Source: Candidatus Altimarinota bacterium (GTDB lineage: Bacteria > Patescibacteriota > Gracilibacteria > Absconditabacterales > Absconditicoccaceae). Taken from it: a stretch of DNA of 60,457 nt. The translations under genes and the position numbers were made by a program. Shown here one piece after another: positions 1-60,457 of this stretch. Each line of letters starts with the position of its first letter. Position 1 is the first letter of the stretch. The notes under the pieces were generated by a model. The model did no database searches. It was not told where the DNA came from and saw only the letters and a program-made list of their open reading frames with translations. The stretch lies in the NCBI GenBank assembly GCA_027046965.1, contig JALTWR010000007.1:1-60457 (forward strand), given 5' to 3'.

Positions 1-1156
1 CACAGCCACCAAAAGTGGGACCACAAATACCGAAAAGAAAAAATTACCTAGAGATTGATGGTTTGTAGCATACACTCCTTATAAAGTTGCCGTGTTCTGG
101 GCATGAAACACTAATGGAGCTCCAATGAAATCTAATGCGTTTGGAGCCACCTTAAACTCTCCTATATGGAAATCCTTTTGGAGTAAACTCAAGCAAAAAT
201 GATGGATAACTCCTCAGCAGATGCCTAAGTCTTCAAATCAATATATTCAAATATCCAAATTTTCTGGAAAACAACCTTCTGAGGATACCCCCTATAATTG
301 GAGATCAAATACACTAGCTTATATTCCAAATCTGCCTAACCAAACAGAAACTGAAATTAAAAAAATAAAAGTTGATGCTCTCTGCAACTGACTAGTAAGT
401 TCCACTACTCCAACCAAAGACATAAAAACCGCTTATATAATTAAGCCTATATCTCTATTGGGAAAAATAGATCAACAAGATGTAATAAAGCGATGGGAAG
501 AAAAAGGCATCAAACAGGAATTTCACGATGAAACTTTAAAGCTCTCGGATGCTATAATACTTCTTCAAGAACCATCTGAACCTTGCCCACAAAGAGATAC
601 TACGCCAAATAAAAAATATATTAAAGTTTATCTGCTATACCCTAGACCAGGATCAACGCATACCCCGACATTTGATCTCTGGCTTAATGCAAGTTCTGAT
701 AAATATAATATTGCCCAAATAGGCGTATTCATAGATTCTAAGTTAGTAAAGACTATTTCTATATTACCTCCAAAAAGCTATGTCGAAATAATAAAACAAA
801 TAAAGTTGCCTCCAGATATTAAACCTTGAACTCATACATTAACGCTACAGGTATCCAATCCATATTGATATTACGATGAAATAAAGACCACAATAAAAAT
901 AGTTTCTCCTCAACAAGACACTCAACCTCCTAGATTACTAAAAGATCCTTTTATTAAAAAAGGAAAAATCAATATCTGGATATATGATGATGCCTCATCT
1001 GTCAAAAAAACGCAAGTGTTTATAAATGACAACCTAATAGATACTTTCACAACCCCATTGATAAAAATACCCAATAATTTTTCTACTCCAATCAGAATCA
1101 AAATAAAAACTTGGGATATATATGATAACGTAGGAGTCTATTCCTATACTCTTTAA
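1..1156 (+). CDS. Class A penicillin-binding protein, C-terminal part (5' end outside window)
   Basis: This is the end of a peptidoglycan transpeptidase acting outside the membrane in wall cross-linking. The reading frame is open from the window edge. It begins in the transpeptidase domain with KSGTT, the third catalytic motif (usually KTGTT), followed by DGWFVAYTP and VFWAGN, which match the usual block after that motif. The SxxK and SxN motifs must lie upstream. After the catalytic domain come about 300 residues without enzyme motifs, ending in a beta-rich, Ig-like stretch. UGA codons encode both glycines in DGW and AGN. The TAA stop shares bases with the stop of the convergent rimO. The exact PBP subclass cannot be set from this fragment. 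Confidence 0.85.
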
Positions 1157-2538
1157 AGAGTATATAAGATCCTGGATCAAATCTTAATTTCTCCATTAGA
1201 GTCTCCTAATATCCCTCTAACATTATCAAACTTGATATGATGATAAGGATCTATTTCTGGAGCATGTAGTCGAGGTCTCACAACTATTGTCTCTCATTTT
1301 ATATCCATCACACTTCCTATTATTTGCATATTTTGATATTTAGCATTTTTTTGCTCTATCATTTTATTAACTATCTCTGAAAGAATCTGAACCCTCTGAG
1401 CTGCTACAGAATCTGGCACCTTATCTGACAATTTAAAGCTAGGAGATAGAGGCTCATCATGATATTGAAAAACTGCTATGTTGTCAAAGTATCATTTTTT
1501 TACGAACTCTACTAGTTGCTCAAAATCTTTCTCCGTCTCTCCTGGAAACCCTACAATAAAATTAGTCCTAACAAATTTTTGCTCCCAGTTTTTATCAATG
1601 AAGTCTAAAAATTTATAAATAAAATCAATATCATAAAATCTCCTCATTCCCTTTAAAACAGAAGAGGAAATATGCTGAAGAGGTATGTCAAAATAAGGAA
1701 TAAATTTCTTGAAATCCTTTAGTTTTTCCAAATGCCTCAAACTCAATACATCAGGATAAAGATACAGAACTCTATATACAAAATCCCCCTCTAGTTGCTC
1801 CAAATTACTTAGTAGCTCAAATAGATAAGGTTGTTTGTATATATCTATTCCATATCTTGTAGTATCCTGTGATATCAAAATAATCTCATAAGCTCCAGCA
1901 GCAACTAAATCTTTTATTTCTTTAATTATATCTTCTACCGGACGTGAGCGCTGTTTTCAACGGATTTTGGGAATTATACAAAAACTGCAACTATTGTTAC
2001 ATCCTTCGGATATTTTAACATACTCAAAACCATACAATAGATTTGTATAAGCTCTTGGGGTGTCTGCAGGGAATTTATATTCTCCCTTAAAAACTGAAGA
2101 TTTAAAATCCTTAAAAGAGTTTATTAAGCTCAATACACTTACATATTCTATCTCGCTCCAATCTAAGAAGGCCACATTCGGATGGGATAAAATTTCAGGA
2201 ATGTTTTCTTTTTGAAGTGCCAAAAAATATTTCAATCAACAGCCCAATAAAAACACTTTTTTTCCTTTTTTTAAGAGATTTTCAAGATTAGCCAAAGCCT
2301 CCTCCCTAGAAGTTGATAAAAAACCGCATGTATTCAAAAAAACATATTCTACCTCATCAACAAACGGATCGGTAAAATAACGAATATCATATAAATTTTG
2401 AAAACGAGAAAAACTAAAAACTTTTCCTAGCAGATACTGGGTATCTATCAAATTCTTATTGCATCCTAAACTTATTGCTCCAAACCAAAATCTTGTTTTT
2501 TCCAACACTGGTTCACAACATTTAAATCCTCCCTCCAT
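1153..2538 (-). CDS. rimO: Ribosomal protein S12 methylthiotransferase RimO
   Basis: A radical-SAM enzyme that adds a methylthio group to the conserved aspartate of S12, whose gene (rpsL) is also in this window. The 461 residues show the N-terminal MTTase domain (ISLGCNKN and NTCGF, with cluster-binding cysteines), the radical-SAM motif CNNSCSFC, the RimO-type IPKIRG..SR block and a C-terminal TRAM-like domain. The glycine of that RG pair is a UGA. RimO is preferred over MiaB because of SLGCNKN and IPKIRG. The start overlaps the end of the upstream FMN reductase gene by 17 bases, so the two are co-transcribed. Its stop overlaps that of the convergent PBP gene at a TTAA. Confidence 0.93.
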
Positions 2539-3061
2539 GCTGATCTATTTCAAATCTTAAACTTTGAATGGTTTTTACAAAAATCGGAAAATTGCCAGCA
2601 AAGTAATCTACACGACTTTTCAAGTCCTCATCTATGATCCTTTGTTGTTCAAATTGAGTTTTCATGGCATATAAAGGATGAGGCCAAACAAACATATGCC
2701 ACTCATTCATTAAAATCTGCGATAAACTTTGCCAGACCAAAAAACTTCTAGTGCTGCCTCAAGCCAATACAATACCAATTGGTTTATGAAACATATTTTG
2801 ATCAAAATAGTTATCTATCAATACTTTTAAAGAATCGTTCATGCTATAATTATACACTCCTCCTCAAATTACTATTCCATCCGCGGCTTTCAAAATATTG
2901 TAAATTTTTTCATTTTTTTGATGTCTCCAATAAGGCTCTAGCAATGATACATCTTTAGCATCAATCAAACTAGATCCTTTAATTTTTGAAGACAAGATAG
3001 TTAGCACTTTCCTAGAAACAGAGTTGGGAGCTAAAGAAGAAGACAAAAGAACTATTTTCAT
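2522..3061 (-). CDS. NAD(P)H-dependent FMN reductase-like flavoprotein
   Basis: The 179-residue length and fold pattern suit the NADPH-dependent FMN reductase family (flavodoxin-like). The N-terminus MKIVLLSSSLAPNSVSRKV gives the phosphate-binding loop after strand 1. ADGIVIGGGVYNYSMN followed by LKVLIDNY matches the family's central motif, and KPIGIVLAGGSTRS matches the next strand. Two UGA codons lie in these motifs. It is the first gene of a two-gene unit with rimO. The electron acceptor is unknown; a redox link to RimO's iron-sulfur chemistry is possible but unproven. Confidence 0.75.
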
Positions 3062-3130
3062 AGTTGATATATTTAATTAGTCAAATAAATTTCGTTAAAT
3101 TTTATAGATTTCATTGGTTTTTTCTATATA

Positions 3131-3159
3131 TTGTAAAAAGCAATTTATCTATTTTACAA
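3131..3159. promoter_or_regulatory. Inverted repeat, possible operator
   Basis: A perfect 8-base inverted repeat, TTGTAAAA and TTTTACAA, with a 13-base spacer, sits just before the lipoprotein start in the divergent region shared with the FMN reductase gene. It could be a repressor site. The region is so AT-rich that chance is a real alternative. Confidence 0.25.
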
Positions 3160-3169
3160 AGCAAAAATA

Positions 3170-3892
3170 ATGACAAAAAAATATCTATTAGCTTTTTTGC
3201 TGGTTTCTACATTACTGCTCGGAGGATGTTTAAACAAAAAACCCACTACTTCCACCCAGCAAACTCAGCAAGCTGAACAAGCAAATACAGGAGAGCAGGC
3301 TCAACCCCAAACTCAACAACAAAACCGTAATCAAAATCAGATTCAAAATGAATTTTGAGATTTGACCCCTTTTATAAAGTCTAATCTAACTACTTGAGAA
3401 AAAGAGCAACTTTTAAATCTGCTAGATCAAAGAACTCTTATAAAGAGTGAAATAAACAATCTAGATAGCTATGAATGAGACAAAATAATAAAACTTAGAG
3501 AAATCAAACAAAAAAGAGAGCAACTAAAACAACAACTACTATCATATGTAGATCCTAAAAAAGCATGAGAATTTAATAATTACTGCAATCAGCTTTGGGA
3601 AAAAATACAAAACAAATATACGGAGCAATATCAAAAGCAAAATCTGCAAGTACCTGGATATAGCCAACAAGAAGTTGCAAGACATAACAAACCGGGAGAA
3701 GATTGTCGGACAATAATAAATTGAGCTGTATATGATATTACTCCTTGGTTTCAAGCTCACCCTTGAGGAGCAGACGCTTTAAACCCACTTTGTTGAACAG
3801 ACTGAACTCAACTTTTTATGCAAAAGCACGGTTCAAATCCCAAAGTAATGGCCAAACTAGAATCCTTTAGAATAGGAATAGTTAAAAATTAA
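3170..3892 (+). CDS. Lipoprotein with cytochrome-b5-like heme-binding domain
   Basis: The first 20 residues are a signal peptide ending in the lipobox LLGGC, so the protein should be lipid-anchored at the cell surface. A Gln/Thr-rich linker (about residues 25-62) and a charged helical region follow. The C-terminal 70 residues fit the cytochrome b5-like fold: VYDITPWFQAHPGG, then GTDGTQLFMQKHGS and a final FRIG. The two histidines (HPGG and QKHGS) are in the places of the axial heme ligands. A glycine of HPGG is encoded by UGA. Heme or a related ligand is predicted from the fold; there is no direct evidence. The stop touches the convergent pilB stop. Confidence 0.75.
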
Positions 3893-5488
3893 TTACAATA
3901 TTTTACGGACTTCCTCCAACGTAGTATATCATTTTAGCATTTTAATATAGCCATCCTCTTTAAGGGTAACAAACCCCTTGTTTCTAGCTGTACCAAAAAT
4001 TTCTAATTCTCCTTTACCTTTTAAAATCAGATCTCTTATATCATCATCAATTTCTAGCTCTTCTAAAATAGCTATCCTGCCTTTAAATCACTCAAAATCA
4101 CATCCTTCACATCCCACTGCTTGAGGAAGCTTGCCATCGAAATTAATATCCAAATAACGTTTTATATCATGCAATCTTTTTAGCACTTCTTTAACCTCTT
4201 GAGATTCTGCCATATTTGCTGGCCTTCGATTTTTACAAGTATGTAAACGCCTAACAAGCCTCTGGCCAATAATTAAATTTAAGGCTGGTGCCAACATATA
4301 AGGTTTTACTCACATATTCAGCAACCTTGAAATAGCACCAACAGCAGAATTGGTATGAAGGGTTGATAGCACTAGATGCCCGGTTAAAGCAGCATTTATA
4401 GCTATTTTAGCTGTCTCCAAATTACGAATCTCTCATACTAAAATAATATCAGGATCCTGCCTCAAGATTGCTTTAAGTCCCTCCTCATAGGTATATCCTT
4501 TTTTTTCATTTATTTGAGATTGCTGAATGCCAGGAAGTTCATACTCCACGGGGTCTTCTAGAGTGATAATCTTTTTATCTGGGCTATTTAATTTTGAGAG
4601 TATTGAATACAAAGTTGTAGTTTTACCAGATCAAGTAGGTCCAGTCATTAATATCATACCATGCGACTTTGTGATATTTCTTTCTAAAATCTCTAATTGA
4701 TCAGCTAAGAATCAAATTTCTGTAAAAGACATAACCCCCTTTGAACTATCCAAAAATCTCATAACTATATTTTCCCCTCTAAGCCCTGGCATGAAAGATA
4801 CTCTAACATCTATTTTAACTTTTTTTTCTCATTTGTAAGCATCAAAAGAAAATCTTCCGTCTTGTGGGACATCTTTAACATTTAATCTAACCCCTGAAAG
4901 AAACTTGATAATAGTATAATATTTTTTAAATTCTTCGTGAGAAAATAGTAATAAATTTTTTAAAACTCAATCTTTCCTTATACGCATTACTACACCTCAA
5001 TTTTCAGATTGAAAGTGAAGGTCAGAAGATCATGATTGAAACGCTAATCTTATGAGCTCTTTTATAAAATGAGTGTCATCCATTTGATTTCTCTTTTCAA
5101 AGAGCTCGTGAATAAGTTCTTCTGCGGTTTTGTCATGAGCTTGCAATAATCTCTTTTGTCTTTGTTGTTCTTCTTTTTGACGCTGGTATAGTATATCATA
5201 CCACTTAAGAGCCAATGAAAAACTTTCCTTGTCAGTATAAAAAAACTCCACATCATATCATTTTAATTTTAACTGTTCAACTAACTGTGCCACCAAGGCC
5301 GGATGATTATTAGTAGTAAGTATTTTAAGTTTTTTACCATTTTTACCAAAAATCACAGCCTCCACTTTTTCAGCTATTTTCTCAGGGACAATATTAAGTA
5401 AGTCCAAATCAGGAGTGATCTTAGCTACATCCTTTCACTCCAAAATTTTTTTATTTAATAAGGACTTACTTGATTGTTTTTTTGCCAT
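3893..5488 (-). CDS. pilB: Type IV pilus assembly ATPase PilB
   Basis: A cytoplasmic GspE/PilB-family ATPase that powers pilin polymerisation; a pilin gene lies at 54955. Of 531 residues, the first 150 or so are a poorly conserved N-terminal domain. The ATPase core has Walker A GPTGSGKTTT, the LEDPVE Asp box, Walker B ILVGEIR and the His box [12 protein letters not shown] cysteine pair, CEGC, near the C-terminus belongs to the family's zinc site. The first glycine of GSGKT is a UGA, strong evidence for the altered code. Extension rather than retraction is favoured by the N-domain and cysteines; a GspE-type secretion role is the alternative. Confidence 0.9.
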
Positions 5489-5597
5489 TCGATTGGATTA
5501 GTATTACTCCAAATAATCTTCCACATTATAATTTTAACTACTAACGAGGTTAATGTCAAAAAAAGAAAAATATACAAACAATCCTACTTCCAAAATA

Positions 5598-5626
5598 TTG
5601 ACATATTTAATTTTTTAGGATATAAT
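5598..5626 (+). promoter_or_regulatory. Sigma-70-type promoter for the M23/SLH gene
   Basis: Perfect TTGACA and TATAAT boxes are separated by 17 bases. The predicted start gives a leader of about 25 bases with no Shine-Dalgarno site. Confidence 0.75.
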
Positions 5627-5657
5627 TAATTATGTTTTATGATCCATTTACTGGAAA

Positions 5658-7631
5658 ATGAAAAATCTTAAAGTCAAAAACCTACATTTTTACACCAATT
5701 ACAGACCACACAAAGAGCTTCCTATTTCCAAAATGAATCTAACAATATTATTTCTTGCTTTAGCTTTTGCAAGTATATCCATTTTAATAAACAGGCCTTA
5801 TATGTCCCTGTTTGCCCAACTCCTAGAAGCTTGAAAAGGCTTGATCAATTCTATAGAAGACTTTAGTAAATACGACGCTCAAATTCAAAGCAATAGTCTA
5901 ACTCGACCTTTTCAAAAAGTAATCCACCGAGGTAAAGTAACAAATTACCGAGACATAAGAACCAAAGATTGGGACCAAATACCCTCAAACTTAAAAATTC
6001 CTTTCCCTCAAGATCCTCTAAAATATATAAATAAATGGAGAGATAGCGCTCCTTATTCTCCTCCCGAATCATTAAAAGAAGAGTTTCTGCTTTACAAGAG
6101 GCTATTTACTACCCTGTGGAATTGATGATATTCTTGTGATTTAACCAGATGCGACCGATGGAATCAAACAAAAGGAGAACACGAATGAGTAGATATAGTA
6201 ATGCCTATAAACACTCCTATTCAGTCTATATCAAACTGAATAATTATAGAGAAAAATGGTAACTCTTCTCCTTATCTTGGCAACTATGTAGTAGTTTTAA
6301 CCAAAATAGACAATCAATATTTTGCAATTTATTACTGACATATGAATAAAATATCTCCAAATATCAAGGAGGGCACCATAATTAGTAAGTGACAACTAAT
6401 ATGATATGTTGGCAATACAGGTAAAAGTTTTTGATCTCATCTGCACTTACAGATAAACAAACTGTGATCAGTATCGTTAAATCAATTCAATTTATCCCAA
6501 CAGTTAAGCAAGATATGGACAGACAAAAGCACACCTAATCCTATCATATCTTACTCTGTGGATCCCCTAATATTCATTGCACAACATTTATCTACACTCG
6601 AAAATAGTAGTGAACAACTATCAAAATCTATAAACAATCTCAAAAAAAACATTGTCGATAATGAAATTAGCTCATCTTCTGAGTCAACAAACACAAGTAA
6701 AACAAAAACTAATCCGAAAGATACTGTCAAAAGCCCCACCACCAGCAATATTAAACAACAAAAAAAAGATACAACAAAATTAAAAATAAGTTTATCCTAT
6801 ACTCCTAAAGAACCCATAGTAAATCATAAGATTACAATTAACATATCAGGTCCCAAAACCTCAAGCAATGATTTGCTTTTAAAAATATACACGCCTGAAT
6901 GAACTCTCCAGAAAAAAACAATAAGCTCTATTCCCACAAAAATAGATCTAACACCTACTAAAGCCGGTTACTATTTAATAAGCTTGTACAATGATAACAA
7001 AAGATTGCTCAAAGACAAAATAAAGGTGAAAGCATTCAAAGATATTTGAGAAGATCAGAATTTCAATGCTTTGGTTTATTTATTTAATAACTGAATTGTT
7101 CAAGGCTATCAAGGCAAACTGGAACCAGATCAATATATAACAAGAGCACAACTTACAAGCATTTTGATGAGGGCTATTTTTCAGTGAAATGTTGATGATC
7201 TAACTCAACAAATGAAAGAATACATAAAACAAAATGGTCCTTTCTTTGATGATATAAAAGGAGATGAGTGGTTCGCTCCTTGGGCTTATATGGCCTATAG
7301 ACTAGGATATGTCAAAGGGGAAGGTGGCAAATTTTATCCTAATCAAAATATTACTAGAGCACAGCTGATAGCTATATATGGCAGAACTTTTGAAAAACAA
7401 CGCCTCTCCCAATCTAAATTACGAAAAGATATATCCTCTTCTGATCGATTTTACAAATATGCAGTAGCTGCTAAATATGAAAACTTATTAGTTCACAAAG
7501 ATAAAAACTTTAATCCCAACCAAAATATTACTAGATTAGAGGCCTTTCTCACTCTTTATAGATATTTAAAATCCCAGCAAAAAAATCTATCTTTCTCATT
7601 GGAAGAAATTAACACGGCACTAGCCTATTAA
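5658..7631 (+). CDS. Membrane-anchored M23 metallopeptidase with three SLH domains
   Basis: A predicted peptidoglycan hydrolase of 657 residues. A single membrane segment lies at about residues 25-47. An M23 (LytM) domain spans about 150-280 and shows GEHEGVDI, YGHM and GSHLHLQI; these carry the zinc and catalytic histidines and aspartate. A Ser/Thr/Lys-rich linker follows. The last 200 residues hold three SLH-type repeats (each with an ITRAQL- or ITRLEA-like motif), which usually bind secondary wall polymers. I chose the ATG 25 bases downstream of the predicted transcription start because the earlier ATG at 5632 is in another frame that soon stops. The 3' end overlaps the convergent ZIP gene by 12 bases. 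Confidence 0.88.
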
Positions 7632-8375
7632 TGTTTGAAATGCTAACATTCCAGCTAACGCTAATGTAATTATAACTCCTACCCAAACATTTTGCATATG
7701 CTTGTGAGCATCAGGGATAATGTCTGCAAACACTAGCCAAAACATAGCTCATGCAGCAAACCCTAACCCAGCAGGCAAGACACCAGTAAAATAGCTTACA
7801 AACAAATAAGCTGGTATAGCAAAAATAGGCTGTGGCAAGGAAGTGAATATAGACCATAACGCTGATTTCCGCCATGAAACTCCCCTTGGAACCAGTATAC
7901 TACTTATCGCCAATCATTCTGGAATATTATGAATAGCAATTGCTATACTCATAACCACACCAAAATCTGCCCCTCCTCAAAATGAAGTACCAATCCCTAT
8001 ACCTTCTGCAGCGGAATGAATAGTCATTATCAAAATTATTAAAAACATTTTTTTAAGATTTTTTTGAGTTGCTTGGGTAAGTAACTGCTTTTTTAAATCT
8101 CCATCAACCTTTTGCTCCACAAACCAATGAGAAAAAAATACAAACACTAATCCTAAAACAATCCCTAATATTGTTTTTTGTAAAGACAAAGAAATACCCT
8201 CATATACCAACCCATAGCTCGCTCCTAGCATCAATCAAGCAGCAATAGCGTTTGAAATACCTATAACCAGAGGATCTTTCCTTTTCAAAAAAATAAAGGG
8301 CAATGCCCCCAATCCTGTTGCTACAGCAGTTAAAAGAGCATACCAAAAGACGCTCCATAAACTAACTTCTGTCAT
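7620..8375 (-). CDS. ZIP-family divalent metal transporter (copy 1)
   Basis: A 251-residue, mostly hydrophobic protein with about eight membrane segments, expected to import Zn(II), Mn(II) or Fe(II). The two signature metal-site motifs are visible: [11 protein letters not shown] in one helix and HNIPEGLAIS in the next, the glycine of HNIPEG being a UGA. It is the last gene of a three-gene minus-strand group (ZIP copy 2, TrpR-like regulator, ZIP copy 1). The substrate cannot be read from sequence. Confidence 0.88.
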
Positions 8376-8408
8376 CTTAATTAATCTAAAAACTTAAAAT
8401 AAAGATAT

Positions 8409-8708
8409 TTACTTTTTAGCCTTCTTAGATTTAGGCGCTACGTATTTTGATATTACACCACTACCCCACTTCAAAACTCTAGAACCTCTATTAACCGTAG
8501 TAATAGAAATTCATAATTTTTGAGCAATTTCTCTTTGCGGATGTCCGGCTTCCAATAGACGTAATATCTCGATTCTTTCAGCAAGATCAGATATTTCTTT
8601 TGGAGTTAACAAATCTTCAAGTACAGCTTCTAGATCTTTCTTTTTGATTCAGCTAAAGAATTCTGCTACTTCCCTTAATTTTTTTTCTAGTTGCTTGGAA
8701 ACAGCCAT
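8409..8708 (-). CDS. TrpR/YerC-family DNA-binding regulator
   Basis: A 99-residue protein of the Trp repressor-like family (TrpR/YerC/YecD). It has a helical N-half, then LLTPKEISDLAERIEILRLL and a helix-turn-helix around HPQREIAQKLGISITTVNRG, ending in a Lys-rich tail. The glycine of LGIS is UGA-encoded. No tryptophan genes are nearby. It is sandwiched between two ZIP transporter genes, 33 and 67 bases away, so a role in controlling metal uptake is a reasonable inference, not a known function of the family. Confidence 0.82.
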
Positions 8709-8775
8709 ATTTTGTTTTTAAAAAATAAATCACATTTTTAATATATTAAAACAACCCTAAATATCAATAGTAAAC

Positions 8776-9543
8776 TTACAAAAACAATTCTATCAAAATA
8801 ACTAGCACAGACAAAAAGCCAGTAATAAATATGGTGAATCTATACGGTTTTATAGCGTAAGCCTCTAAAAAAACTTCACTCGTTCCCAACCGTACCATGG
8901 AACCTGCTGCAAATCACAAACCTACAGGTAAGAAACTTTCAAAAATACTCACAAATATATATGCTAAGATAGCAAAAATGAGCTGTGGCGTAGAAGTAAA
9001 TATAGCCCACCAACCAGCTAATGGCCATGGGACTTTTCTAGGCACCAATATGCCTGCTACTGCCATTCATTCTGGGATATTATGAAATGTCATAGCTAAA
9101 GACAATAATATTCACAACTGTTCTCACTTAGCAAATCAAACTCACAGCCCTATTCATTCTGCTATTGCATGAAAGGACATTCCACCGATAATAAGTAAAG
9201 CTTTTGCAAAATCTCTATGGGGCATATGAGCAAAAAACAGTTTTTTTGCACTCTCCAAGGATCACCATTTTTTAACCAGATAAGAAGTAGTATTTATGAA
9301 TATTAATCATACCACTAATCATAAAAAAGTTTTCAAAAAACTTATCTGCATTCCCTCATAGATCAAAATAGCACTAACTCAAAGCATTAATCAAGCAGCG
9401 AAGATATTACTCCAATATATAATTTTATCCTTATTTTTAATCTTGGAAAGTAACGCAAAAGGAAGGGCTCCAAGCCCCGAAGCTAAAACTGCAATACCTA
9501 CAAAAACTAAGATTTCTAACAATCTTTTTGTTTCAATATCCAT
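8776..9543 (-). CDS. ZIP-family divalent metal transporter (copy 2)
   Basis: A paralogue of the gene at 7620, with the same layout in 255 residues: SFHAIAEGIGLG and FHNIPEGMAVA as the metal-site helices, and a conserved FAAGLMLG near residue 50. Many glycines are UGA. The two copies have diverged clearly, which suggests different metals or affinities. It is the promoter-proximal gene of the cassette, downstream of a good -35/-10 pair. Confidence 0.87.
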
Positions 9544-9579
9544 ATGCTTAGATAAATTCCTTGCATTAAAAGTGATTGC

Positions 9580-9607
9580 ATTATATATCTAGTTGTGCTT
9601 TTTTCAA
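9580..9607 (-). promoter_or_regulatory. Promoter of the ZIP / TrpR-like / ZIP unit
   Basis: TTGAAA and TATAAT with a 16-base spacer, read on the minus strand. The start codon lies about 36 bases after the -10 box. Confidence 0.65.
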
Positions 9608-9615
9608 GGTTTAAA

Positions 9616-9643
9616 TTGATTTTAGCAGGATTTTTAATAATAT
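9616..9643 (+). promoter_or_regulatory. Promoter of thrS
   Basis: TTGATT and TAATAT with a 16-base spacer, back to back with the ZIP promoter. It would give a leader of about 23 bases. There is no room for a T-box or other long leader. Confidence 0.5.
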
Positions 9644-9672
9644 TCAAGAGTTTTAAATTCAACTTATTAGTA

Positions 9673-11568
9673 ATGCTTCAAAAAATTCGTCATTCCTTGG
9701 CCCATATACTAGCACAAGCAGTGCAAAGAAGCCGAGATGCTAATGTCAAACTGTGAGTATGACCTGCTATAGACAACGGATTTTATTATGATTTTTTATT
9801 TAGCAATCAGTCTCCTAGCGACACAGATCTCAAACAATTACAAAAAACTATGGAAGTTATTCTAAAGGAAAAGCAATCCTTTAAGCTTTTTAAAACCAAT
9901 CCAGAAACGGCTCAAAAAATAAACCAATATCTAAATCAACCTTTAAAAAATGAACTACTTCAAAAATTTCAAGATCAAGGTGAAACTAATATTACTTTTT
10001 ACGCTAATACAATACCCAAAAAATTAGCTCAAAATATCCAATCCAATTATCCTCAATGGTTTCAAAAATATCAAGATATCACCCATTTTGTACATAAATT
10101 GCTTGAAGCATGAGAAGTTGAATGACAACTTAACCAAGATGAGTTTATTAGCTTTTTTGATATGTGTGAAGGACCCCATGTGTCCAACACCCAAGACATA
10201 CCCAGGGGAGCTTTTCAACTGGCAAAGGTAGCAGGTGCTTATTGGTTAGGAGATGAAAAAAATCCTATGATGACTAGAATATATGGCTATGCCTTTGAAA
10301 CACCGACTCAACTAAAAGATTACCTTCATATGCTACAAGAAGCAAAAAAAAGAGATCACAGAATACTTGGAGAAAAACTAAAACTTTTTAGGATATCTCC
10401 AGATGTAGGTGCTTGACTTCCATTACTGCATCCAGCATGAACAACTATCAAAAATGAAATAATAAATTATTTACGAGAACTAAACAAAAAAGAAGGATAT
10501 GAACGGATATGGTCGCCTCACATTACAAAAGGAGAACTTTACAAAATATCAGGGCATCTAGACAAATATGGAGAAAATATTTTCAAAGTTAGCGCATGAG
10601 AAAATGAATTTTATCTTAAACCTATGAATTGCCCTCACCACATTCAACTCTTCAAAGATAATCAGTTCTCATATCGTGATATGCCCATTAGATACTTTGA
10701 ACCTGCGACAGTTTACAGAAATGAAAAGTCTTGAGAACTATTAGGACTCACAAGAGTTATTTCTTTGACTCAAGATGATGGACATGTATTTGCTCGCCCA
10801 GATCAGCTTAAACAAGAAGTCGGTAAAATTGTTAAAATAATAAAAACCTTTTACCAAACTTTGGGGCTGCTTGATCAATATTGGGTTTCTCTATCATTGA
10901 GAGGAGAAGATAAAGAAAAATACTTGGGAGAAGACGAGCTTTGGGATCAAGCAGAAAGCTCTCTTAAAGAATTAGCAAAAGAGTTTGATCTAAACTACAA
11001 AGAAGTTCCTGGAGAGGCTGCATTTTATGGACCAAAGCTTGATTTTATGTTCAAAGATGCTATTGGTAGGCAATGGCAACTAGCTACCATCCAAGTAGAT
11101 TTTAATTTACCCCAAAGGTTTGAAATATTTTATATAGACCAACATTGAGAAAAACAAACCCCTGTTATGATTCACAGAGCCATTTCCTGATCATTGGAAA
11201 GATTTATGGGAGTTTTAATAGAGCATTTTGCAGGAGTCTTCCCATTATGGCTATCTCCAAGACAAGTTCGTATTTTACCAGTTGGAGAGTCTCATATCTC
11301 ATACGCACAAGAGCTCTACAAAAAACTTTTTGAAAATGATGTAAGGGTCGATATAGATACTTCTGATACTTCCTTAAACAAAAAAATTAGAAACGCCGAA
11401 AAGCTACATATTAACTATATAGTTGTGGTAGGAGATAAGGAGGTACAAAATCAAAGTGTAGCTGTAAGAAGCTATAGGACAAAAAAAATAACACAACTCA
11501 CCGTATGACAATTCTCACAAATTCTGTTAGATGAAATACAAACCAAGAGCCTAAATGCCCTTTTGTAA
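9673..11568 (+). CDS. thrS: Threonyl-tRNA synthetase, lacking the TGS domain
   Basis: A class II synthetase charging tRNA-Thr. The protein starts directly at the editing domain with [12 protein letters not shown] (the HxxxH site). It continues with [12 protein letters not shown], the class II core ([35 protein letters not shown]) and the anticodon domain (RILPVGES onward). It has 631 residues; the N-terminal TGS domain common in bacteria (about 60 residues) is absent. The match [16 protein letters not shown], with both first glycines read from UGA, is a clear proof of the code. The 3' end overlaps the convergent nucleotidyltransferase gene by 18 bases. Confidence 0.95.
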
Positions 11569-12081
11569 ACTTTTGAGCCTATCAAATCTAGATCTAAAAA
11601 AAGGAAGGAATTTATCCAATCATTTAGGAAGATATCTTAAAGCTTTATCAAAATCTCACCTTAAAAAAAGTTCTCTAATTTGAGTAGCACTAATATTTTT
11701 AAACCTTTGAGGAACCCATAAAACTCTATCAACAAAAATATCCCTAACCCGGGAGTTGCCTGTCACTATCAAGTGTTTAGGATGTCTTTTTTGTATAAAA
11801 TTTTTTCGTTGCAAATCACTTTTTGTATCAGGAATAGGAGCTAGTTTTATCTTTTTTAGGTTTTTTGCTGATAAGTGCCTAGATAATGTATGTTTCAGCA
11901 AAATCCTTCTCTCTCGATAACTAAAAGGATTGTGCAAAGAAATCATTTGATTAGTGCTGCCTAGACCCAATATCAATTGTTTTGTCTGAGGTAAAATTTC
12001 CTTTATTACTTCCAGATGCCCCAGATGAAAAGGCTGGAATCTACCAATAAACAGATATTCCTTTAAATTAAAATCTTTCAT
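11551..12081 (-). CDS. Nicotinamide-nucleotide adenylyltransferase-like protein
   Basis: A 176-residue nucleotidyltransferase of the HxGH superfamily. GRFQPFHLGHLEVI holds the ATP-binding HxGH motif, and ISATQIRELF matches the C-terminal ISxTxxR motif. Length and motifs are closest to the NadM-type NMN adenylyltransferases of NAD synthesis, so NMN + ATP to NAD is the best guess; another cytidylyl- or adenylyltransferase remains possible. The C-terminal 30 residues are reached only by reading two UGA codons as glycine. Confidence 0.75.
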
Positions 12082-12151
12082 TGGGATTTAAAAGTAAATA
12101 ATTATAATTTACCCTGTTCAATTTTAATAATCTAAAATAAATATTAAAGAG

Positions 12152-13336
12152 ATGGGGCTGATGTTAGCTATATTAGGGTTTTTGCTTATGATATTACTGC
12201 ACGAATTAGGACATTTTTGGGCTGCTAAAAAAAGTTGAGTCAAAGTAAAAGAATTTTGAATCTGAATTCCTCCAAGGATACTCACATTATGGGAAGATAA
12301 GGATTGAACAATATACACACTAAATCTTTTACCACTTGGAGGATTCGTTCGTCTAAAAGGAGAGGATCCAATTCAACAGGAAGAATTCCTGGCACAAGAT
12401 AGTTTTTTCTGACAGCCTTTAAAAAATAAAATACTAATACTAATTGGATGAATATTAATGAATATAGGTCTAGCATGGCTACTTTTAACTGCATGATTCT
12501 GGATGGGATTAAAGCCCTTGATGATAATTCCTCAAAATATGCTTCAGATAGAAACCCATTCCTACCTTTTGCCCACTTTTACAAATTTAAGACAATGGTG
12601 AGTAATTCCCCCCTCTTCTCAGGAAAAGGTCAAAATTATAGGCTTACTTTCTGGATGATTGGCCTCTAAGGCTGGTCTAAAAACTGGTGATATAATCCTT
12701 TCTGTTAATGGAACACCTGTAACACCTGATAGCTTAAGCCTAGTACTAAAAGACTCTATAAACAAAAATATATCCATCACTTATTTGCCATCTTGAGCAA
12801 ATTCTTCCCAACAACTTTTTTTACAGTGTCCTGAGGATAGCTGCTTCTTGGGAATCAAAATGGATTCCCCATCCTTTGAATACCCAACCTTTAAATTTGA
12901 CTTACCTCAAGCCTCAATAGTGGCTTTAAAAGAATTAGCACAAGAGACAAAAATATCATTTTACATTCTTAAAAATCTATTCAAAAATCTGCTCTCTTTT
13001 GACAAAGAAGGCCTTTCCAAAGCGGGAGAAAATATACATTGACCTGTATTAGCAGCAAAAATGAGCGAGAATATTTTAAATAACTTAGGTATTGGAAGTT
13101 TTTTGGCTTTTTTAGGTATTATTTCTTTATCCCTAGCTATTTTGAATCTTCTACCTATACCAGCTTTGGACGGAGGCAGGTTACTTTCAATACTAATCCA
13201 ATCTATCCTCAGGCTCAACCCAACAAAGTACTTTTTAATAGAAAGTTACATAAATATTTTTTTCTTTGTTTTGTTGATGATATTAGGCTTATATATAGTC
13301 TACAAGGATGTTCTGACTCTAAAATCACTAACCTAG
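12152..13336 (+). CDS. rseP: RseP-type site-2 metalloprotease (M50)
   Basis: An intramembrane zinc protease of 394 residues that cuts single-span membrane proteins, typically anti-sigma factors or leftover signal peptides. The first helix carries HELGHFWAAK, the zinc and catalytic site. LPLGGFVRLKGED follows, then a PDZ domain (SGGLASKAGLKTGDIILSVN) and the third zinc ligand in LLPIPALDGGR. Four membrane segments are visible. Two in-frame ATGs lie nine bases apart; I used the first. A FecR-like membrane protein and an ECF sigma factor elsewhere in the window are possible pathway members. The end overlaps the convergent mraY by 9 bases. Confidence 0.9.
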
Positions 13337-14380
13337 CCAAAAAAGTAAAAACAGCAAAGTAATTAATGAAAGTACAATTTGAATCAACCACATTCTACCC
13401 ACAATATTGTATTCTGGGTAGCCCAAAAACTCTAACCAATGATGCAAAGGAGCTATAGGAAAAAGTTTTCTTTTAAATAGCTTTTTCCAGCTTATTTGCA
13501 AAAAAGAAGTTAAAAGTTCAGCCCAAAAAATACCTAGTAAAAACAAACTAGGCACGAAAATAGGAGCTCTATTGTCTAGCAGATAAATTGTAGCCGCCAT
13601 CAATCCCCCCAAAGCCAAAGCTCCACTATCTCCCATAAATATCTTAGCAGGGGGAATGTTAAACCACAAAAAAGCTAATAAAACAGCTGCAACAACCATC
13701 AGCAAAGTAGTAGAAAGATACCAACCGACCCAAAAACTGTAAATACCCAAAACCAATAATACGAAAAGACTAACTCCTCACGCTAAACCATCCAATCAGT
13801 CAGTAATATTAACTGCATTCGCCAAAGATATGGTAAACAAAAAAGTGAGTAAAAAATATCCAAACCCTAGGTCTATTTCTGGCAAAAAGGGCCATAAATT
13901 AACTGTGCTAATTCCTAATTTGAAGTAAAACCACCAACTTATGAAAAAAGCGAATATTATCATCCACACTAATTTTGCCTTAGCAGTAAGACCTTTTATT
14001 TTACTTTTACCAAAATAATTAAATATATCATCAACCAATCACAGCAATCCCATAAAGAAAAAGGCAAATAGCAAAATATAGGTTTCTTGTCTAGATATCA
14101 ACGAATTATTAATAACTCAAGCTTTAACCAACCCCAATGAAAGCAAAACTAAAATACCGGTAACAAACAAAAACATCCCTCCCCCCAATGAAGGAACTCA
14201 TCATTTATGTATATGTAGTTTTTTAAAAATTTCCGCTTTTTTACCATCTACAGCCTCTTCACGAATTCTTTGCCCTAAGCCCCATCTCTTTAATAAATAA
14301 ATGTACACTGGAAATAATCCAAATGCTAGAAAAAACGCTAATAAAAAATATACTATTATATAACTAAGATATTGGCTCAT
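13328..14380 (-). CDS. mraY: Phospho-N-acetylmuramoyl-pentapeptide transferase MraY
   Basis: Transfers phospho-MurNAc-pentapeptide to undecaprenyl phosphate, making lipid I on the inner face of the membrane. The 350 residues have about ten membrane helices. Diagnostic motifs are HKGGVPSLGG near residue 70, GLVDD (catalytic Asp pair), the FMGDSGALALGG loop and FPIAPLHHWLE followed by GYPE. Several motif glycines are UGA. With MurE (51493) and the PBP (1-1156), it shows that this cell makes peptidoglycan. The gene appears monocistronic. Confidence 0.95.
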
Positions 14381-14472
14381 TGTATCTTTATAATCATTTA
14401 ATTACCAAATATATTAATCATTTTATTCTTTTTTTTAACCCCTGTTTGACAAACAATCTATCCTATTTGGCT

Positions 14473-14500
14473 TTGACATACAATATTATTTTAGTAAAGT
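14473..14500 (+). promoter_or_regulatory. Promoter of the small ORF at 14534
   Basis: TTGACA and TAAAGT with a 16-base spacer, about 33 bases before the ATG. A second TTGACA 27 bases upstream has no matching -10 box. Confidence 0.5.
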
Positions 14501-14533
14501 CTATGAAGATTTATAACTTAACTATTCCTAATT

Positions 14534-14752
14534 ATGGGTAAAACAATACAGCTTTCCGATGAACTATCTCAAGCACTAGACCAAATTAAAGAGATTATAT
14601 CAAAACTAGCAGGATCTAAGATAGAATCTGATGAAGAAGTACTAGAAATATTGATTAGATGATTCATAGAGAGCTTAATTAACGAATGAATGGGGGGAGA
14701 ATCTCCAGAGACCCAACCAGGGGATTCTTCTGGGCCCATATTAACAGAATAG
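14534..14752 (+). CDS. Small hypothetical protein (72 aa)
   Basis: Read with UGA as glycine this is a short acidic protein. The first 50 residues look helical (QLSDELSQALDQIKEII..), and the tail is Gly/Pro/Ser-rich. It has its own promoter and a strong terminator, which support a real gene, but I recognise no family. The first half resembles short ribbon-helix-helix-type antitoxin-like chains in size only. Function unknown. Confidence 0.55.
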
Positions 14753-14784
14753 TCCTAAGCCTCATAAGTTCAAGATCATGATTT

Positions 14785-14814
14785 AACCTTCTCTTTAGAT
14801 AGAGAAGGTTTTTT
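14785..14814 (+). terminator. Rho-independent terminator
   Basis: A ten-base-pair stem, AACCTTCTCT with AGAGAAGGTT, a six-base loop and a trailing T run. It ends the small ORF at 14534. Confidence 0.8.
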
Positions 14815-14829
14815 ATCTAAAATAAAAAA

Positions 14830-14902
14830 TGGGCCCGCAGGGAATCGAACCCTGGACCACCGGCTTAAAAGGCCGTTGCTCTACCGACTGAGCTACGGGC
14901 CC
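14830..14902 (-). tRNA. tRNA-Lys (UUU)
   Basis: Full cloverleaf with acceptor GGGCCCG and anticodon loop CUUUUAA. The discriminator is A and CCA is not encoded. It lies downstream of rpmB in the same direction. Confidence 0.95.
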
Positions 14903-14919
14903 ATTTATTATAAGTGGGC

Positions 14920-15114
14920 TTATATTTGCCCACTACCAACTAATTTTTTATAACAACTAGAACAAATATGAACCTTAACCTTTATTCCTTCTTCAATCTC
15001 AATATTTTTTTTCAATATATTGGGCTTAAACCATCTCTTTGTAGCTCTCATACTATGAGATCTATTGTTACCACTGTGAGGTCTTTTACCACAAACTTGA
15101 CATACTTTTGCCAT
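14920..15114 (-). CDS. rpmB: 50S ribosomal protein L28
   Basis: A 64-residue L28 with the opening [12 protein letters not shown], then [13 protein letters not shown] and CSSCYKKL. The two CxxC pairs give the zinc-binding form of the protein. It is the last protein gene of the rpsL-rpsG-rplS-rplY-rpmB run. The leader has no Shine-Dalgarno site. Confidence 0.95.
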
Positions 15115-15140
15115 TTTAATAGCTTATCAAAACTAAATCT

Positions 15141-15764
15141 TTATTCTTCTTCTCCGCTAGTGCTCTCTTCTGATGTTTCTTCTCCTTCAGAAGCTGATTC
15201 TTCGGCTTCTTCTTGCTGTAAAGCCACTACAGTAACTACAGGGGCTTCGAGATCTTCTAGCACTTCGACTTTTTTACCAAGATCCAAATCTTTTACAAAT
15301 ATTACATCATTAACTGTTTTAATACTGCTAACATCCACCTTTACATCATGTGGAAGATCCTGAGGATAAGCACTAACACGAACCTGCTGCAACAATTGCT
15401 CTATTTGTCAAACTTTATTTTTTTCAACCTCTGACTCACCAATTAATACCACAGGCACCTCAGCCTCTACTTTTTCATCTCTAACTACCACTTGAAAATC
15501 CACATGTTGCAAAAAATCTCTCACAGGATCCTTTTGAATATCTCTAACCAACACCCAAAATTCCTTACCATCTTCCGTTTTTAATACAATTGGTGTAGAG
15601 CTTCAAGCTTTTGCATATTCTTTTAAAAACGGTATTTTTTCTACAAATATATCTATATTTTGCTCCAAAGAAGAGCCATAAATTACGCCTGGCACCAACC
15701 CTTGCTTCCTAAATGGTCTAACTTTTTTACCTTTTACATCGCGATAACGTATGCTTAAGCTCAT
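15141..15764 (-). CDS. rplY: 50S ribosomal protein L25 (CTC family)
   Basis: A 5S-rRNA-binding protein of the long L25/CTC type, 207 residues. The N-terminal RNA-binding domain begins LSIRYRDVKGKKVR and includes GLVPGVIYGS. The C-terminal beta domain includes LPHDVKVDVSSI. An acidic Glu/Ser-rich tail follows, as in other members. Two UGA glycines link the fragments. It sits between rplS and rpmB in a ribosomal protein run. Confidence 0.92.
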
Positions 15765-15788
15765 CGGAATATATCTACAAATTTAAAT

Positions 15789-16142
15789 TTATTTACTTTT
15801 CATTAACCTTTTGCTCCTCAACTTGGCTTGTCTACCAACCTTTTCCCTAAGGTAATAAAGCTTTGCTCTCCTAATCTTGTATTCATCAAGAATCTCTACT
15901 TTTTTAAAGTTAGGAAAAGCAAAAGGGTATATTTTTTCTATTTTAATGCCTGCAACCTCTCCTCTAACAGTGAATGTCCCATCAGCATGTTGAGGTTTTT
16001 TGGTTTTAATAACAATCCCTTTGAACCTCCAAAGCCTATCACCTATTTTTTCCTCAATATATACTAGCTGACCTGGTTTGATGTTTTTTAGATCAGCCAT
16101 CCCCTTCTCTTCCCAAATCTTCTTTAATACTTCAAAGTTCAT
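15789..16142 (-). CDS. rplS: 50S ribosomal protein L19
   Basis: A 117-residue protein matching L19: IKPGQLVYIEEKIGDRLWRF, the FTVRG.VAGIKIEKIYPF strand region and the basic C-terminus RRAKLYYLREKVGRQAKL. It forms part of the intersubunit bridge. Usual neighbours trmD and rimM are absent; two small basic proteins precede it instead. Confidence 0.95.
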   Translation of the reverse strand: MNFEVLKKIWEEKGMADLKNIKPGQLVYIEEKIGDRLWRFKGIVIKTKKPQHADGTFTVRGEVAGIKIEKIYPFAFPNFKKVEILDEYKIRRAKLYYLREKVGRQAKLRSKRLMKSK

Positions 16143-16165
16143 TTTGTAACGTCAATATATAAAGA

Positions 16166-16309
16166 TTACTTGCTAAGCTTTCTCATCACTTGTGCTTTGT
16201 ACATTCTTTGCTGCTCCAAAGATCTCCTAATCTCCAAAAGTATTTTCTTTTCTACCCTGAAAAGTGCTTTATTAACTTTCCTCTTTGCTCTAGTTCTTAA
16301 TCTTGCCAT
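16166..16309 (-). CDS. Small basic protein (47 aa), possible ribosome-associated
   Basis: The sequence starts MARLRTRAKRKVNKALFRVE and stays strongly basic and helical throughout. It lies tightly between rplS and another small basic protein inside a ribosomal protein run, so a ribosomal or RNA-binding role is likely. I recognise no named family. It has no UGA codons and ends in TAA. Confidence 0.6.
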   Translation of the reverse strand: MARLRTRAKRKVNKALFRVEKKILLEIRRSLEQQRMYKAQVMRKLSK

Positions 16310-16318
16310 TTTCTTCTT

Positions 16319-16588
16319 CTAGTTTTTTAAATTTGCTAAAAGCTTTTGAGCTCACTTTTGTTCAAAGAACTTTTGAATCTCTTCATGACTAATACCGTAT
16401 TTTTTTATCCTAGCATATACCATTGGAAGCGTACTTCTTACCCAATTACTCATATATTCCTTTTCGCTTTTTTTGGCTACCAACAACAACCACTCCAAAG
16501 TTTTTTTATACTTTTGAGCTGATTTTTTTCTCTTCCTATTTGGATTGTAAAATATATGCTTCTTTTTTAACCTAAATGCATTCCCCAT
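16319..16588 (-). CDS. Small basic protein (89 aa), possible ribosome-associated
   Basis: A lysine-rich protein starting MGNAFRLKKKHIFYNPNRKR, with a helical middle (TLEWLLLVAKKSEKEY) and a C-terminus reached through one UGA glycine. It is directly downstream of rpsG and upstream of the 47-residue basic protein. Context and charge suggest a ribosome-bound protein, perhaps lineage-specific. No family is recognised. Confidence 0.6.
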
Positions 16589-16618
16589 CCTTAAATGTTC
16601 TTCAAAGATAAAACCTTA

Positions 16619-17089
16619 TTATTTAACATACTTAGCCAAATAAGCAAACGCCTTATTAGCCTCTGCCATCCTATGAGTATCTTCCTTCTTTTTTACCGCA
16701 GCTCATTGTCCTGAGTAAGCAGCCAATAATTCCTCTGCTAATTTTTTATAAAACTTTCCTCATTTTTTGGCTCTAGCTGCATCTAATATCCACTTACTTG
16801 CATAATAAAACTTTTTATTCGCTGGCACCTCAACAGGAATTTGATAAACAGCACCACCTATTCTCTTAGATCTTACCATCACTTGAGGAGAAGCATTTTC
16901 AATTGCCACCTCCCATACCACCAATGGATTTACATGCCCATTTGATTTGATCTCTTCCAATGCAGCATAAAAGTTTTTCCTAGCTATATTTTTTTTACCA
17001 TCTTTCATAATATAGTTTATGAACTTTTCAACTTTTTCAGTAGTTGACGGTAAAACAAAAACCGGCGCTCTTTTGAATTTCTTACCCAT
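16619..17089 (-). CDS. rpsG: 30S ribosomal protein S7
   Basis: A 156-residue S7 that nucleates the 30S head. VEKFINYIMKDGKKNIARK, ENASPQVMVRSKRIGGAVYQ and the C-terminal THRMAEANKAFAYL are diagnostic. The C-terminal 46 residues are lost if UGA is read as stop. It follows rpsL by 22 bases; fusA and tuf, usual next genes, are not here. Confidence 0.97.
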
Positions 17090-17111
17090 TCTTTACTAAT
17101 TCCAAATAAAA

Positions 17112-17528
17112 TTATTTTTTAGGTCTTTTGGTTCCATACTTTGATCTTGACTGCTTTCTACCCTCAACACCTGCTAGATCATAGACACCTCTAACTAAGT
17201 GATACTTAACACCAGGCAAGTCCTTCACCCTTCCTCATCTAACTAGAACTACGCTATGCTCTTGAATATTATGACCTTCTCATGGTATGTAAGCAATCAC
17301 TTCATGCCCATTTGACAGTCTAACTTTTGCTATTTTTCTTTGAGCAGAATTAGGCTTTTTAGGACTAGCTACTGTTACCTTTAAACAAACACCTCTTTTA
17401 AAAGGAGATGGCAATGAAACCACTTTATTTCACTTCAATGTATTAATAGTATATTGCAATGCTGGCGCCTTAGACTTCTTCACTTTGGGAGTTCTTCCCT
17501 TTTTAACCAACTGATTAAATGTAGGCAT
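17112..17528 (-). CDS. rpsL: 30S ribosomal protein S12
   Basis: A decoding-centre protein of 138 residues. [48 protein letters not shown] and [15 protein letters not shown] are textbook S12. Three UGA codons fall within it; those in PGEG (17280) and RGGR (17235) are universally glycine. The aspartate of KDLPG is the target of RimO, encoded at the start of this window. The K42-equivalent lysine lies in the usual KKPNSA context, so no streptomycin-resistance change is evident. Confidence 0.97.
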
Positions 17529-17608
17529 ATCTTTTTTGGACAATTTAAAAACGTCAAGCTTCACTATACCAATTTAGAACCTAATTTCAAGACAAAGTTT
17601 TAATTTAA

Positions 17609-17685
17609 TGGGGAGGATGACGGGACTTGAACCCGCGACCACCAGGGCCACAACCTGGCGCTCTACCAACTGAGCTACATCCTCC
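17609..17685 (-). tRNA. tRNA-His (GUG)
   Basis: Anticodon loop UUGUGGC. The extra 5' G-1 typical of histidine tRNAs is encoded and pairs with C73, and CCA is encoded. It lies upstream of rpsL and probably shares its promoter. Confidence 0.95.
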
Positions 17686-17698
17686 AAATAGCTTGCAA

Positions 17699-17726
17699 AA
17701 TATAAATATTTAAAGCCACATTTCAA
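17699..17726 (-). promoter_or_regulatory. Promoter of tRNA-His and the rpsL ribosomal run
   Basis: TTGAAA and TATATT with a 16-base spacer on the minus strand. From here to the terminator at 17942 (about 215 bases) I see no gene. Confidence 0.6.
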
Positions 17727-17941
17727 GTTTTCCTACAATATTACAAAACCTAAGCTAATCTCGATACTATTATTACGTTTTCACTATTATCTTGTTAAAA
17801 ACACCTCCAAAACTTAATATATTCAATAAAATTTTATGCTTATTTTCATTTATGCAACTATGACAACCAACATCACAACTATAATCTATATTTTAACAAA
17901 AACCTCGAGCAAAAAGCGAAATTAAAAACACAGCTTTTAAA

Positions 17942-17966
17942 TAAAAAAGCGGGCGCTATGCCCGCC
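17942..17966 (-). terminator. Rho-independent terminator
   Basis: A GC-rich stem GCGGGC/GCCCGC with a five-base loop, followed on the minus strand by seven T. It ends the fibronectin-type membrane protein gene. Confidence 0.85.
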
Positions 17967-17993
17967 TAGTCATCCCTATTTTCTTGGCGAAAA

Positions 17994-18887
17994 TTAATTA
18001 GACTCCTCTTTTCTATAAGAATAAATTATATAAGCTATGAAAAATACAATAGATATAGCTATTAGCAAATTAGTCGCAGGTCCCACCTTTGGAGGCTGCT
18101 TTACAGTTGGTTGTCAAGTAGTTGCTTCTACTTTAATTGCATATTCTTTTTCTGAACCGACCTGTTCGCCTTGAGCATCAACCGGAACTAATCTTACTAC
18201 AATATCACCTCATTCAGCCACAGTTATAACAGCTCCTTGCTGAGTAGCTGGCACACTAGTAACTTTTGTAGCTTCTGAGGTAGCAGGATCTACTACATAC
18301 ACATCTACCATTACGTCCTCTGGTCAAGCATAAGTCCAACTCAAAGAGATCTCATTGCCACTTGTACTATGAGATATATTATCTATAACAGCTTTAACTG
18401 GAGGAACTTGGTGTTGTTCTTGCTGCTCCATATCCCCTTCCACAGGTGCTGCTGGTGCTAAAGTTACAAAAGATTTCCCAGCAGTTGTAGCTGTTCCAAG
18501 ATCCACACTACCATCCTCATTTTCAAATAATGGAGCTACAGAATAATAGTAGGTTGTATCTGGTTGAAGATTATTCAATCTATAAAGTACATATTCTCCA
18601 CTAAAGCTCACTTCAGGTGTTGGATTGTCCAAATCAACATCCCTTTGATCTACTAAAGCTGAATCTGTCTGATCAAGAGGAGTTGTAGCATAAAATATAG
18701 CATATTTTGTTATAATATCACCATTATCATCTATCAAAACTGGAAATTTAATTACTGCATAATCTTCTCATACTTCTGCTACTGTTACCTCTTGAGAAGT
18801 AGTTTCATCAAATCCTACACCTTGTGCAAAAACCATAGGAGTAGCTAATATTATACCAGCAGCTAATCCCAAATACAAATTTTTCAT
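17994..18887 (-). CDS. Secreted/anchored protein with fibronectin-type-III-like domains
   Basis: A 297-residue protein with a clear signal peptide (LYLGLAAGIILATPMVFA) and a C-terminal membrane anchor (NLLIAISIVFFIAYIIYSY) followed by a short basic tail. Between them are one or two beta-sandwich regions: YRLNNLQPDTTYYYSVAPLF is the typical closing part of a fibronectin III domain, and EISLSWTYAGP starts a second. It is probably displayed on the outer face of the membrane. Binding partner unknown. Confidence 0.75.
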
Positions 18888-19040
18888 GGTTATAAATTTT
18901 TTTATTATATAAACAGTGACACAAGTTATATTAAAAAAAATTTCGTAAAAATCAAATTTATCTTGTAAAAAAACTACAAATTATTATTCCTTATTTTAAG
19001 AAAGCATTTATAAGATATTTAGTTATAACAATAAAACCAG

Positions 19041-19592
19041 ATGATAGAAGAATTTAAAAGAAAATGACAAAAGGCAATAGAGCATCTACAACAAGAATTT
19101 GCACATTTACATATAGGTAGAGCATCCTCCCAACTTGTGGAGAACCTTCAAATATTCGTGCAAAGTTGGGGAAGCAAGCAACCCCTATGACAGATAGCTT
19201 CAATCTCTATTCTCGACGCATCTACTCTCAAAATAGAGCCTTGGGACAAAAGTATATTATCAGATATAGAAAAAGGTATATATGAAGCTCAACTTGGTCT
19301 GACTCCCCAAAATATGGGAGAACATATTTTAGTGAAAATACCACCTCTTACCCAAGAAAGAAGAAAAGAACTAACAAAGCTAGTATCTCAACTCGGAGAA
19401 GAAGCAAAGATTGCCATAAGAAACGCCAGACAAGAAGCTTTAAAAGATATAAAAAAACAATTTGAAGAGAAATTACTAAGTGAAGACGAAAAGGGTAGAC
19501 TAGAAAAACAAATAGATGAAACAACAAAAGATCTTAACCAACAAGTAGATAAAATCGTAGAAACAAAAAAGCAACAAATAATGGAAGTATAA
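19041..19592 (+). CDS. frr: Ribosome recycling factor
   Basis: Splits post-termination ribosomes together with EF-G. The 183 residues include the RAS..LVENL block, IEPWDKSILSDIEKGI, LGLTPQNMGEHI and the highly diagnostic IPPLTQERRKELTKLV. One UGA glycine is near the N-terminus. It faces the peptide deformylase gene end to end, three bases apart. Confidence 0.95.
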
Positions 19593-19595
19593 CTT

Positions 19596-20105
19596 TTACT
19601 TTTCAAGCTTATCTATAAATAGTATTCAATCCAAATGATCAATTTCGTGCTGGACAATTCTAGCGTTAAAATCATAAAAAGTTTTTTGATGTTTTTGTCC
19701 TTTTATATCGTAAAAAGATACCTCAACCCAATTGTACCTCTTAACCTTTCATTCAATACCAGGTAAGGAAAGGCATCATTCTATATCCACATTCATCTGT
19801 TCAGAAACTTGCGTAATTTGAGGATTAATCAAAACCTCATCTCAGATTTGCTGTAATCTACCCCCCTTATCTTCCCACAAAGTTACAGCTATAATCCTAA
19901 TATTTTTTCACACTTGAGGAGCAGCCAATCAAACTCCATCATAGATATACATTAATTCTTTCAAAGACTTGGCAAACTCTTTAGTTTGCTCGGTCAACGG
20001 AAATTTTAAAGATTCAGAAACAGTCCTAAGAATAGGATTATCTTTTCATTTTTGTAATGGATATTTCAACCTCAGTATTAAAGGATTATCTAGGATCAAT
20101 GCCAT
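19596..20105 (-). CDS. def: Peptide deformylase
   Basis: Removes the formyl group from new proteins. The three metal-site motifs are intact in 169 residues: GVGLAAPQVG, EGCLSLPG and QHEIDHLDGILF. In each motif one glycine is a UGA, so the enzyme would be impossible under the standard code. Metal ligands are the Cys of EGCLS and the two His of HEIDH. Monocistronic, just upstream of the rRNA operon terminator. Confidence 0.96.
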
Positions 20106-20152
20106 TTTAAAACATAATCTACTTAAATTTACTTGGTTATATTTTTTTAAAC

Positions 20153-20176
20153 AAAAAAAACAACCCTTAAGGGTTG
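20153..20176 (-). terminator. Rho-independent terminator of the rRNA operon
   Basis: A CAACCC/GGGTTG stem with a TTAA loop, followed on the minus strand by eight T. It lies just after the 16S processing stem. Confidence 0.85.
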
Positions 20177-20190
20177 CTATCGCTTAGTCC

Positions 20191-21814
<1,624 letters not shown>

Positions 21815-21859
21815 GAACTCTCAATGTTTTAATGACTGTGTAACACAAGCCTATAGCTT

Positions 21860-21985
21860 GTAATGGTGGCCTCACCTACTTTCCCAGCCCCGTATGGGAC
21901 CAGTATCATCGGCCATAGTAGGCTTAACTTCCGTATTCGAAATGGGAACGGGTGTTTCCCTACTATGTATGGAGACCACCACTAC
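21860..21985 (-). rRNA. 5S ribosomal RNA
   Basis: A ten-base-pair terminal stem (GUAGUGGUGG with CCACCAUUAC) closes a sequence containing the conserved CCCGTTCCCATTTCGAA and GAAGTTAAGCC. It lies between 23S and 16S. Length is about 126, slightly longer than usual; the true ends may be a few bases inside. Confidence 0.93.
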
Positions 21986-21999
21986 AAACAATAAGCACA

Positions 22000-24997
<2,998 letters not shown>

Positions 24998-25029
24998 TAA
25001 TGAACTCTCCTTTTGGTTAAGCGGTGCAG

Positions 25030-25057
25030 TTTATAATCATTCTTTTAAAAAAATCAA
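25030..25057 (-). promoter_or_regulatory. rRNA operon promoter
   Basis: TTGATT and TATAAA with a 16-base spacer on the minus strand, about 30 bases before the 23S processing stem. No second promoter is evident before 5S or 16S. Confidence 0.6.
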
Positions 25058-25099
25058 GACTTTTTTGCACAAAATTTATACAAAGATAAAAATATATAC

Positions 25100-25966
25100 C
25101 TAAACAATCTCTTCAACTTTAATAGCCTTTTTAATTTTTTTGTACACTCATAACTTAAAAAGAGCAACAAAACTAAGCCACCCCAGTATTTTTGCCAAGA
25201 AAAACAACATCCTAACAAAAGGTAAAAATACTAGTGACAGCAAAAAAACAACACTTAGTTTAAAAGAAGGTTTAGAATAAAGAATCTTTATCTCATCTAC
25301 CACACTTTCACACATTTTTATGTACACGTTCTTTCTCTCTTTAACTAAATTTTCATTCAGACTTTCATACCATGCTTTATAATTTATGAGTTGATCAAGT
25401 TTATATTTTGAAATGAGATTGTCATTATCTTTTTTTATATCTTCTTTATCTAGATTTGAAAACCTAGAAGCAATGCCAGAGAAAAAAGACGACAACTTTT
25501 GATTTGCGTAAAGCTGATTGCAATTTAGATTAAATTGAGGATATTTGTTGATCCAGAAAATCCCACTTAATAATGCAATTATCAACGGAAAAGATATAGC
25601 CCCTTGGGAAAAAACATGCCAGATCTTAATAGTTCTTCTGTTGAACAACTCCTCCTTATAAACACTCAAAAGCACAAAAACTCCAAGCCCCCATAACCAA
25701 AAAGCCAGGAACAACCAAATGCTTTTAGTACTAAGAGCGATTCCAAAGCCCAATGAAACAAATACTGCTACTACATATTTGTAATAAGGTATTCTAGAAC
25801 CACCTGTCTCTATCAAAAAATAAAAACCCATTATATATATTAGCACTAGGGACAACAAAAAGGGAACAAAACTTCTCACTACATAAAAATAATAAATAAA
25901 TCCAACTATCCCTATTCCATAAAGAACGAAAATCACCCACCTCCTGATAGTACTTGCTTTTGACAT
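25100..25966 (-). CDS. Hypothetical multi-pass membrane protein
   Basis: A 288-residue protein with five membrane segments in its N-terminal half, a soluble stretch of about 85 residues (SNLDKEDIKKDNDNLISKYK and on), then one or two more membrane segments and a basic tail reached through a UGA glycine. I recognise no family. It ends a three-gene unit with the two small proteins upstream (gaps 13 and 19 bases). Confidence 0.7.
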
Positions 25967-25979
25967 AAACAGAAATTAT

Positions 25980-26219
25980 TTACTTAAAAACTCATCTTTG
26001 CCTACTCCACTTTTTATCAAACTCCTCCAATGATTTGTCAATAAAATTTTTCACTTTCTTGGTGGGAGTAGTAAACCAACCAATCAAAAATCTTTTAAAT
26101 TCTCCCCATCCGAGCCTTAAAGTAGTAAATAATGTTTCGGATATTTCTTTTTTTGTCTTTGAGACGCTAATTTTTTTCTCTAGCTCTTTTAATGTTATAC
26201 CCTGATCAGAAGAATTCAT
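25980..26219 (-). CDS. Hypothetical protein (79 aa)
   Basis: A charged N-terminal helix (LKELEKKISVSKTKKE) and an aromatic, amphipathic middle (LGWGEFKRFLIGWFTT) that may lie against the membrane, followed by a charged C-terminus. It is the middle gene of a three-gene unit with a larger membrane protein. The last four residues follow a UGA glycine. No family recognised. Confidence 0.6.
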
Positions 26220-26238
26220 TCATTACATTGCTAAAAAA

Positions 26239-26691
26239 TTAAATAACTATTCTTTGTGTTTTAAATCTATAAAAATCTACATTTTCCAATGGTCTGCCTC
26301 AAGATTTTTGTTTAATAAACGCCAAAGCTTGTTTTATCTCCAACACACCGGCTGTATTGGGTAACAGTGCCTCTACCTCAAAAGGAGAAGAATTAAACAC
26401 AATTGCAACTCCATAATCAGTCATATTAGTTGCCAGCACCTCCTTCATCTCGCCAACCTTCTCCAGCAATTTCACGATATCAACTACTAAATATCTAATT
26501 TTCTTTTCCTCGGGGATAAAAAAACCTTCCCACAATCTTTCCAATGCCTCATTTAAAGGAAAGGAAGAAAGCAACACTCATTTGGAAATCAAAAGGTTCT
26601 TATTTTTATCAAAAGCTGAAATAAATACTCAAGATGGTTGAGAAAGATTAATCCCTCTCTTTTTCAAAGCCTTCTCAATTTTTTTTAACAT
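26239..26691 (-). CDS. Hypothetical protein (150 aa)
   Basis: Read through three UGA glycines from MLKKIEKALKKRGINLSQ. Alternating short strands and helices suggest a small alpha/beta domain, with the strands VFISAFDK, RYLVVDIV and GVAIVFNSS. No catalytic motif stands out. It is first in a unit with two probable membrane-associated proteins and is divergent from the eRF1-like gene. Confidence 0.6.
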
Positions 26692-26763
26692 TTTAAATAG
26701 AGCAGATAAAATCATAAACATTTAAAATAATATACTTAACTACTTTTTTTTTGCAATTTGTAC

Positions 26764-26791
26764 TTGAAGTTTTAACCAATTTTATTACAAT
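26764..26791 (+). promoter_or_regulatory. Promoter of the eRF1-like gene
   Basis: TTGAAG and TACAAT with a 16-base spacer. It would give a leader of about 55 bases. A second TATAAT lies closer to the ATG and could serve instead. Confidence 0.45.
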
Positions 26792-26853
26792 AGCACTATC
26801 ACAAATTATGTGCCATAGATGTTAAAACTTTATATTATAATCAATATATCACA

Positions 26854-28029
26854 ATGATTAATATTTGGGATAAACAAACGATTGTAGAATTTGGACAAAA
26901 AACACACCAGCTACCAGTTATATCTATATATTTGAATACAGATCACAGAGAAAAGGACGCCTATCAAAAAGCTTACTTAAGATTAAAAAACATATTTAAA
27001 GAACTTAAAGAAAAAAATAAAGACGAATCCAAGGATATCAAAAATATGATAGAAAGTTTTGAACAAGAAGCACTCGAATGGTTAAAAGGGAGCTTTAGAC
27101 ATCTCAAAAATGGGACAGTGATGTTTTTAGGATGAGATGAAAATCTATGGGAAATAGTAGAATTACCTCGTCCAGTAAAGACAACATACTATTTCCAAAA
27201 TGAACCAGCTACCAAACCTCTTTTGGGATACTTGGACGAATATAAAAAACTGTTGGGAATTGTTCTTTCTCAAAGGGAAGCTAAACTATATCTTCAATAT
27301 TTAGGAGAAATTAAAGAAGTAAATCAAATATTAGATACCTTTTTAGAATATGCCAAGACAAAAGACAAAGAAGGATGGTTCCCTTGAGCCACACCTGGTA
27401 GTTTATGATGATTTTATGAAAAAAATACAAGGTATGAAGGTGTGCTAAGAAGATATGTTAAATATATCTTGGATGAGATAGAAAAATTAAAAGACTCCCT
27501 TCAATTTGATAGAATCGTAATATTCACTCCTGAAAAACTCAAATATATTGTAGATGAAGAAATTAGCAAGTTTTTGAAAAACTTATTATCACACACATTC
27601 ACAGGTAATTATATTAAAGCTGGCAAAAATCAAATAAAAGAGCTTTTAACACAAGTAGAGCAGAAACTCGAAAGAGAAGAGGAAGAAAAACACATTGAAG
27701 AAATTTACAGGAATATATGAAATAGTGAATACAAAAAAGGTGTAGCATGATTAAAAAATGTATTGGACCACTTAAATGCTCAAGCAGTTTGGTACCTAAT
27801 GTTAGATGAAAATATACAATTTCCTGGATACAAAGGTAAAGAAACTGGAATGCTATATGAAAAACCAGAAGACAAAGTAACCGATGAAGAACTGATATAT
27901 ATTGAAGATTTAACCAATGAAATGATTGAAAAAGCAATCGAGCAAGATGCAAGAGTTAATCTAGTACCAGAGAACCAAAAACTTAAAGAACTAGGCTGAG
28001 CAGCTGCAATGGTAAGGTTTAAAATATAA
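26854..28029 (+). CDS. eRF1-related protein of the bacterial release-factor-like (baeRF) family
   Basis: A 391-residue protein whose three-part layout suits the bacterial archaeo-eukaryotic release-factor-like family. It has an N-terminal domain (VISIYLNTDHRE), a middle domain after GSLGGFYEKNTRYEGVLRR, and a C-terminal L30e-like domain (NAQAVWYLMLDEN, then GGAAAMVRF). The middle motif sits where eRF1 has catalytic GGQ; here it is GGF, both glycines being UGA. In other bacteria such proteins are thought to act on stalled ribosomes. Peptidyl-tRNA hydrolysis by this one is doubtful without the glutamine. Confidence 0.72.
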
Positions 28030-28051
28030 AAAATTATATTAAATAAATTAA

Positions 28052-28080
28052 AAAGCTGGAGATCCTTCTCCAGCTTTTAT
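28052..28080. terminator. Bidirectional terminator
   Basis: Stem AAAGCTGGAGA with TCTCCAGCTTT, with a T run on both strands. It separates the convergent eRF1-like gene and the repeat protein gene. Confidence 0.8.
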
Positions 28081-28081
28081 C

Positions 28082-29446
28082 TTATCTAAATTCATACTTG
28101 TAAAAAGTATACCATCATACAGGATTTTTCTTTTGCCGACCAGATTGCTGCCGACCAAAAAGAGAACATTGTCATATCATTTCCCGCAGATATCATGAAG
28201 AACATTTTTTCCACTTATCCCAACATGTATTGTGTTCGGGATGCCAAGTTTCTCCATCTCTTTTTGCGGTAATACAATGAGAATCATTAGTAACTTTTTT
28301 ATCAACCACCTTAGTACACGTTTTCCCAGCTGTATTTTTTCTACCTACATTAGATGCATTACATACTGTAACCGCTGCTATCGCACTACAATAAACAGTA
28401 CTTCCTCCATTATATCATATACACTTCCAATTGTATGTTCCGTCATTCCCATTACTATCTATCCAAGATGCAGTTCACGCGCTACATAGACCTGATGAAG
28501 GTAATGTGGTATAAGAGCCTCCGTTGGCCGATCAACATCTTCAGTTTACTGCTGTTGGTGGAGAAACATTCCTCTTCCTAGCATAACAACTTACCGTACT
28601 TCCTCCATTACTTCATACACACCTCCAATTATATGTCCCATCATATGCATTGCTATCTACCCATGATATAGTTCACGCATTACATAATCAACTTGATGGA
28701 CGGCTACTATATGTACCTCCATTCGCTGGTCAACAGTTTCAATTTATTGCACTAGAACTACCTCATCATCAACCCACTAATCTATCTATTTTTTGTCTAA
28801 TTTGAGAACTTAAATCATTCCGATCTACTGCACCATTTGCTATATCAGCACTTGTAATCGTTCAATCTCTTATATCAATCCCCTGAATTGCGTTATTCGC
28901 TATATCAGCACTTGTAATCGTTCAATCTCTTATATCAATCCCCTGAATTGCGTTATTCGCTATATCAGCACTTGTAATCGTTCAATCTCTTATATCAATC
29001 CCCTGAATTGTATTATTTGCTATATCTGCACTCGTAATTGCTCAATCTCTTATATCCACACTCTGAATTGCACCATTCGCTATATCTGCACTTGTAATCG
29101 TTCAATCTCTTATATCAATCCCCTGAATTGTGTTATTTACTATATCCTCACTTAATATAACATCATCTTTTAAATGACCTGGATCTATATCTAACTCCCC
29201 ATCTACTCTCACATCTCCTCAAAAACGTGCCCCTCCATTACTACCATCTAACACTATCTTTGCACTGCCTGATGGTGTACCATCTGTAGTTAATATTAAT
29301 TTTGCCAAATACGCACGTAGTGAAGGAATTGTTGTATCTACATTTAGTGCCAACACAATGCTACCTATCCCTACAAATGCTCAAATTATTCAACTTACTA
29401 ATGAGATTATGTATAAACTTAATGGCAATCACAAAACTTTTTTCAT
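28082..29446 (-). CDS. Surface protein with 20-residue tandem repeats and Cys/Gly modules
   Basis: A 454-residue protein. An N-terminal hydrophobic helix (about residues 5-33) would anchor or export it. After a Gly-rich region come about five tandem 20-residue repeats of the form IQGIDIRDGTITSADIANNA, a pattern that forms stacked beta-helix or fibre segments in phage and surface proteins. Two copies of a Cys module (NGxCGxANGG..GLC..G..W.C.G.NGGSTV.C) and a Cys/Lys-rich tail follow. The Gly of each RDG is UGA. Probably an adhesive surface fibre; no enzyme motif. Confidence 0.75.
28831..29150 (-). repeat. 60-bp tandem repeats within the surface protein gene
   Basis: Five full units and a partial one with an exact 60-base period, in frame, each coding for 20 residues. 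Units 28861-28920 and 28921-28980 are identical, so recent duplication or gene conversion is likely and repeat number may vary between strains. Confidence 0.95.
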
Positions 29447-29509
29447 GATGTTACAATAAAAATTAAAATTTCCTCAATTTAAATTATATTTTTCTTAAAT
29501 CTTTTTGTC

Positions 29510-29536
29510 AAAAAATGGGGCTTATATAAGCCCCAT
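29510..29536 (-). terminator. Rho-independent terminator
   Basis: The perfect palindrome ATGGGGCTTA/TAAGCCCCAT is followed on the minus strand by a T run. It ends the beta-propeller gene. Confidence 0.85.
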
Positions 29537-29565
29537 TAGTTAAAGAGATAATATATCAATTTTCT

Positions 29566-31986
29566 TTATTCAACTCCTACACACTGTCTTTCACATTCTT
29601 TTTTAGTATCAAAACCTGGACAGCTACATGCTGCATTAATCACTACTGATTCACACCCATCTCATTTTTCATTCAACACCCATCTTTCACCACAATACAT
29701 CTGACAGGTAATAGTTCCAGGTTTTGGTGGATTCCAATAACATTTTTTATTTAGGTTATTCCTAGGAATTTTTGAATTGATGATCTTTTTCTCTAGCACT
29801 TTATCAAAATAAACGTATTTTTCAACATCCTTACCAAGTACAAAAAAATGAGCGAAATAACTATTAATGCTATACATTACATCCCCAATATATCCCACTC
29901 TAAAATTTAACTGCCTAAACCTCCACGGAGAAAGATCATCTCATCAAAAAGCCTTTAAAACTTCCTTGTAATTCTTAGATATGCTCTCTAAAATACCGCT
30001 TTCAAGATCTATGGTAAAGCCCTTGAGCCCTACAAATGTTGTCTTTTGAGTTGTGTAAGGATAACATTTCTCTGTTTTGTGTTGGTTTCATTCTCTATCA
30101 TACCAGGTGTCCATATAACATCTCATTTCCTCCATCTCTTTTGCCAAAACCAACGGTAAGAGCAAAATTTTTCTATTTTCATCCCACACAAAGACTCTTG
30201 GATTCTCCAATGCTTCTGTCCAACTACCCTTATCTCATAATTCTTTGGAATAAAGCTGTTCTACTTTAACATAATTTTTACCTCAAGTAACTAGCAAGGT
30301 ATTATAATCAACTTTGTACAGGTCTATTTTAATTCATTTATTCACTACCCAATTAGTACCTCTAGGTTCAGTGGCATATCCAAGTCCTATCAAATATTGA
30401 ATTCAATTTTTTTCTTTTGTATATGGATGTAAATATTTACTATAGCCAGGTATCTTCAACTCACCAATTATCTTTGGAAGTTGTTTATCTGCTAGGTCTA
30501 TAACAAATAAAGGGTCTACTTGCTTAAAAGTAACTAAATATAACTTATCTCCGATAAAACGGGAAGATTTAAATTCCTCTCCTGGCTCTATATCCTCCAA
30601 GCTCCCATACAAAGTAACTTCCGGATCCAAAACAAAAAGATTCGTATGGATTTGTGGATTCCAATACTTGGTAATAATATAAAAATAGCCTTGTGGGTCT
30701 TCGTGTAATGCATATTGATTCAAAGGACGTCAACTAACTAAAGCACTTCATTTGTACTCTAATGGTTTTGTCGGATCTGTTAAAGAAAACTTACTAATTA
30801 GAGCGTTTTCTCATCTAGGATAGATAGGCAAAATACAACGCATTGCTGGTCAACACCTATATGGTGATGCAAAATACTGAGCAGATATCAGATATACATT
30901 TTTGTAAGACACGTACTGAGTTTGACTAGCCCCAAAAATAGCATTTGTTTGAAGGGGATTTTTAGAGTCATCCAGATCCATCCTATAAACTACGGAGAAA
31001 GAGGGATTACTTCAAAGCTGTGCCAAAGTATCTTTGTCTGGAAGGGAATAGTAAATATTTTCACAACCGGCTTTTTTTGCTGATACTTTATATGGAAGTG
31101 ACTTCCCTTTGATTTTAAGATTTCAGCTGCCAGGATCATATACCACATCTACAGCCTTTGGCAATAATTTTTGAGGATTAACAGTTACACTCATTACTTC
31201 CTGACCTAATATCTTAATAGGTTTGTAAAAATATTGATATCTAGGATAAATATTGGTAAACACAATTAACTGATTATCAATTAGTCTGGCATCAGAAAAC
31301 TCTCAATCTAACACAGAGAGTCTTAATAGCTTAGTTTTGGGCAAGTTTGCGGTATCCATTACCAATACTATAGTTTTTGTATTTCCCAATATACTATAAT
31401 CATCAAAAGGCTTATAATAATTTCCATAAATTATCAATTTATTCTCTTGCACAAAAAGCTGAACATTCTCAAAGTTGGAAGGGAGTTTAAAGGTTTTAAC
31501 CACTTTAGCTCAAGAAAGATCAATATACTTAGTGTTAAGGTCTAAAGGAGTTTTTATAATGTAAACTTTTTTATACTTAGAGTTAAAATAATAAATATGC
31601 TCCCCATCACTCTTTAAGATATCTGGTTCATCAATTCATTTTACCTGAACATTAGTCTTGGAAAAATCCGTAGAAGATGATATGTTATTATCAGCAGCCA
31701 CCATCTCAACTTCGAATCAAATAGCTGCTCCTTTACGAAAAACAGGATAAGGATATCCCTTGAGTAAGTCTTCATTTTCCTTTAACCATTTTTTAAGCAC
31801 CGTTTCCATCTCTTCACAAGAAGAGAAAGTTTGAAATTCAAATCTAGATTTTTCATCTAATTTGTCTTGTTGTTGAACAGCCTGATTTATAACATCAGAA
31901 AGGTCATCTTCTGACTGTGCAAATGCAAATAATCATCCCCCCAACACAACCCCCAAAGCGAAAGCAATCAATATTTTTGTTTTCAT
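29566..31986 (-). CDS. Secreted beta-propeller protein with Cys-rich C-terminus
   Basis: An 806-residue exported protein with signal peptide KILIAFALGVVLGGGLFAFA. VQVKGIDEPDILKSDGEHIY is the hallmark of the secreted C-terminal beta-propeller family (Beta_propel). Repeated blade-like strands follow (LIVFTNIYPRY, KLYLVTFKQVDPLFVIDL and others). The last 90 residues hold about ten cysteines, probably disulfide-bonded. It is likely a cell-surface binding protein; ligand unknown. Monocistronic, divergent from the vWA gene. Confidence 0.8.
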
Positions 31987-32011
31987 TGGAAAATTGATTA
32001 AAATTTAAATT

Positions 32012-32039
32012 TTGAAACCATTTACAAAACTAGTATAAT
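32012..32039 (+). promoter_or_regulatory. Promoter of the vWA gene pair
   Basis: TTGAAA and TATAAT with a 16-base spacer; the ATG is about 33 bases after the -10 box. Confidence 0.65.
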
Positions 32040-32072
32040 TTTCATTGATAATTTTACAACTCCAAAATAAAT

Positions 32073-32807
32073 ATGAAGAAGCGAATACTAGCATGAAAAA
32101 CCTTCTCTCTTATAATAGGAAGCATATTGCTTTTTATAAACCTTCCTTTAATTACAAAAAGAGGGCAAACTTTATCTCCCTGAGGATCAATTCACCTTTT
32201 GGTTGATATCTCCAATTCTATGAACACAAAAGACTCACAGGGCCAAAGTCGCCTTCAAAGGGCTATTAATCTAAGTAAAAGGCTAATAAGCAGTGGTCAA
32301 ACAAAATACTCTTTAACAATTTTTTCCTCAACATCTAATCTTTTAATACCTCCAACAAAAGACACCCAAACTTTTTTAACCTATCTTAATTCTTTAAACA
32401 CCAATCTTTTGCCAGCTTCATGAAATACAAATATACTCTCGCCTTTAAGTTTGATAGACAACTTTGCCTCAACAGGAGATCAAATAATCATATTATCAGA
32501 CTTTGATTTTTATGTACCTTCAAAAACTCCTCTTAAAAAGCCCTACAAAGTTTCCTTGATAGGTGTTGGCTCTAGTAACTTAAGTCAGGTAACCAATGCT
32601 GTGTGAGAACCAATAACATCTGAAGGTAGACCCATTAGAAGCAAAAGAGAAGATAAAAAAGCAAAAGCTCTTGCATCTGTATTAGGAGGTAAATATTATA
32701 TCAATGAGATTCCCAAAGAATTAATGCATCACTCCTCATCTAATCTCTGAACCCGTCTTAACTATAGTATTTTAGTCCCCTTAATACTTATAGGGTTATG
32801 ACTTTAA
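32073..32807 (+). CDS. Membrane-anchored von Willebrand factor A-domain protein
   Basis: A 244-residue protein with an N-terminal membrane helix (residues 10-25), a vWA domain and a C-terminal hydrophobic helix. The metal-binding MIDAS motif DISNS follows a hydrophobic strand (IHLLVDISNS), and IIILSDFDF gives the later MIDAS aspartate strand. The layout resembles BatA/BatB proteins found beside DUF58 and MoxR genes; DUF58 here is 19 kb away. It is followed by a small membrane protein in the same direction. Confidence 0.78.
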
Positions 32808-32845
32808 AATTTCCCATCTATATAAATTGAGAGTTTCTTAAGGGT

Positions 32846-33220
32846 ATGTCCTTGCTATATTTAGCAGCTCTTTTAATAGGAATTCTAATAGTCATATTTT
32901 TTCTAAAAAGCTTTTTATCAAGCTTTGTAAAGTCATATCTGACTAAAAAAAGAAGGCAAAAGCTCAAGAGCATATTAAAACAAAAGTATTTATCTAATAT
33001 CAAAAACCTAAGATGAGAAAATAAACTACAAAAAGCCCTTTTGTTTTTAGAACTATTAAATGAAGAAAACTTGGATTTAAAACAAATCAGCAAATTACTA
33101 AAATTATCTCCTGAGACAACCACCCAATTACAACATTTTTGGGAATCACAAAAAATTTCTACGGAAGCTTTAGATGAAATAATCACCAAATTGGAAATAT
33201 TACTTTTGACTAAGCACTAA
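32846..33220 (+). CDS. Hypothetical small membrane protein (124 aa)
   Basis: One N-terminal membrane helix (SLLYLAALLIGILIVIFFL), then a basic patch and a helical cytoplasmic part (KALLFLELLNEENLDLKQISKLLKLSPETTTQLQHF) that looks like a helix-turn-helix or TPR-like fold. It is downstream of the vWA gene (38-base gap), probably in one transcript. Its end overlaps the convergent ATPase gene by 21 bases. Function unknown. Confidence 0.6.
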
Positions 33221-35656
33221 TTTTTGCTCCCCATCAACTTCTTTGACATCTTTGACTTTTACTTTTATTTTATCTGGTACATTGTAAAGATCCTTCCATC
33301 TCATCCCCTCAGGAACATTCATCTCTGATTTGTGCAATAATCCCTCTCCTATACCTGGAATTATCACAAACACACCATAATTAAATTTTAATTTTATAAT
33401 ACCATCATACCATTCACCTATTTTAACATTATCAGAAGCCGGCTTTTTTTCTGCCTCTTCCGTCTGTGTTTTAATATTCTTCTCTTTTTGAGAAAGAGGA
33501 GGTGTTATTTTTTGAGCTTGCTTTTGAGCTAACTCTACCGCTTTTTCTGTTGGCGAAAAACTCTTTTTTGCCCAATATTCTATAGCTTTTTCTACTCTTT
33601 CTCTGGGGGTAGCCCAACGTTGGCGAGACTGCTCTCTAACTTTTTTTATGATTTCTCCTTTTGTTTCAGGTTTAGGCAAAGGGAAAGTCAAAAAAGAAAA
33701 TGGTTCTGAGGTTACTCCATCTATCATTAACTTTGTGTAAGCCACTCAACGAGGAATAGACATCAGATCATTAGCACTAACCTTGTCTTTAAATTGAGAA
33801 GACATTAAAACAGCATCATCATATCACAATTGGAAAGATATTATAGAACCCACATTACCAAAAATAGCGTTTCTTATCTCCTCAGGGATCTGTGCCACAT
33901 ATTGATTGGCTACTATAAGACCTAGCTTATACTTTCTTGCCTCTGAAAATATAGTTTGAAAAGACTCAGTTGCAAAATTTTGGAACTCATCTATATACAA
34001 GAAAAACTTTTGTCTCTCCTCCTCAGCTATATTAGCACGAGACATAACTTCAATTTGAAGCTTTGTAACCAAAAAAGAACCTATCATAGCAGCATTGTCT
34101 TCTCCAATTTTACCTTTAGATAAATTAATCAACACGATTTTACCCTCATCCATAAGCTGCCTCAAACTAAATTTAGAGTGATCTTGCCCAAAAATATTTC
34201 TTACAATAGGGGAAGAGAGAAACTGCCCGACCTTGTTAATAATAGGAGAAACAGCCTCATTGCGTTGAGAATCAGACCATTTCTCAAACTCATTAAGCCA
34301 AAACTTCTTAACTAGTTCATCTTGTAAATGATCTAATGCTTCTTTTCTAAAATTTTTATCTGTTAATATTCTTGTAACATGCAACAATGTTGCTTTTGGG
34401 TAATCCAATAATGTTAAAATAACATTACGCAAAATATACTCAAGCCTAGGCCCCCAGCTATGCCCATATAGCTTTTTGAATGTAGAAACCACTCAAGAAG
34501 CTATCAAGTTTTTTTCCTCTGAAGTAGTATACTCTAAAATATTAAATCATATAGGCCAATCTAAGTCTCCCACATCAAACAAAACAACATCATTTGTACG
34601 CCAAGAGGGGATATGTTGGATCAATGTGTCTATCAAATCACCATGAGGATCAATAACTCAAACCCCTGAACCTGTAATCATATCAGACCTAGCCATATTT
34701 GAAATCAAAGTAGACTTTCACATTCATGTCTTACCTACAATATACATATGCCTCATTTTATCATCCTTTTTAACTCCAAATTTTATCCTTTCATCTCTAA
34801 AATGGGTATACCCCAAAATCGTAATCTCATTCCTCTCTGTATTTTCTAACGTTGGTAAATTCGCAGGATAAGGGAGTCTACGATACTTAATATATTCCAA
34901 ATTTTTAACAAATTGATCAGAGGTGGGTAAATGAAAAAAATTTATCACATTTGAAGTTCTAATAAGATTTTTAATAGGATGAGGGACAGCTTTGACTTTA
35001 CCATCCTTTACAAACATCTCAAAAAATCTCAAAATTTCATCTTCAAAGCCCCCAGACAAATTCTCAGACCAGTATCCTATCAAAAAATTTACCAGCCCCT
35101 CCTTTGCTGCCTCTTGGGAAATTTCTCACTTGTCATTTTTAAGAGAGATTATAGGCTGTTTTATATTAAAATCATATTCAAAACCTATCTGAAAATCTTC
35201 CCCCTTTTCTATCTCATCGAACAAGGCAAACAATGATCTTATTGGGGAAAAATATACTCAATTTTTTTGAAAGTCATCCTCTTCCTTTATTTTACCATCT
35301 AGCTTTATAAAACGGCCACCTTTGTCAAAATTAATAGGCGATTTCTCAACTTTGATTAATTCTACTTGAGGATAATTAGTATATATCAGATTTTTTAAAA
35401 ATTTTTCTAAATCAGCAGGCATTCCAACCAAGATTTTTTTGTTAATCTTATTTCAGCTAAGGACAATTCTAAATTTTCATTTAACATCCAGCAAACTCGA
35501 AAGTATACCAAACCAGTAGGTCTTATCTCTATCTGAATCCACATAAGGCCTAAGTTGATACCAGGTCCACTTAATAGACTTTCTTTTAAAAACTTTCCCT
35601 AATGCATATCAGATTCTTTTGGCCCATTCTAAATATGCGTCTAGAATACTAGACAT
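33200..35656 (-). CDS. TraD/HerA-like ATPase (DUF87 type) with C-terminal S1 domain
   Basis: An 818-residue P-loop ATPase related to conjugative coupling proteins and HerA/VirB4-like enzymes. Walker A is IVGKTGMGKSTLI, followed by GVGVIDPHGDLID. Walker B is FFLYIDEFQNFA, with the sensor-like region ARKYKLGLIVANQYVAQIP. The last 75 residues (GEWYDGIIKLKFNYGVFVII..GLLHKSEM) read as an S1 RNA-binding domain, an unusual partner for this ATPase. A Lys/Gln-rich linker separates the two parts. Substrate could be DNA or a nucleoprotein. No other transfer genes are nearby. Confidence 0.8.
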
Positions 35657-35659
35657 TTT

Positions 35660-36271
35660 TTATTTTTTAAGATAAAATTTAATTTTTTCTCAATTATCTG
35701 CCTCAAACAACTGATGTATGTCAAACTCACGAGGAATACCTCTTTTCACATCCCTCAACAACGCCTCGGTAGACAAAAAATCCTTGTACTTAAAAACTAT
35801 ATCTTCCAACTTTGAAGATCCTTCAACAGATAAAAAAACCCTATCTGAGACATCATATCAAGCTTCTTTCCTCATCTGATTCAAAAATCTAGATATCTCA
35901 CGAGCAATTCACTCCTCATAGAGCTGAGGAGTTATAGTTGTATCCAATTTAACAACTACATTATCTTCTGCTCACATTTGATCCCCCTCAACGCCTTCCC
36001 AACTGATTTCATATTCCCCAGGGAGAAGTTCCCACTTAACTCAATTTTCACCAAGCACAAAAACTCTACCATCCACCATTTCCCAAGCTCAGGATTTGGC
36101 GAGTTTTATGATATTTCACGTATCTTTACCATATTTTTTGGAAATGACCGATCCAATAGGCTTTATAACTTTTTTTATAGATACCTGTGCTGGAAAAGGA
36201 ACAATCTCTTTGACATTGACCTCTTCTTTGATAATATCTCAATACTTAGCTAATAATTTTTCCAGGTCCAT
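35660..36271 (-). CDS. Free-standing C-terminal tRNA-binding domain of isoleucyl-tRNA synthetase
   Basis: A 203-residue protein that matches only the C-terminal region of IleRS. IIKEEVNVKEI, then ISKKYGKDTGN, then VVVKLDTTITPQLYEEGIAREISRF and MRKEAGYDVSDRV follow the order and spacing of that domain. No Rossmann fold, HIGH or KMSKS part is present. The gene has its own ATG and a promoter just upstream, so it is not simply a cut gene. It could be one half of a split IleRS, or a freed tRNA-binding module. It is three bases upstream of the S1-ATPase gene, so the two are co-transcribed. Confidence 0.8.
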
Positions 36272-36308
36272 TTAAATAATATTAAAAATAAACTCCAAAG
36301 TTACTTTA

Positions 36309-36336
36309 ACCATATTCATTTAAAAGATTTTTTCAA
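36309..36336 (-). promoter_or_regulatory. Promoter of the IleRS-domain / ATPase unit
   Basis: TTGAAA and TATGGT with a 16-base spacer on the minus strand. The -35 box abuts the start codon of the divergent methyltransferase gene, so expression of the two may interfere. Confidence 0.45.
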
Positions 36337-37059
36337 ATGGAACTAAAGCATATATACAATCATATTGCTCAAGATTTTTCCAACACTAGACAAAAAATCC
36401 GACCAGAATTTAAAATAATACTCAATGAAATTGCTATTTCCCCCAAAAGACAGCTTTTTATAGCTGATATATGATGCGGAGATGGTAGACTTTTTGATTT
36501 TCTAAAAAAACATTTGGAAAACAAGCAAATATATTACACAGGTCTAGATTTCTCATCCCAATTGATAAATATAGCTAAAAAACGCTTTTCTGATGCCAAC
36601 TGGATAGAGGATGATATGACTAATTTGTACAAACATTTTCCTCCTCTTTCTCAAGATATTATAATCTTTTTGGCATCTTTTCATCATATTAGATCCCAAA
36701 GGCAAAGACTAAGTATATTAAAACAAGCATATCAAATATTGAACTATGGAGGTAAAGTTATTTTGATTAATCGAAATCTGCGAAATAGTCGCTATTACAA
36801 ATTACTGCTCAAAAATATATTAATAAATTTCTTCACTCTAAGGCGAAATGATATAAATTGAGTTTATGTCCCCTGGAAAAAAAAGGAAAGAGTTTTTCAA
36901 AGATATTATCATATATTTCACACTAAAGAGCTTAGGGAGTTGCTAAGATCAGCAGGGTTTGAGCATTTAAAGCAATTTTTTGTTGATTCAAAAGGTAAAA
37001 TAACAACTAAAAGACGAGGAAGCAGGAATCTAATAAGCATCGCTACCAAGTCTATATAA
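36337..37059 (+). CDS. Trm9/ALKBH8-like tRNA uridine methyltransferase
   Basis: A class I SAM-dependent methyltransferase of 240 residues. Motif I is IADIGCGDGRLFDFL (first Gly UGA), and motif II is YYTGLDFSSQLI. The C-terminal part VYVPWKKKERVFQRYYHIFH matches the conserved VPW..RYYHvF block of the eukaryotic Trm9 family, which methylates carboxymethyl-uridine at the tRNA wobble position. A tRNA wobble role is therefore the best inference; a generic small-molecule methyltransferase is the alternative. Six tRNA genes follow convergently. Confidence 0.7.
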
Positions 37060-37079
37060 TTAATTTTAAAAATAAAAAA

Positions 37080-37153
37080 AGCGGGCGACGGGACTTGAAC
37101 CCGCAACCCTCTGCTTGGAAGGCAGATGCTCTAGCCAATTGAGCTACGCCCGC
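37080..37153 (-). tRNA. tRNA-Gly (UCC)
   Basis: Anticodon loop UUCCAAG, acceptor GCGGGCG and U73, without encoded CCA. Its acceptor stem, T arm and discriminator are identical to those of tRNA-Gly(UCA) at 49373. Confidence 0.95.
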
Positions 37154-37174
37154 TTTTACAAATTTTCTAGGATA

Positions 37175-37248
37175 TGGGCCTGGCTGGACTCGAACCAGCG
37201 ACCCAGCGGTTATGAGCCGCTTGCTCTAACCGACTGAGCTACAGGCCC
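37175..37248 (-). tRNA. tRNA-Met (CAU), elongator, or tRNA-Ile2 (CAU)
   Basis: Anticodon loop CUCAUAA, acceptor GGGCCUG and A73. It lacks the three G-C pairs of initiators. The anticodon and T-arm sequence resembles both elongator Met and Ile2 (lysidine) tRNAs, so identity is open. Confidence 0.9.
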
Positions 37249-37282
37249 CCATATATTATAAGAACACAAGGTGAAAACTAAA

Positions 37283-37359
37283 TGGTGGGTGGCAGAGGAC
37301 TCGAACCTCTGACCCCCTGCTTGTAAGGCAGGTGCTCTCGCCAGCTGAGCTAGCCACCC
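37283..37359 (-). tRNA. tRNA-Val (UAC)
   Basis: Anticodon loop CUUACAA, acceptor GGGUGGC, A73, with CCA encoded. Confidence 0.95.
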
Positions 37360-37367
37360 ATAACTTA

Positions 37368-37442
37368 TGGCGGTCCCACGGGGAATCGAACCCCGATTTG
37401 CGGATTGAAAGCCCGCTGTCCTAACCATTAGACGATGGGACC
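37368..37442 (-). tRNA. tRNA-Glu (UUC)
   Basis: Anticodon loop CUUUCAA, acceptor GGUCCCA, G73, with CCA encoded. Confidence 0.95.
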
Positions 37443-37443
37443 A

Positions 37444-37520
37444 TGGCGGGAGCGACGGGACTTGAACCCGCGACCTCCTGCGTGACAGGCAGGCGTTCTA
37501 GCCGTCTGAACTACGCCCCC
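37444..37520 (-). tRNA. tRNA-Asp (GUC)
   Basis: Anticodon loop CUGUCAC, acceptor GGGGGCG, G73, with CCA encoded. One base separates it from tRNA-Glu. Confidence 0.95.
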
Positions 37521-37536
37521 ACTAACTTAAATGATC

Positions 37537-37609
37537 AGCCAGCAGTGGGACTTGAACCCACAACCTGCCGCTTACAAGGCGGCTGCTCTACCGATTGAGC
37601 TATGCTGGC
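37537..37609 (-). tRNA. tRNA-Thr (UGU)
   Basis: Anticodon loop CUUGUAA, acceptor GCCAGCA and U73; CCA is not encoded. First of the six-tRNA group downstream of rpsT. Confidence 0.95.
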
Positions 37610-37630
37610 GCATGAGCCCTTTTGATAGGG

Positions 37631-38062
37631 CTACTTATCTTTAGCCTTTTTAGTCTTCGAAGCTGCGGCTTTTTTAGTAGATGATTTTTTAGTAGAAGTA
37701 GCTGAACTTTTTTTTGTAGAAGTTGAGGCCTTTGATGATTTTTGAACACCCTTTGACGCTGTTTTTTTACCCGCTGTCTTCTCAAAAGGATCAAACCCCA
37801 ATCTTTTTTTTATCAAAGCTGCAAGCCTGCTCTTTAATCTCGCTGCTGCTTTGTGATGAACTATATTTCTTTTTGCAGCTCTATCAATCTTAGAATAAGC
37901 TGCTATCAACAAAGAAGCTACCTCTTCTTTTTTAGCTCATTGAGCAATAGATTTTCTAACAGCTTTAATCGCTTTTTTCATAGGAATCTTAAATTGCAGA
38001 TTCCTTGCTCTCAAAAATCTACTTCTTTTTAATGCTTTTTTAGCTGATTTAGTAATAGGCAT
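37631..38062 (-). CDS. rpsT: 30S ribosomal protein S20 with long Lys/Ser/Thr tail
   Basis: MPITKSAKKALKRSRFLRAR opens the protein. YSKIDRAAKRNIVHHKAAAR and LKSRLAALIKKR close the S20 core at about residue 98. A low-complexity tail of about 45 residues rich in Lys, Ser, Thr and Ala follows, making 143 residues against the usual 85-90. One UGA glycine lies mid-protein. The gene sits between tRNA-Asn and tRNA-Thr and probably shares their transcript. Confidence 0.9.
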
Positions 38063-38089
38063 ATCTTCCCGAACTTTTAATAAATGAAG

Positions 38090-38162
38090 CTCCGGGGGTG
38101 GGACTCGAACCCACGACCCAGTGGTTAACAGCCACTTGCTCTACCTACTGAGCTACCCCGGA
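38090..38162 (-). tRNA. tRNA-Asn (GUU)
   Basis: Anticodon loop CUGUUAA, acceptor UCCGGGG, G73, no encoded CCA. It leads the tRNA/rpsT group. Confidence 0.95.
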
Positions 38163-38200
38163 ATAAGTCTACAATGCGTATTTTTTTAGATGCGTGGTGA

Positions 38201-38228
38201 TTTATAACAATTTTAAAGCTAATTTCAA
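38201..38228 (-). promoter_or_regulatory. Promoter of the tRNA-Asn / rpsT / tRNA group
   Basis: TTGAAA and TATAAA with a 16-base spacer on the minus strand, about 38 bases before tRNA-Asn. Confidence 0.6.
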
Positions 38229-38235
38229 GAAAAAT

Positions 38236-39624
38236 TTATCAAAAAGCCACCTCCCAACCACTTAACATTTTATCAACCTCAGCCCGAATCCACTTATGAT
38301 TTACTGTGGCTTTAGGTTCTTTTTCTCATAACTCATTTAAAAAGCCTTTGAATTGGACCTTCTCTATATTACCTTTGGGTATAATTACATTAACAATATC
38401 TCCTGGATAAATCAACTGCTTAGGCACAAATTTTATATATCTGTGTCCGTTTAGTTCTTTGAACTCAGGGAGAAACAATCCGTAATAAAGCTTACTGTTC
38501 ACAGATCAAGCCGTATCATAAGTAATAGAAGAAAGTGTAGGTCAAACTTGCGTATCTACCACATCATCAAATCTTTCATCCTCTGATGTAGAATTGGACG
38601 ATACACGTTGATTTAATTGCTCCTGAGATATATACTCTACTTTTGTCTTAGACAAATCATAATCCGGGGATTTATCTGCACTATCTGGAGCATACAAAAT
38701 TCCATGGAACAAGAATCATTCCCAATAACGTCTATGAGGGATTTGATAAACCAGATTTTTTATACTTTGCTCCATCGGCATCTCTTTTGTTAAAGAATCT
38801 CTAACATGTCTATAGGCCTTTACAGTTGAAGCCACATAAAACTCTGATTTTGATCTTCCTTCTATTTTCAAAGCATCTACAACTGGCAAAATCTCCCCGA
38901 GCCTTTCAATAGTACACAGGTCTTTGGAAGAAAGAATATAAGATCCTCTTTTATTTTCTACGAGCTGGAATAATTTTCCTGGATTACCTTCTTCCTCAAT
39001 ATAAAACTTAAAGCCATGCCTGCAAGTATGACCGCAGTTACCTTTATTTGACTCGCGCCCCTGCAAAAACTCTCCCAACAAACATCTTCAAGAAAAAGTC
39101 ATACACATGGCTCAATGAACAAACACCTCCAACTCTACTTCTGGCACCTCCTTTTTTATTTGTTCTATCTCCTTAAGAGTAAGTTCTCTAGCCAGCACTA
39201 TCCTACTCACTCCTAGATCACGCCAAAATTTCACAGACTCATAATTCATGGTAGAGGTCTGAGTAGAGAGGTGTAGGCGTATATTAGGAAAATATTTACG
39301 AATCAATCTATATCCCCCTGGATCAGAAAATATTATACCATCAGGCTTTTGGAGATCCTGGAGCTTCTCCAGAGTTTTTTCAAACAGCTTAAGATCAATA
39401 TTTCTAGCAAATATATTCATAGTAAGATAGGCTTTTGTTCCAAGGCTATGTAATTTGGAAATAGTTTTATCTAGCTCATCAAACAACCTAATCTTATTAT
39501 TAACCATCCTCAAAGAAGTGAACGGAACTCCCAAATATACAGCTTCAGCCCCATTCATAGCTGCCACAATAGCTTTCGTATAGCTTCCTCCCGGAGCTAC
39601 TATTTCAGGAATATTTTTCGTCAT
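38236..39624 (-). CDS. Peptidase U32-family protein (RNA-hydroxylation type)
   Basis: A 462-residue U32 protein. The signature runs from VFVHGAMCMTFSGRCLL (glycine after H is UGA) to GNCGHTCRHGF, giving the cysteine set that in related proteins binds an iron-sulfur cluster. The N-terminal half is a TIM-barrel-like domain (IVAPGGSYTKAIVAAMNGA). Family members such as TrhP and RlhA take part in tRNA or rRNA hydroxylation, so an RNA modification role is more likely than proteolysis. It follows the NfeD-like gene by one base. Confidence 0.87.
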
Positions 39625-39625
39625 T

Positions 39626-40063
39626 TTACAAAATCTTTTTAACTACTAATTTACCATCTTTTAATTCTTCAACCACAACGGTATCACCAGGTTTAAGTTC
39701 TTGTGAAGAAATAATGTTCCAATAATTACCTTCGTACCATACAACCATCTTACCATCCACATCTTGGACAACTAGTTTTTGACCTTTTACCCTATCTATA
39801 CTCAAAGGATTTTCTCCTAAGGGTTTTGGACCAAAAATCCATTTCCTAATAAAGATCCTAAATACTAACACACTAAACACAGCATATCCTCCAAACAATA
39901 TAAGTGCCATATATTTATATTGAGGACCTCGTTGTAAAATATATGCACTAATAGCTGTTAAAAGAGCGGCTATAGATAAAGCCAAGAAATCCAAAGTAAG
40001 AGTAGCTATCTCTACTACCAGAAATACGCCAGCTATAGCTAGCCAAAACCAAACCAAAGTCAT
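39626..40063 (-). CDS. NfeD-like membrane protein
   Basis: A 145-residue protein with three membrane segments (VWFWLAIAGVFLVVEIATL and on) and a C-terminal OB-fold-like domain (KGQKLVVQDVDGKMVVWYEG..LKPGDTVVVEEL), the short NfeD architecture. These proteins often accompany SPFH/stomatin proteins, but none is seen next to it. It lies between the FecR-like gene (9-base gap) and the U32 gene. Confidence 0.8.
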   Translation of the reverse strand: MTLVWFWLAIAGVFLVVEIATLTLDFLALSIAALLTAISAYILQRGPQYKYMALILFGGYAVFSVLVFRIFIRKWIFGPKPLGENPLSIDRVKGQKLVVQDVDGKMVVWYEGNYWNIISSQELKPGDTVVVEELKDGKLVVKKIL

Positions 40064-40072
40064 CCAAACATT

Positions 40073-41371
40073 TTAATAAATAAATTTTAATTTAGCACGA
40101 TATGCCGAAGGCACTCTTAAAATAGTGAAAATTTCATCAAAATCAATATCCACATCCTTATCTAAAGACCCTCTTTCTCCACGATTTTTAAGAATATATA
40201 CCCACATTAAAGTCTTTTTTAGATTATTGAGCTCCCTCTTGGGGAAATCTGGATAATATTTTTCTATTTTTGTGACAAGTTGATCTAATAGTGCCACAAC
40301 TTCGCTTAGTTCTATAGTATATCATTTTTCTAATCTTGTAAGGATAACTTTACTATCAATCTCTATATTTAAAGCCTTAGCTACTCTCAAAGACTTCCTA
40401 ACCAATTTCCTTTCTACTTTTTGAAAATATGGTGAGTCCTGCAGATAATAAACTATCAAGTTTTTAACGTCTTTGGACAAGAATTTTGGATACAGTATAT
40501 TTTTAACATTCTCAATTGTTTCCTCATCCAATGTAGGGGTTGAAGAATTACCAGTACCAACTCTTGTAGCATTAAAGGGAGTCATTTCATATCCGCTCCC
40601 TATCTTAGCCACTTCAGGTTCAGGAGTGCTTACTACACTCCCACTAGATATTTCAACTTTTGTTTCATTAGTTCTTTTAATTTTCACAGCCTCTTGAGAT
40701 GCAATAACTATAGGTTTGTGAACTACTCCTTGCTTAGATACAATTTTAACCTTCCCCTTACCTGTATTGTGAATAACTTCTCCAGCTTTTTCAGATGTTG
40801 ATACGGCTACGTCAACCTCTCCCTCCAACGGTAATATGGTGGAAGTTGGAGTTTCAATACTCAATTTTGCTCCCGAAAGCATTGAGGTCTGCAACCTCAC
40901 ATACTTGCCTTGCTCAATTTTTACATAATATCCATCATTTGCTGCCTTTAACACCCTTATCCTAGCCGGTCACCAAATTTGACCTTCTACTCAAGACCCT
41001 ATTTCAAAGGCAATCTTGCTATCTTCTCCTAACACCAGCAAATCATTGTTTTTTAAATGTAGAGATTCTATCTGTTCGCCCTCTCTTATTATCTTAAAAT
41101 CACCTTTTAATTCTACGATTTTACCGAGATCTCAAGCTTTTGCGACATAAGGATTTTGGTCAAATACTGGAGTATATACACCATAAAAGGAATAAAAAAT
41201 GAAAACGAAAAAGATAGTATACACTACTACCTTTGCATAAAAAGACCATTTTTGCCATATAGAAACATTCCCAGAATCTATCTTCTGAGAAATCGCTAAA
41301 AACAACTTCTCCCTCTCTTCATCTGATAAATTACTAGATCTTACCCATTCAAAATGTTCCTTTAATCTCAT
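40073..41371 (-). CDS. FecR-domain membrane protein, possible anti-sigma factor
   Basis: A 432-residue protein built from three fragments joined by UGA glycines. Residues 1-40 form a helical cytoplasmic part (LSDEEREKLFLAISQKID). One membrane helix follows (VVVYTIFFVFIFYSFYGVY), then a FecR-like beta domain (GKIVELKGDFKIIREGE, LVLGEDSKIAFEIG). The rest is a linker and a helical C-terminal region. The topology matches FecR-type anti-sigma regulators. A candidate ECF sigma factor lies 12 kb away, and an RseP-type protease is also present; the link is inference. Confidence 0.7.
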
Positions 41372-41431
41372 ACTATAACGTTTAATAAATCATCCTACTT
41401 ATAGGACGATTTTCAGACCCCTTTGTGACAA

Positions 41432-41824
41432 TTAAACTTCAATTATTTGCACTTTTGAGTCTTGCTGTTGCTTTTTACATTTAGGAGTAATACACCATCA
41501 AAAAATTCCAGCAACTACCATCCACGCACCTAAAATTCTAACCATATCTCATAAATAAATATTAGCACTAGGGACATCTTTGAAAAAATAATATCCTGTA
41601 TATATCAGCATTAAACCCATCAAAGATTGAACTATGCGACCTTTGGGTATGCATATATCAAAAAAACCCATTACCATAATAAATGCTCCCAGACCCAATA
41701 CTCAAAACAGTAAAATCTGTGAAGGAACGATTCCTGAAGAGACTTCCATATTGTTTATTAAAAGCCATCCTCCATAAGTCAGTAAAAAAGAACCAATTAT
41801 TATCCTCAAGTATCTTATCCACAT
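41432..41824 (-). CDS. Hypothetical membrane protein (130 aa)
   Basis: Four membrane segments (IRYLRIIIGSFLLTYGGW, QILLFWVLGLGAFIMVMGFF, and two later) and a Cys-containing basic tail (GWCITPKCKKQQQ). The pattern of paired helices around short loops is loosely like DUF2892 proteins, but the match is weak. It lies between adk (24-base gap) and the FecR-like gene. Confidence 0.6.
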
Positions 41825-41848
41825 TTTAAAGCACTTTAAGAGGTAAAA

Positions 41849-42496
41849 CTACTCATTTATAATTATCTGTTTGATTTGTTCAAATACCTTATCTGGACTA
41901 AGTAGACCATTTATCCTTTTCAAAACACCCATATCCCTAAAAAGGTCAATAAGAGGTTGCGTTTGCAAATGATAAAGTTCTAATCTCCTTCTAACCAAAT
42001 CTGGTTTGTCATCATGTCTTTGAATGAGTTCTCATCAACACTTGTGACATTTGTCCTCCACATCCTCTGTATGAATATTTACTATCAAACCACATTTAGG
42101 GCATATTCTCCTACCAGATATTCTCCTAATTGCCTCTTCATCTGGCACATCTAGATAAATAACCAAAAAGTCTCTCTTTGCAAATTTTGTCTCTAAGTCC
42201 ACAAATTGATATGCTTGATGAAGGCTTCTAGGATATCAATCCAACAACATCAACTTATCTTTAGGCAATGTAAGCATATAAGCCTCAAACATCTTGGTTA
42301 TAAAAATATCGTCCACCATCTCTCACTGGTCTATTTTATTTTTTATATAGTTACCAAGCGCATTTGGAGAAGAACGCAAAGCCCTCAGGATAGCACCGGA
42401 CTCAAAATAAAAAAATTGCGGGAAAGATTGCAAAATTTTTCTAGATTGCGTACCTTTTCCCGCTCATTGTGGCCCAAGAAATACGATGTCTTTCAT
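41849..42496 (-). CDS. adk: Adenylate kinase
   Basis: Interconverts AMP + ATP and 2 ADP. The P-loop is GPQGAGKGTQS, with its first loop glycine encoded by UGA at 42464-42466. DGYPRSLHQA is the AMP-binding region. The LID domain carries two CxxC pairs (CPKCGLI and CHKCGG), so it is the long, zinc-binding type, 215 residues. It follows rpsI, replacing the usual secY-adk order. Confidence 0.96.
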
Positions 42497-42546
42497 TATA
42501 GAAAGTTTTGTTTTAATAATTTTATCATATTATTAGACCCCACACA

Positions 42547-42972
42547 TTACCTCTTGCTCCATTGAGGTGCACGTCTAGCTTTCTTAAGTCATGGTTTTTT
42601 CCTTTCCTTTTGCCTAGGATCTCTCTTTAACAAACCATGAGATTTTAACGTTAACCTAAAGTCAGGAGAAAGCTCTACCAAAGCCCTAGCTATTCCAAGT
42701 CTCATAGCCTCAGCTTGCCCCCTTAGCCCTCAACCACGAACTTTAATTTCAATATCAACTCTTTTTTCCAGTCAATTTGCCAATACTGCAAAAGGGAACA
42801 ATACATCTTCTATTAAATATCTATGTCCTCATAAAAAATCATTTAGAGAAACGCCTTCAGGATGATTTTCTGACATTACCTTTATATTGCCCTTCCCCTG
42901 AGGATAAAGTTTTACTATTGCAGTAGATGTTTTCCTCCTCCCAATAGAATAAATATATTTCTTAGTTGCCAT
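42547..42972 (-). CDS. rpsI: 30S ribosomal protein S9
   Basis: [36 protein letters not shown] and the C-terminal [15 protein letters not shown] identify S9 (141 residues); its tail reaches the P-site tRNA. UGA encodes the glycine in KKPGLKK and one in RGGG, both conserved. It overlaps the end of rplM by 11 bases. Confidence 0.97.
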
Positions 42973-43432
42973 CTAATTGTACAGGTTGAAGATTTAAATG
43001 TTCAAAAGAATGCTGCTCCCCAGCAAAAATTTTTGCTCTCTTGAGTCTATGTTTTCTCAATTTATTTTTAGGCAACATTCCTTTGATAGCTAACTTTAAC
43101 ACCTCTTCTGGCTTTTTTTGAAGCATCTCCTCTAAAGTAGCACTTTTAACATTCCCCTTATAACCAGAATACCTAAAATATAGCTTGTTCTTTAGCTTAT
43201 TACCGGTAACTTTTATCTTTTGAGCATTTAATATTACAACAAAATCTCCAACATCCTGGGCATCCCAATTCCACACTTTGTCCTTGCCCATCAAAATTCT
43301 TGCAGCTTTTTCTGCAACTTTACCTAATGTCTGATTTTTCGCATCTATAACATACCACTTTCTTTGTTTCTCCAGCTCATCAAAGCTTGCCCACACAGTT
43401 TGATTCAAATCTCCTCTTGTTAACTTAATCAT
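42962..43432 (-). CDS. rplM: 50S ribosomal protein L13
   Basis: A 156-residue L13: WYVIDAKNQTLGKVAEKAAR, NAQKIKVTGNKLKNKLYFRY and MLPKNKLRKHRLKRAKIF are diagnostic. A 20-residue N-terminal extension precedes the core. It overlaps rpsI, the usual L13-S9 pair. Confidence 0.96.
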   Translation of the reverse strand: MIKLTRGDLNQTVWASFDELEKQRKWYVIDAKNQTLGKVAEKAARILMGKDKVWNWDAQDVGDFVVILNAQKIKVTGNKLKNKLYFRYSGYKGNVKSATLEEMLQKKPEEVLKLAIKGMLPKNKLRKHRLKRAKIFAGEQHSFEHLNLQPVQLDGN

Positions 43433-43451
43433 TTAGCTTATATTTAGCAAG

Positions 43452-43844
43452 TTAAATATTTAGTATAACTGCAACCTTCACAGCGTTATCTCACTTTCTA
43501 GATTCCATTTTTACCAGCTTTGTAAACCCAGATCTTTTACCACTTTCTCTGACTTTAGGGAACAACTCTCTAACAACTTTTTGTCCTTCTGGTTTACTAA
43601 AAACAACTTTTTTAACAATCCTGATTATCTCCCTTTGGATGTCCTTTTCTGACTCAAACCTATCAGCAACTTTAACAAGATCTGCCATAAACTTATCCAT
43701 TTCAGAAGCCAAGATTTTACCCCTTTTCAATGTTGTAGTTATTCTTCATTCCTTAATCAACGAAGTAATCAAGTTTCTTATAACATTTTGAGTTTTCTGT
43801 ACTCCCACATTAAGCTCTCTTACTCTTTTTTTTCTATGCCTCAT
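43452..43844 (-). CDS. rplQ: 50S ribosomal protein L17
   Basis: MRHRKKRVRELNVG, then NVIRNLITSLIKEGRITTTL and KRGKILASEMDKF, match L17 (130 residues), which lines the exit tunnel region. UGA joins the N-terminal 38 residues and the last eleven. Usual position after rpoA. Confidence 0.95.
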
Positions 43845-43872
43845 TTGAATGCCATAATTAATTAAAATATTT

Positions 43873-44868
43873 TTAACCCTTTAATCCTTTATCCAAAGTT
43901 TTTAAAGAATCTACTATTTCATCTAATGCCTTCTTTCCGATTCCCTTCATTGATAACAATTCTGACTTAGTTTTTTGTTCTAAATCCTCTACATACAATA
44001 TTCCATTTTTCAAAAGAGAATTTCTGGTCCTCTCACTCAAAGCCAAAACTTCTATAGGAGTAACCTTTACCTCTGTTTCATTAACGCTCTTTGTTACTTC
44101 TCTCTCTTCTACATCTGAATGCTCTACCACCACTGTATGATCTACATAATTATCGTCAAATACAAATACGCTAGCATACTCAACTAATTGATGAGCCGCA
44201 AAACTTACTACTTGTTTTAGATCTACTTTATCAGATACCGCACCAACCTCTATTATAAGTCTATCCTTAGAGGTGCCTATAAAGTCTTCAACAACTTCTT
44301 CAATTTCATATTTTACATACTCTACCAACCTGAAATCATTGTCTATTAGCAAAGATCAAATAGTAGAATCTTCACTTTCTTCTTCACGTTTTTTAAGATA
44401 GTCTAAAGAAAAATATCTATAATCTTTTTCAACTCTAACCTCAAATTCTGTAGAAACCTTATCAGTAATCTCAAATAAATAAACATCCGGCGTTACAAGC
44501 TCTATATTAGCTGGCCACTTAAGATCTCCTGCATACACCTTTCCAGGTCCTTTCGTTTTGTGAGAGATCCATTGTTGCCTAGGAGTATTTTCATCAACTT
44601 TAAATCTAACTTTTTTCAAGTTTAACATTATATCTAGAACAGATTCTCTAACTCCCTCCGGAACAAAATATTCATGGTCAGCTCATTCCCATTTCAAGCC
44701 CGTAATAGCTCCTCCATATCAATACCCCAACAACAGTCTTCTAAGAGCATTTCCCAATGTATATCCGAATCATCTAGGCAAAAATTCCACGGTAAATCTA
44801 GTAACACCTGGTGAAACTTCTTTAGTTAAAATTTTAACTTTTCAGATTTGTTTTTGAATATCCAGCAT
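43873..44868 (-). CDS. rpoA: RNA polymerase alpha subunit
   Basis: A 331-residue alpha subunit. The N-terminal dimerisation domain shows FLPRGFGYTLGNALRRLLLG and ESVLDIMLNLKKVRF. The C-terminal domain has PIEVLALSERTRNSLLKNGI and LLSMKGIGKKALDEIVDSL, the helix-hairpin-helix region that contacts promoter DNA and activators. Five or more UGA glycines split the N-terminal third under the standard code. It lies in the usual rpsD-rpoA-rplQ order. Confidence 0.97.
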
Positions 44869-44894
44869 GAGTAAACTTTAAAATTTTAAAATTA

Positions 44895-45515
44895 TTATCT
44901 AGCATAGAATTCTATAACCTTTAACACATCAGCTGGGACTTTTATCTCTTCAGGTTTTGGTAGGTCAATAACCTCTATTTTCATCTTTTCTTTATCAACA
45001 TTTAACCAAGATACAGGTTTAAAGTTACCTGTTAAAATAGGAGCATCTCCATAAAGAGGGGAGTTTTTAAGCCTATCTCTTACCTCTATTACATCTCCCT
45101 TTCTTACCAAATATGAAGGGATATTGTGCTTTTTTCAATTCACAAAAAAATGTCAGTGATTTACCATCTGCCTAGCTTGCATAATAGTCTTTGCAAATCC
45201 TGCCCTTAATACAACTACATCTAATCTTCTTTCCAAGAACATTTTAGCAGCATCATCAAATGCCAATCCCTTATTTTTAGCATATCTTCCAGCCTTGTCC
45301 ATTATAAGACTCCTAAATTGTTTTTCACTCAAAAAATAGGATCTCTTTAAAGCTTGCTTATTTCTCAAAAGCTTACCATACTCTGAAAGCCTAGGCATCG
45401 TCCCACCATGCTGTCCAGGAAGTTTTCTTCTTTTTCTAATATCATATTTAGGAACACCAAATAAGTTGATTCACTCCCTTCTCACCCACTTAAATTTAGG
45501 TCCAGTATACTTCAT
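44895..45515 (-). CDS. rpsD: 30S ribosomal protein S4
   Basis: A 206-residue S4, an early assembly protein. KYTGPKFKWVRREGINLFG, LPGQHGG, LSEYGKLLRNKQALKR and the S4 domain RRLDVVVLRAGFAKTIMQAR are all present. It follows rpsK with a 27-base gap. S4 often represses its own operon; no pseudoknot target was identified here. Confidence 0.97.
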
Positions 45516-45542
45516 TTAAAAATATTTATAGTATATAAATAA

Positions 45543-45947
45543 TTATGTTCTTTTTGGTCTCTTTCTTTTGGTCCCACCAAACTGAATTGGAGTAGCTTCT
45601 CTTATATAAGATATTTCTATACCTCATAGATCGTTTATAGCTTTAAAGACTCACTCTCTACCAAGTCCCAAGCCTTTAAAAATAATTCACAACTCTTTTA
45701 ACCCCCAAGAGTCTCTAGCCTGTTTTAAAACCTCCTTTGTCAACATTTCTGCAGCATAAGGAGTGCTTTGCTTAGTACCCTTGAATCCAACAATTCCTGT
45801 ACCACCACCAGCAACTTTGTTACCCTTTTCATCAGTAAGGGTTACTATAGTATTGTTAACTGTTGTCTGCACATAAAGCTTACCGAACGGAAGCTTAATA
45901 TTTTTCTTTTTTTTGGAGGCAGTGGTTCTTTTGCGTGCTGCTACCAT
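45543..45947 (-). CDS. rpsK: 30S ribosomal protein S11
   Basis: A 134-residue S11 of the 30S platform. VNNTIVTLTDEKGN, GFKGTKQSTPYAAEMLTKEV and the C-terminal TPIQFGGTKRKRPKR fit. The C-terminal third is reached only through UGA glycine codons. Confidence 0.97.
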
Positions 45948-45983
45948 TCTATTAATAGTGTGTTAAATATTAAAGTTTACTAC

Positions 45984-46358
45984 TTATTTTTTCAAAACAG
46001 GTCTTACCTTAGACCTTCCAAGTAATTTTTTTGCTGTTCTAGCATTTTTTCTAGTTTTTTGTCCTCTTACAGGCAACCCCATAGCATGTCTCAATCCTCT
46101 ATAGGCTCTAATTTCTTTTAATCTTTTAATAGCGGCTGCAACCTCTCTCCTAAGATCGTTTTCCAACACATAGTTTTTAAGCTCATCTACTATAGCCTTT
46201 TTTTCCTCATCTGTAAGGTCTTTAACCTTTTTTTCAAAGTCAATTCAAAGCTTCGATAAAATCATTTTACTTCTGGAAACACCTATTCCATAGATATACG
46301 TTAATGCTATCCCTATAGATTTATGCTCGGGTAGAACGTGTCCTTGAACTCTAAACAT
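45984..46358 (-). CDS. rpsM: 30S ribosomal protein S13
   Basis: A 124-residue S13 of the 30S head. [35 protein letters not shown] and the basic ARTAKKLLG tail are diagnostic. A UGA glycine occurs in SKLGID. Confidence 0.97.
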
Positions 46359-46380
46359 CCTAATAAGTTATTATTTAAAA

Positions 46381-46494
46381 CTATCCTTGCCTTTGCTTGT
46401 GCTTAGGATTTTCACATACAACATAAATTCTACCTTTTCTCCTAACAATTTTACATTTAGCACATATTTTCTTAACAGATGCTCTAACTTTCAT
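46381..46494 (-). CDS. rpmJ: 50S ribosomal protein L36
   Basis: A 37-residue zinc-ribbon protein, [19 protein letters not shown] followed by C and H ligands in CENPKH. Its start overlaps the end of infA by 11 bases, giving the usual infA-rpmJ-rpsM order. Confidence 0.95.
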
Positions 46495-46738
46495 TGGATA
46501 TATATTTATGTCTATAAATGATGCGTCATTTTGTAGGATCATATTGATTCAATTCTACATCAACTCGATCCCCTTCTAAAATCTTAATATTAAACTTTTT
46601 CATCTTTCCTGCAGGATAAGCCACAACTTCCATTTCTACTTCAGGCAAACGGACCTTATATTGACCACCTCCCAAAGCCTCAACAACCTCTCCTTTCATT
46701 ACTAATCCTTGATTTTTACTCATTCTTTTTAAAACCAA
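46484..46738 (-). CDS. infA: Translation initiation factor IF-1
   Basis: An 84-residue S1-like OB-fold protein that binds the 30S A site. [19 protein letters not shown] and [20 protein letters not shown] are family motifs; the glycine in TKGRI is a UGA and invariant in IF-1. A second possible start (MSKNQG, five codons later, at 46723) fits the family length equally well. Confidence 0.94.
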
Positions 46739-46746
46739 ATAAATTT

Positions 46747-47118
46747 TTATTCTTTGTCTTCTTTTTCGGTCTTCGTTTCTTTTTTCTTAGCTGCTGACTT
46801 CTTAACTCCAACACTCACCACTTCAAGCTCGCTCATATGCGGTCTGAAACCATATTTCCTAGAATACCTTGTCTTGTTTTTGAACTTTATAACATTTGTT
46901 TTATCTCCCTTAAAGTGAGAAAGAACCTTCAACTTTACTTCACCATTTTTCACAAAGGGAGCTCACAATTTTACTTCTTTTCCTTGCTCATCAAACAAAG
47001 CCAACACCTCTCAATGAACAAAACTTTTACCCTCCTCTACGTCTACTCTGTCTACCTTTATTTTGTCACCTTTTTTAACAATATATTGATGACCTTTTAA
47101 TTGAATTACACCATACAT
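46747..47118 (-). CDS. rplU: 50S ribosomal protein L21
   Basis: MYGVIQLKGHQYIVKKGD opens L21. VKLKVLSHFKGDKTNVIKFK and the RYSRKYGFRPHMSELEV motif follow, then an 18-residue Lys/Glu tail (123 residues in all). The usual downstream rpmA (L27) is replaced here by infA. Confidence 0.92.
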
Positions 47119-47139
47119 GAGTATTGATTTAATATTAAA

Positions 47140-47403
47140 CTATATTCTTTTTCACAATTGTACCATGGTAGAATATTTCTTTTTAAGAGTTTTGTAAGCA
47201 TTTGACACCAGAGCTCTAATCCTTTTGTATCTTCTTGCACTAGGAAACCTATACTCTACCTGTCTTCTATACCACTTTGTACCATAATGCTGTTGCTTTT
47301 TAGCTCTATCCAAGATATGAGAGGCTCGTAGCTCCTTTTTGTAAAAAGCTATCATCCTCTCATTAGTTTGCAAATCTCCAGCTCTCCAAATTGTAAATCC
47401 CAT
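47140..47403 (-). CDS. Small basic protein (87 aa), possibly S21-like
   Basis: The segment NERMIAFYKKELRASHILDR followed by a Lys/Arg-rich helix and RFPSARRYKRIRAL recalls bacterial S21 in its order of motifs, but it is longer (87 against about 60-70) and the match is loose. It is embedded between tRNA-Leu and rplU in a ribosomal protein run, so a ribosomal role is likely. The last four residues follow a UGA glycine. Confidence 0.55.
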
Positions 47404-47449
47404 GATATTTTAGTATATAATTTATAAACCTAAAGCTTACTTTTTAGTT

Positions 47450-47533
47450 TGCCCGGAGCCGGACTCGAACCGGCACGCCATAACTGGCGGCGGATTTTAA
47501 GTCCGCTGCGTCTACCAGTTCCGCCATCCGGGC
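47450..47533 (-). tRNA. tRNA-Leu (UAA)
   Basis: Long variable arm, anticodon loop CUUAAAA, acceptor GCCCGGA, A73, no encoded CCA. Confidence 0.95.
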
Positions 47534-47549
47534 AAATTTAAAGGTGAGT

Positions 47550-47897
47550 TTACTTCCTCACCTCTTCCACAATCTTATCAAACACTTGTGGAAAAACAAC
47601 AGCAATATTTGACAACACCTTCCTATTTAACAATATGTCTTTTTCTGAAGCCTTATTTACAAACTCTGAATATTTCATCCCCCTTTGTCTTAAAGCCGCG
47701 GACAATCTCTCAATCCAAAGCCTTCTAAAATCCCTCTTTTTTAGTTTCCTACCAACATAAGCATTTTGACCTTGTTTTATCAAAGCCAATCTAACCTGCT
47801 TATAAAGTTTACCTCTACCTAATCTAAATCATTTAGCCTGTTTAATAAATTTTTTGTGCCTTGCATGTCTTGTAAGCCCATTTTTAACTCTAACCAT
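47550..47897 (-). CDS. rplT: 50S ribosomal protein L20
   Basis: A 115-residue L20: VRVKNGLTRHARHKKFIKQA, GRKLKKRDFRRLWIERLSAA and LNRKVLSNIAVVFPQVFDKI. It is the third gene of infC-rpmI-rplT. In other bacteria L20 represses this operon through the leader; no such structure was identified here. Confidence 0.96.
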
Positions 47898-47919
47898 TGC
47901 TGATTATAATATTATCTTT

Positions 47920-48111
47920 CTAAAAACTCCCTGGTAACAATTTCTTTACCCTCCTAATCTCTACATCATCTAGCCTTCTTCCATACTTGTCTGATTTCAG
48001 AGATGCTCATTTATTTGTTAACAAGTGAGACTTCCCAGCTTTTTTGTGAATCACCTTTCCTTTTTTAGTTATCTTCACTCTTTTTGATAACCCACTATGA
48101 GATTTTAACAT
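47920..48111 (-). CDS. rpmI: 50S ribosomal protein L35
   Basis: A 63-residue protein. MLKSHSGLSKRVKITKKGKV and HKKAGKSHLLTNKGA fit L35; the glycine in NKGA is UGA. It lies two bases after infC. Confidence 0.93.
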
Positions 48112-48113
48112 AA

Positions 48114-48659
48114 TTATTTTTTGACCTTAGGTGTTAAATAAAGCAAATATCAAGTCCTCTCTTCCTTAATCCCTTGTGACTTCCCGTATGACAACAGCTC
48201 TTTTTCAATGTTTTGCAACCTTTCTTTCATCTTATCCTTAAAAACAAACTCTCTTCACCTCAATCTTCCCAATATTTTAACACTATATCAATCCTCTAGG
48301 AACTCTTTGGCCTTATTCATCTTTATCTGAAGATCATTTTGAGCTATTCCATACCCGAATGTTATCTCCTTTAACCCCTTATTTTTTTGTCATTTCTTTT
48401 TTTCCTTTTCCAACTTCTTTTGCTGATACAAAAACTTCCCATATTCCATAATTTTAACTACCGGGGTTTTTTCAGCCTCATTATATCCTATCTGAATTAA
48501 ATCTTTCTCTTCTTGCTGTGCCATCTCCAAAGCTTTTTGTATAGGAAGTTTCCCAAGCTTTTCTCCATCCTCAGATATAGCCAACACATAATTTCCTCTT
48601 ATCTCTTCATTTATCCAGTACCTTTTTTGATTTGATCTTTGATTCCCTCTAAAAGCCAT
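48114..48659 (-). CDS. infC: Translation initiation factor IF-3
   Basis: A 181-residue IF-3. N-domain: RYWINEEIRGNYVLAISEDG and EKDLIQIGYNEAEKTPVVKI. The linker EYGKFLYQQKKLEKEKKK leads to the C-domain (GLKEITFGYGIAQNDLQIKM). It starts with ATG rather than the AUU used for autoregulation in enterobacteria. A glycine after the linker is UGA. Confidence 0.96.
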
Positions 48660-48680
48660 TTAAGATATTATCTACTAAAA

Positions 48681-48756
48681 CGCCCCCGGCGGGACTTGAA
48701 CCCGCGATTTCCGGCGTGAGAGGCCGGCGTCCTGGACCGAGCTAGACGACGAGGGC
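48681..48756 (-). tRNA. tRNA-Glu (CUC)
   Basis: Anticodon loop CCUCUCA or CUCUCAC depending on stem register; the Glu-type start GCCCUCGUCGUCUAG and G73 favour Glu with CUC. It is a second glutamate isoacceptor (the other is UUC at 37368), unexpected in so AT-rich a genome. Confidence 0.85.
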
Positions 48757-48772
48757 ACAAAAGACGGAAGAT

Positions 48773-48846
48773 TACCCCCGGCAGGATTCGAACCTGCGAC
48801 CGCCGGCTTAGAAGGCCGTTGCTCTATCCAGCTGAGCTACGGGGGC
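48773..48846 (-). tRNA. tRNA-Arg (UCU)
   Basis: Anticodon loop CUUCUAA, acceptor GCCCCCG closed by a G-U pair, A73, no encoded CCA. Confidence 0.93.
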
Positions 48847-48940
48847 ACATTAACAAAGTTTAAATAACACAAAAAAAGATTTTTCGCCTCCTCCCCCATC
48901 TGGGGAAATCCAGCAATTGCTCCAAATACCTTTAACCTAA

Positions 48941-49017
48941 TGGTGGAGCCGAGGGGAGTCGAACCCCTGGCCTCCTGGGTGCAAACCAGGCGCTCTAGCC
49001 AACTGAGCTACGGCCCC
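48941..49017 (-). tRNA. tRNA-Ala (UGC)
   Basis: Anticodon loop UUUGCAC, acceptor GGGGCCG, A73, with CCA encoded. Confidence 0.95.
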
Positions 49018-49035
49018 ATAAAACGCTTTTAGATT

Positions 49036-49118
49036 TGGGCAGGGTAGGATTCGAACCTACGTAGCCTAACGGCGGCGGGTTTACAGCCCGCTGCATTTGA
49101 CCACTCTGCCACCTGCCC
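49036..49118 (-). tRNA. tRNA-Tyr (GUA)
   Basis: Long variable arm, anticodon loop CUGUAAA, acceptor GGGCAGG, A73, no encoded CCA. Confidence 0.95.
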
Positions 49119-49119
49119 A

Positions 49120-49359
49120 TTATTTGCCTCCGGTTTCTACCATAACAGGAACTCCTCATCACAAAGGAACTACTCAAAACACCATCAATCAACCCAAAAC
49201 CACCAATACCCCCCCCAACAAAACATATCCTTGTGAGGTCCCAAACAAATACTTTTCCATCCACTCCTGAGGCCCAAACATTTCCTCCAAATGCCTTGCA
49301 AATACTATCATACCCATGCCCGCTGCTATCAACAAAATCCCCACTAATATTCTTTGCAT
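49120..49359 (-). CDS. Hypothetical small membrane protein (79 aa)
   Basis: Two hydrophobic segments (RILVGILLIAAGMGMIVFA and GYVLLGGVLVVLGGLMVFG) around a short acidic loop. Four UGA glycines lie in the C-terminal third. It is wedged between tRNA-Gly(UCA) and tRNA-Tyr and must share their transcript. No family recognised. Confidence 0.6.
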
Positions 49360-49372
49360 ATTTGTGATACCT

Positions 49373-49446
49373 AGCGGGCGACGGGACTTGAACCCGTGCA
49401 GACAGAGCTGAATTCTGCCATGCTACACCAATTACATCACGCCCGC
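49373..49446 (-). tRNA. tRNA-Gly (UCA), decodes UGA as glycine
   Basis: A 74-base cloverleaf: acceptor GCGGGCG/CGCCCGC, D stem AUGU/GCAU, anticodon stem GCAGA/UCUGU (one G-U), loop AUUCAGC, T arm ACGGG/CCCGU and U73. The anticodon at positions 34-36 is UCA. Acceptor stem, T arm and U73 equal those of tRNA-Gly(UCC) in this window, so GlyRS should charge it. The short variable loop and seven-base-pair acceptor exclude tRNA-Sec. It is the first gene after a strong promoter. Confidence 0.93.
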
Positions 49447-49498
49447 AAATAAAAGAGTGTGCCTATGGTTTTATTATACCTAGAATAAAGCGTTGCCT

Positions 49499-49526
49499 AT
49501 TATAAAAATTTGTCAATCTATTTCAA
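49499..49526 (-). promoter_or_regulatory. Promoter of tRNA-Gly(UCA) and the downstream tRNA/infC run
   Basis: TTGAAA and TATAAT with a 16-base spacer on the minus strand, about 46 bases before the tRNA. The -35 box lies against the stop codon of the preceding DUF4012-like gene. A second TATAAT closer to the tRNA lacks a -35. Confidence 0.65.
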
Positions 49527-50822
49527 GAACTTTTTTTGTTCTAACCAAAAATCCATTATAACTTCATCTCTTGCTCCGGAAAACTTTCTGTCTCGCAAGA
49601 AATAAACAACATTGGAAGCTCTCCATCTTCAAATTTTTGGCTCATCAATAGTAGTTTTTTTGAGCACATACTTATTTGGATAGTAAATTTGAGACAATGA
49701 TTTTATATAGCTATAATATCCTAACACATACTTCGTTTTATCAGTAAGATTCACTCAAAACATTTTTTGAAGAGCATCAAAGATCTTTATCGCTTGTTTA
49801 TGAAGATCAAAATTATACCTATACACAGCCCTAATATGAATATTGGCACCTGTATAAGAACCAAGATCCCCCCCCTCTCATATATATTTCAAGACTCCAT
49901 TTTGCCACACATAGATTTCCTTGTTTACAAATAACCATCATTTTGTAAAAGATCTATCAGTATCAAACCAGTAAAATCCTCCGCTCAAATAAGGTCTTTG
50001 TCGTTTTTCAAACCCCTGCTTTAAATCTGGAATATAAAAATAAATCTTATTTTCAAACAAACTAGGGTCTTTGAAAAACAACTCCAAAGTCCTCTTTATC
50101 ATTTTATTTTGATAAGAGCTAACAAAAGCATTTACAAAACTCCTATATTTATCTTTGTTGGGTCTATTGTCTGAAATCTTAGAAGAGGCATTCCAAAATT
50201 CTCGCATAAGATGATAATTTATATATTCTGGAATTAACGCATCAAGCAGGTCTGATCTTAAAAAAATTACTCCTTGAATTTTTTCTCAGCTAAAAGTCTT
50301 TTCATAAAGAGTTTTAACTACTTTTCCATCGTAATCTGTAAATCATACTCTGGCACTATCTACAAAACCTATACACTTTGAAAATCCGATATCTTCTAAA
50401 GCTTGATCGCAAAAGTGTTCCTTTCTTATAGAAGGAAGTCGGTAAGAATCATGTATTTCAATGTTTTGGATCTGTCAACTTAGCACCTCAACCTTTGCAA
50501 ATGAACCTCGGAACCCTCCCAGAGGCCTTGCTTCACTCTTATTCATTAAAACAACTAAGTAAATAGCAGGCTGAGAGAAGCCCAACATTTTTTTTATCTT
50601 CAAATCAAAATGGTCTGAACTATTTGGGTTATAAAAAGCGTTAACTTTAGACATACTAGGGACTCTGACAAAAAGGTCTCAATATAAAACAACTGCTCCT
50701 CAAATATTCATAACACCACCTACAACTAATATCACAATACCAAAAATAAGACTGGAGAAAAAAACTTCTATCTTTCTTGAAATAAAGTTGCTTTGTCTAA
50801 ATCAAAAAGTCCTTAAGCTCAT
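49518..50822 (-). CDS. DUF4012-like membrane protein
   Basis: A 434-residue protein with one N-terminal membrane helix (FFSSLIFGIVILVVGGVMNI) and a large outside domain. The segment YLVVLMNKSEARPLGGFRGS matches the core of DUF4012 proteins (QN..ELR.TGGF), common in CPR and actinobacterial envelopes and of unknown function. It overlaps the DUF58 gene by 26 bases in an operon headed by murE, which suggests an envelope role. Confidence 0.7.
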
Positions 50823-51489
50823 TTATATAAGGATTGCTAGCGAAAGATAAATAATCAAAATTAGTTCAAAATCATATACTCTCAAAATCTAAAATGGAAT
50901 GAATGAATATTTCATTTGTTTTACTTAAACCTTTTATAATTTGTACTTCCTTTTTATCTAATGATAATAGATCTGATATAATCAAAATAACACGTCTTTT
51001 TTTTATCTTTGCTTGATATATCAAAAAGGATGATAGTCAACTTTGATATCTTCTTTTAACCTTAACTGTATAAAAAGGCCTTATTAGTTCTCAGAGCCTA
51101 GATACTTTGAAAGCTCTTATTTTATCATTTTCAACTCGAAACAATCTAATATTGGCTTTTTTTTGACGAAACCAACGATAAATATATGAAATTTCCTCCA
51201 GTATAGTTTGATATATCTTTTTATCATTTCTTCATTTTTCAAACCAATTGATGTTGATATCCAAAAATATATGAAAATCTACATCCTTAGTAGTTCTAAA
51301 AATATTTATATAAATTTTTCCTGTTTTCGCCGTTAGTTTCCAATTAATACTTTTAACTTCATCTCAAGGCTGATACAATCTTATGTCCTCTACTTCCAAA
51401 CCTTCTCCCTTGAGCTTTGACAAAAAATCTCCCCACCATGTACCTTTGAAAGGTTTTTTTAGTTTTTGATTTATGAATTTCGTAAACAT
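50797..51489 (-). CDS. DUF58-family protein
   Basis: A 230-residue protein whose YQPGDEVKSINWKLTAKTGK block is the DUF58 signature (GDEvRsIDWk.tAr), with the glycine as UGA. A vWA-like part with a degenerate metal site follows (FHIFLDININW, VILIISDLLS). Family members usually pair with MoxR ATPases, not seen here. It is four bases after murE and overlaps the DUF4012-like gene. Confidence 0.82.
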
Positions 51490-51492
51490 CCT

Positions 51493-52746
51493 CTATTTGA
51501 GAGAATAAATTATATTTTTATCTGATCGGCTCTCTTTCCCTCGATTTTCCCACCGCTGAGTTTCATGTCATTTACCAGCCACTAAAATAATATCCCCAGG
51601 CTCTGATATAAAATCCGCTAACTGTATAGCGGCTTTCCTATGAGGGATTAAATAAATTTTTAAAGGATCAACTTCCGCAAATCACTCACTGACATCCTTA
51701 ATAATTTCGTACCTACTTTCACCAGCAGGATCATCGCTAGTTAGTATGATCTTATCAGCAAATTGCTCAACTATTTTAGCCATCTGGGGTCTTTTGTACG
51801 GATCTCTCTCTCATGGAGCTCAAAATACCGCAATCAACTTACCACTTTGCGCTTTATTTGTTTGTCTCAAAAAAGATAAAACGTTTTTTAAACCATTTGG
51901 CGTATGAGCAAAGTCAACTACCCACGTTTTGGCTTTGTGTACAAAAACTTCCATTCTCCCAGGTAAAGGTGACATCCCCTCTAAAGAGGTCTTGATCTTT
52001 TCGATATCTACTCCCAAAAGCAATCCAACGCTGGCTGCAGCCAAGGCATTGTATACATTAAATTTGCCCAAAAGACTCATTTTAACATTTACTATTTGAG
52101 AAAGATATCCTAATTTAAATTTGGTATCATCTAGTGACTCTACAATATCCTGAGCAAATACATTTCACTTACGGATTATCCCATAAGAAAGACTTCTATC
52201 AAAAGGCAACTCCTCAAACCACTTTATCCCTATCTCATCATCTTTAGGAAACACAGCATATTTCACAGGTTTAGTTCCATTAAGAATGGATAAGAATAAT
52301 TTCTTTTTGGTCTGAACGTAATCTTCAAAGTTTTTATGATAATCAAGATGCTCAGGCGTGATATTGGTTAAAACTCCCATATCAAACTCAACTCAATCAA
52401 ATCTATGTTGATGAAGAGCATGAGAGCTAACCTCTACTACCACATATTTTATACCTTCCGATTTTGCTAAACTCAGATAATGTTGCAACAAAAAAGGATC
52501 GAATGAGGTCATTTTAGTCTGGTTAGGGAGCTCTTGATCTCAAAACTTGATATTAATAGTAGACAAAAGTGCAGCTTTTGAAATATTGTCATTTATAATT
52601 TTATGAATCATATTGGCAGTAGTAGACTTACCATCAGTTCCTGTAACTCCAATAACAAAAAGATCTTTAGAAGGATTGCCATATATTTTAGTTGCCAATA
52701 TCGCTCTTGTTCTTTTATAAACATGATATACAACACTATCACGCAT
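51493..52746 (-). CDS. murE: MurE-type UDP-MurNAc-dipeptide ligase, short N-terminus
   Basis: A Mur ligase of 417 residues that adds the third amino acid of the peptidoglycan stem. GVTGTDGKSTTANMI is the ATP site, NITPEHLDYH the central motif, LGKFNVYNALAA the hinge and GKGHETQ the C-terminal motif. The ATP loop begins at residue 33, so most of the usual N-terminal UDP-binding domain (about 90 residues) is missing. The selectivity motif reads DDPA rather than DNPR, the pattern linked to lysine- instead of diaminopimelate-adding enzymes. First gene of the murE-DUF58-DUF4012 unit. Confidence 0.85.
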
Positions 52747-52779
52747 GGAAAAACACTATTAAAATAAATAATTAAGTAG

Positions 52780-52807
52780 TTTATAAGGCTTTTTAAAAAA
52801 TATTCAA
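52780..52807 (-). promoter_or_regulatory. Promoter of the murE unit
   Basis: TTGAAT and TATAAA with a 16-base spacer on the minus strand. The -35 box adjoins the T run of the HU terminator. Confidence 0.6.
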
Positions 52808-52836
52808 ACAAAAAAAGGAGGGCACAGTCCCTCCCT
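52808..52836 (-). terminator. Rho-independent terminator of the HU gene
   Basis: GGAGGG/CCCTCC stem with a six-base loop; on the minus strand it is followed by a run of T. Confidence 0.85.
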
Positions 52837-52858
52837 ACACAATAAGATAAGCCCGAAA

Positions 52859-53131
52859 TTATCTAACAGCTTTTTTAAATTCGCTTCCAGCTTTAAATAC
52901 AGGTAACTTCATTGCAGGAATTCTAATAGTTTCTCTTGTCCTTGGATTAACACCTGTCCTAGCTTTCCTCTCAGATACTTTAAAAACACCAAAACCTTGA
53001 ATTCTAACTTCACCATCTTTTCTAACACCTTCAACCACAGCATCTAAAAATGCATCCACCATTTCTGCTGCTAATTTTTTAGTAACACCTGTTCTTTCAG
53101 CAACAAGATTAACCAATTGTGTCTTTGTCAT
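52859..53131 (-). CDS. DNA-binding protein HU
   Basis: A 90-residue histone-like protein. MTKTQLVNLVAERTGVTKK, the GFGVFKVSERKARTGVNPRT arm and IPAMKLPVFKAGSEFKKAV are typical of HU; IHF would need a specific partner. It has its own promoter and terminator, so is monocistronic. Confidence 0.95.
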   Translation of the reverse strand: MTKTQLVNLVAERTGVTKKLAAEMVDAFLDAVVEGVRKDGEVRIQGFGVFKVSERKARTGVNPRTRETIRIPAMKLPVFKAGSEFKKAVR

Positions 53132-53164
53132 AATTTTAAACTTAAAATATAAATAGACACTCGA

Positions 53165-53192
53165 ATTGTAAAACTTTTTTTGAACTTTTCAA
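53165..53192 (-). promoter_or_regulatory. Promoter of the HU gene
   Basis: TTGAAA and TACAAT with a 16-base spacer; about 33 bases to the ATG, with no Shine-Dalgarno site in the leader. Confidence 0.6.
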
Positions 53193-53200
53193 GTCTTTTT

Positions 53201-53806
53201 CTACTTTTTTAGTAGCTTTTTTAGCATTTTAACCCCTCTAGAAGCTCTTTGTCTGACATTGTCAATAGAAATACTAAGAATTTGTGAAATTTCCTGATTC
53301 GTCTTATTTTCCACATATTTTAAGAATAAAACAACTTTGTACTTTTCTGGTAAACTTGAAAGTGCAACTTTAATATCTTCTCGTTGAAAATCTTCATTTA
53401 AAATATCTATTATTTCTTTTTCATCTCATTCTACCTCGAATTCCTGCTGGGATCAGTCAAGGTCAACCCTCTTGAGATATGAAAAATATACTTCCTTCTT
53501 TCTCTTTAAAAAGTCCTTTACTCAATTGTTTAACACAGCAAACAACCAGCTTCTAAAAGCAGAAAACGATCTAACTCACCCAACTCACTTCCAAACCTTA
53601 ACATAAAAATCACTCAAAATATCACTAACGTCCTCCTTTTTTAAATAACTATAATTAGACAAAACATAACGAAAAAAAATATCAACACTTTGCTGATAAA
53701 AAAGCTCAAAAGCTTTGGGATCTTTATTTTTAAGTTTTTCAAATAGCTGAGGTGAAACAAAATCCATAAAATTGTTATAGATCTTAAATATTTTATTAAG
53801 GCTCAT
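53201..53806 (-). CDS. ECF-type sigma factor
   Basis: A 201-residue sigma-70-family protein. Region 2 is visible as LFEKLKNKDPKAFELFYQQ and DILSDFYVKVWKGVGGVRSF, followed by SWLFAVLNNGVKDFLKR. Region 4 is LSSLPEKYKVVLFLKYVENK with the helix-turn-helix NQEISQILSISIDNVRQRAS. It overlaps the end of an upstream membrane coiled-coil protein by 11 bases. A FecR-like protein at 40073 is a possible anti-sigma. Confidence 0.85.
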
Positions 53807-54191
53807 TCAATATTTCACCAACTTTCTGAGCCACCTGAGGTTCATAGACCTCCAATAACTCTTTTAGTTTAGCTGTTAATTCGCTCGCTTTTTCCATATT
53901 GTGAAGATACCTATTTAGCTTTCCAACAACATCTTTCAAGTCCTTGTTTTCCTCCAAAATTTTTTTAGATTCTTTTTTCAAAAATTCTAACTCCTCCTTG
54001 AAAGCTTCATTTTCTTTGAACAGCAGATCCTTTTCATATTTACATTCTTTAAGTTTCAACGACAATTCTGCTATATTCCTACCCTTAGGCGTAGATTTCA
54101 TACCAAGCGCAAAACCCACACCAAAAGCCAATACAATCAACACTAATCCAAGAATTAGTTCCATATAAATTTTTAAAACCAAATAAAACAC
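53796..54191 (-). CDS. Membrane-anchored coiled-coil protein (131 aa)
   Basis: One membrane helix (MELILGLVLIVLAFGVGFAL) is followed by a coiled coil of about 85 residues rich in Lys, Glu and Leu heptads. A shorter start at that MELILG methionine (nine codons in) is equally possible. It overlaps the ECF sigma gene and may act with it as a membrane-side partner; this is inference from order only. Confidence 0.65.
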   Translation of the reverse strand: MFYLVLKIYMELILGLVLIVLAFGVGFALGMKSTPKGRNIAELSLKLKECKYEKDLLFKENEAFKEELEFLKKESKKILEENKDLKDVVGKLNRYLHNMEKASELTAKLKELLEVYEPQVAQKVGEILNEP

Positions 54192-54261
54192 CCAAATTTT
54201 AGATATTTAGCTTTTATATTCAAGCAAACCGATTAAGCTACATATTGTCAAGCTCAAAAGA

Positions 54262-54289
54262 TTGACATTTTAGTCTGCAAAATTAAAAT
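54262..54289 (+). promoter_or_regulatory. Promoter of the gene at 54327
   Basis: TTGACA and TAAAAT with a 16-base spacer, giving a leader of about 30 bases. Confidence 0.55.
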
Positions 54290-54326
54290 TATGATAAGTA
54301 GCACTTTTATCAAAACAAAAACAAAA

Positions 54327-54887
54327 ATGGATAAAATCAAAGAAAGCTTGCAAGCTTTAGGGACCTTGCTTGAAAAGATTGAATTGGATGTTAAAAGAGC
54401 AAGACTTCTGATAAACCAATTTGTAAGTTGAGATTTTGAAATTTCAGAAAACGATCTCAAGGAATTTGAAAAATTGGCTCAAAAATTCGTAAACTATGAA
54501 GAAGAGGAAGTCAAAGTAATAGAAGGCATATACGATGGATATTTTATGATAGGTTCAGACAAAAACAAATATCCAGTCCCTCTAAATTATGCTAGTAAAA
54601 CAAAACTAATCCCTGGAGATGCCCTAAAGTTGAGGATAATGAAAGATGGCAGATTAATATATAAGCTAATCGGCCCAGCACCAAGAAAATATATAAAGGC
54701 CACTCTAACCAAATCTGATGAGGGTAAACGAATAGCAATAACCGATGAGGGTAAAACCTATTTTTTAAACCAAGCAGCTGTAACATTTTTCAAAGGCAAG
54801 CCAGGAGACGAGCTAAGCATAATAATAAATGCTGAAAACAAAGGCTCCCATGCAGCTATTGAAGCTTTAATTGAAAAAAGAGAATAA
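54327..54887 (+). CDS. Conserved-looking hypothetical protein (186 aa)
   Basis: The first 60 residues are helical (KIKESLQALGTLLEKIELDV). The rest is beta-rich, with two related parts: YDGYFMIGSDKNKYPVPLNY with LIPGDALKLRIMKDG, and KRIAITDEGKTYFLNQAAVT with GKPGDELSIII. Both halves look like barrel domains with a PGD turn, as in some RNA- or polymerase-binding proteins. I cannot name the family. Monocistronic with a strong terminator. Confidence 0.65.
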
Positions 54888-54906
54888 GCTAGAAAAACTT
54901 AAAAAC

Positions 54907-54932
54907 AAAAAGGGCCAATTGGCCCCTTTTTA
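54907..54932. terminator. Bidirectional terminator
   Basis: GGGCC AATT GGCCC stem with flanking A and T runs. It serves the convergent 54327 and pilin genes. Confidence 0.8.
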
Positions 54933-54954
54933 TTATCGCAAAATACAAAACTCA

Positions 54955-55599
54955 CTAATAACCAACTGTATAAACCATTTGATCATTAGTAATTGCTGTA
55001 CCCTCGGTGATAGTATTTCAACAAATTGTAGTTGTTCCCGCTGGATCTAATTTTACTCTCTCACATTTATGAGCATTATAATCCTCAAATGAGTTAAATG
55101 TATAAGTCCCATTTGTAACGGCAACAGAAGTAGCACCTCAAGAAAAAGAAGGTGTAGTGGTATAATCCCCATTTCTTAACACATAATTAGAATTCTTTTT
55201 AGGAGTTTCAGTATTAGCAATTAACACAAACGATGCTCTGTCTGCTCAAGCTTTTTTCAACCGACTATAAGCATATATCGCAGGATTACACCCATTTGCT
55301 CTAGTTCAATAAGCAACTCTTTGGGCTTGAGGATCCTTTGGAATGGTAGCCATATTCTCCAACAAGGCAGCTTCTACATCAGGATCATCAACACAAGTAC
55401 CATTAGGATACGCACCTTCGTCACTCTCGTAAGCTGCTAAAGCGTTTGCAATTTGAGTAAGGTCTGCCTTTCTAGCAGTATCCCTTGCCCTTCATTGTGC
55501 TCCTGTTAATCTTGGAATCAATGCCGCAGCTAAAATACCAATAATAACCACTACTATAAGCATTTCCACCAACGTAAAAGCTCTAAGGTCGCGTTTCAT
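54955..55599 (-). CDS. Type IV pilin-like protein (major or minor pilin)
   Basis: A short basic leader, MKRDLRA, precedes FTLVEMLIVVVIIGILAAAL, the class III prepilin signal and helix, with the Glu at position 5 of the mature protein. The residue before the cleavage site is Ala rather than the usual Gly. The 200-residue mature part has four Cys and a Thr/Ser-rich C-terminal beta region. It should be exported and assembled by a system including PilB (3893). Which pilin role it has is open. Confidence 0.87.
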
Positions 55600-55673
55600 T
55601 TTTAATTTTTAATTTATAAAACACTAAAAGGGTAGTCTTTTGATTTATTTTTTCAAGAGATATTAAGCAAACT

Positions 55674-58600
55674 TTAATATGCATAAACCTTAGGAGCTAT
55701 AGGTATATATCTGACAGCTTTAACCCAATCTATACTATCAACATAGCTATAATATTTAGCCCACCACACAAGCCACATTGGATTATTGGCCCAATTACAA
55801 GTAACATCCCTCCGCCTACCCAAAACCTCACCAGAATCAGTTTTTAGCTCCTCCTCAAAATATCAATTTACCAACTTTAAGACAGTTTGATACCAAGTAT
55901 CATTATTCATTGTTCCTAAGTTTCTAGGACGATACTCAGAAGTTGAACCACATCTGTACACAGCACCAACATCATTTCATCAATAATAGTAATCATGGAT
56001 TCAAGCTCTCCAATAAGTTCATCTACGCCGATCACCGATCAGAGACATAAATCGGTTATCAGCGGCAGATGACTTTAGCCTAAATTGAGTAACAATATTA
56101 TCCTCCCCAACAAATCTAAACAAGGAATTAAAATACCTCCGAGTGTTATTAGATCGGACATTTATAACTCCTCCTGTTATGCTATAATACCCCAATGCTC
56201 TATAGGTTCAGTTATAAGGCTCCACAATTTTGCTATACTTATCACTAGGTGTTGTGAAATCCACATACATTGGATAAATCAAAGATCAATCTACAGACTC
56301 ATTGGACTCTCTCACAAACACCTTTAAATCATTCAATAATGCCTTTTTGACTTTTATCCAATCAAAATATCCAAATCTCGAAGAAGAATCTGTATCAGCA
56401 ACCACACCAATAGATTGGTTTGATAAATTCATATTTTTTTCATACCAAGATATACCATTGCCAGATCTTATTCTCCACAAAGGATTTTTAAATTCAAAAG
56501 TTACGAACAAATTTGTCTTATCCCTATTAAATCACCAATTCCCATATGTAGACTGAGATGATCACCCAGCATTTATATAAAGCTCATTAGAATAATTGCC
56601 ATCAACCAATTGGGTAACCGCATTAGAAGAATATAAACCATCACCATAAACTACCGCCGCGTTAACATTATCTACTCACGCACTAGAATACATTTTTGTA
56701 TCTACTTCCAAAGGTAGGTCAAATTTATCAATGGAAGCTATCATAGCATTTCACCAGTTATTCCAAGTTTTTAAGAAACCATTTTCCAAACTATAATAAG
56801 TACTACCTGCTGTCCATTTGTTGGTATCTAACGTTGCAGCATTAAAGTCATCATAAAGTTCGAATATACTATTTCCGTCAACAGCTATATTTGTATTTGA
56901 ATCTTCAATATGCAACAATCTATAATCAAAACCAGATATATTTATTTTTGTCCGTATTCTAAAGTGCTTAGCCAAAGGAAGCCCATTTATTACAAAGTCC
57001 TGAGAAGAAACATCTTGAATATCTGGCATATATGCATACATCACACCTTTACCAGATAAATTTTCTGCATTAAATACTAACCAATCTGTATCAATTGGCG
57101 ACTTAAATGACAATCTAACTCCATCTCAACCTGAATCATCTTCATGCCTTACTATTATCTTGTGCCGACCTGTTCCCAAAGAAACAGATGAGCTATAATC
57201 ATAACAGTTACAAAAACCATGTCCTCCATAATATCCTGCAACCACATTACCGTCAATCTCCACTTCTACTGCATCATCTCAGTCTATAGCAAACCACCAT
57301 GTTCCAGGTTCCTGCACATAAAGCCATGTAGTATACAATATATTATAATAATCCCCATATCCCCCAATAGTTTGTATTTCTGGAGAAAGGCCCATTCACA
57401 AAGGAGCCTTAATGTCCGCTTGATAATCTGCGAGGAGACCAGCATGATCTGAAGGATGTCAAGCCACCCCGAAATATCTAACCATTAGTGCATATCCACT
57501 AATTCCATGACCATCAAGCACATTATTTGTAGAACATTCTCCGTTCCATTGTTCTACACAATAAGGATAAGTATTGCCCACATTATCTACTAAATTAAAA
57601 TTAGGCCAAGTTGTAATACTTCCACTAAGTGGATACACATCTAACCTCACTTGGATGCCTTGAGCATCCTCAGAATTTGGGTTATAAATCACTACATCCT
57701 TAGAGCTCCTAGAAGAAGGCATCATAGCCATTAGCTTTATCTCATAAGGAGACATCTCTCCTATGCCTAACACTATTTTATCTGATGGAGTAGTAGAACA
57801 TTCTTCATTTGCTTGATTAAAACAATACACAACTTCATCTCCATTAGTATTAATTAGTCTAAATTGAGGCCGAGTAGAAACATCAGCTACAAAAGCGGAA
57901 ATATCAACCTCTGGAGTAGCTCACTTCATCCCTGTTCACAAAGGATTAACGACACTAATTATGTGATAATCAACCCAATTATCTCATTTAAAGTAAACAT
58001 ATACAGGTGCTATTCTGAGATCTAACATACCTGTAACCAACGTATCTGGCTGGGATGTTGTTCTTCTTCTCTGAACAATAATGCTACAACTTTGATATGG
58101 AGACAATACTCATATACAATTTGTGTCAGCTATCCTAAAGTTGCTTGTATTAGTTAAGGAGTTTTGAATATCTCCTAAGAACACCATATATGGACTCTTG
58201 TTGGTAAATATTATAGATGTATCTCATCATCGTCCATAATCAAAACTACCTGGTGCTGGAAGTTCATTTACGCGATTAGATATCGTTACAATATCAGCAT
58301 AATTAGTTATGAGTCTTACCCGACCGAAACTTCAGTTATTCCAAAATGATGGAGGAGACTCTATCGGTCCTAGACCATAATAATAGTCAGCTTCTCAATC
58401 ACTAGAATACCTATCGGCACTTAAAAGCATACAAGAATCAGGCCCTCTACAATCATAATCAGCAACATCTCCATAATCATTAATCTTCCATCTACAAGAT
58501 CATCTACTTCTCCTATATGGATCCTTCAACTCATAAAGATTTGTTTTAGGAGAGAGAGAGGTCTTTTTCCAAATCTGATTATCAAACTGGTATTTCAATG

Positions 58601-60457
58601 TTTCTCATGTCCAGATAAAATCACATATTCATTCACCATAAGTAGGATTTTCAAATCTGACCTGCTTTGCTTTCATAGCAGCAACAACACTATCTTTTAC
58701 TACCTCGCTAGGTGAACCTGAGTTAAAGCTAGCTTCTATCCTTGTCCAAACTCATCAATCAGTACCAAAATCACAGTATCTAACTTCGGGAGAATACAAA
58801 CTATCCTCACCATCAACATCAATTATATACCATCAATTGTATGCACTAGACCATGGTTGATCAATTATGTTTGTTTCTCCTCAAGGAGTCTCGTAAGCCA
58901 TAATTTTGTACCACTCACAAGAAGTTGCATCTACATAGTCTAATCCTGTATTCCATCCGATGATCCTCCATGGGTCAGTTTCTGTACCTGCTCCCTCAAA
59001 TACTGCATAAACAGGCGCTATAAACCATAGTTTAATAGAGTCAGTTCCGACTTTAAATTCTGATGTAACCTTAAAATCTACTGTATCAAGTCTTCTTTCA
59101 AAAGTAACCTCACAGCTGTCTCCTGGGGCCAAAGTAGTGCCACAATTAGTAGATGTGACTCTAAAATTCGTTTGATTTGAAAGATAGCTACTATCAATAT
59201 TTCCAAGGTATTGAGTAGCAATAGGATGAGGATTATAAAGGATGATTGTAACAGTTCATCACCAGTTTGTATCTCATGTAGACAAAATTGGACTCATCTG
59301 CAGATCATTGCCAGAATTAATTAGCACCCCATAACATCCCTTACCATAAGGATATTTACCAAATCCGCATCAAAAGACATTGTCATCTGTAGATCTTGCC
59401 AATACATAATCAATATTCAAGCCTCACCACCGCCGACCATAGCTACTTGTAGACAGATTTCACAAGTAAAATGTAGTTCCTGTTAGATTTCCGTTATTGA
59501 ATATAGTTTTACCATCTAGCACTAGTGAGGTTTGTCAGTCTTTTTTGGAAAATTGTATTGTATACCACTTTGTGGTGTCTGGCATTATTCCCTTGGTACT
59601 AAATGCTCCCAAAGACAATTTACCATTTAAAGCTGACCGGCTATTATCATCTCCTCGGAATCCCCCCAATCATTCCCATCAACCTCCAAATCACCGATCA
59701 TAGTATCTATACCGATTAATACGCGTTTCAAAGGTCAAATTGTCATAATTGGAGAAATCCTGCAGTGTCCTAAACGTAGTTCTTGGAAACCGACCTCCAT
59801 TCTTGTACACAAACAGACCTCCAGCTAAATAATAATCTGTTGAGCTTCTAATTATGGACCATTTAGTAGTATCGATATCCCCTCATCTAAAGTTTTCATA
59901 AAATGGAAATATATCTGCTCCATTGTAAAAATACAAAGGAGTATCTGGCACCAACTCCATCTCTTTGATTTCCTGTGCTCCAAAATCATCTTTTACCCAT
60001 CAATAAGGTGAAGAGGCACTATAAAAGGCTTCGCACTCTCAATTTGATTGTTGATAGCATATTGGTTTGTAAGCGTTGTTAGCAATAGCATAGAATGAAT
60101 TCCCCAATAACGTAGATACGCTGCCCAATGGATATTTATACTGTATTTGAGTATAAGATCAGGTTCATCTATTATAAGAATAAAATTTTAATGGATAATA
60201 AACTCTTTCAGAAGCATCAAGTATAGTAATAGTAGTAGAGGCCCCTCATGTAGCCAATACCCTCCTTTGAATAGTAATATCACAACTAGCCCCCGCAGCC
60301 AGAGTGTTTCCACAAGTAGTAGAAGCTATATGAAAGTTAGTAGGCTCCAAGAACAAAGAATCATCAATAGGAGGTAAGTCCTTGGTAACATTAGTTGGAT
60401 TGTACAAAGAAATTGTAGTATCTGCCTCCCGCTCTGGAGTAAATACATATGCTACAG
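55674..60457 (-). CDS. Giant secreted modular surface protein, C-terminal part (5' end outside window)
   Basis: The minus-strand frame is open for at least 1,590 residues with UGA as glycine; every stop-like break is a UGA. Modules in protein order: three copies of an anchor-type beta domain with a TNC..L..G.SC.I..RR core (near 60280, 59115 and 58085), a concanavalin-like/DUF2341 region (59,900-59,500), a fibrinogen-like segment (58,920-58,450: PEVRYCDFGTDGWVWTRI), a PA14-like region (57,300: WWFAIDGDDAVEVEIDG) and another DUF2341 region (57,000-56,300). No membrane anchor is seen at the C-terminus. It is probably an adhesin binding carbohydrate or a host surface. Confidence 0.75.

Follow-up and report, generated by a model that had tools for sequence, protein, structure and literature searches.

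A predicted UGA-reading tRNA-Gly(UCA) conserved across Absconditabacterales (SR1), and its contrast with the BD1-5 tRNA

Introduction

The genetic code of SR1 bacteria, in which UGA specifies glycine, is NCBI code 25. UGA is likewise read as sense, after loss of RF2, in Mollicutes, where it is decoded as Trp by a tRNA-Trp(UCA); that tRNA differs from the one considered here in its amino acid and identity elements and in possessing A37, and Mollicutes need no discrimination between UGA and UGG because UGG there also encodes Trp. A tRNA-Gly(UCA) of Gracilibacteria, or BD1-5, was reportedly described by Rinke in 2013, and the tRNA-Gly(UCA) of SR1 is said to be divergent and to be glycylated by the SR1 GlyRS (Campbell et al. 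2013, PNAS 110:5540).

Both the use of UGA for glycine in SR1 and the charging of tRNA-Gly(UCA) by GlyRS are published, as set out in two papers (PMC8629427; PMC13293708), the second of which summarises the glycylation and recoding result of Campbell 2013 and traces the recoding to the last common ancestor of both orders. For BD1-5, UGA recoding is proven, with proteomic support (Hanke 2014, PMC4032931). Here we analyse a tRNA gene with a UCA anticodon within a 60,457-nucleotide stretch of DNA (the window). The published SR1 tRNA, with which the gene was compared by description, belongs to the same order and has the same anticodon and code, and comes from another species. The gene encodes the component that carries out one of the rare changes of the genetic code known in bacteria, a recoding that has already been described; the present comparison adds the testable point that two orders said to inherit a single recoding depend on UGA-reading tRNAs that are almost unrelated to each other. 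This contrast between SR1 and BD1-5 is the part worth following, and it bears on stop-codon capture and on how opal-reading tRNAs might be designed for fidelity.

Results and Discussion

The tRNA gene and its fold

ARAGORN assigns the anticodon TCA to the gene (Table 1), and attaches the label SeC only because UGA is read. The Rfam covariance model matches the gene over its full length (RF00005; score 56.1 bits, cut-off 29) and places UCA within the anticodon loop AUUCAGC. Both programs thereby bear out the UCA anticodon proposed in the initial annotation, with no other triplet in that position. The acceptor stem is GCGGGCG/CGCCCGC with discriminator U73, and is followed by U8-G9 and a D stem of AUGU/GCAU; the anticodon stem is GCAGA/UCUGU with the loop A-UUCA-GC, the variable region comprises 4 nt, and the T arm reads ACGGG-UUCAAGU-CCCGU. 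The earlier description of G1-C72, C2-G71, U73, U8-G9 and the AUGU D stem was accurate. Folded as naked RNA, the sequence has a minimum-energy structure other than the cloverleaf, for which the evidence is the covariance-model match together with covariation among relatives.

The glycine identity set of Shulgina and Eddy comprises G1:C72, C2:G71, G3:C70 and U73 (PMC8629427), all of which occur in the UCA tRNA (GCGGGCG...CGCCCGCU). Likewise, the gene displays the features of the SR1-type body, namely the core TGATGTARTTGGTGTAGCAT, the loop A/CUUCAGC and a paired 26:44. To judge from these features, it is a real, functional-looking representative of the published tRNA-Gly(UCA) type.

Table 1. 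Positions of the tRNA-Gly(UCA) gene, its decoding features and neighbouring elements in the window
Feature	Coordinates	Strand	Basis
tRNA-Gly(UCA), 74 nt, without encoded CCA	49373..49446	-	ARAGORN; Rfam RF00005, 56.1 bits; found in 43/49 genomes of the order
Anticodon UCA (34-36), pairing with codon UGA	49409..49411	-	ARAGORN (anticodon at position 36); covariance-model alignment
G37, invariant in SR1-type tRNA, beside A36	49408	-	Loop A/CUUCAGC in 37/37 SR1 tRNAs
Position 26 (G), Watson-Crick partner of 44	49419	-	26:44 comparison, 18 distinct sequences
Position 44 (C), partner of 26, giving a 6-bp anticodon stem	49401	-	26:44 comparison, 18 distinct sequences
Sigma-70-like promoter TTGAAA-16-TATAAT, 11/12	49499..49526	-	Consensus score; shuffles
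79-aa hydrophobic ORF, 4 in-frame TGA (= Gly)	49120..49359	-	Table 25 translation
tRNA-Tyr(GUA), next tRNA of the conserved cluster	49035..49119	-	ARAGORN; synteny
tRNA-Ala(UGC), tRNA-Arg(UCU), tRNA-Glu(CUC), same cluster	48680..49017	-	ARAGORN; synteny
tRNA-Gly(UCC), comparator of the initial annotation, apparently not the direct parent	37080..37153	-	ARAGORN; cross-genome comparison; AU test

UGA as a glycine codon

The meaning of UGA was evaluated at RpoB columns conserved to at least 80% among 14 standard-code relatives. In-frame TGA at these columns corresponds to Gly at 14/14 positions in the window's genome, at 105 of 116 across six SR1 genomes, and at 200 of 208 across eight BD1-5-type genomes. 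The window's genome encodes a single release factor, which scores above the RF1 cut-off and below that of RF2, and whose own gene contains seven in-frame TGA codons. Searches for RF2 returned no match in the whole order Absconditabacterales (SR1), and none in families f3-f5, presumably the sister order BD1-5/Gracilibacteria, except for one in the f5 assembly G108, which at 2.7 Mb is unusually large; that match is probably contamination. The anticodon, the absence of RF2 and the alignment of UGA to Gly together support the assignment of the gene as the decoder of UGA. The accompanying idea that its altered arms avoid RF2 competition now lacks an object, because RF2 is absent order-wide.

One dimeric-type GlyRS gene exceeds its cut-off in the window's genome. 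Bacterial GlyRS normally needs C36, and that of T. thermophilus also needs G10 (PMC9976931). The UCA tRNA retains G1-C72, C2-G71, C35, C50-G64 and U73 of the known bacterial set, but carries A36 and A10 in place of C36 and G10, so the GlyRS would have to tolerate both substitutions.

We consider it very probable, on the strength of comparative sequence evidence, that the product of this gene is the Absconditabacterales (SR1) tRNA-Gly(UCA), charged by GlyRS, decoding UGA as Gly and ancestral to the order. The single dimeric-type GlyRS would charge this tRNA with glycine via its acceptor end, glycine would then be inserted at in-frame UGA codons, and, RF2 being gone, no release factor would read UGA. 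The ancestor of the order would already have possessed the gene; since then, the D and anticodon arms would have remained almost unchanged and the acceptor stem would have drifted through compensatory changes.

Conservation across the order

The UCA tRNA occurs in 43 of the 49 genomes of the order; BLAST returned no UCA match in the other six, probably due to incompleteness. Its core is matched exactly in 38 named genome-contig records, including the complete genome CP006913 RAAC1_SR1; many of these records are titled Absconditabacterales, SR1 or Absconditabacteria, and a few Gracilibacteria or Peribacteria. The named records place the window's genome in Absconditabacterales. Among 18 distinct UCA sequences, the segment that starts at U8 and closes with the D stem varies only at position 15, and five acceptor-stem pairs have undergone compensatory change; overall, seven pairs have changed on both sides, with 100% of cells paired. 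This covariation, like the spread over 43 of 49 genomes, speaks against a chance match. Cluster order is also kept across relatives (UCA tRNA, small ORF, Tyr, Ala, Arg(UCU), Glu(CUC)), except that Ala precedes Tyr in a few genomes of the order.

Alternative identities and origins

Automatic annotation labels the gene SeC, or Trp under code 4, and we give next to no credence to its being tRNA-Sec or tRNA-Trp(UCA). A tRNA-Sec exceeds 90 nt and possesses a long variable arm, whereas the UCA tRNA is 74 nt long with a 7-bp acceptor stem and a 4-nt variable region; tRNA-Trp carries G73 (the genome's own Trp(CCA) ends in G), in contrast to U73 here; and UGA in RpoB aligns to Gly rather than to Trp or Sec. 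Both identities were rejected on the basis of size, N73 and codon meaning. The initial annotation had instead derived the gene from the resident tRNA-Gly(UCC) by duplication, with subsequent alteration of the D and anticodon arms. The likeness on which this rested is largely real: the two genes have identical acceptor stems, U73 and final 24 bases, and the T arm, described as identical, agrees at 16 of 17 bases, the exception being position 49; within the genome, tRNA-Gly(UCC) and tRNA-Gly(GCC) are jointly nearest to the UCA tRNA (46/71). However, tRNA-Gly(GCC) (C11:25624-25697) ends in the same 24 bases, so this match is not specific to UCC, and the resident tRNA-Gly(UCC) differs from the UCA tRNA in its D arm and anticodon arm, with A-G at 26:44, A37 and a variable region of 5 nt rather than 4. 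Furthermore, of the 18 genomes in which both genes were read, only the window's genome has identical UCA and UCC acceptor stems, and in the other 17 they differ; the UCA gene is found order-wide with fixed synteny; and sisterhood of the genome's own UCA and UCC genes is rejected (AU test, p = 0.006, in trees biased by outgroup tRNAs that were selected for their likeness to the SR1 model). The SR1 UCA consensus agrees with tRNA-Gly(UCC) of standard-code relatives (e.g. G049) at 53/71 positions, and with SR1's own UCC at no more than 47/71, a comparison that leans toward its result because the outgroup set was chosen in the same manner. Duplication of the resident gene is thus highly improbable, and the UCA gene is old and common to the whole order rather than a recent copy of the resident glycine tRNA. 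Its acceptor and T arm are of glycine-tRNA type, for which distant glycine-tRNA ancestry is plausible. The D-arm type (UG-GUGU-AAU..GCAC) names no parent, because it is also found in tRNA-His and tRNA-Trp of relatives. The identity of the ends with the resident UCC and GCC tRNAs is a local trait of the window's genome. It is conceivable, though short of probable, that gene conversion between these three glycine tRNAs produced it, and not parallel change under a common GlyRS constraint: all three possess the stem GCGGGCG/CGCCCGC and end in the same 24 bases, and in relatives the glycine tRNA genes differ among themselves. Nevertheless, the pattern is seen in only 1 of 18 genomes and T-stem position 49 is unconverted (A49 versus G49), so plain parallel change fits equally.

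The relationship of the ancestral SR1 tRNA to its BD1-5 counterpart raises a further alternative, in which each order recruited its own UGA-reading glycine tRNA, either through two recodings or through one recoding and a replacement. The BD1-5 tRNA, seen in f3-f5 as GCGGGGG-UA-ACAU...CUAAGG-CUUCAAC-CCUUGG...UUCAAAC...CCA, shares with SR1 its function, code, G1-C72, C2-G71 and U73, a 6-bp anticodon stem and C38, but differs in having UA at 8-9, a D loop that lacks GG, A37, a T loop with C60, a longer variable region and an encoded CCA. Correspondingly, the window tRNA lacks the hallmarks of the BD1-5-type body (D arm UAACAU..GUGU, loop CUUCAAC, C60), and the strict pattern GCGG...CCGCT recovered no BD1-5 UCA tRNA, although a looser one did. 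The SR1 consensus and the BD1-5 UCA body are identical at 38/71 positions, near the average of 34/71 for unrelated tRNAs of the window's genome, and it is this low identity, with the differences in the D arm, D loop, T-loop position 60, position 37, variable region and CCA, that argues for separate recruitment. On the other side, RpoB places the two recoded groups side by side, apart from the standard-code families, so that the species tree is more simply explained by one recoding; given such unlike bodies, one recoding would imply that the tRNA diverged beyond recognition or was replaced. A single clade of SR1 and BD1-5 UCA tRNAs is also not rejected by the AU test (p = 0.22, in trees on 71 columns that do not discriminate between one and two origins), the shared glycine-type ends, 6-bp stem and C38 are compatible with common descent, and the literature assigns the recoding to the common ancestor (PMC13293708). 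Separate recruitment therefore remains a serious candidate that we lean slightly against. Somewhat more doubtful still is the fuller proposal that two separately recruited tRNAs, through two recodings or tRNA replacement, converged on a 6-bp stem so that U34 reads UGA and not UGG.

The anticodon arm

In SR1, positions 26 and 44 are paired in all 18 distinct sequences, as A-U in 10 and as G-C in the remaining 8; genus g9 contains both forms. In BD1-5, the pair is C-G in 17/17 sequences. Watson-Crick pairing at 26:44 in both bodies gives an anticodon stem of six pairs; among the 40 other tRNAs of the window's genome such a pair occurs in only five, all A-U. In addition, G37 and C38 are present in all 37 SR1 UCA tRNAs, whereas BD1-5 carries A37 (UUCAA). 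The isopentenyltransferase motif is A36A37A38 (PMC7200024) and that of TrmD is G36G37 (PMC5372735), and A36-G37 of SR1 lies outside both the MiaA/isopentenyltransferase and TrmD motifs. Since a shortened anticodon stem increases near-cognate UGA reading by tRNA-Trp (PMC13092985), we infer by analogy that the lengthened stem together with plain G37 may restrict wobble and perhaps protect UGG; the 6-bp stem and G37 would thus tune decoding such that UGA is read and UGG (Trp) is not. Paired 26:44, G37 and C38 may accordingly show how a cell separates the two meanings, UGA=Gly and UGG=Trp, of a single codon pair. In the literature searched we found no mention of nearly unrelated SR1 and BD1-5 bodies, of six-pair stems, or of SR1 G37 beside A36.

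UCA tRNAs outside the recoded groups

Among 353 genomes of the class, UCA tRNAs with glycine-type ends occur in the two recoded groups, with a single confirmed case elsewhere, in the standard-code genome G144; the remaining UCA-pattern matches were judged by eye not to be tRNA-like. Searches of viral contigs for the SR1, BD1-5 and G144 tRNA bodies found none. G144 encodes its UCA tRNA (contig C1, 4485-4558; L223/L098; ends GCGGGAG...U73, CCA) despite a standard code, the presence of RF2 and an RpoB without TGA. The gene is situated just after a glnA-like ORF, carries A37, and is equally distant from the SR1 (44/71) and BD1-5 (43/71) tRNAs.

Promoter and neighbouring ORF

The "strong promoter of its own" attributed to the gene is partly sustained: an 11/12 match to the consensus lies upstream, with P of about 0.006 in mononucleotide shuffles, but the consensus is not conserved in relatives, whose regions upstream of the UCA genes score no better than their shuffles.

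The small ORF begins 13 nt past the UCA tRNA and runs up to tRNA-Tyr. Its UGA-rich orthologues occupy the same place in most relatives (L022-L050), and GGN and UGA interchange freely at conserved Gly positions. The product is probably a membrane protein; searches of Pfam and NCBIfam gave no family match. CGG or CGA also occurs where relatives have Trp, both in small-ORF orthologues (L023, L027, L028, L034, L040, L043 and others; for example, RNDWAE versus RSD(CGG/CGA)AE) and in SR1 RpoB, where CGG aligns to W in 2/2 cases. These observations agree with the change of CGA/CGG to Trp reported for Absconditabacteria (PMC8629427). Separately, an 8.2-kb contig of the genome (C31; L020 101-178) carries a tRNA with an AAG anticodon, a 6-nt variable region and an encoded CCA, which is unlike the genome's own class II tRNA-Leu genes and possibly derives from a mobile element.
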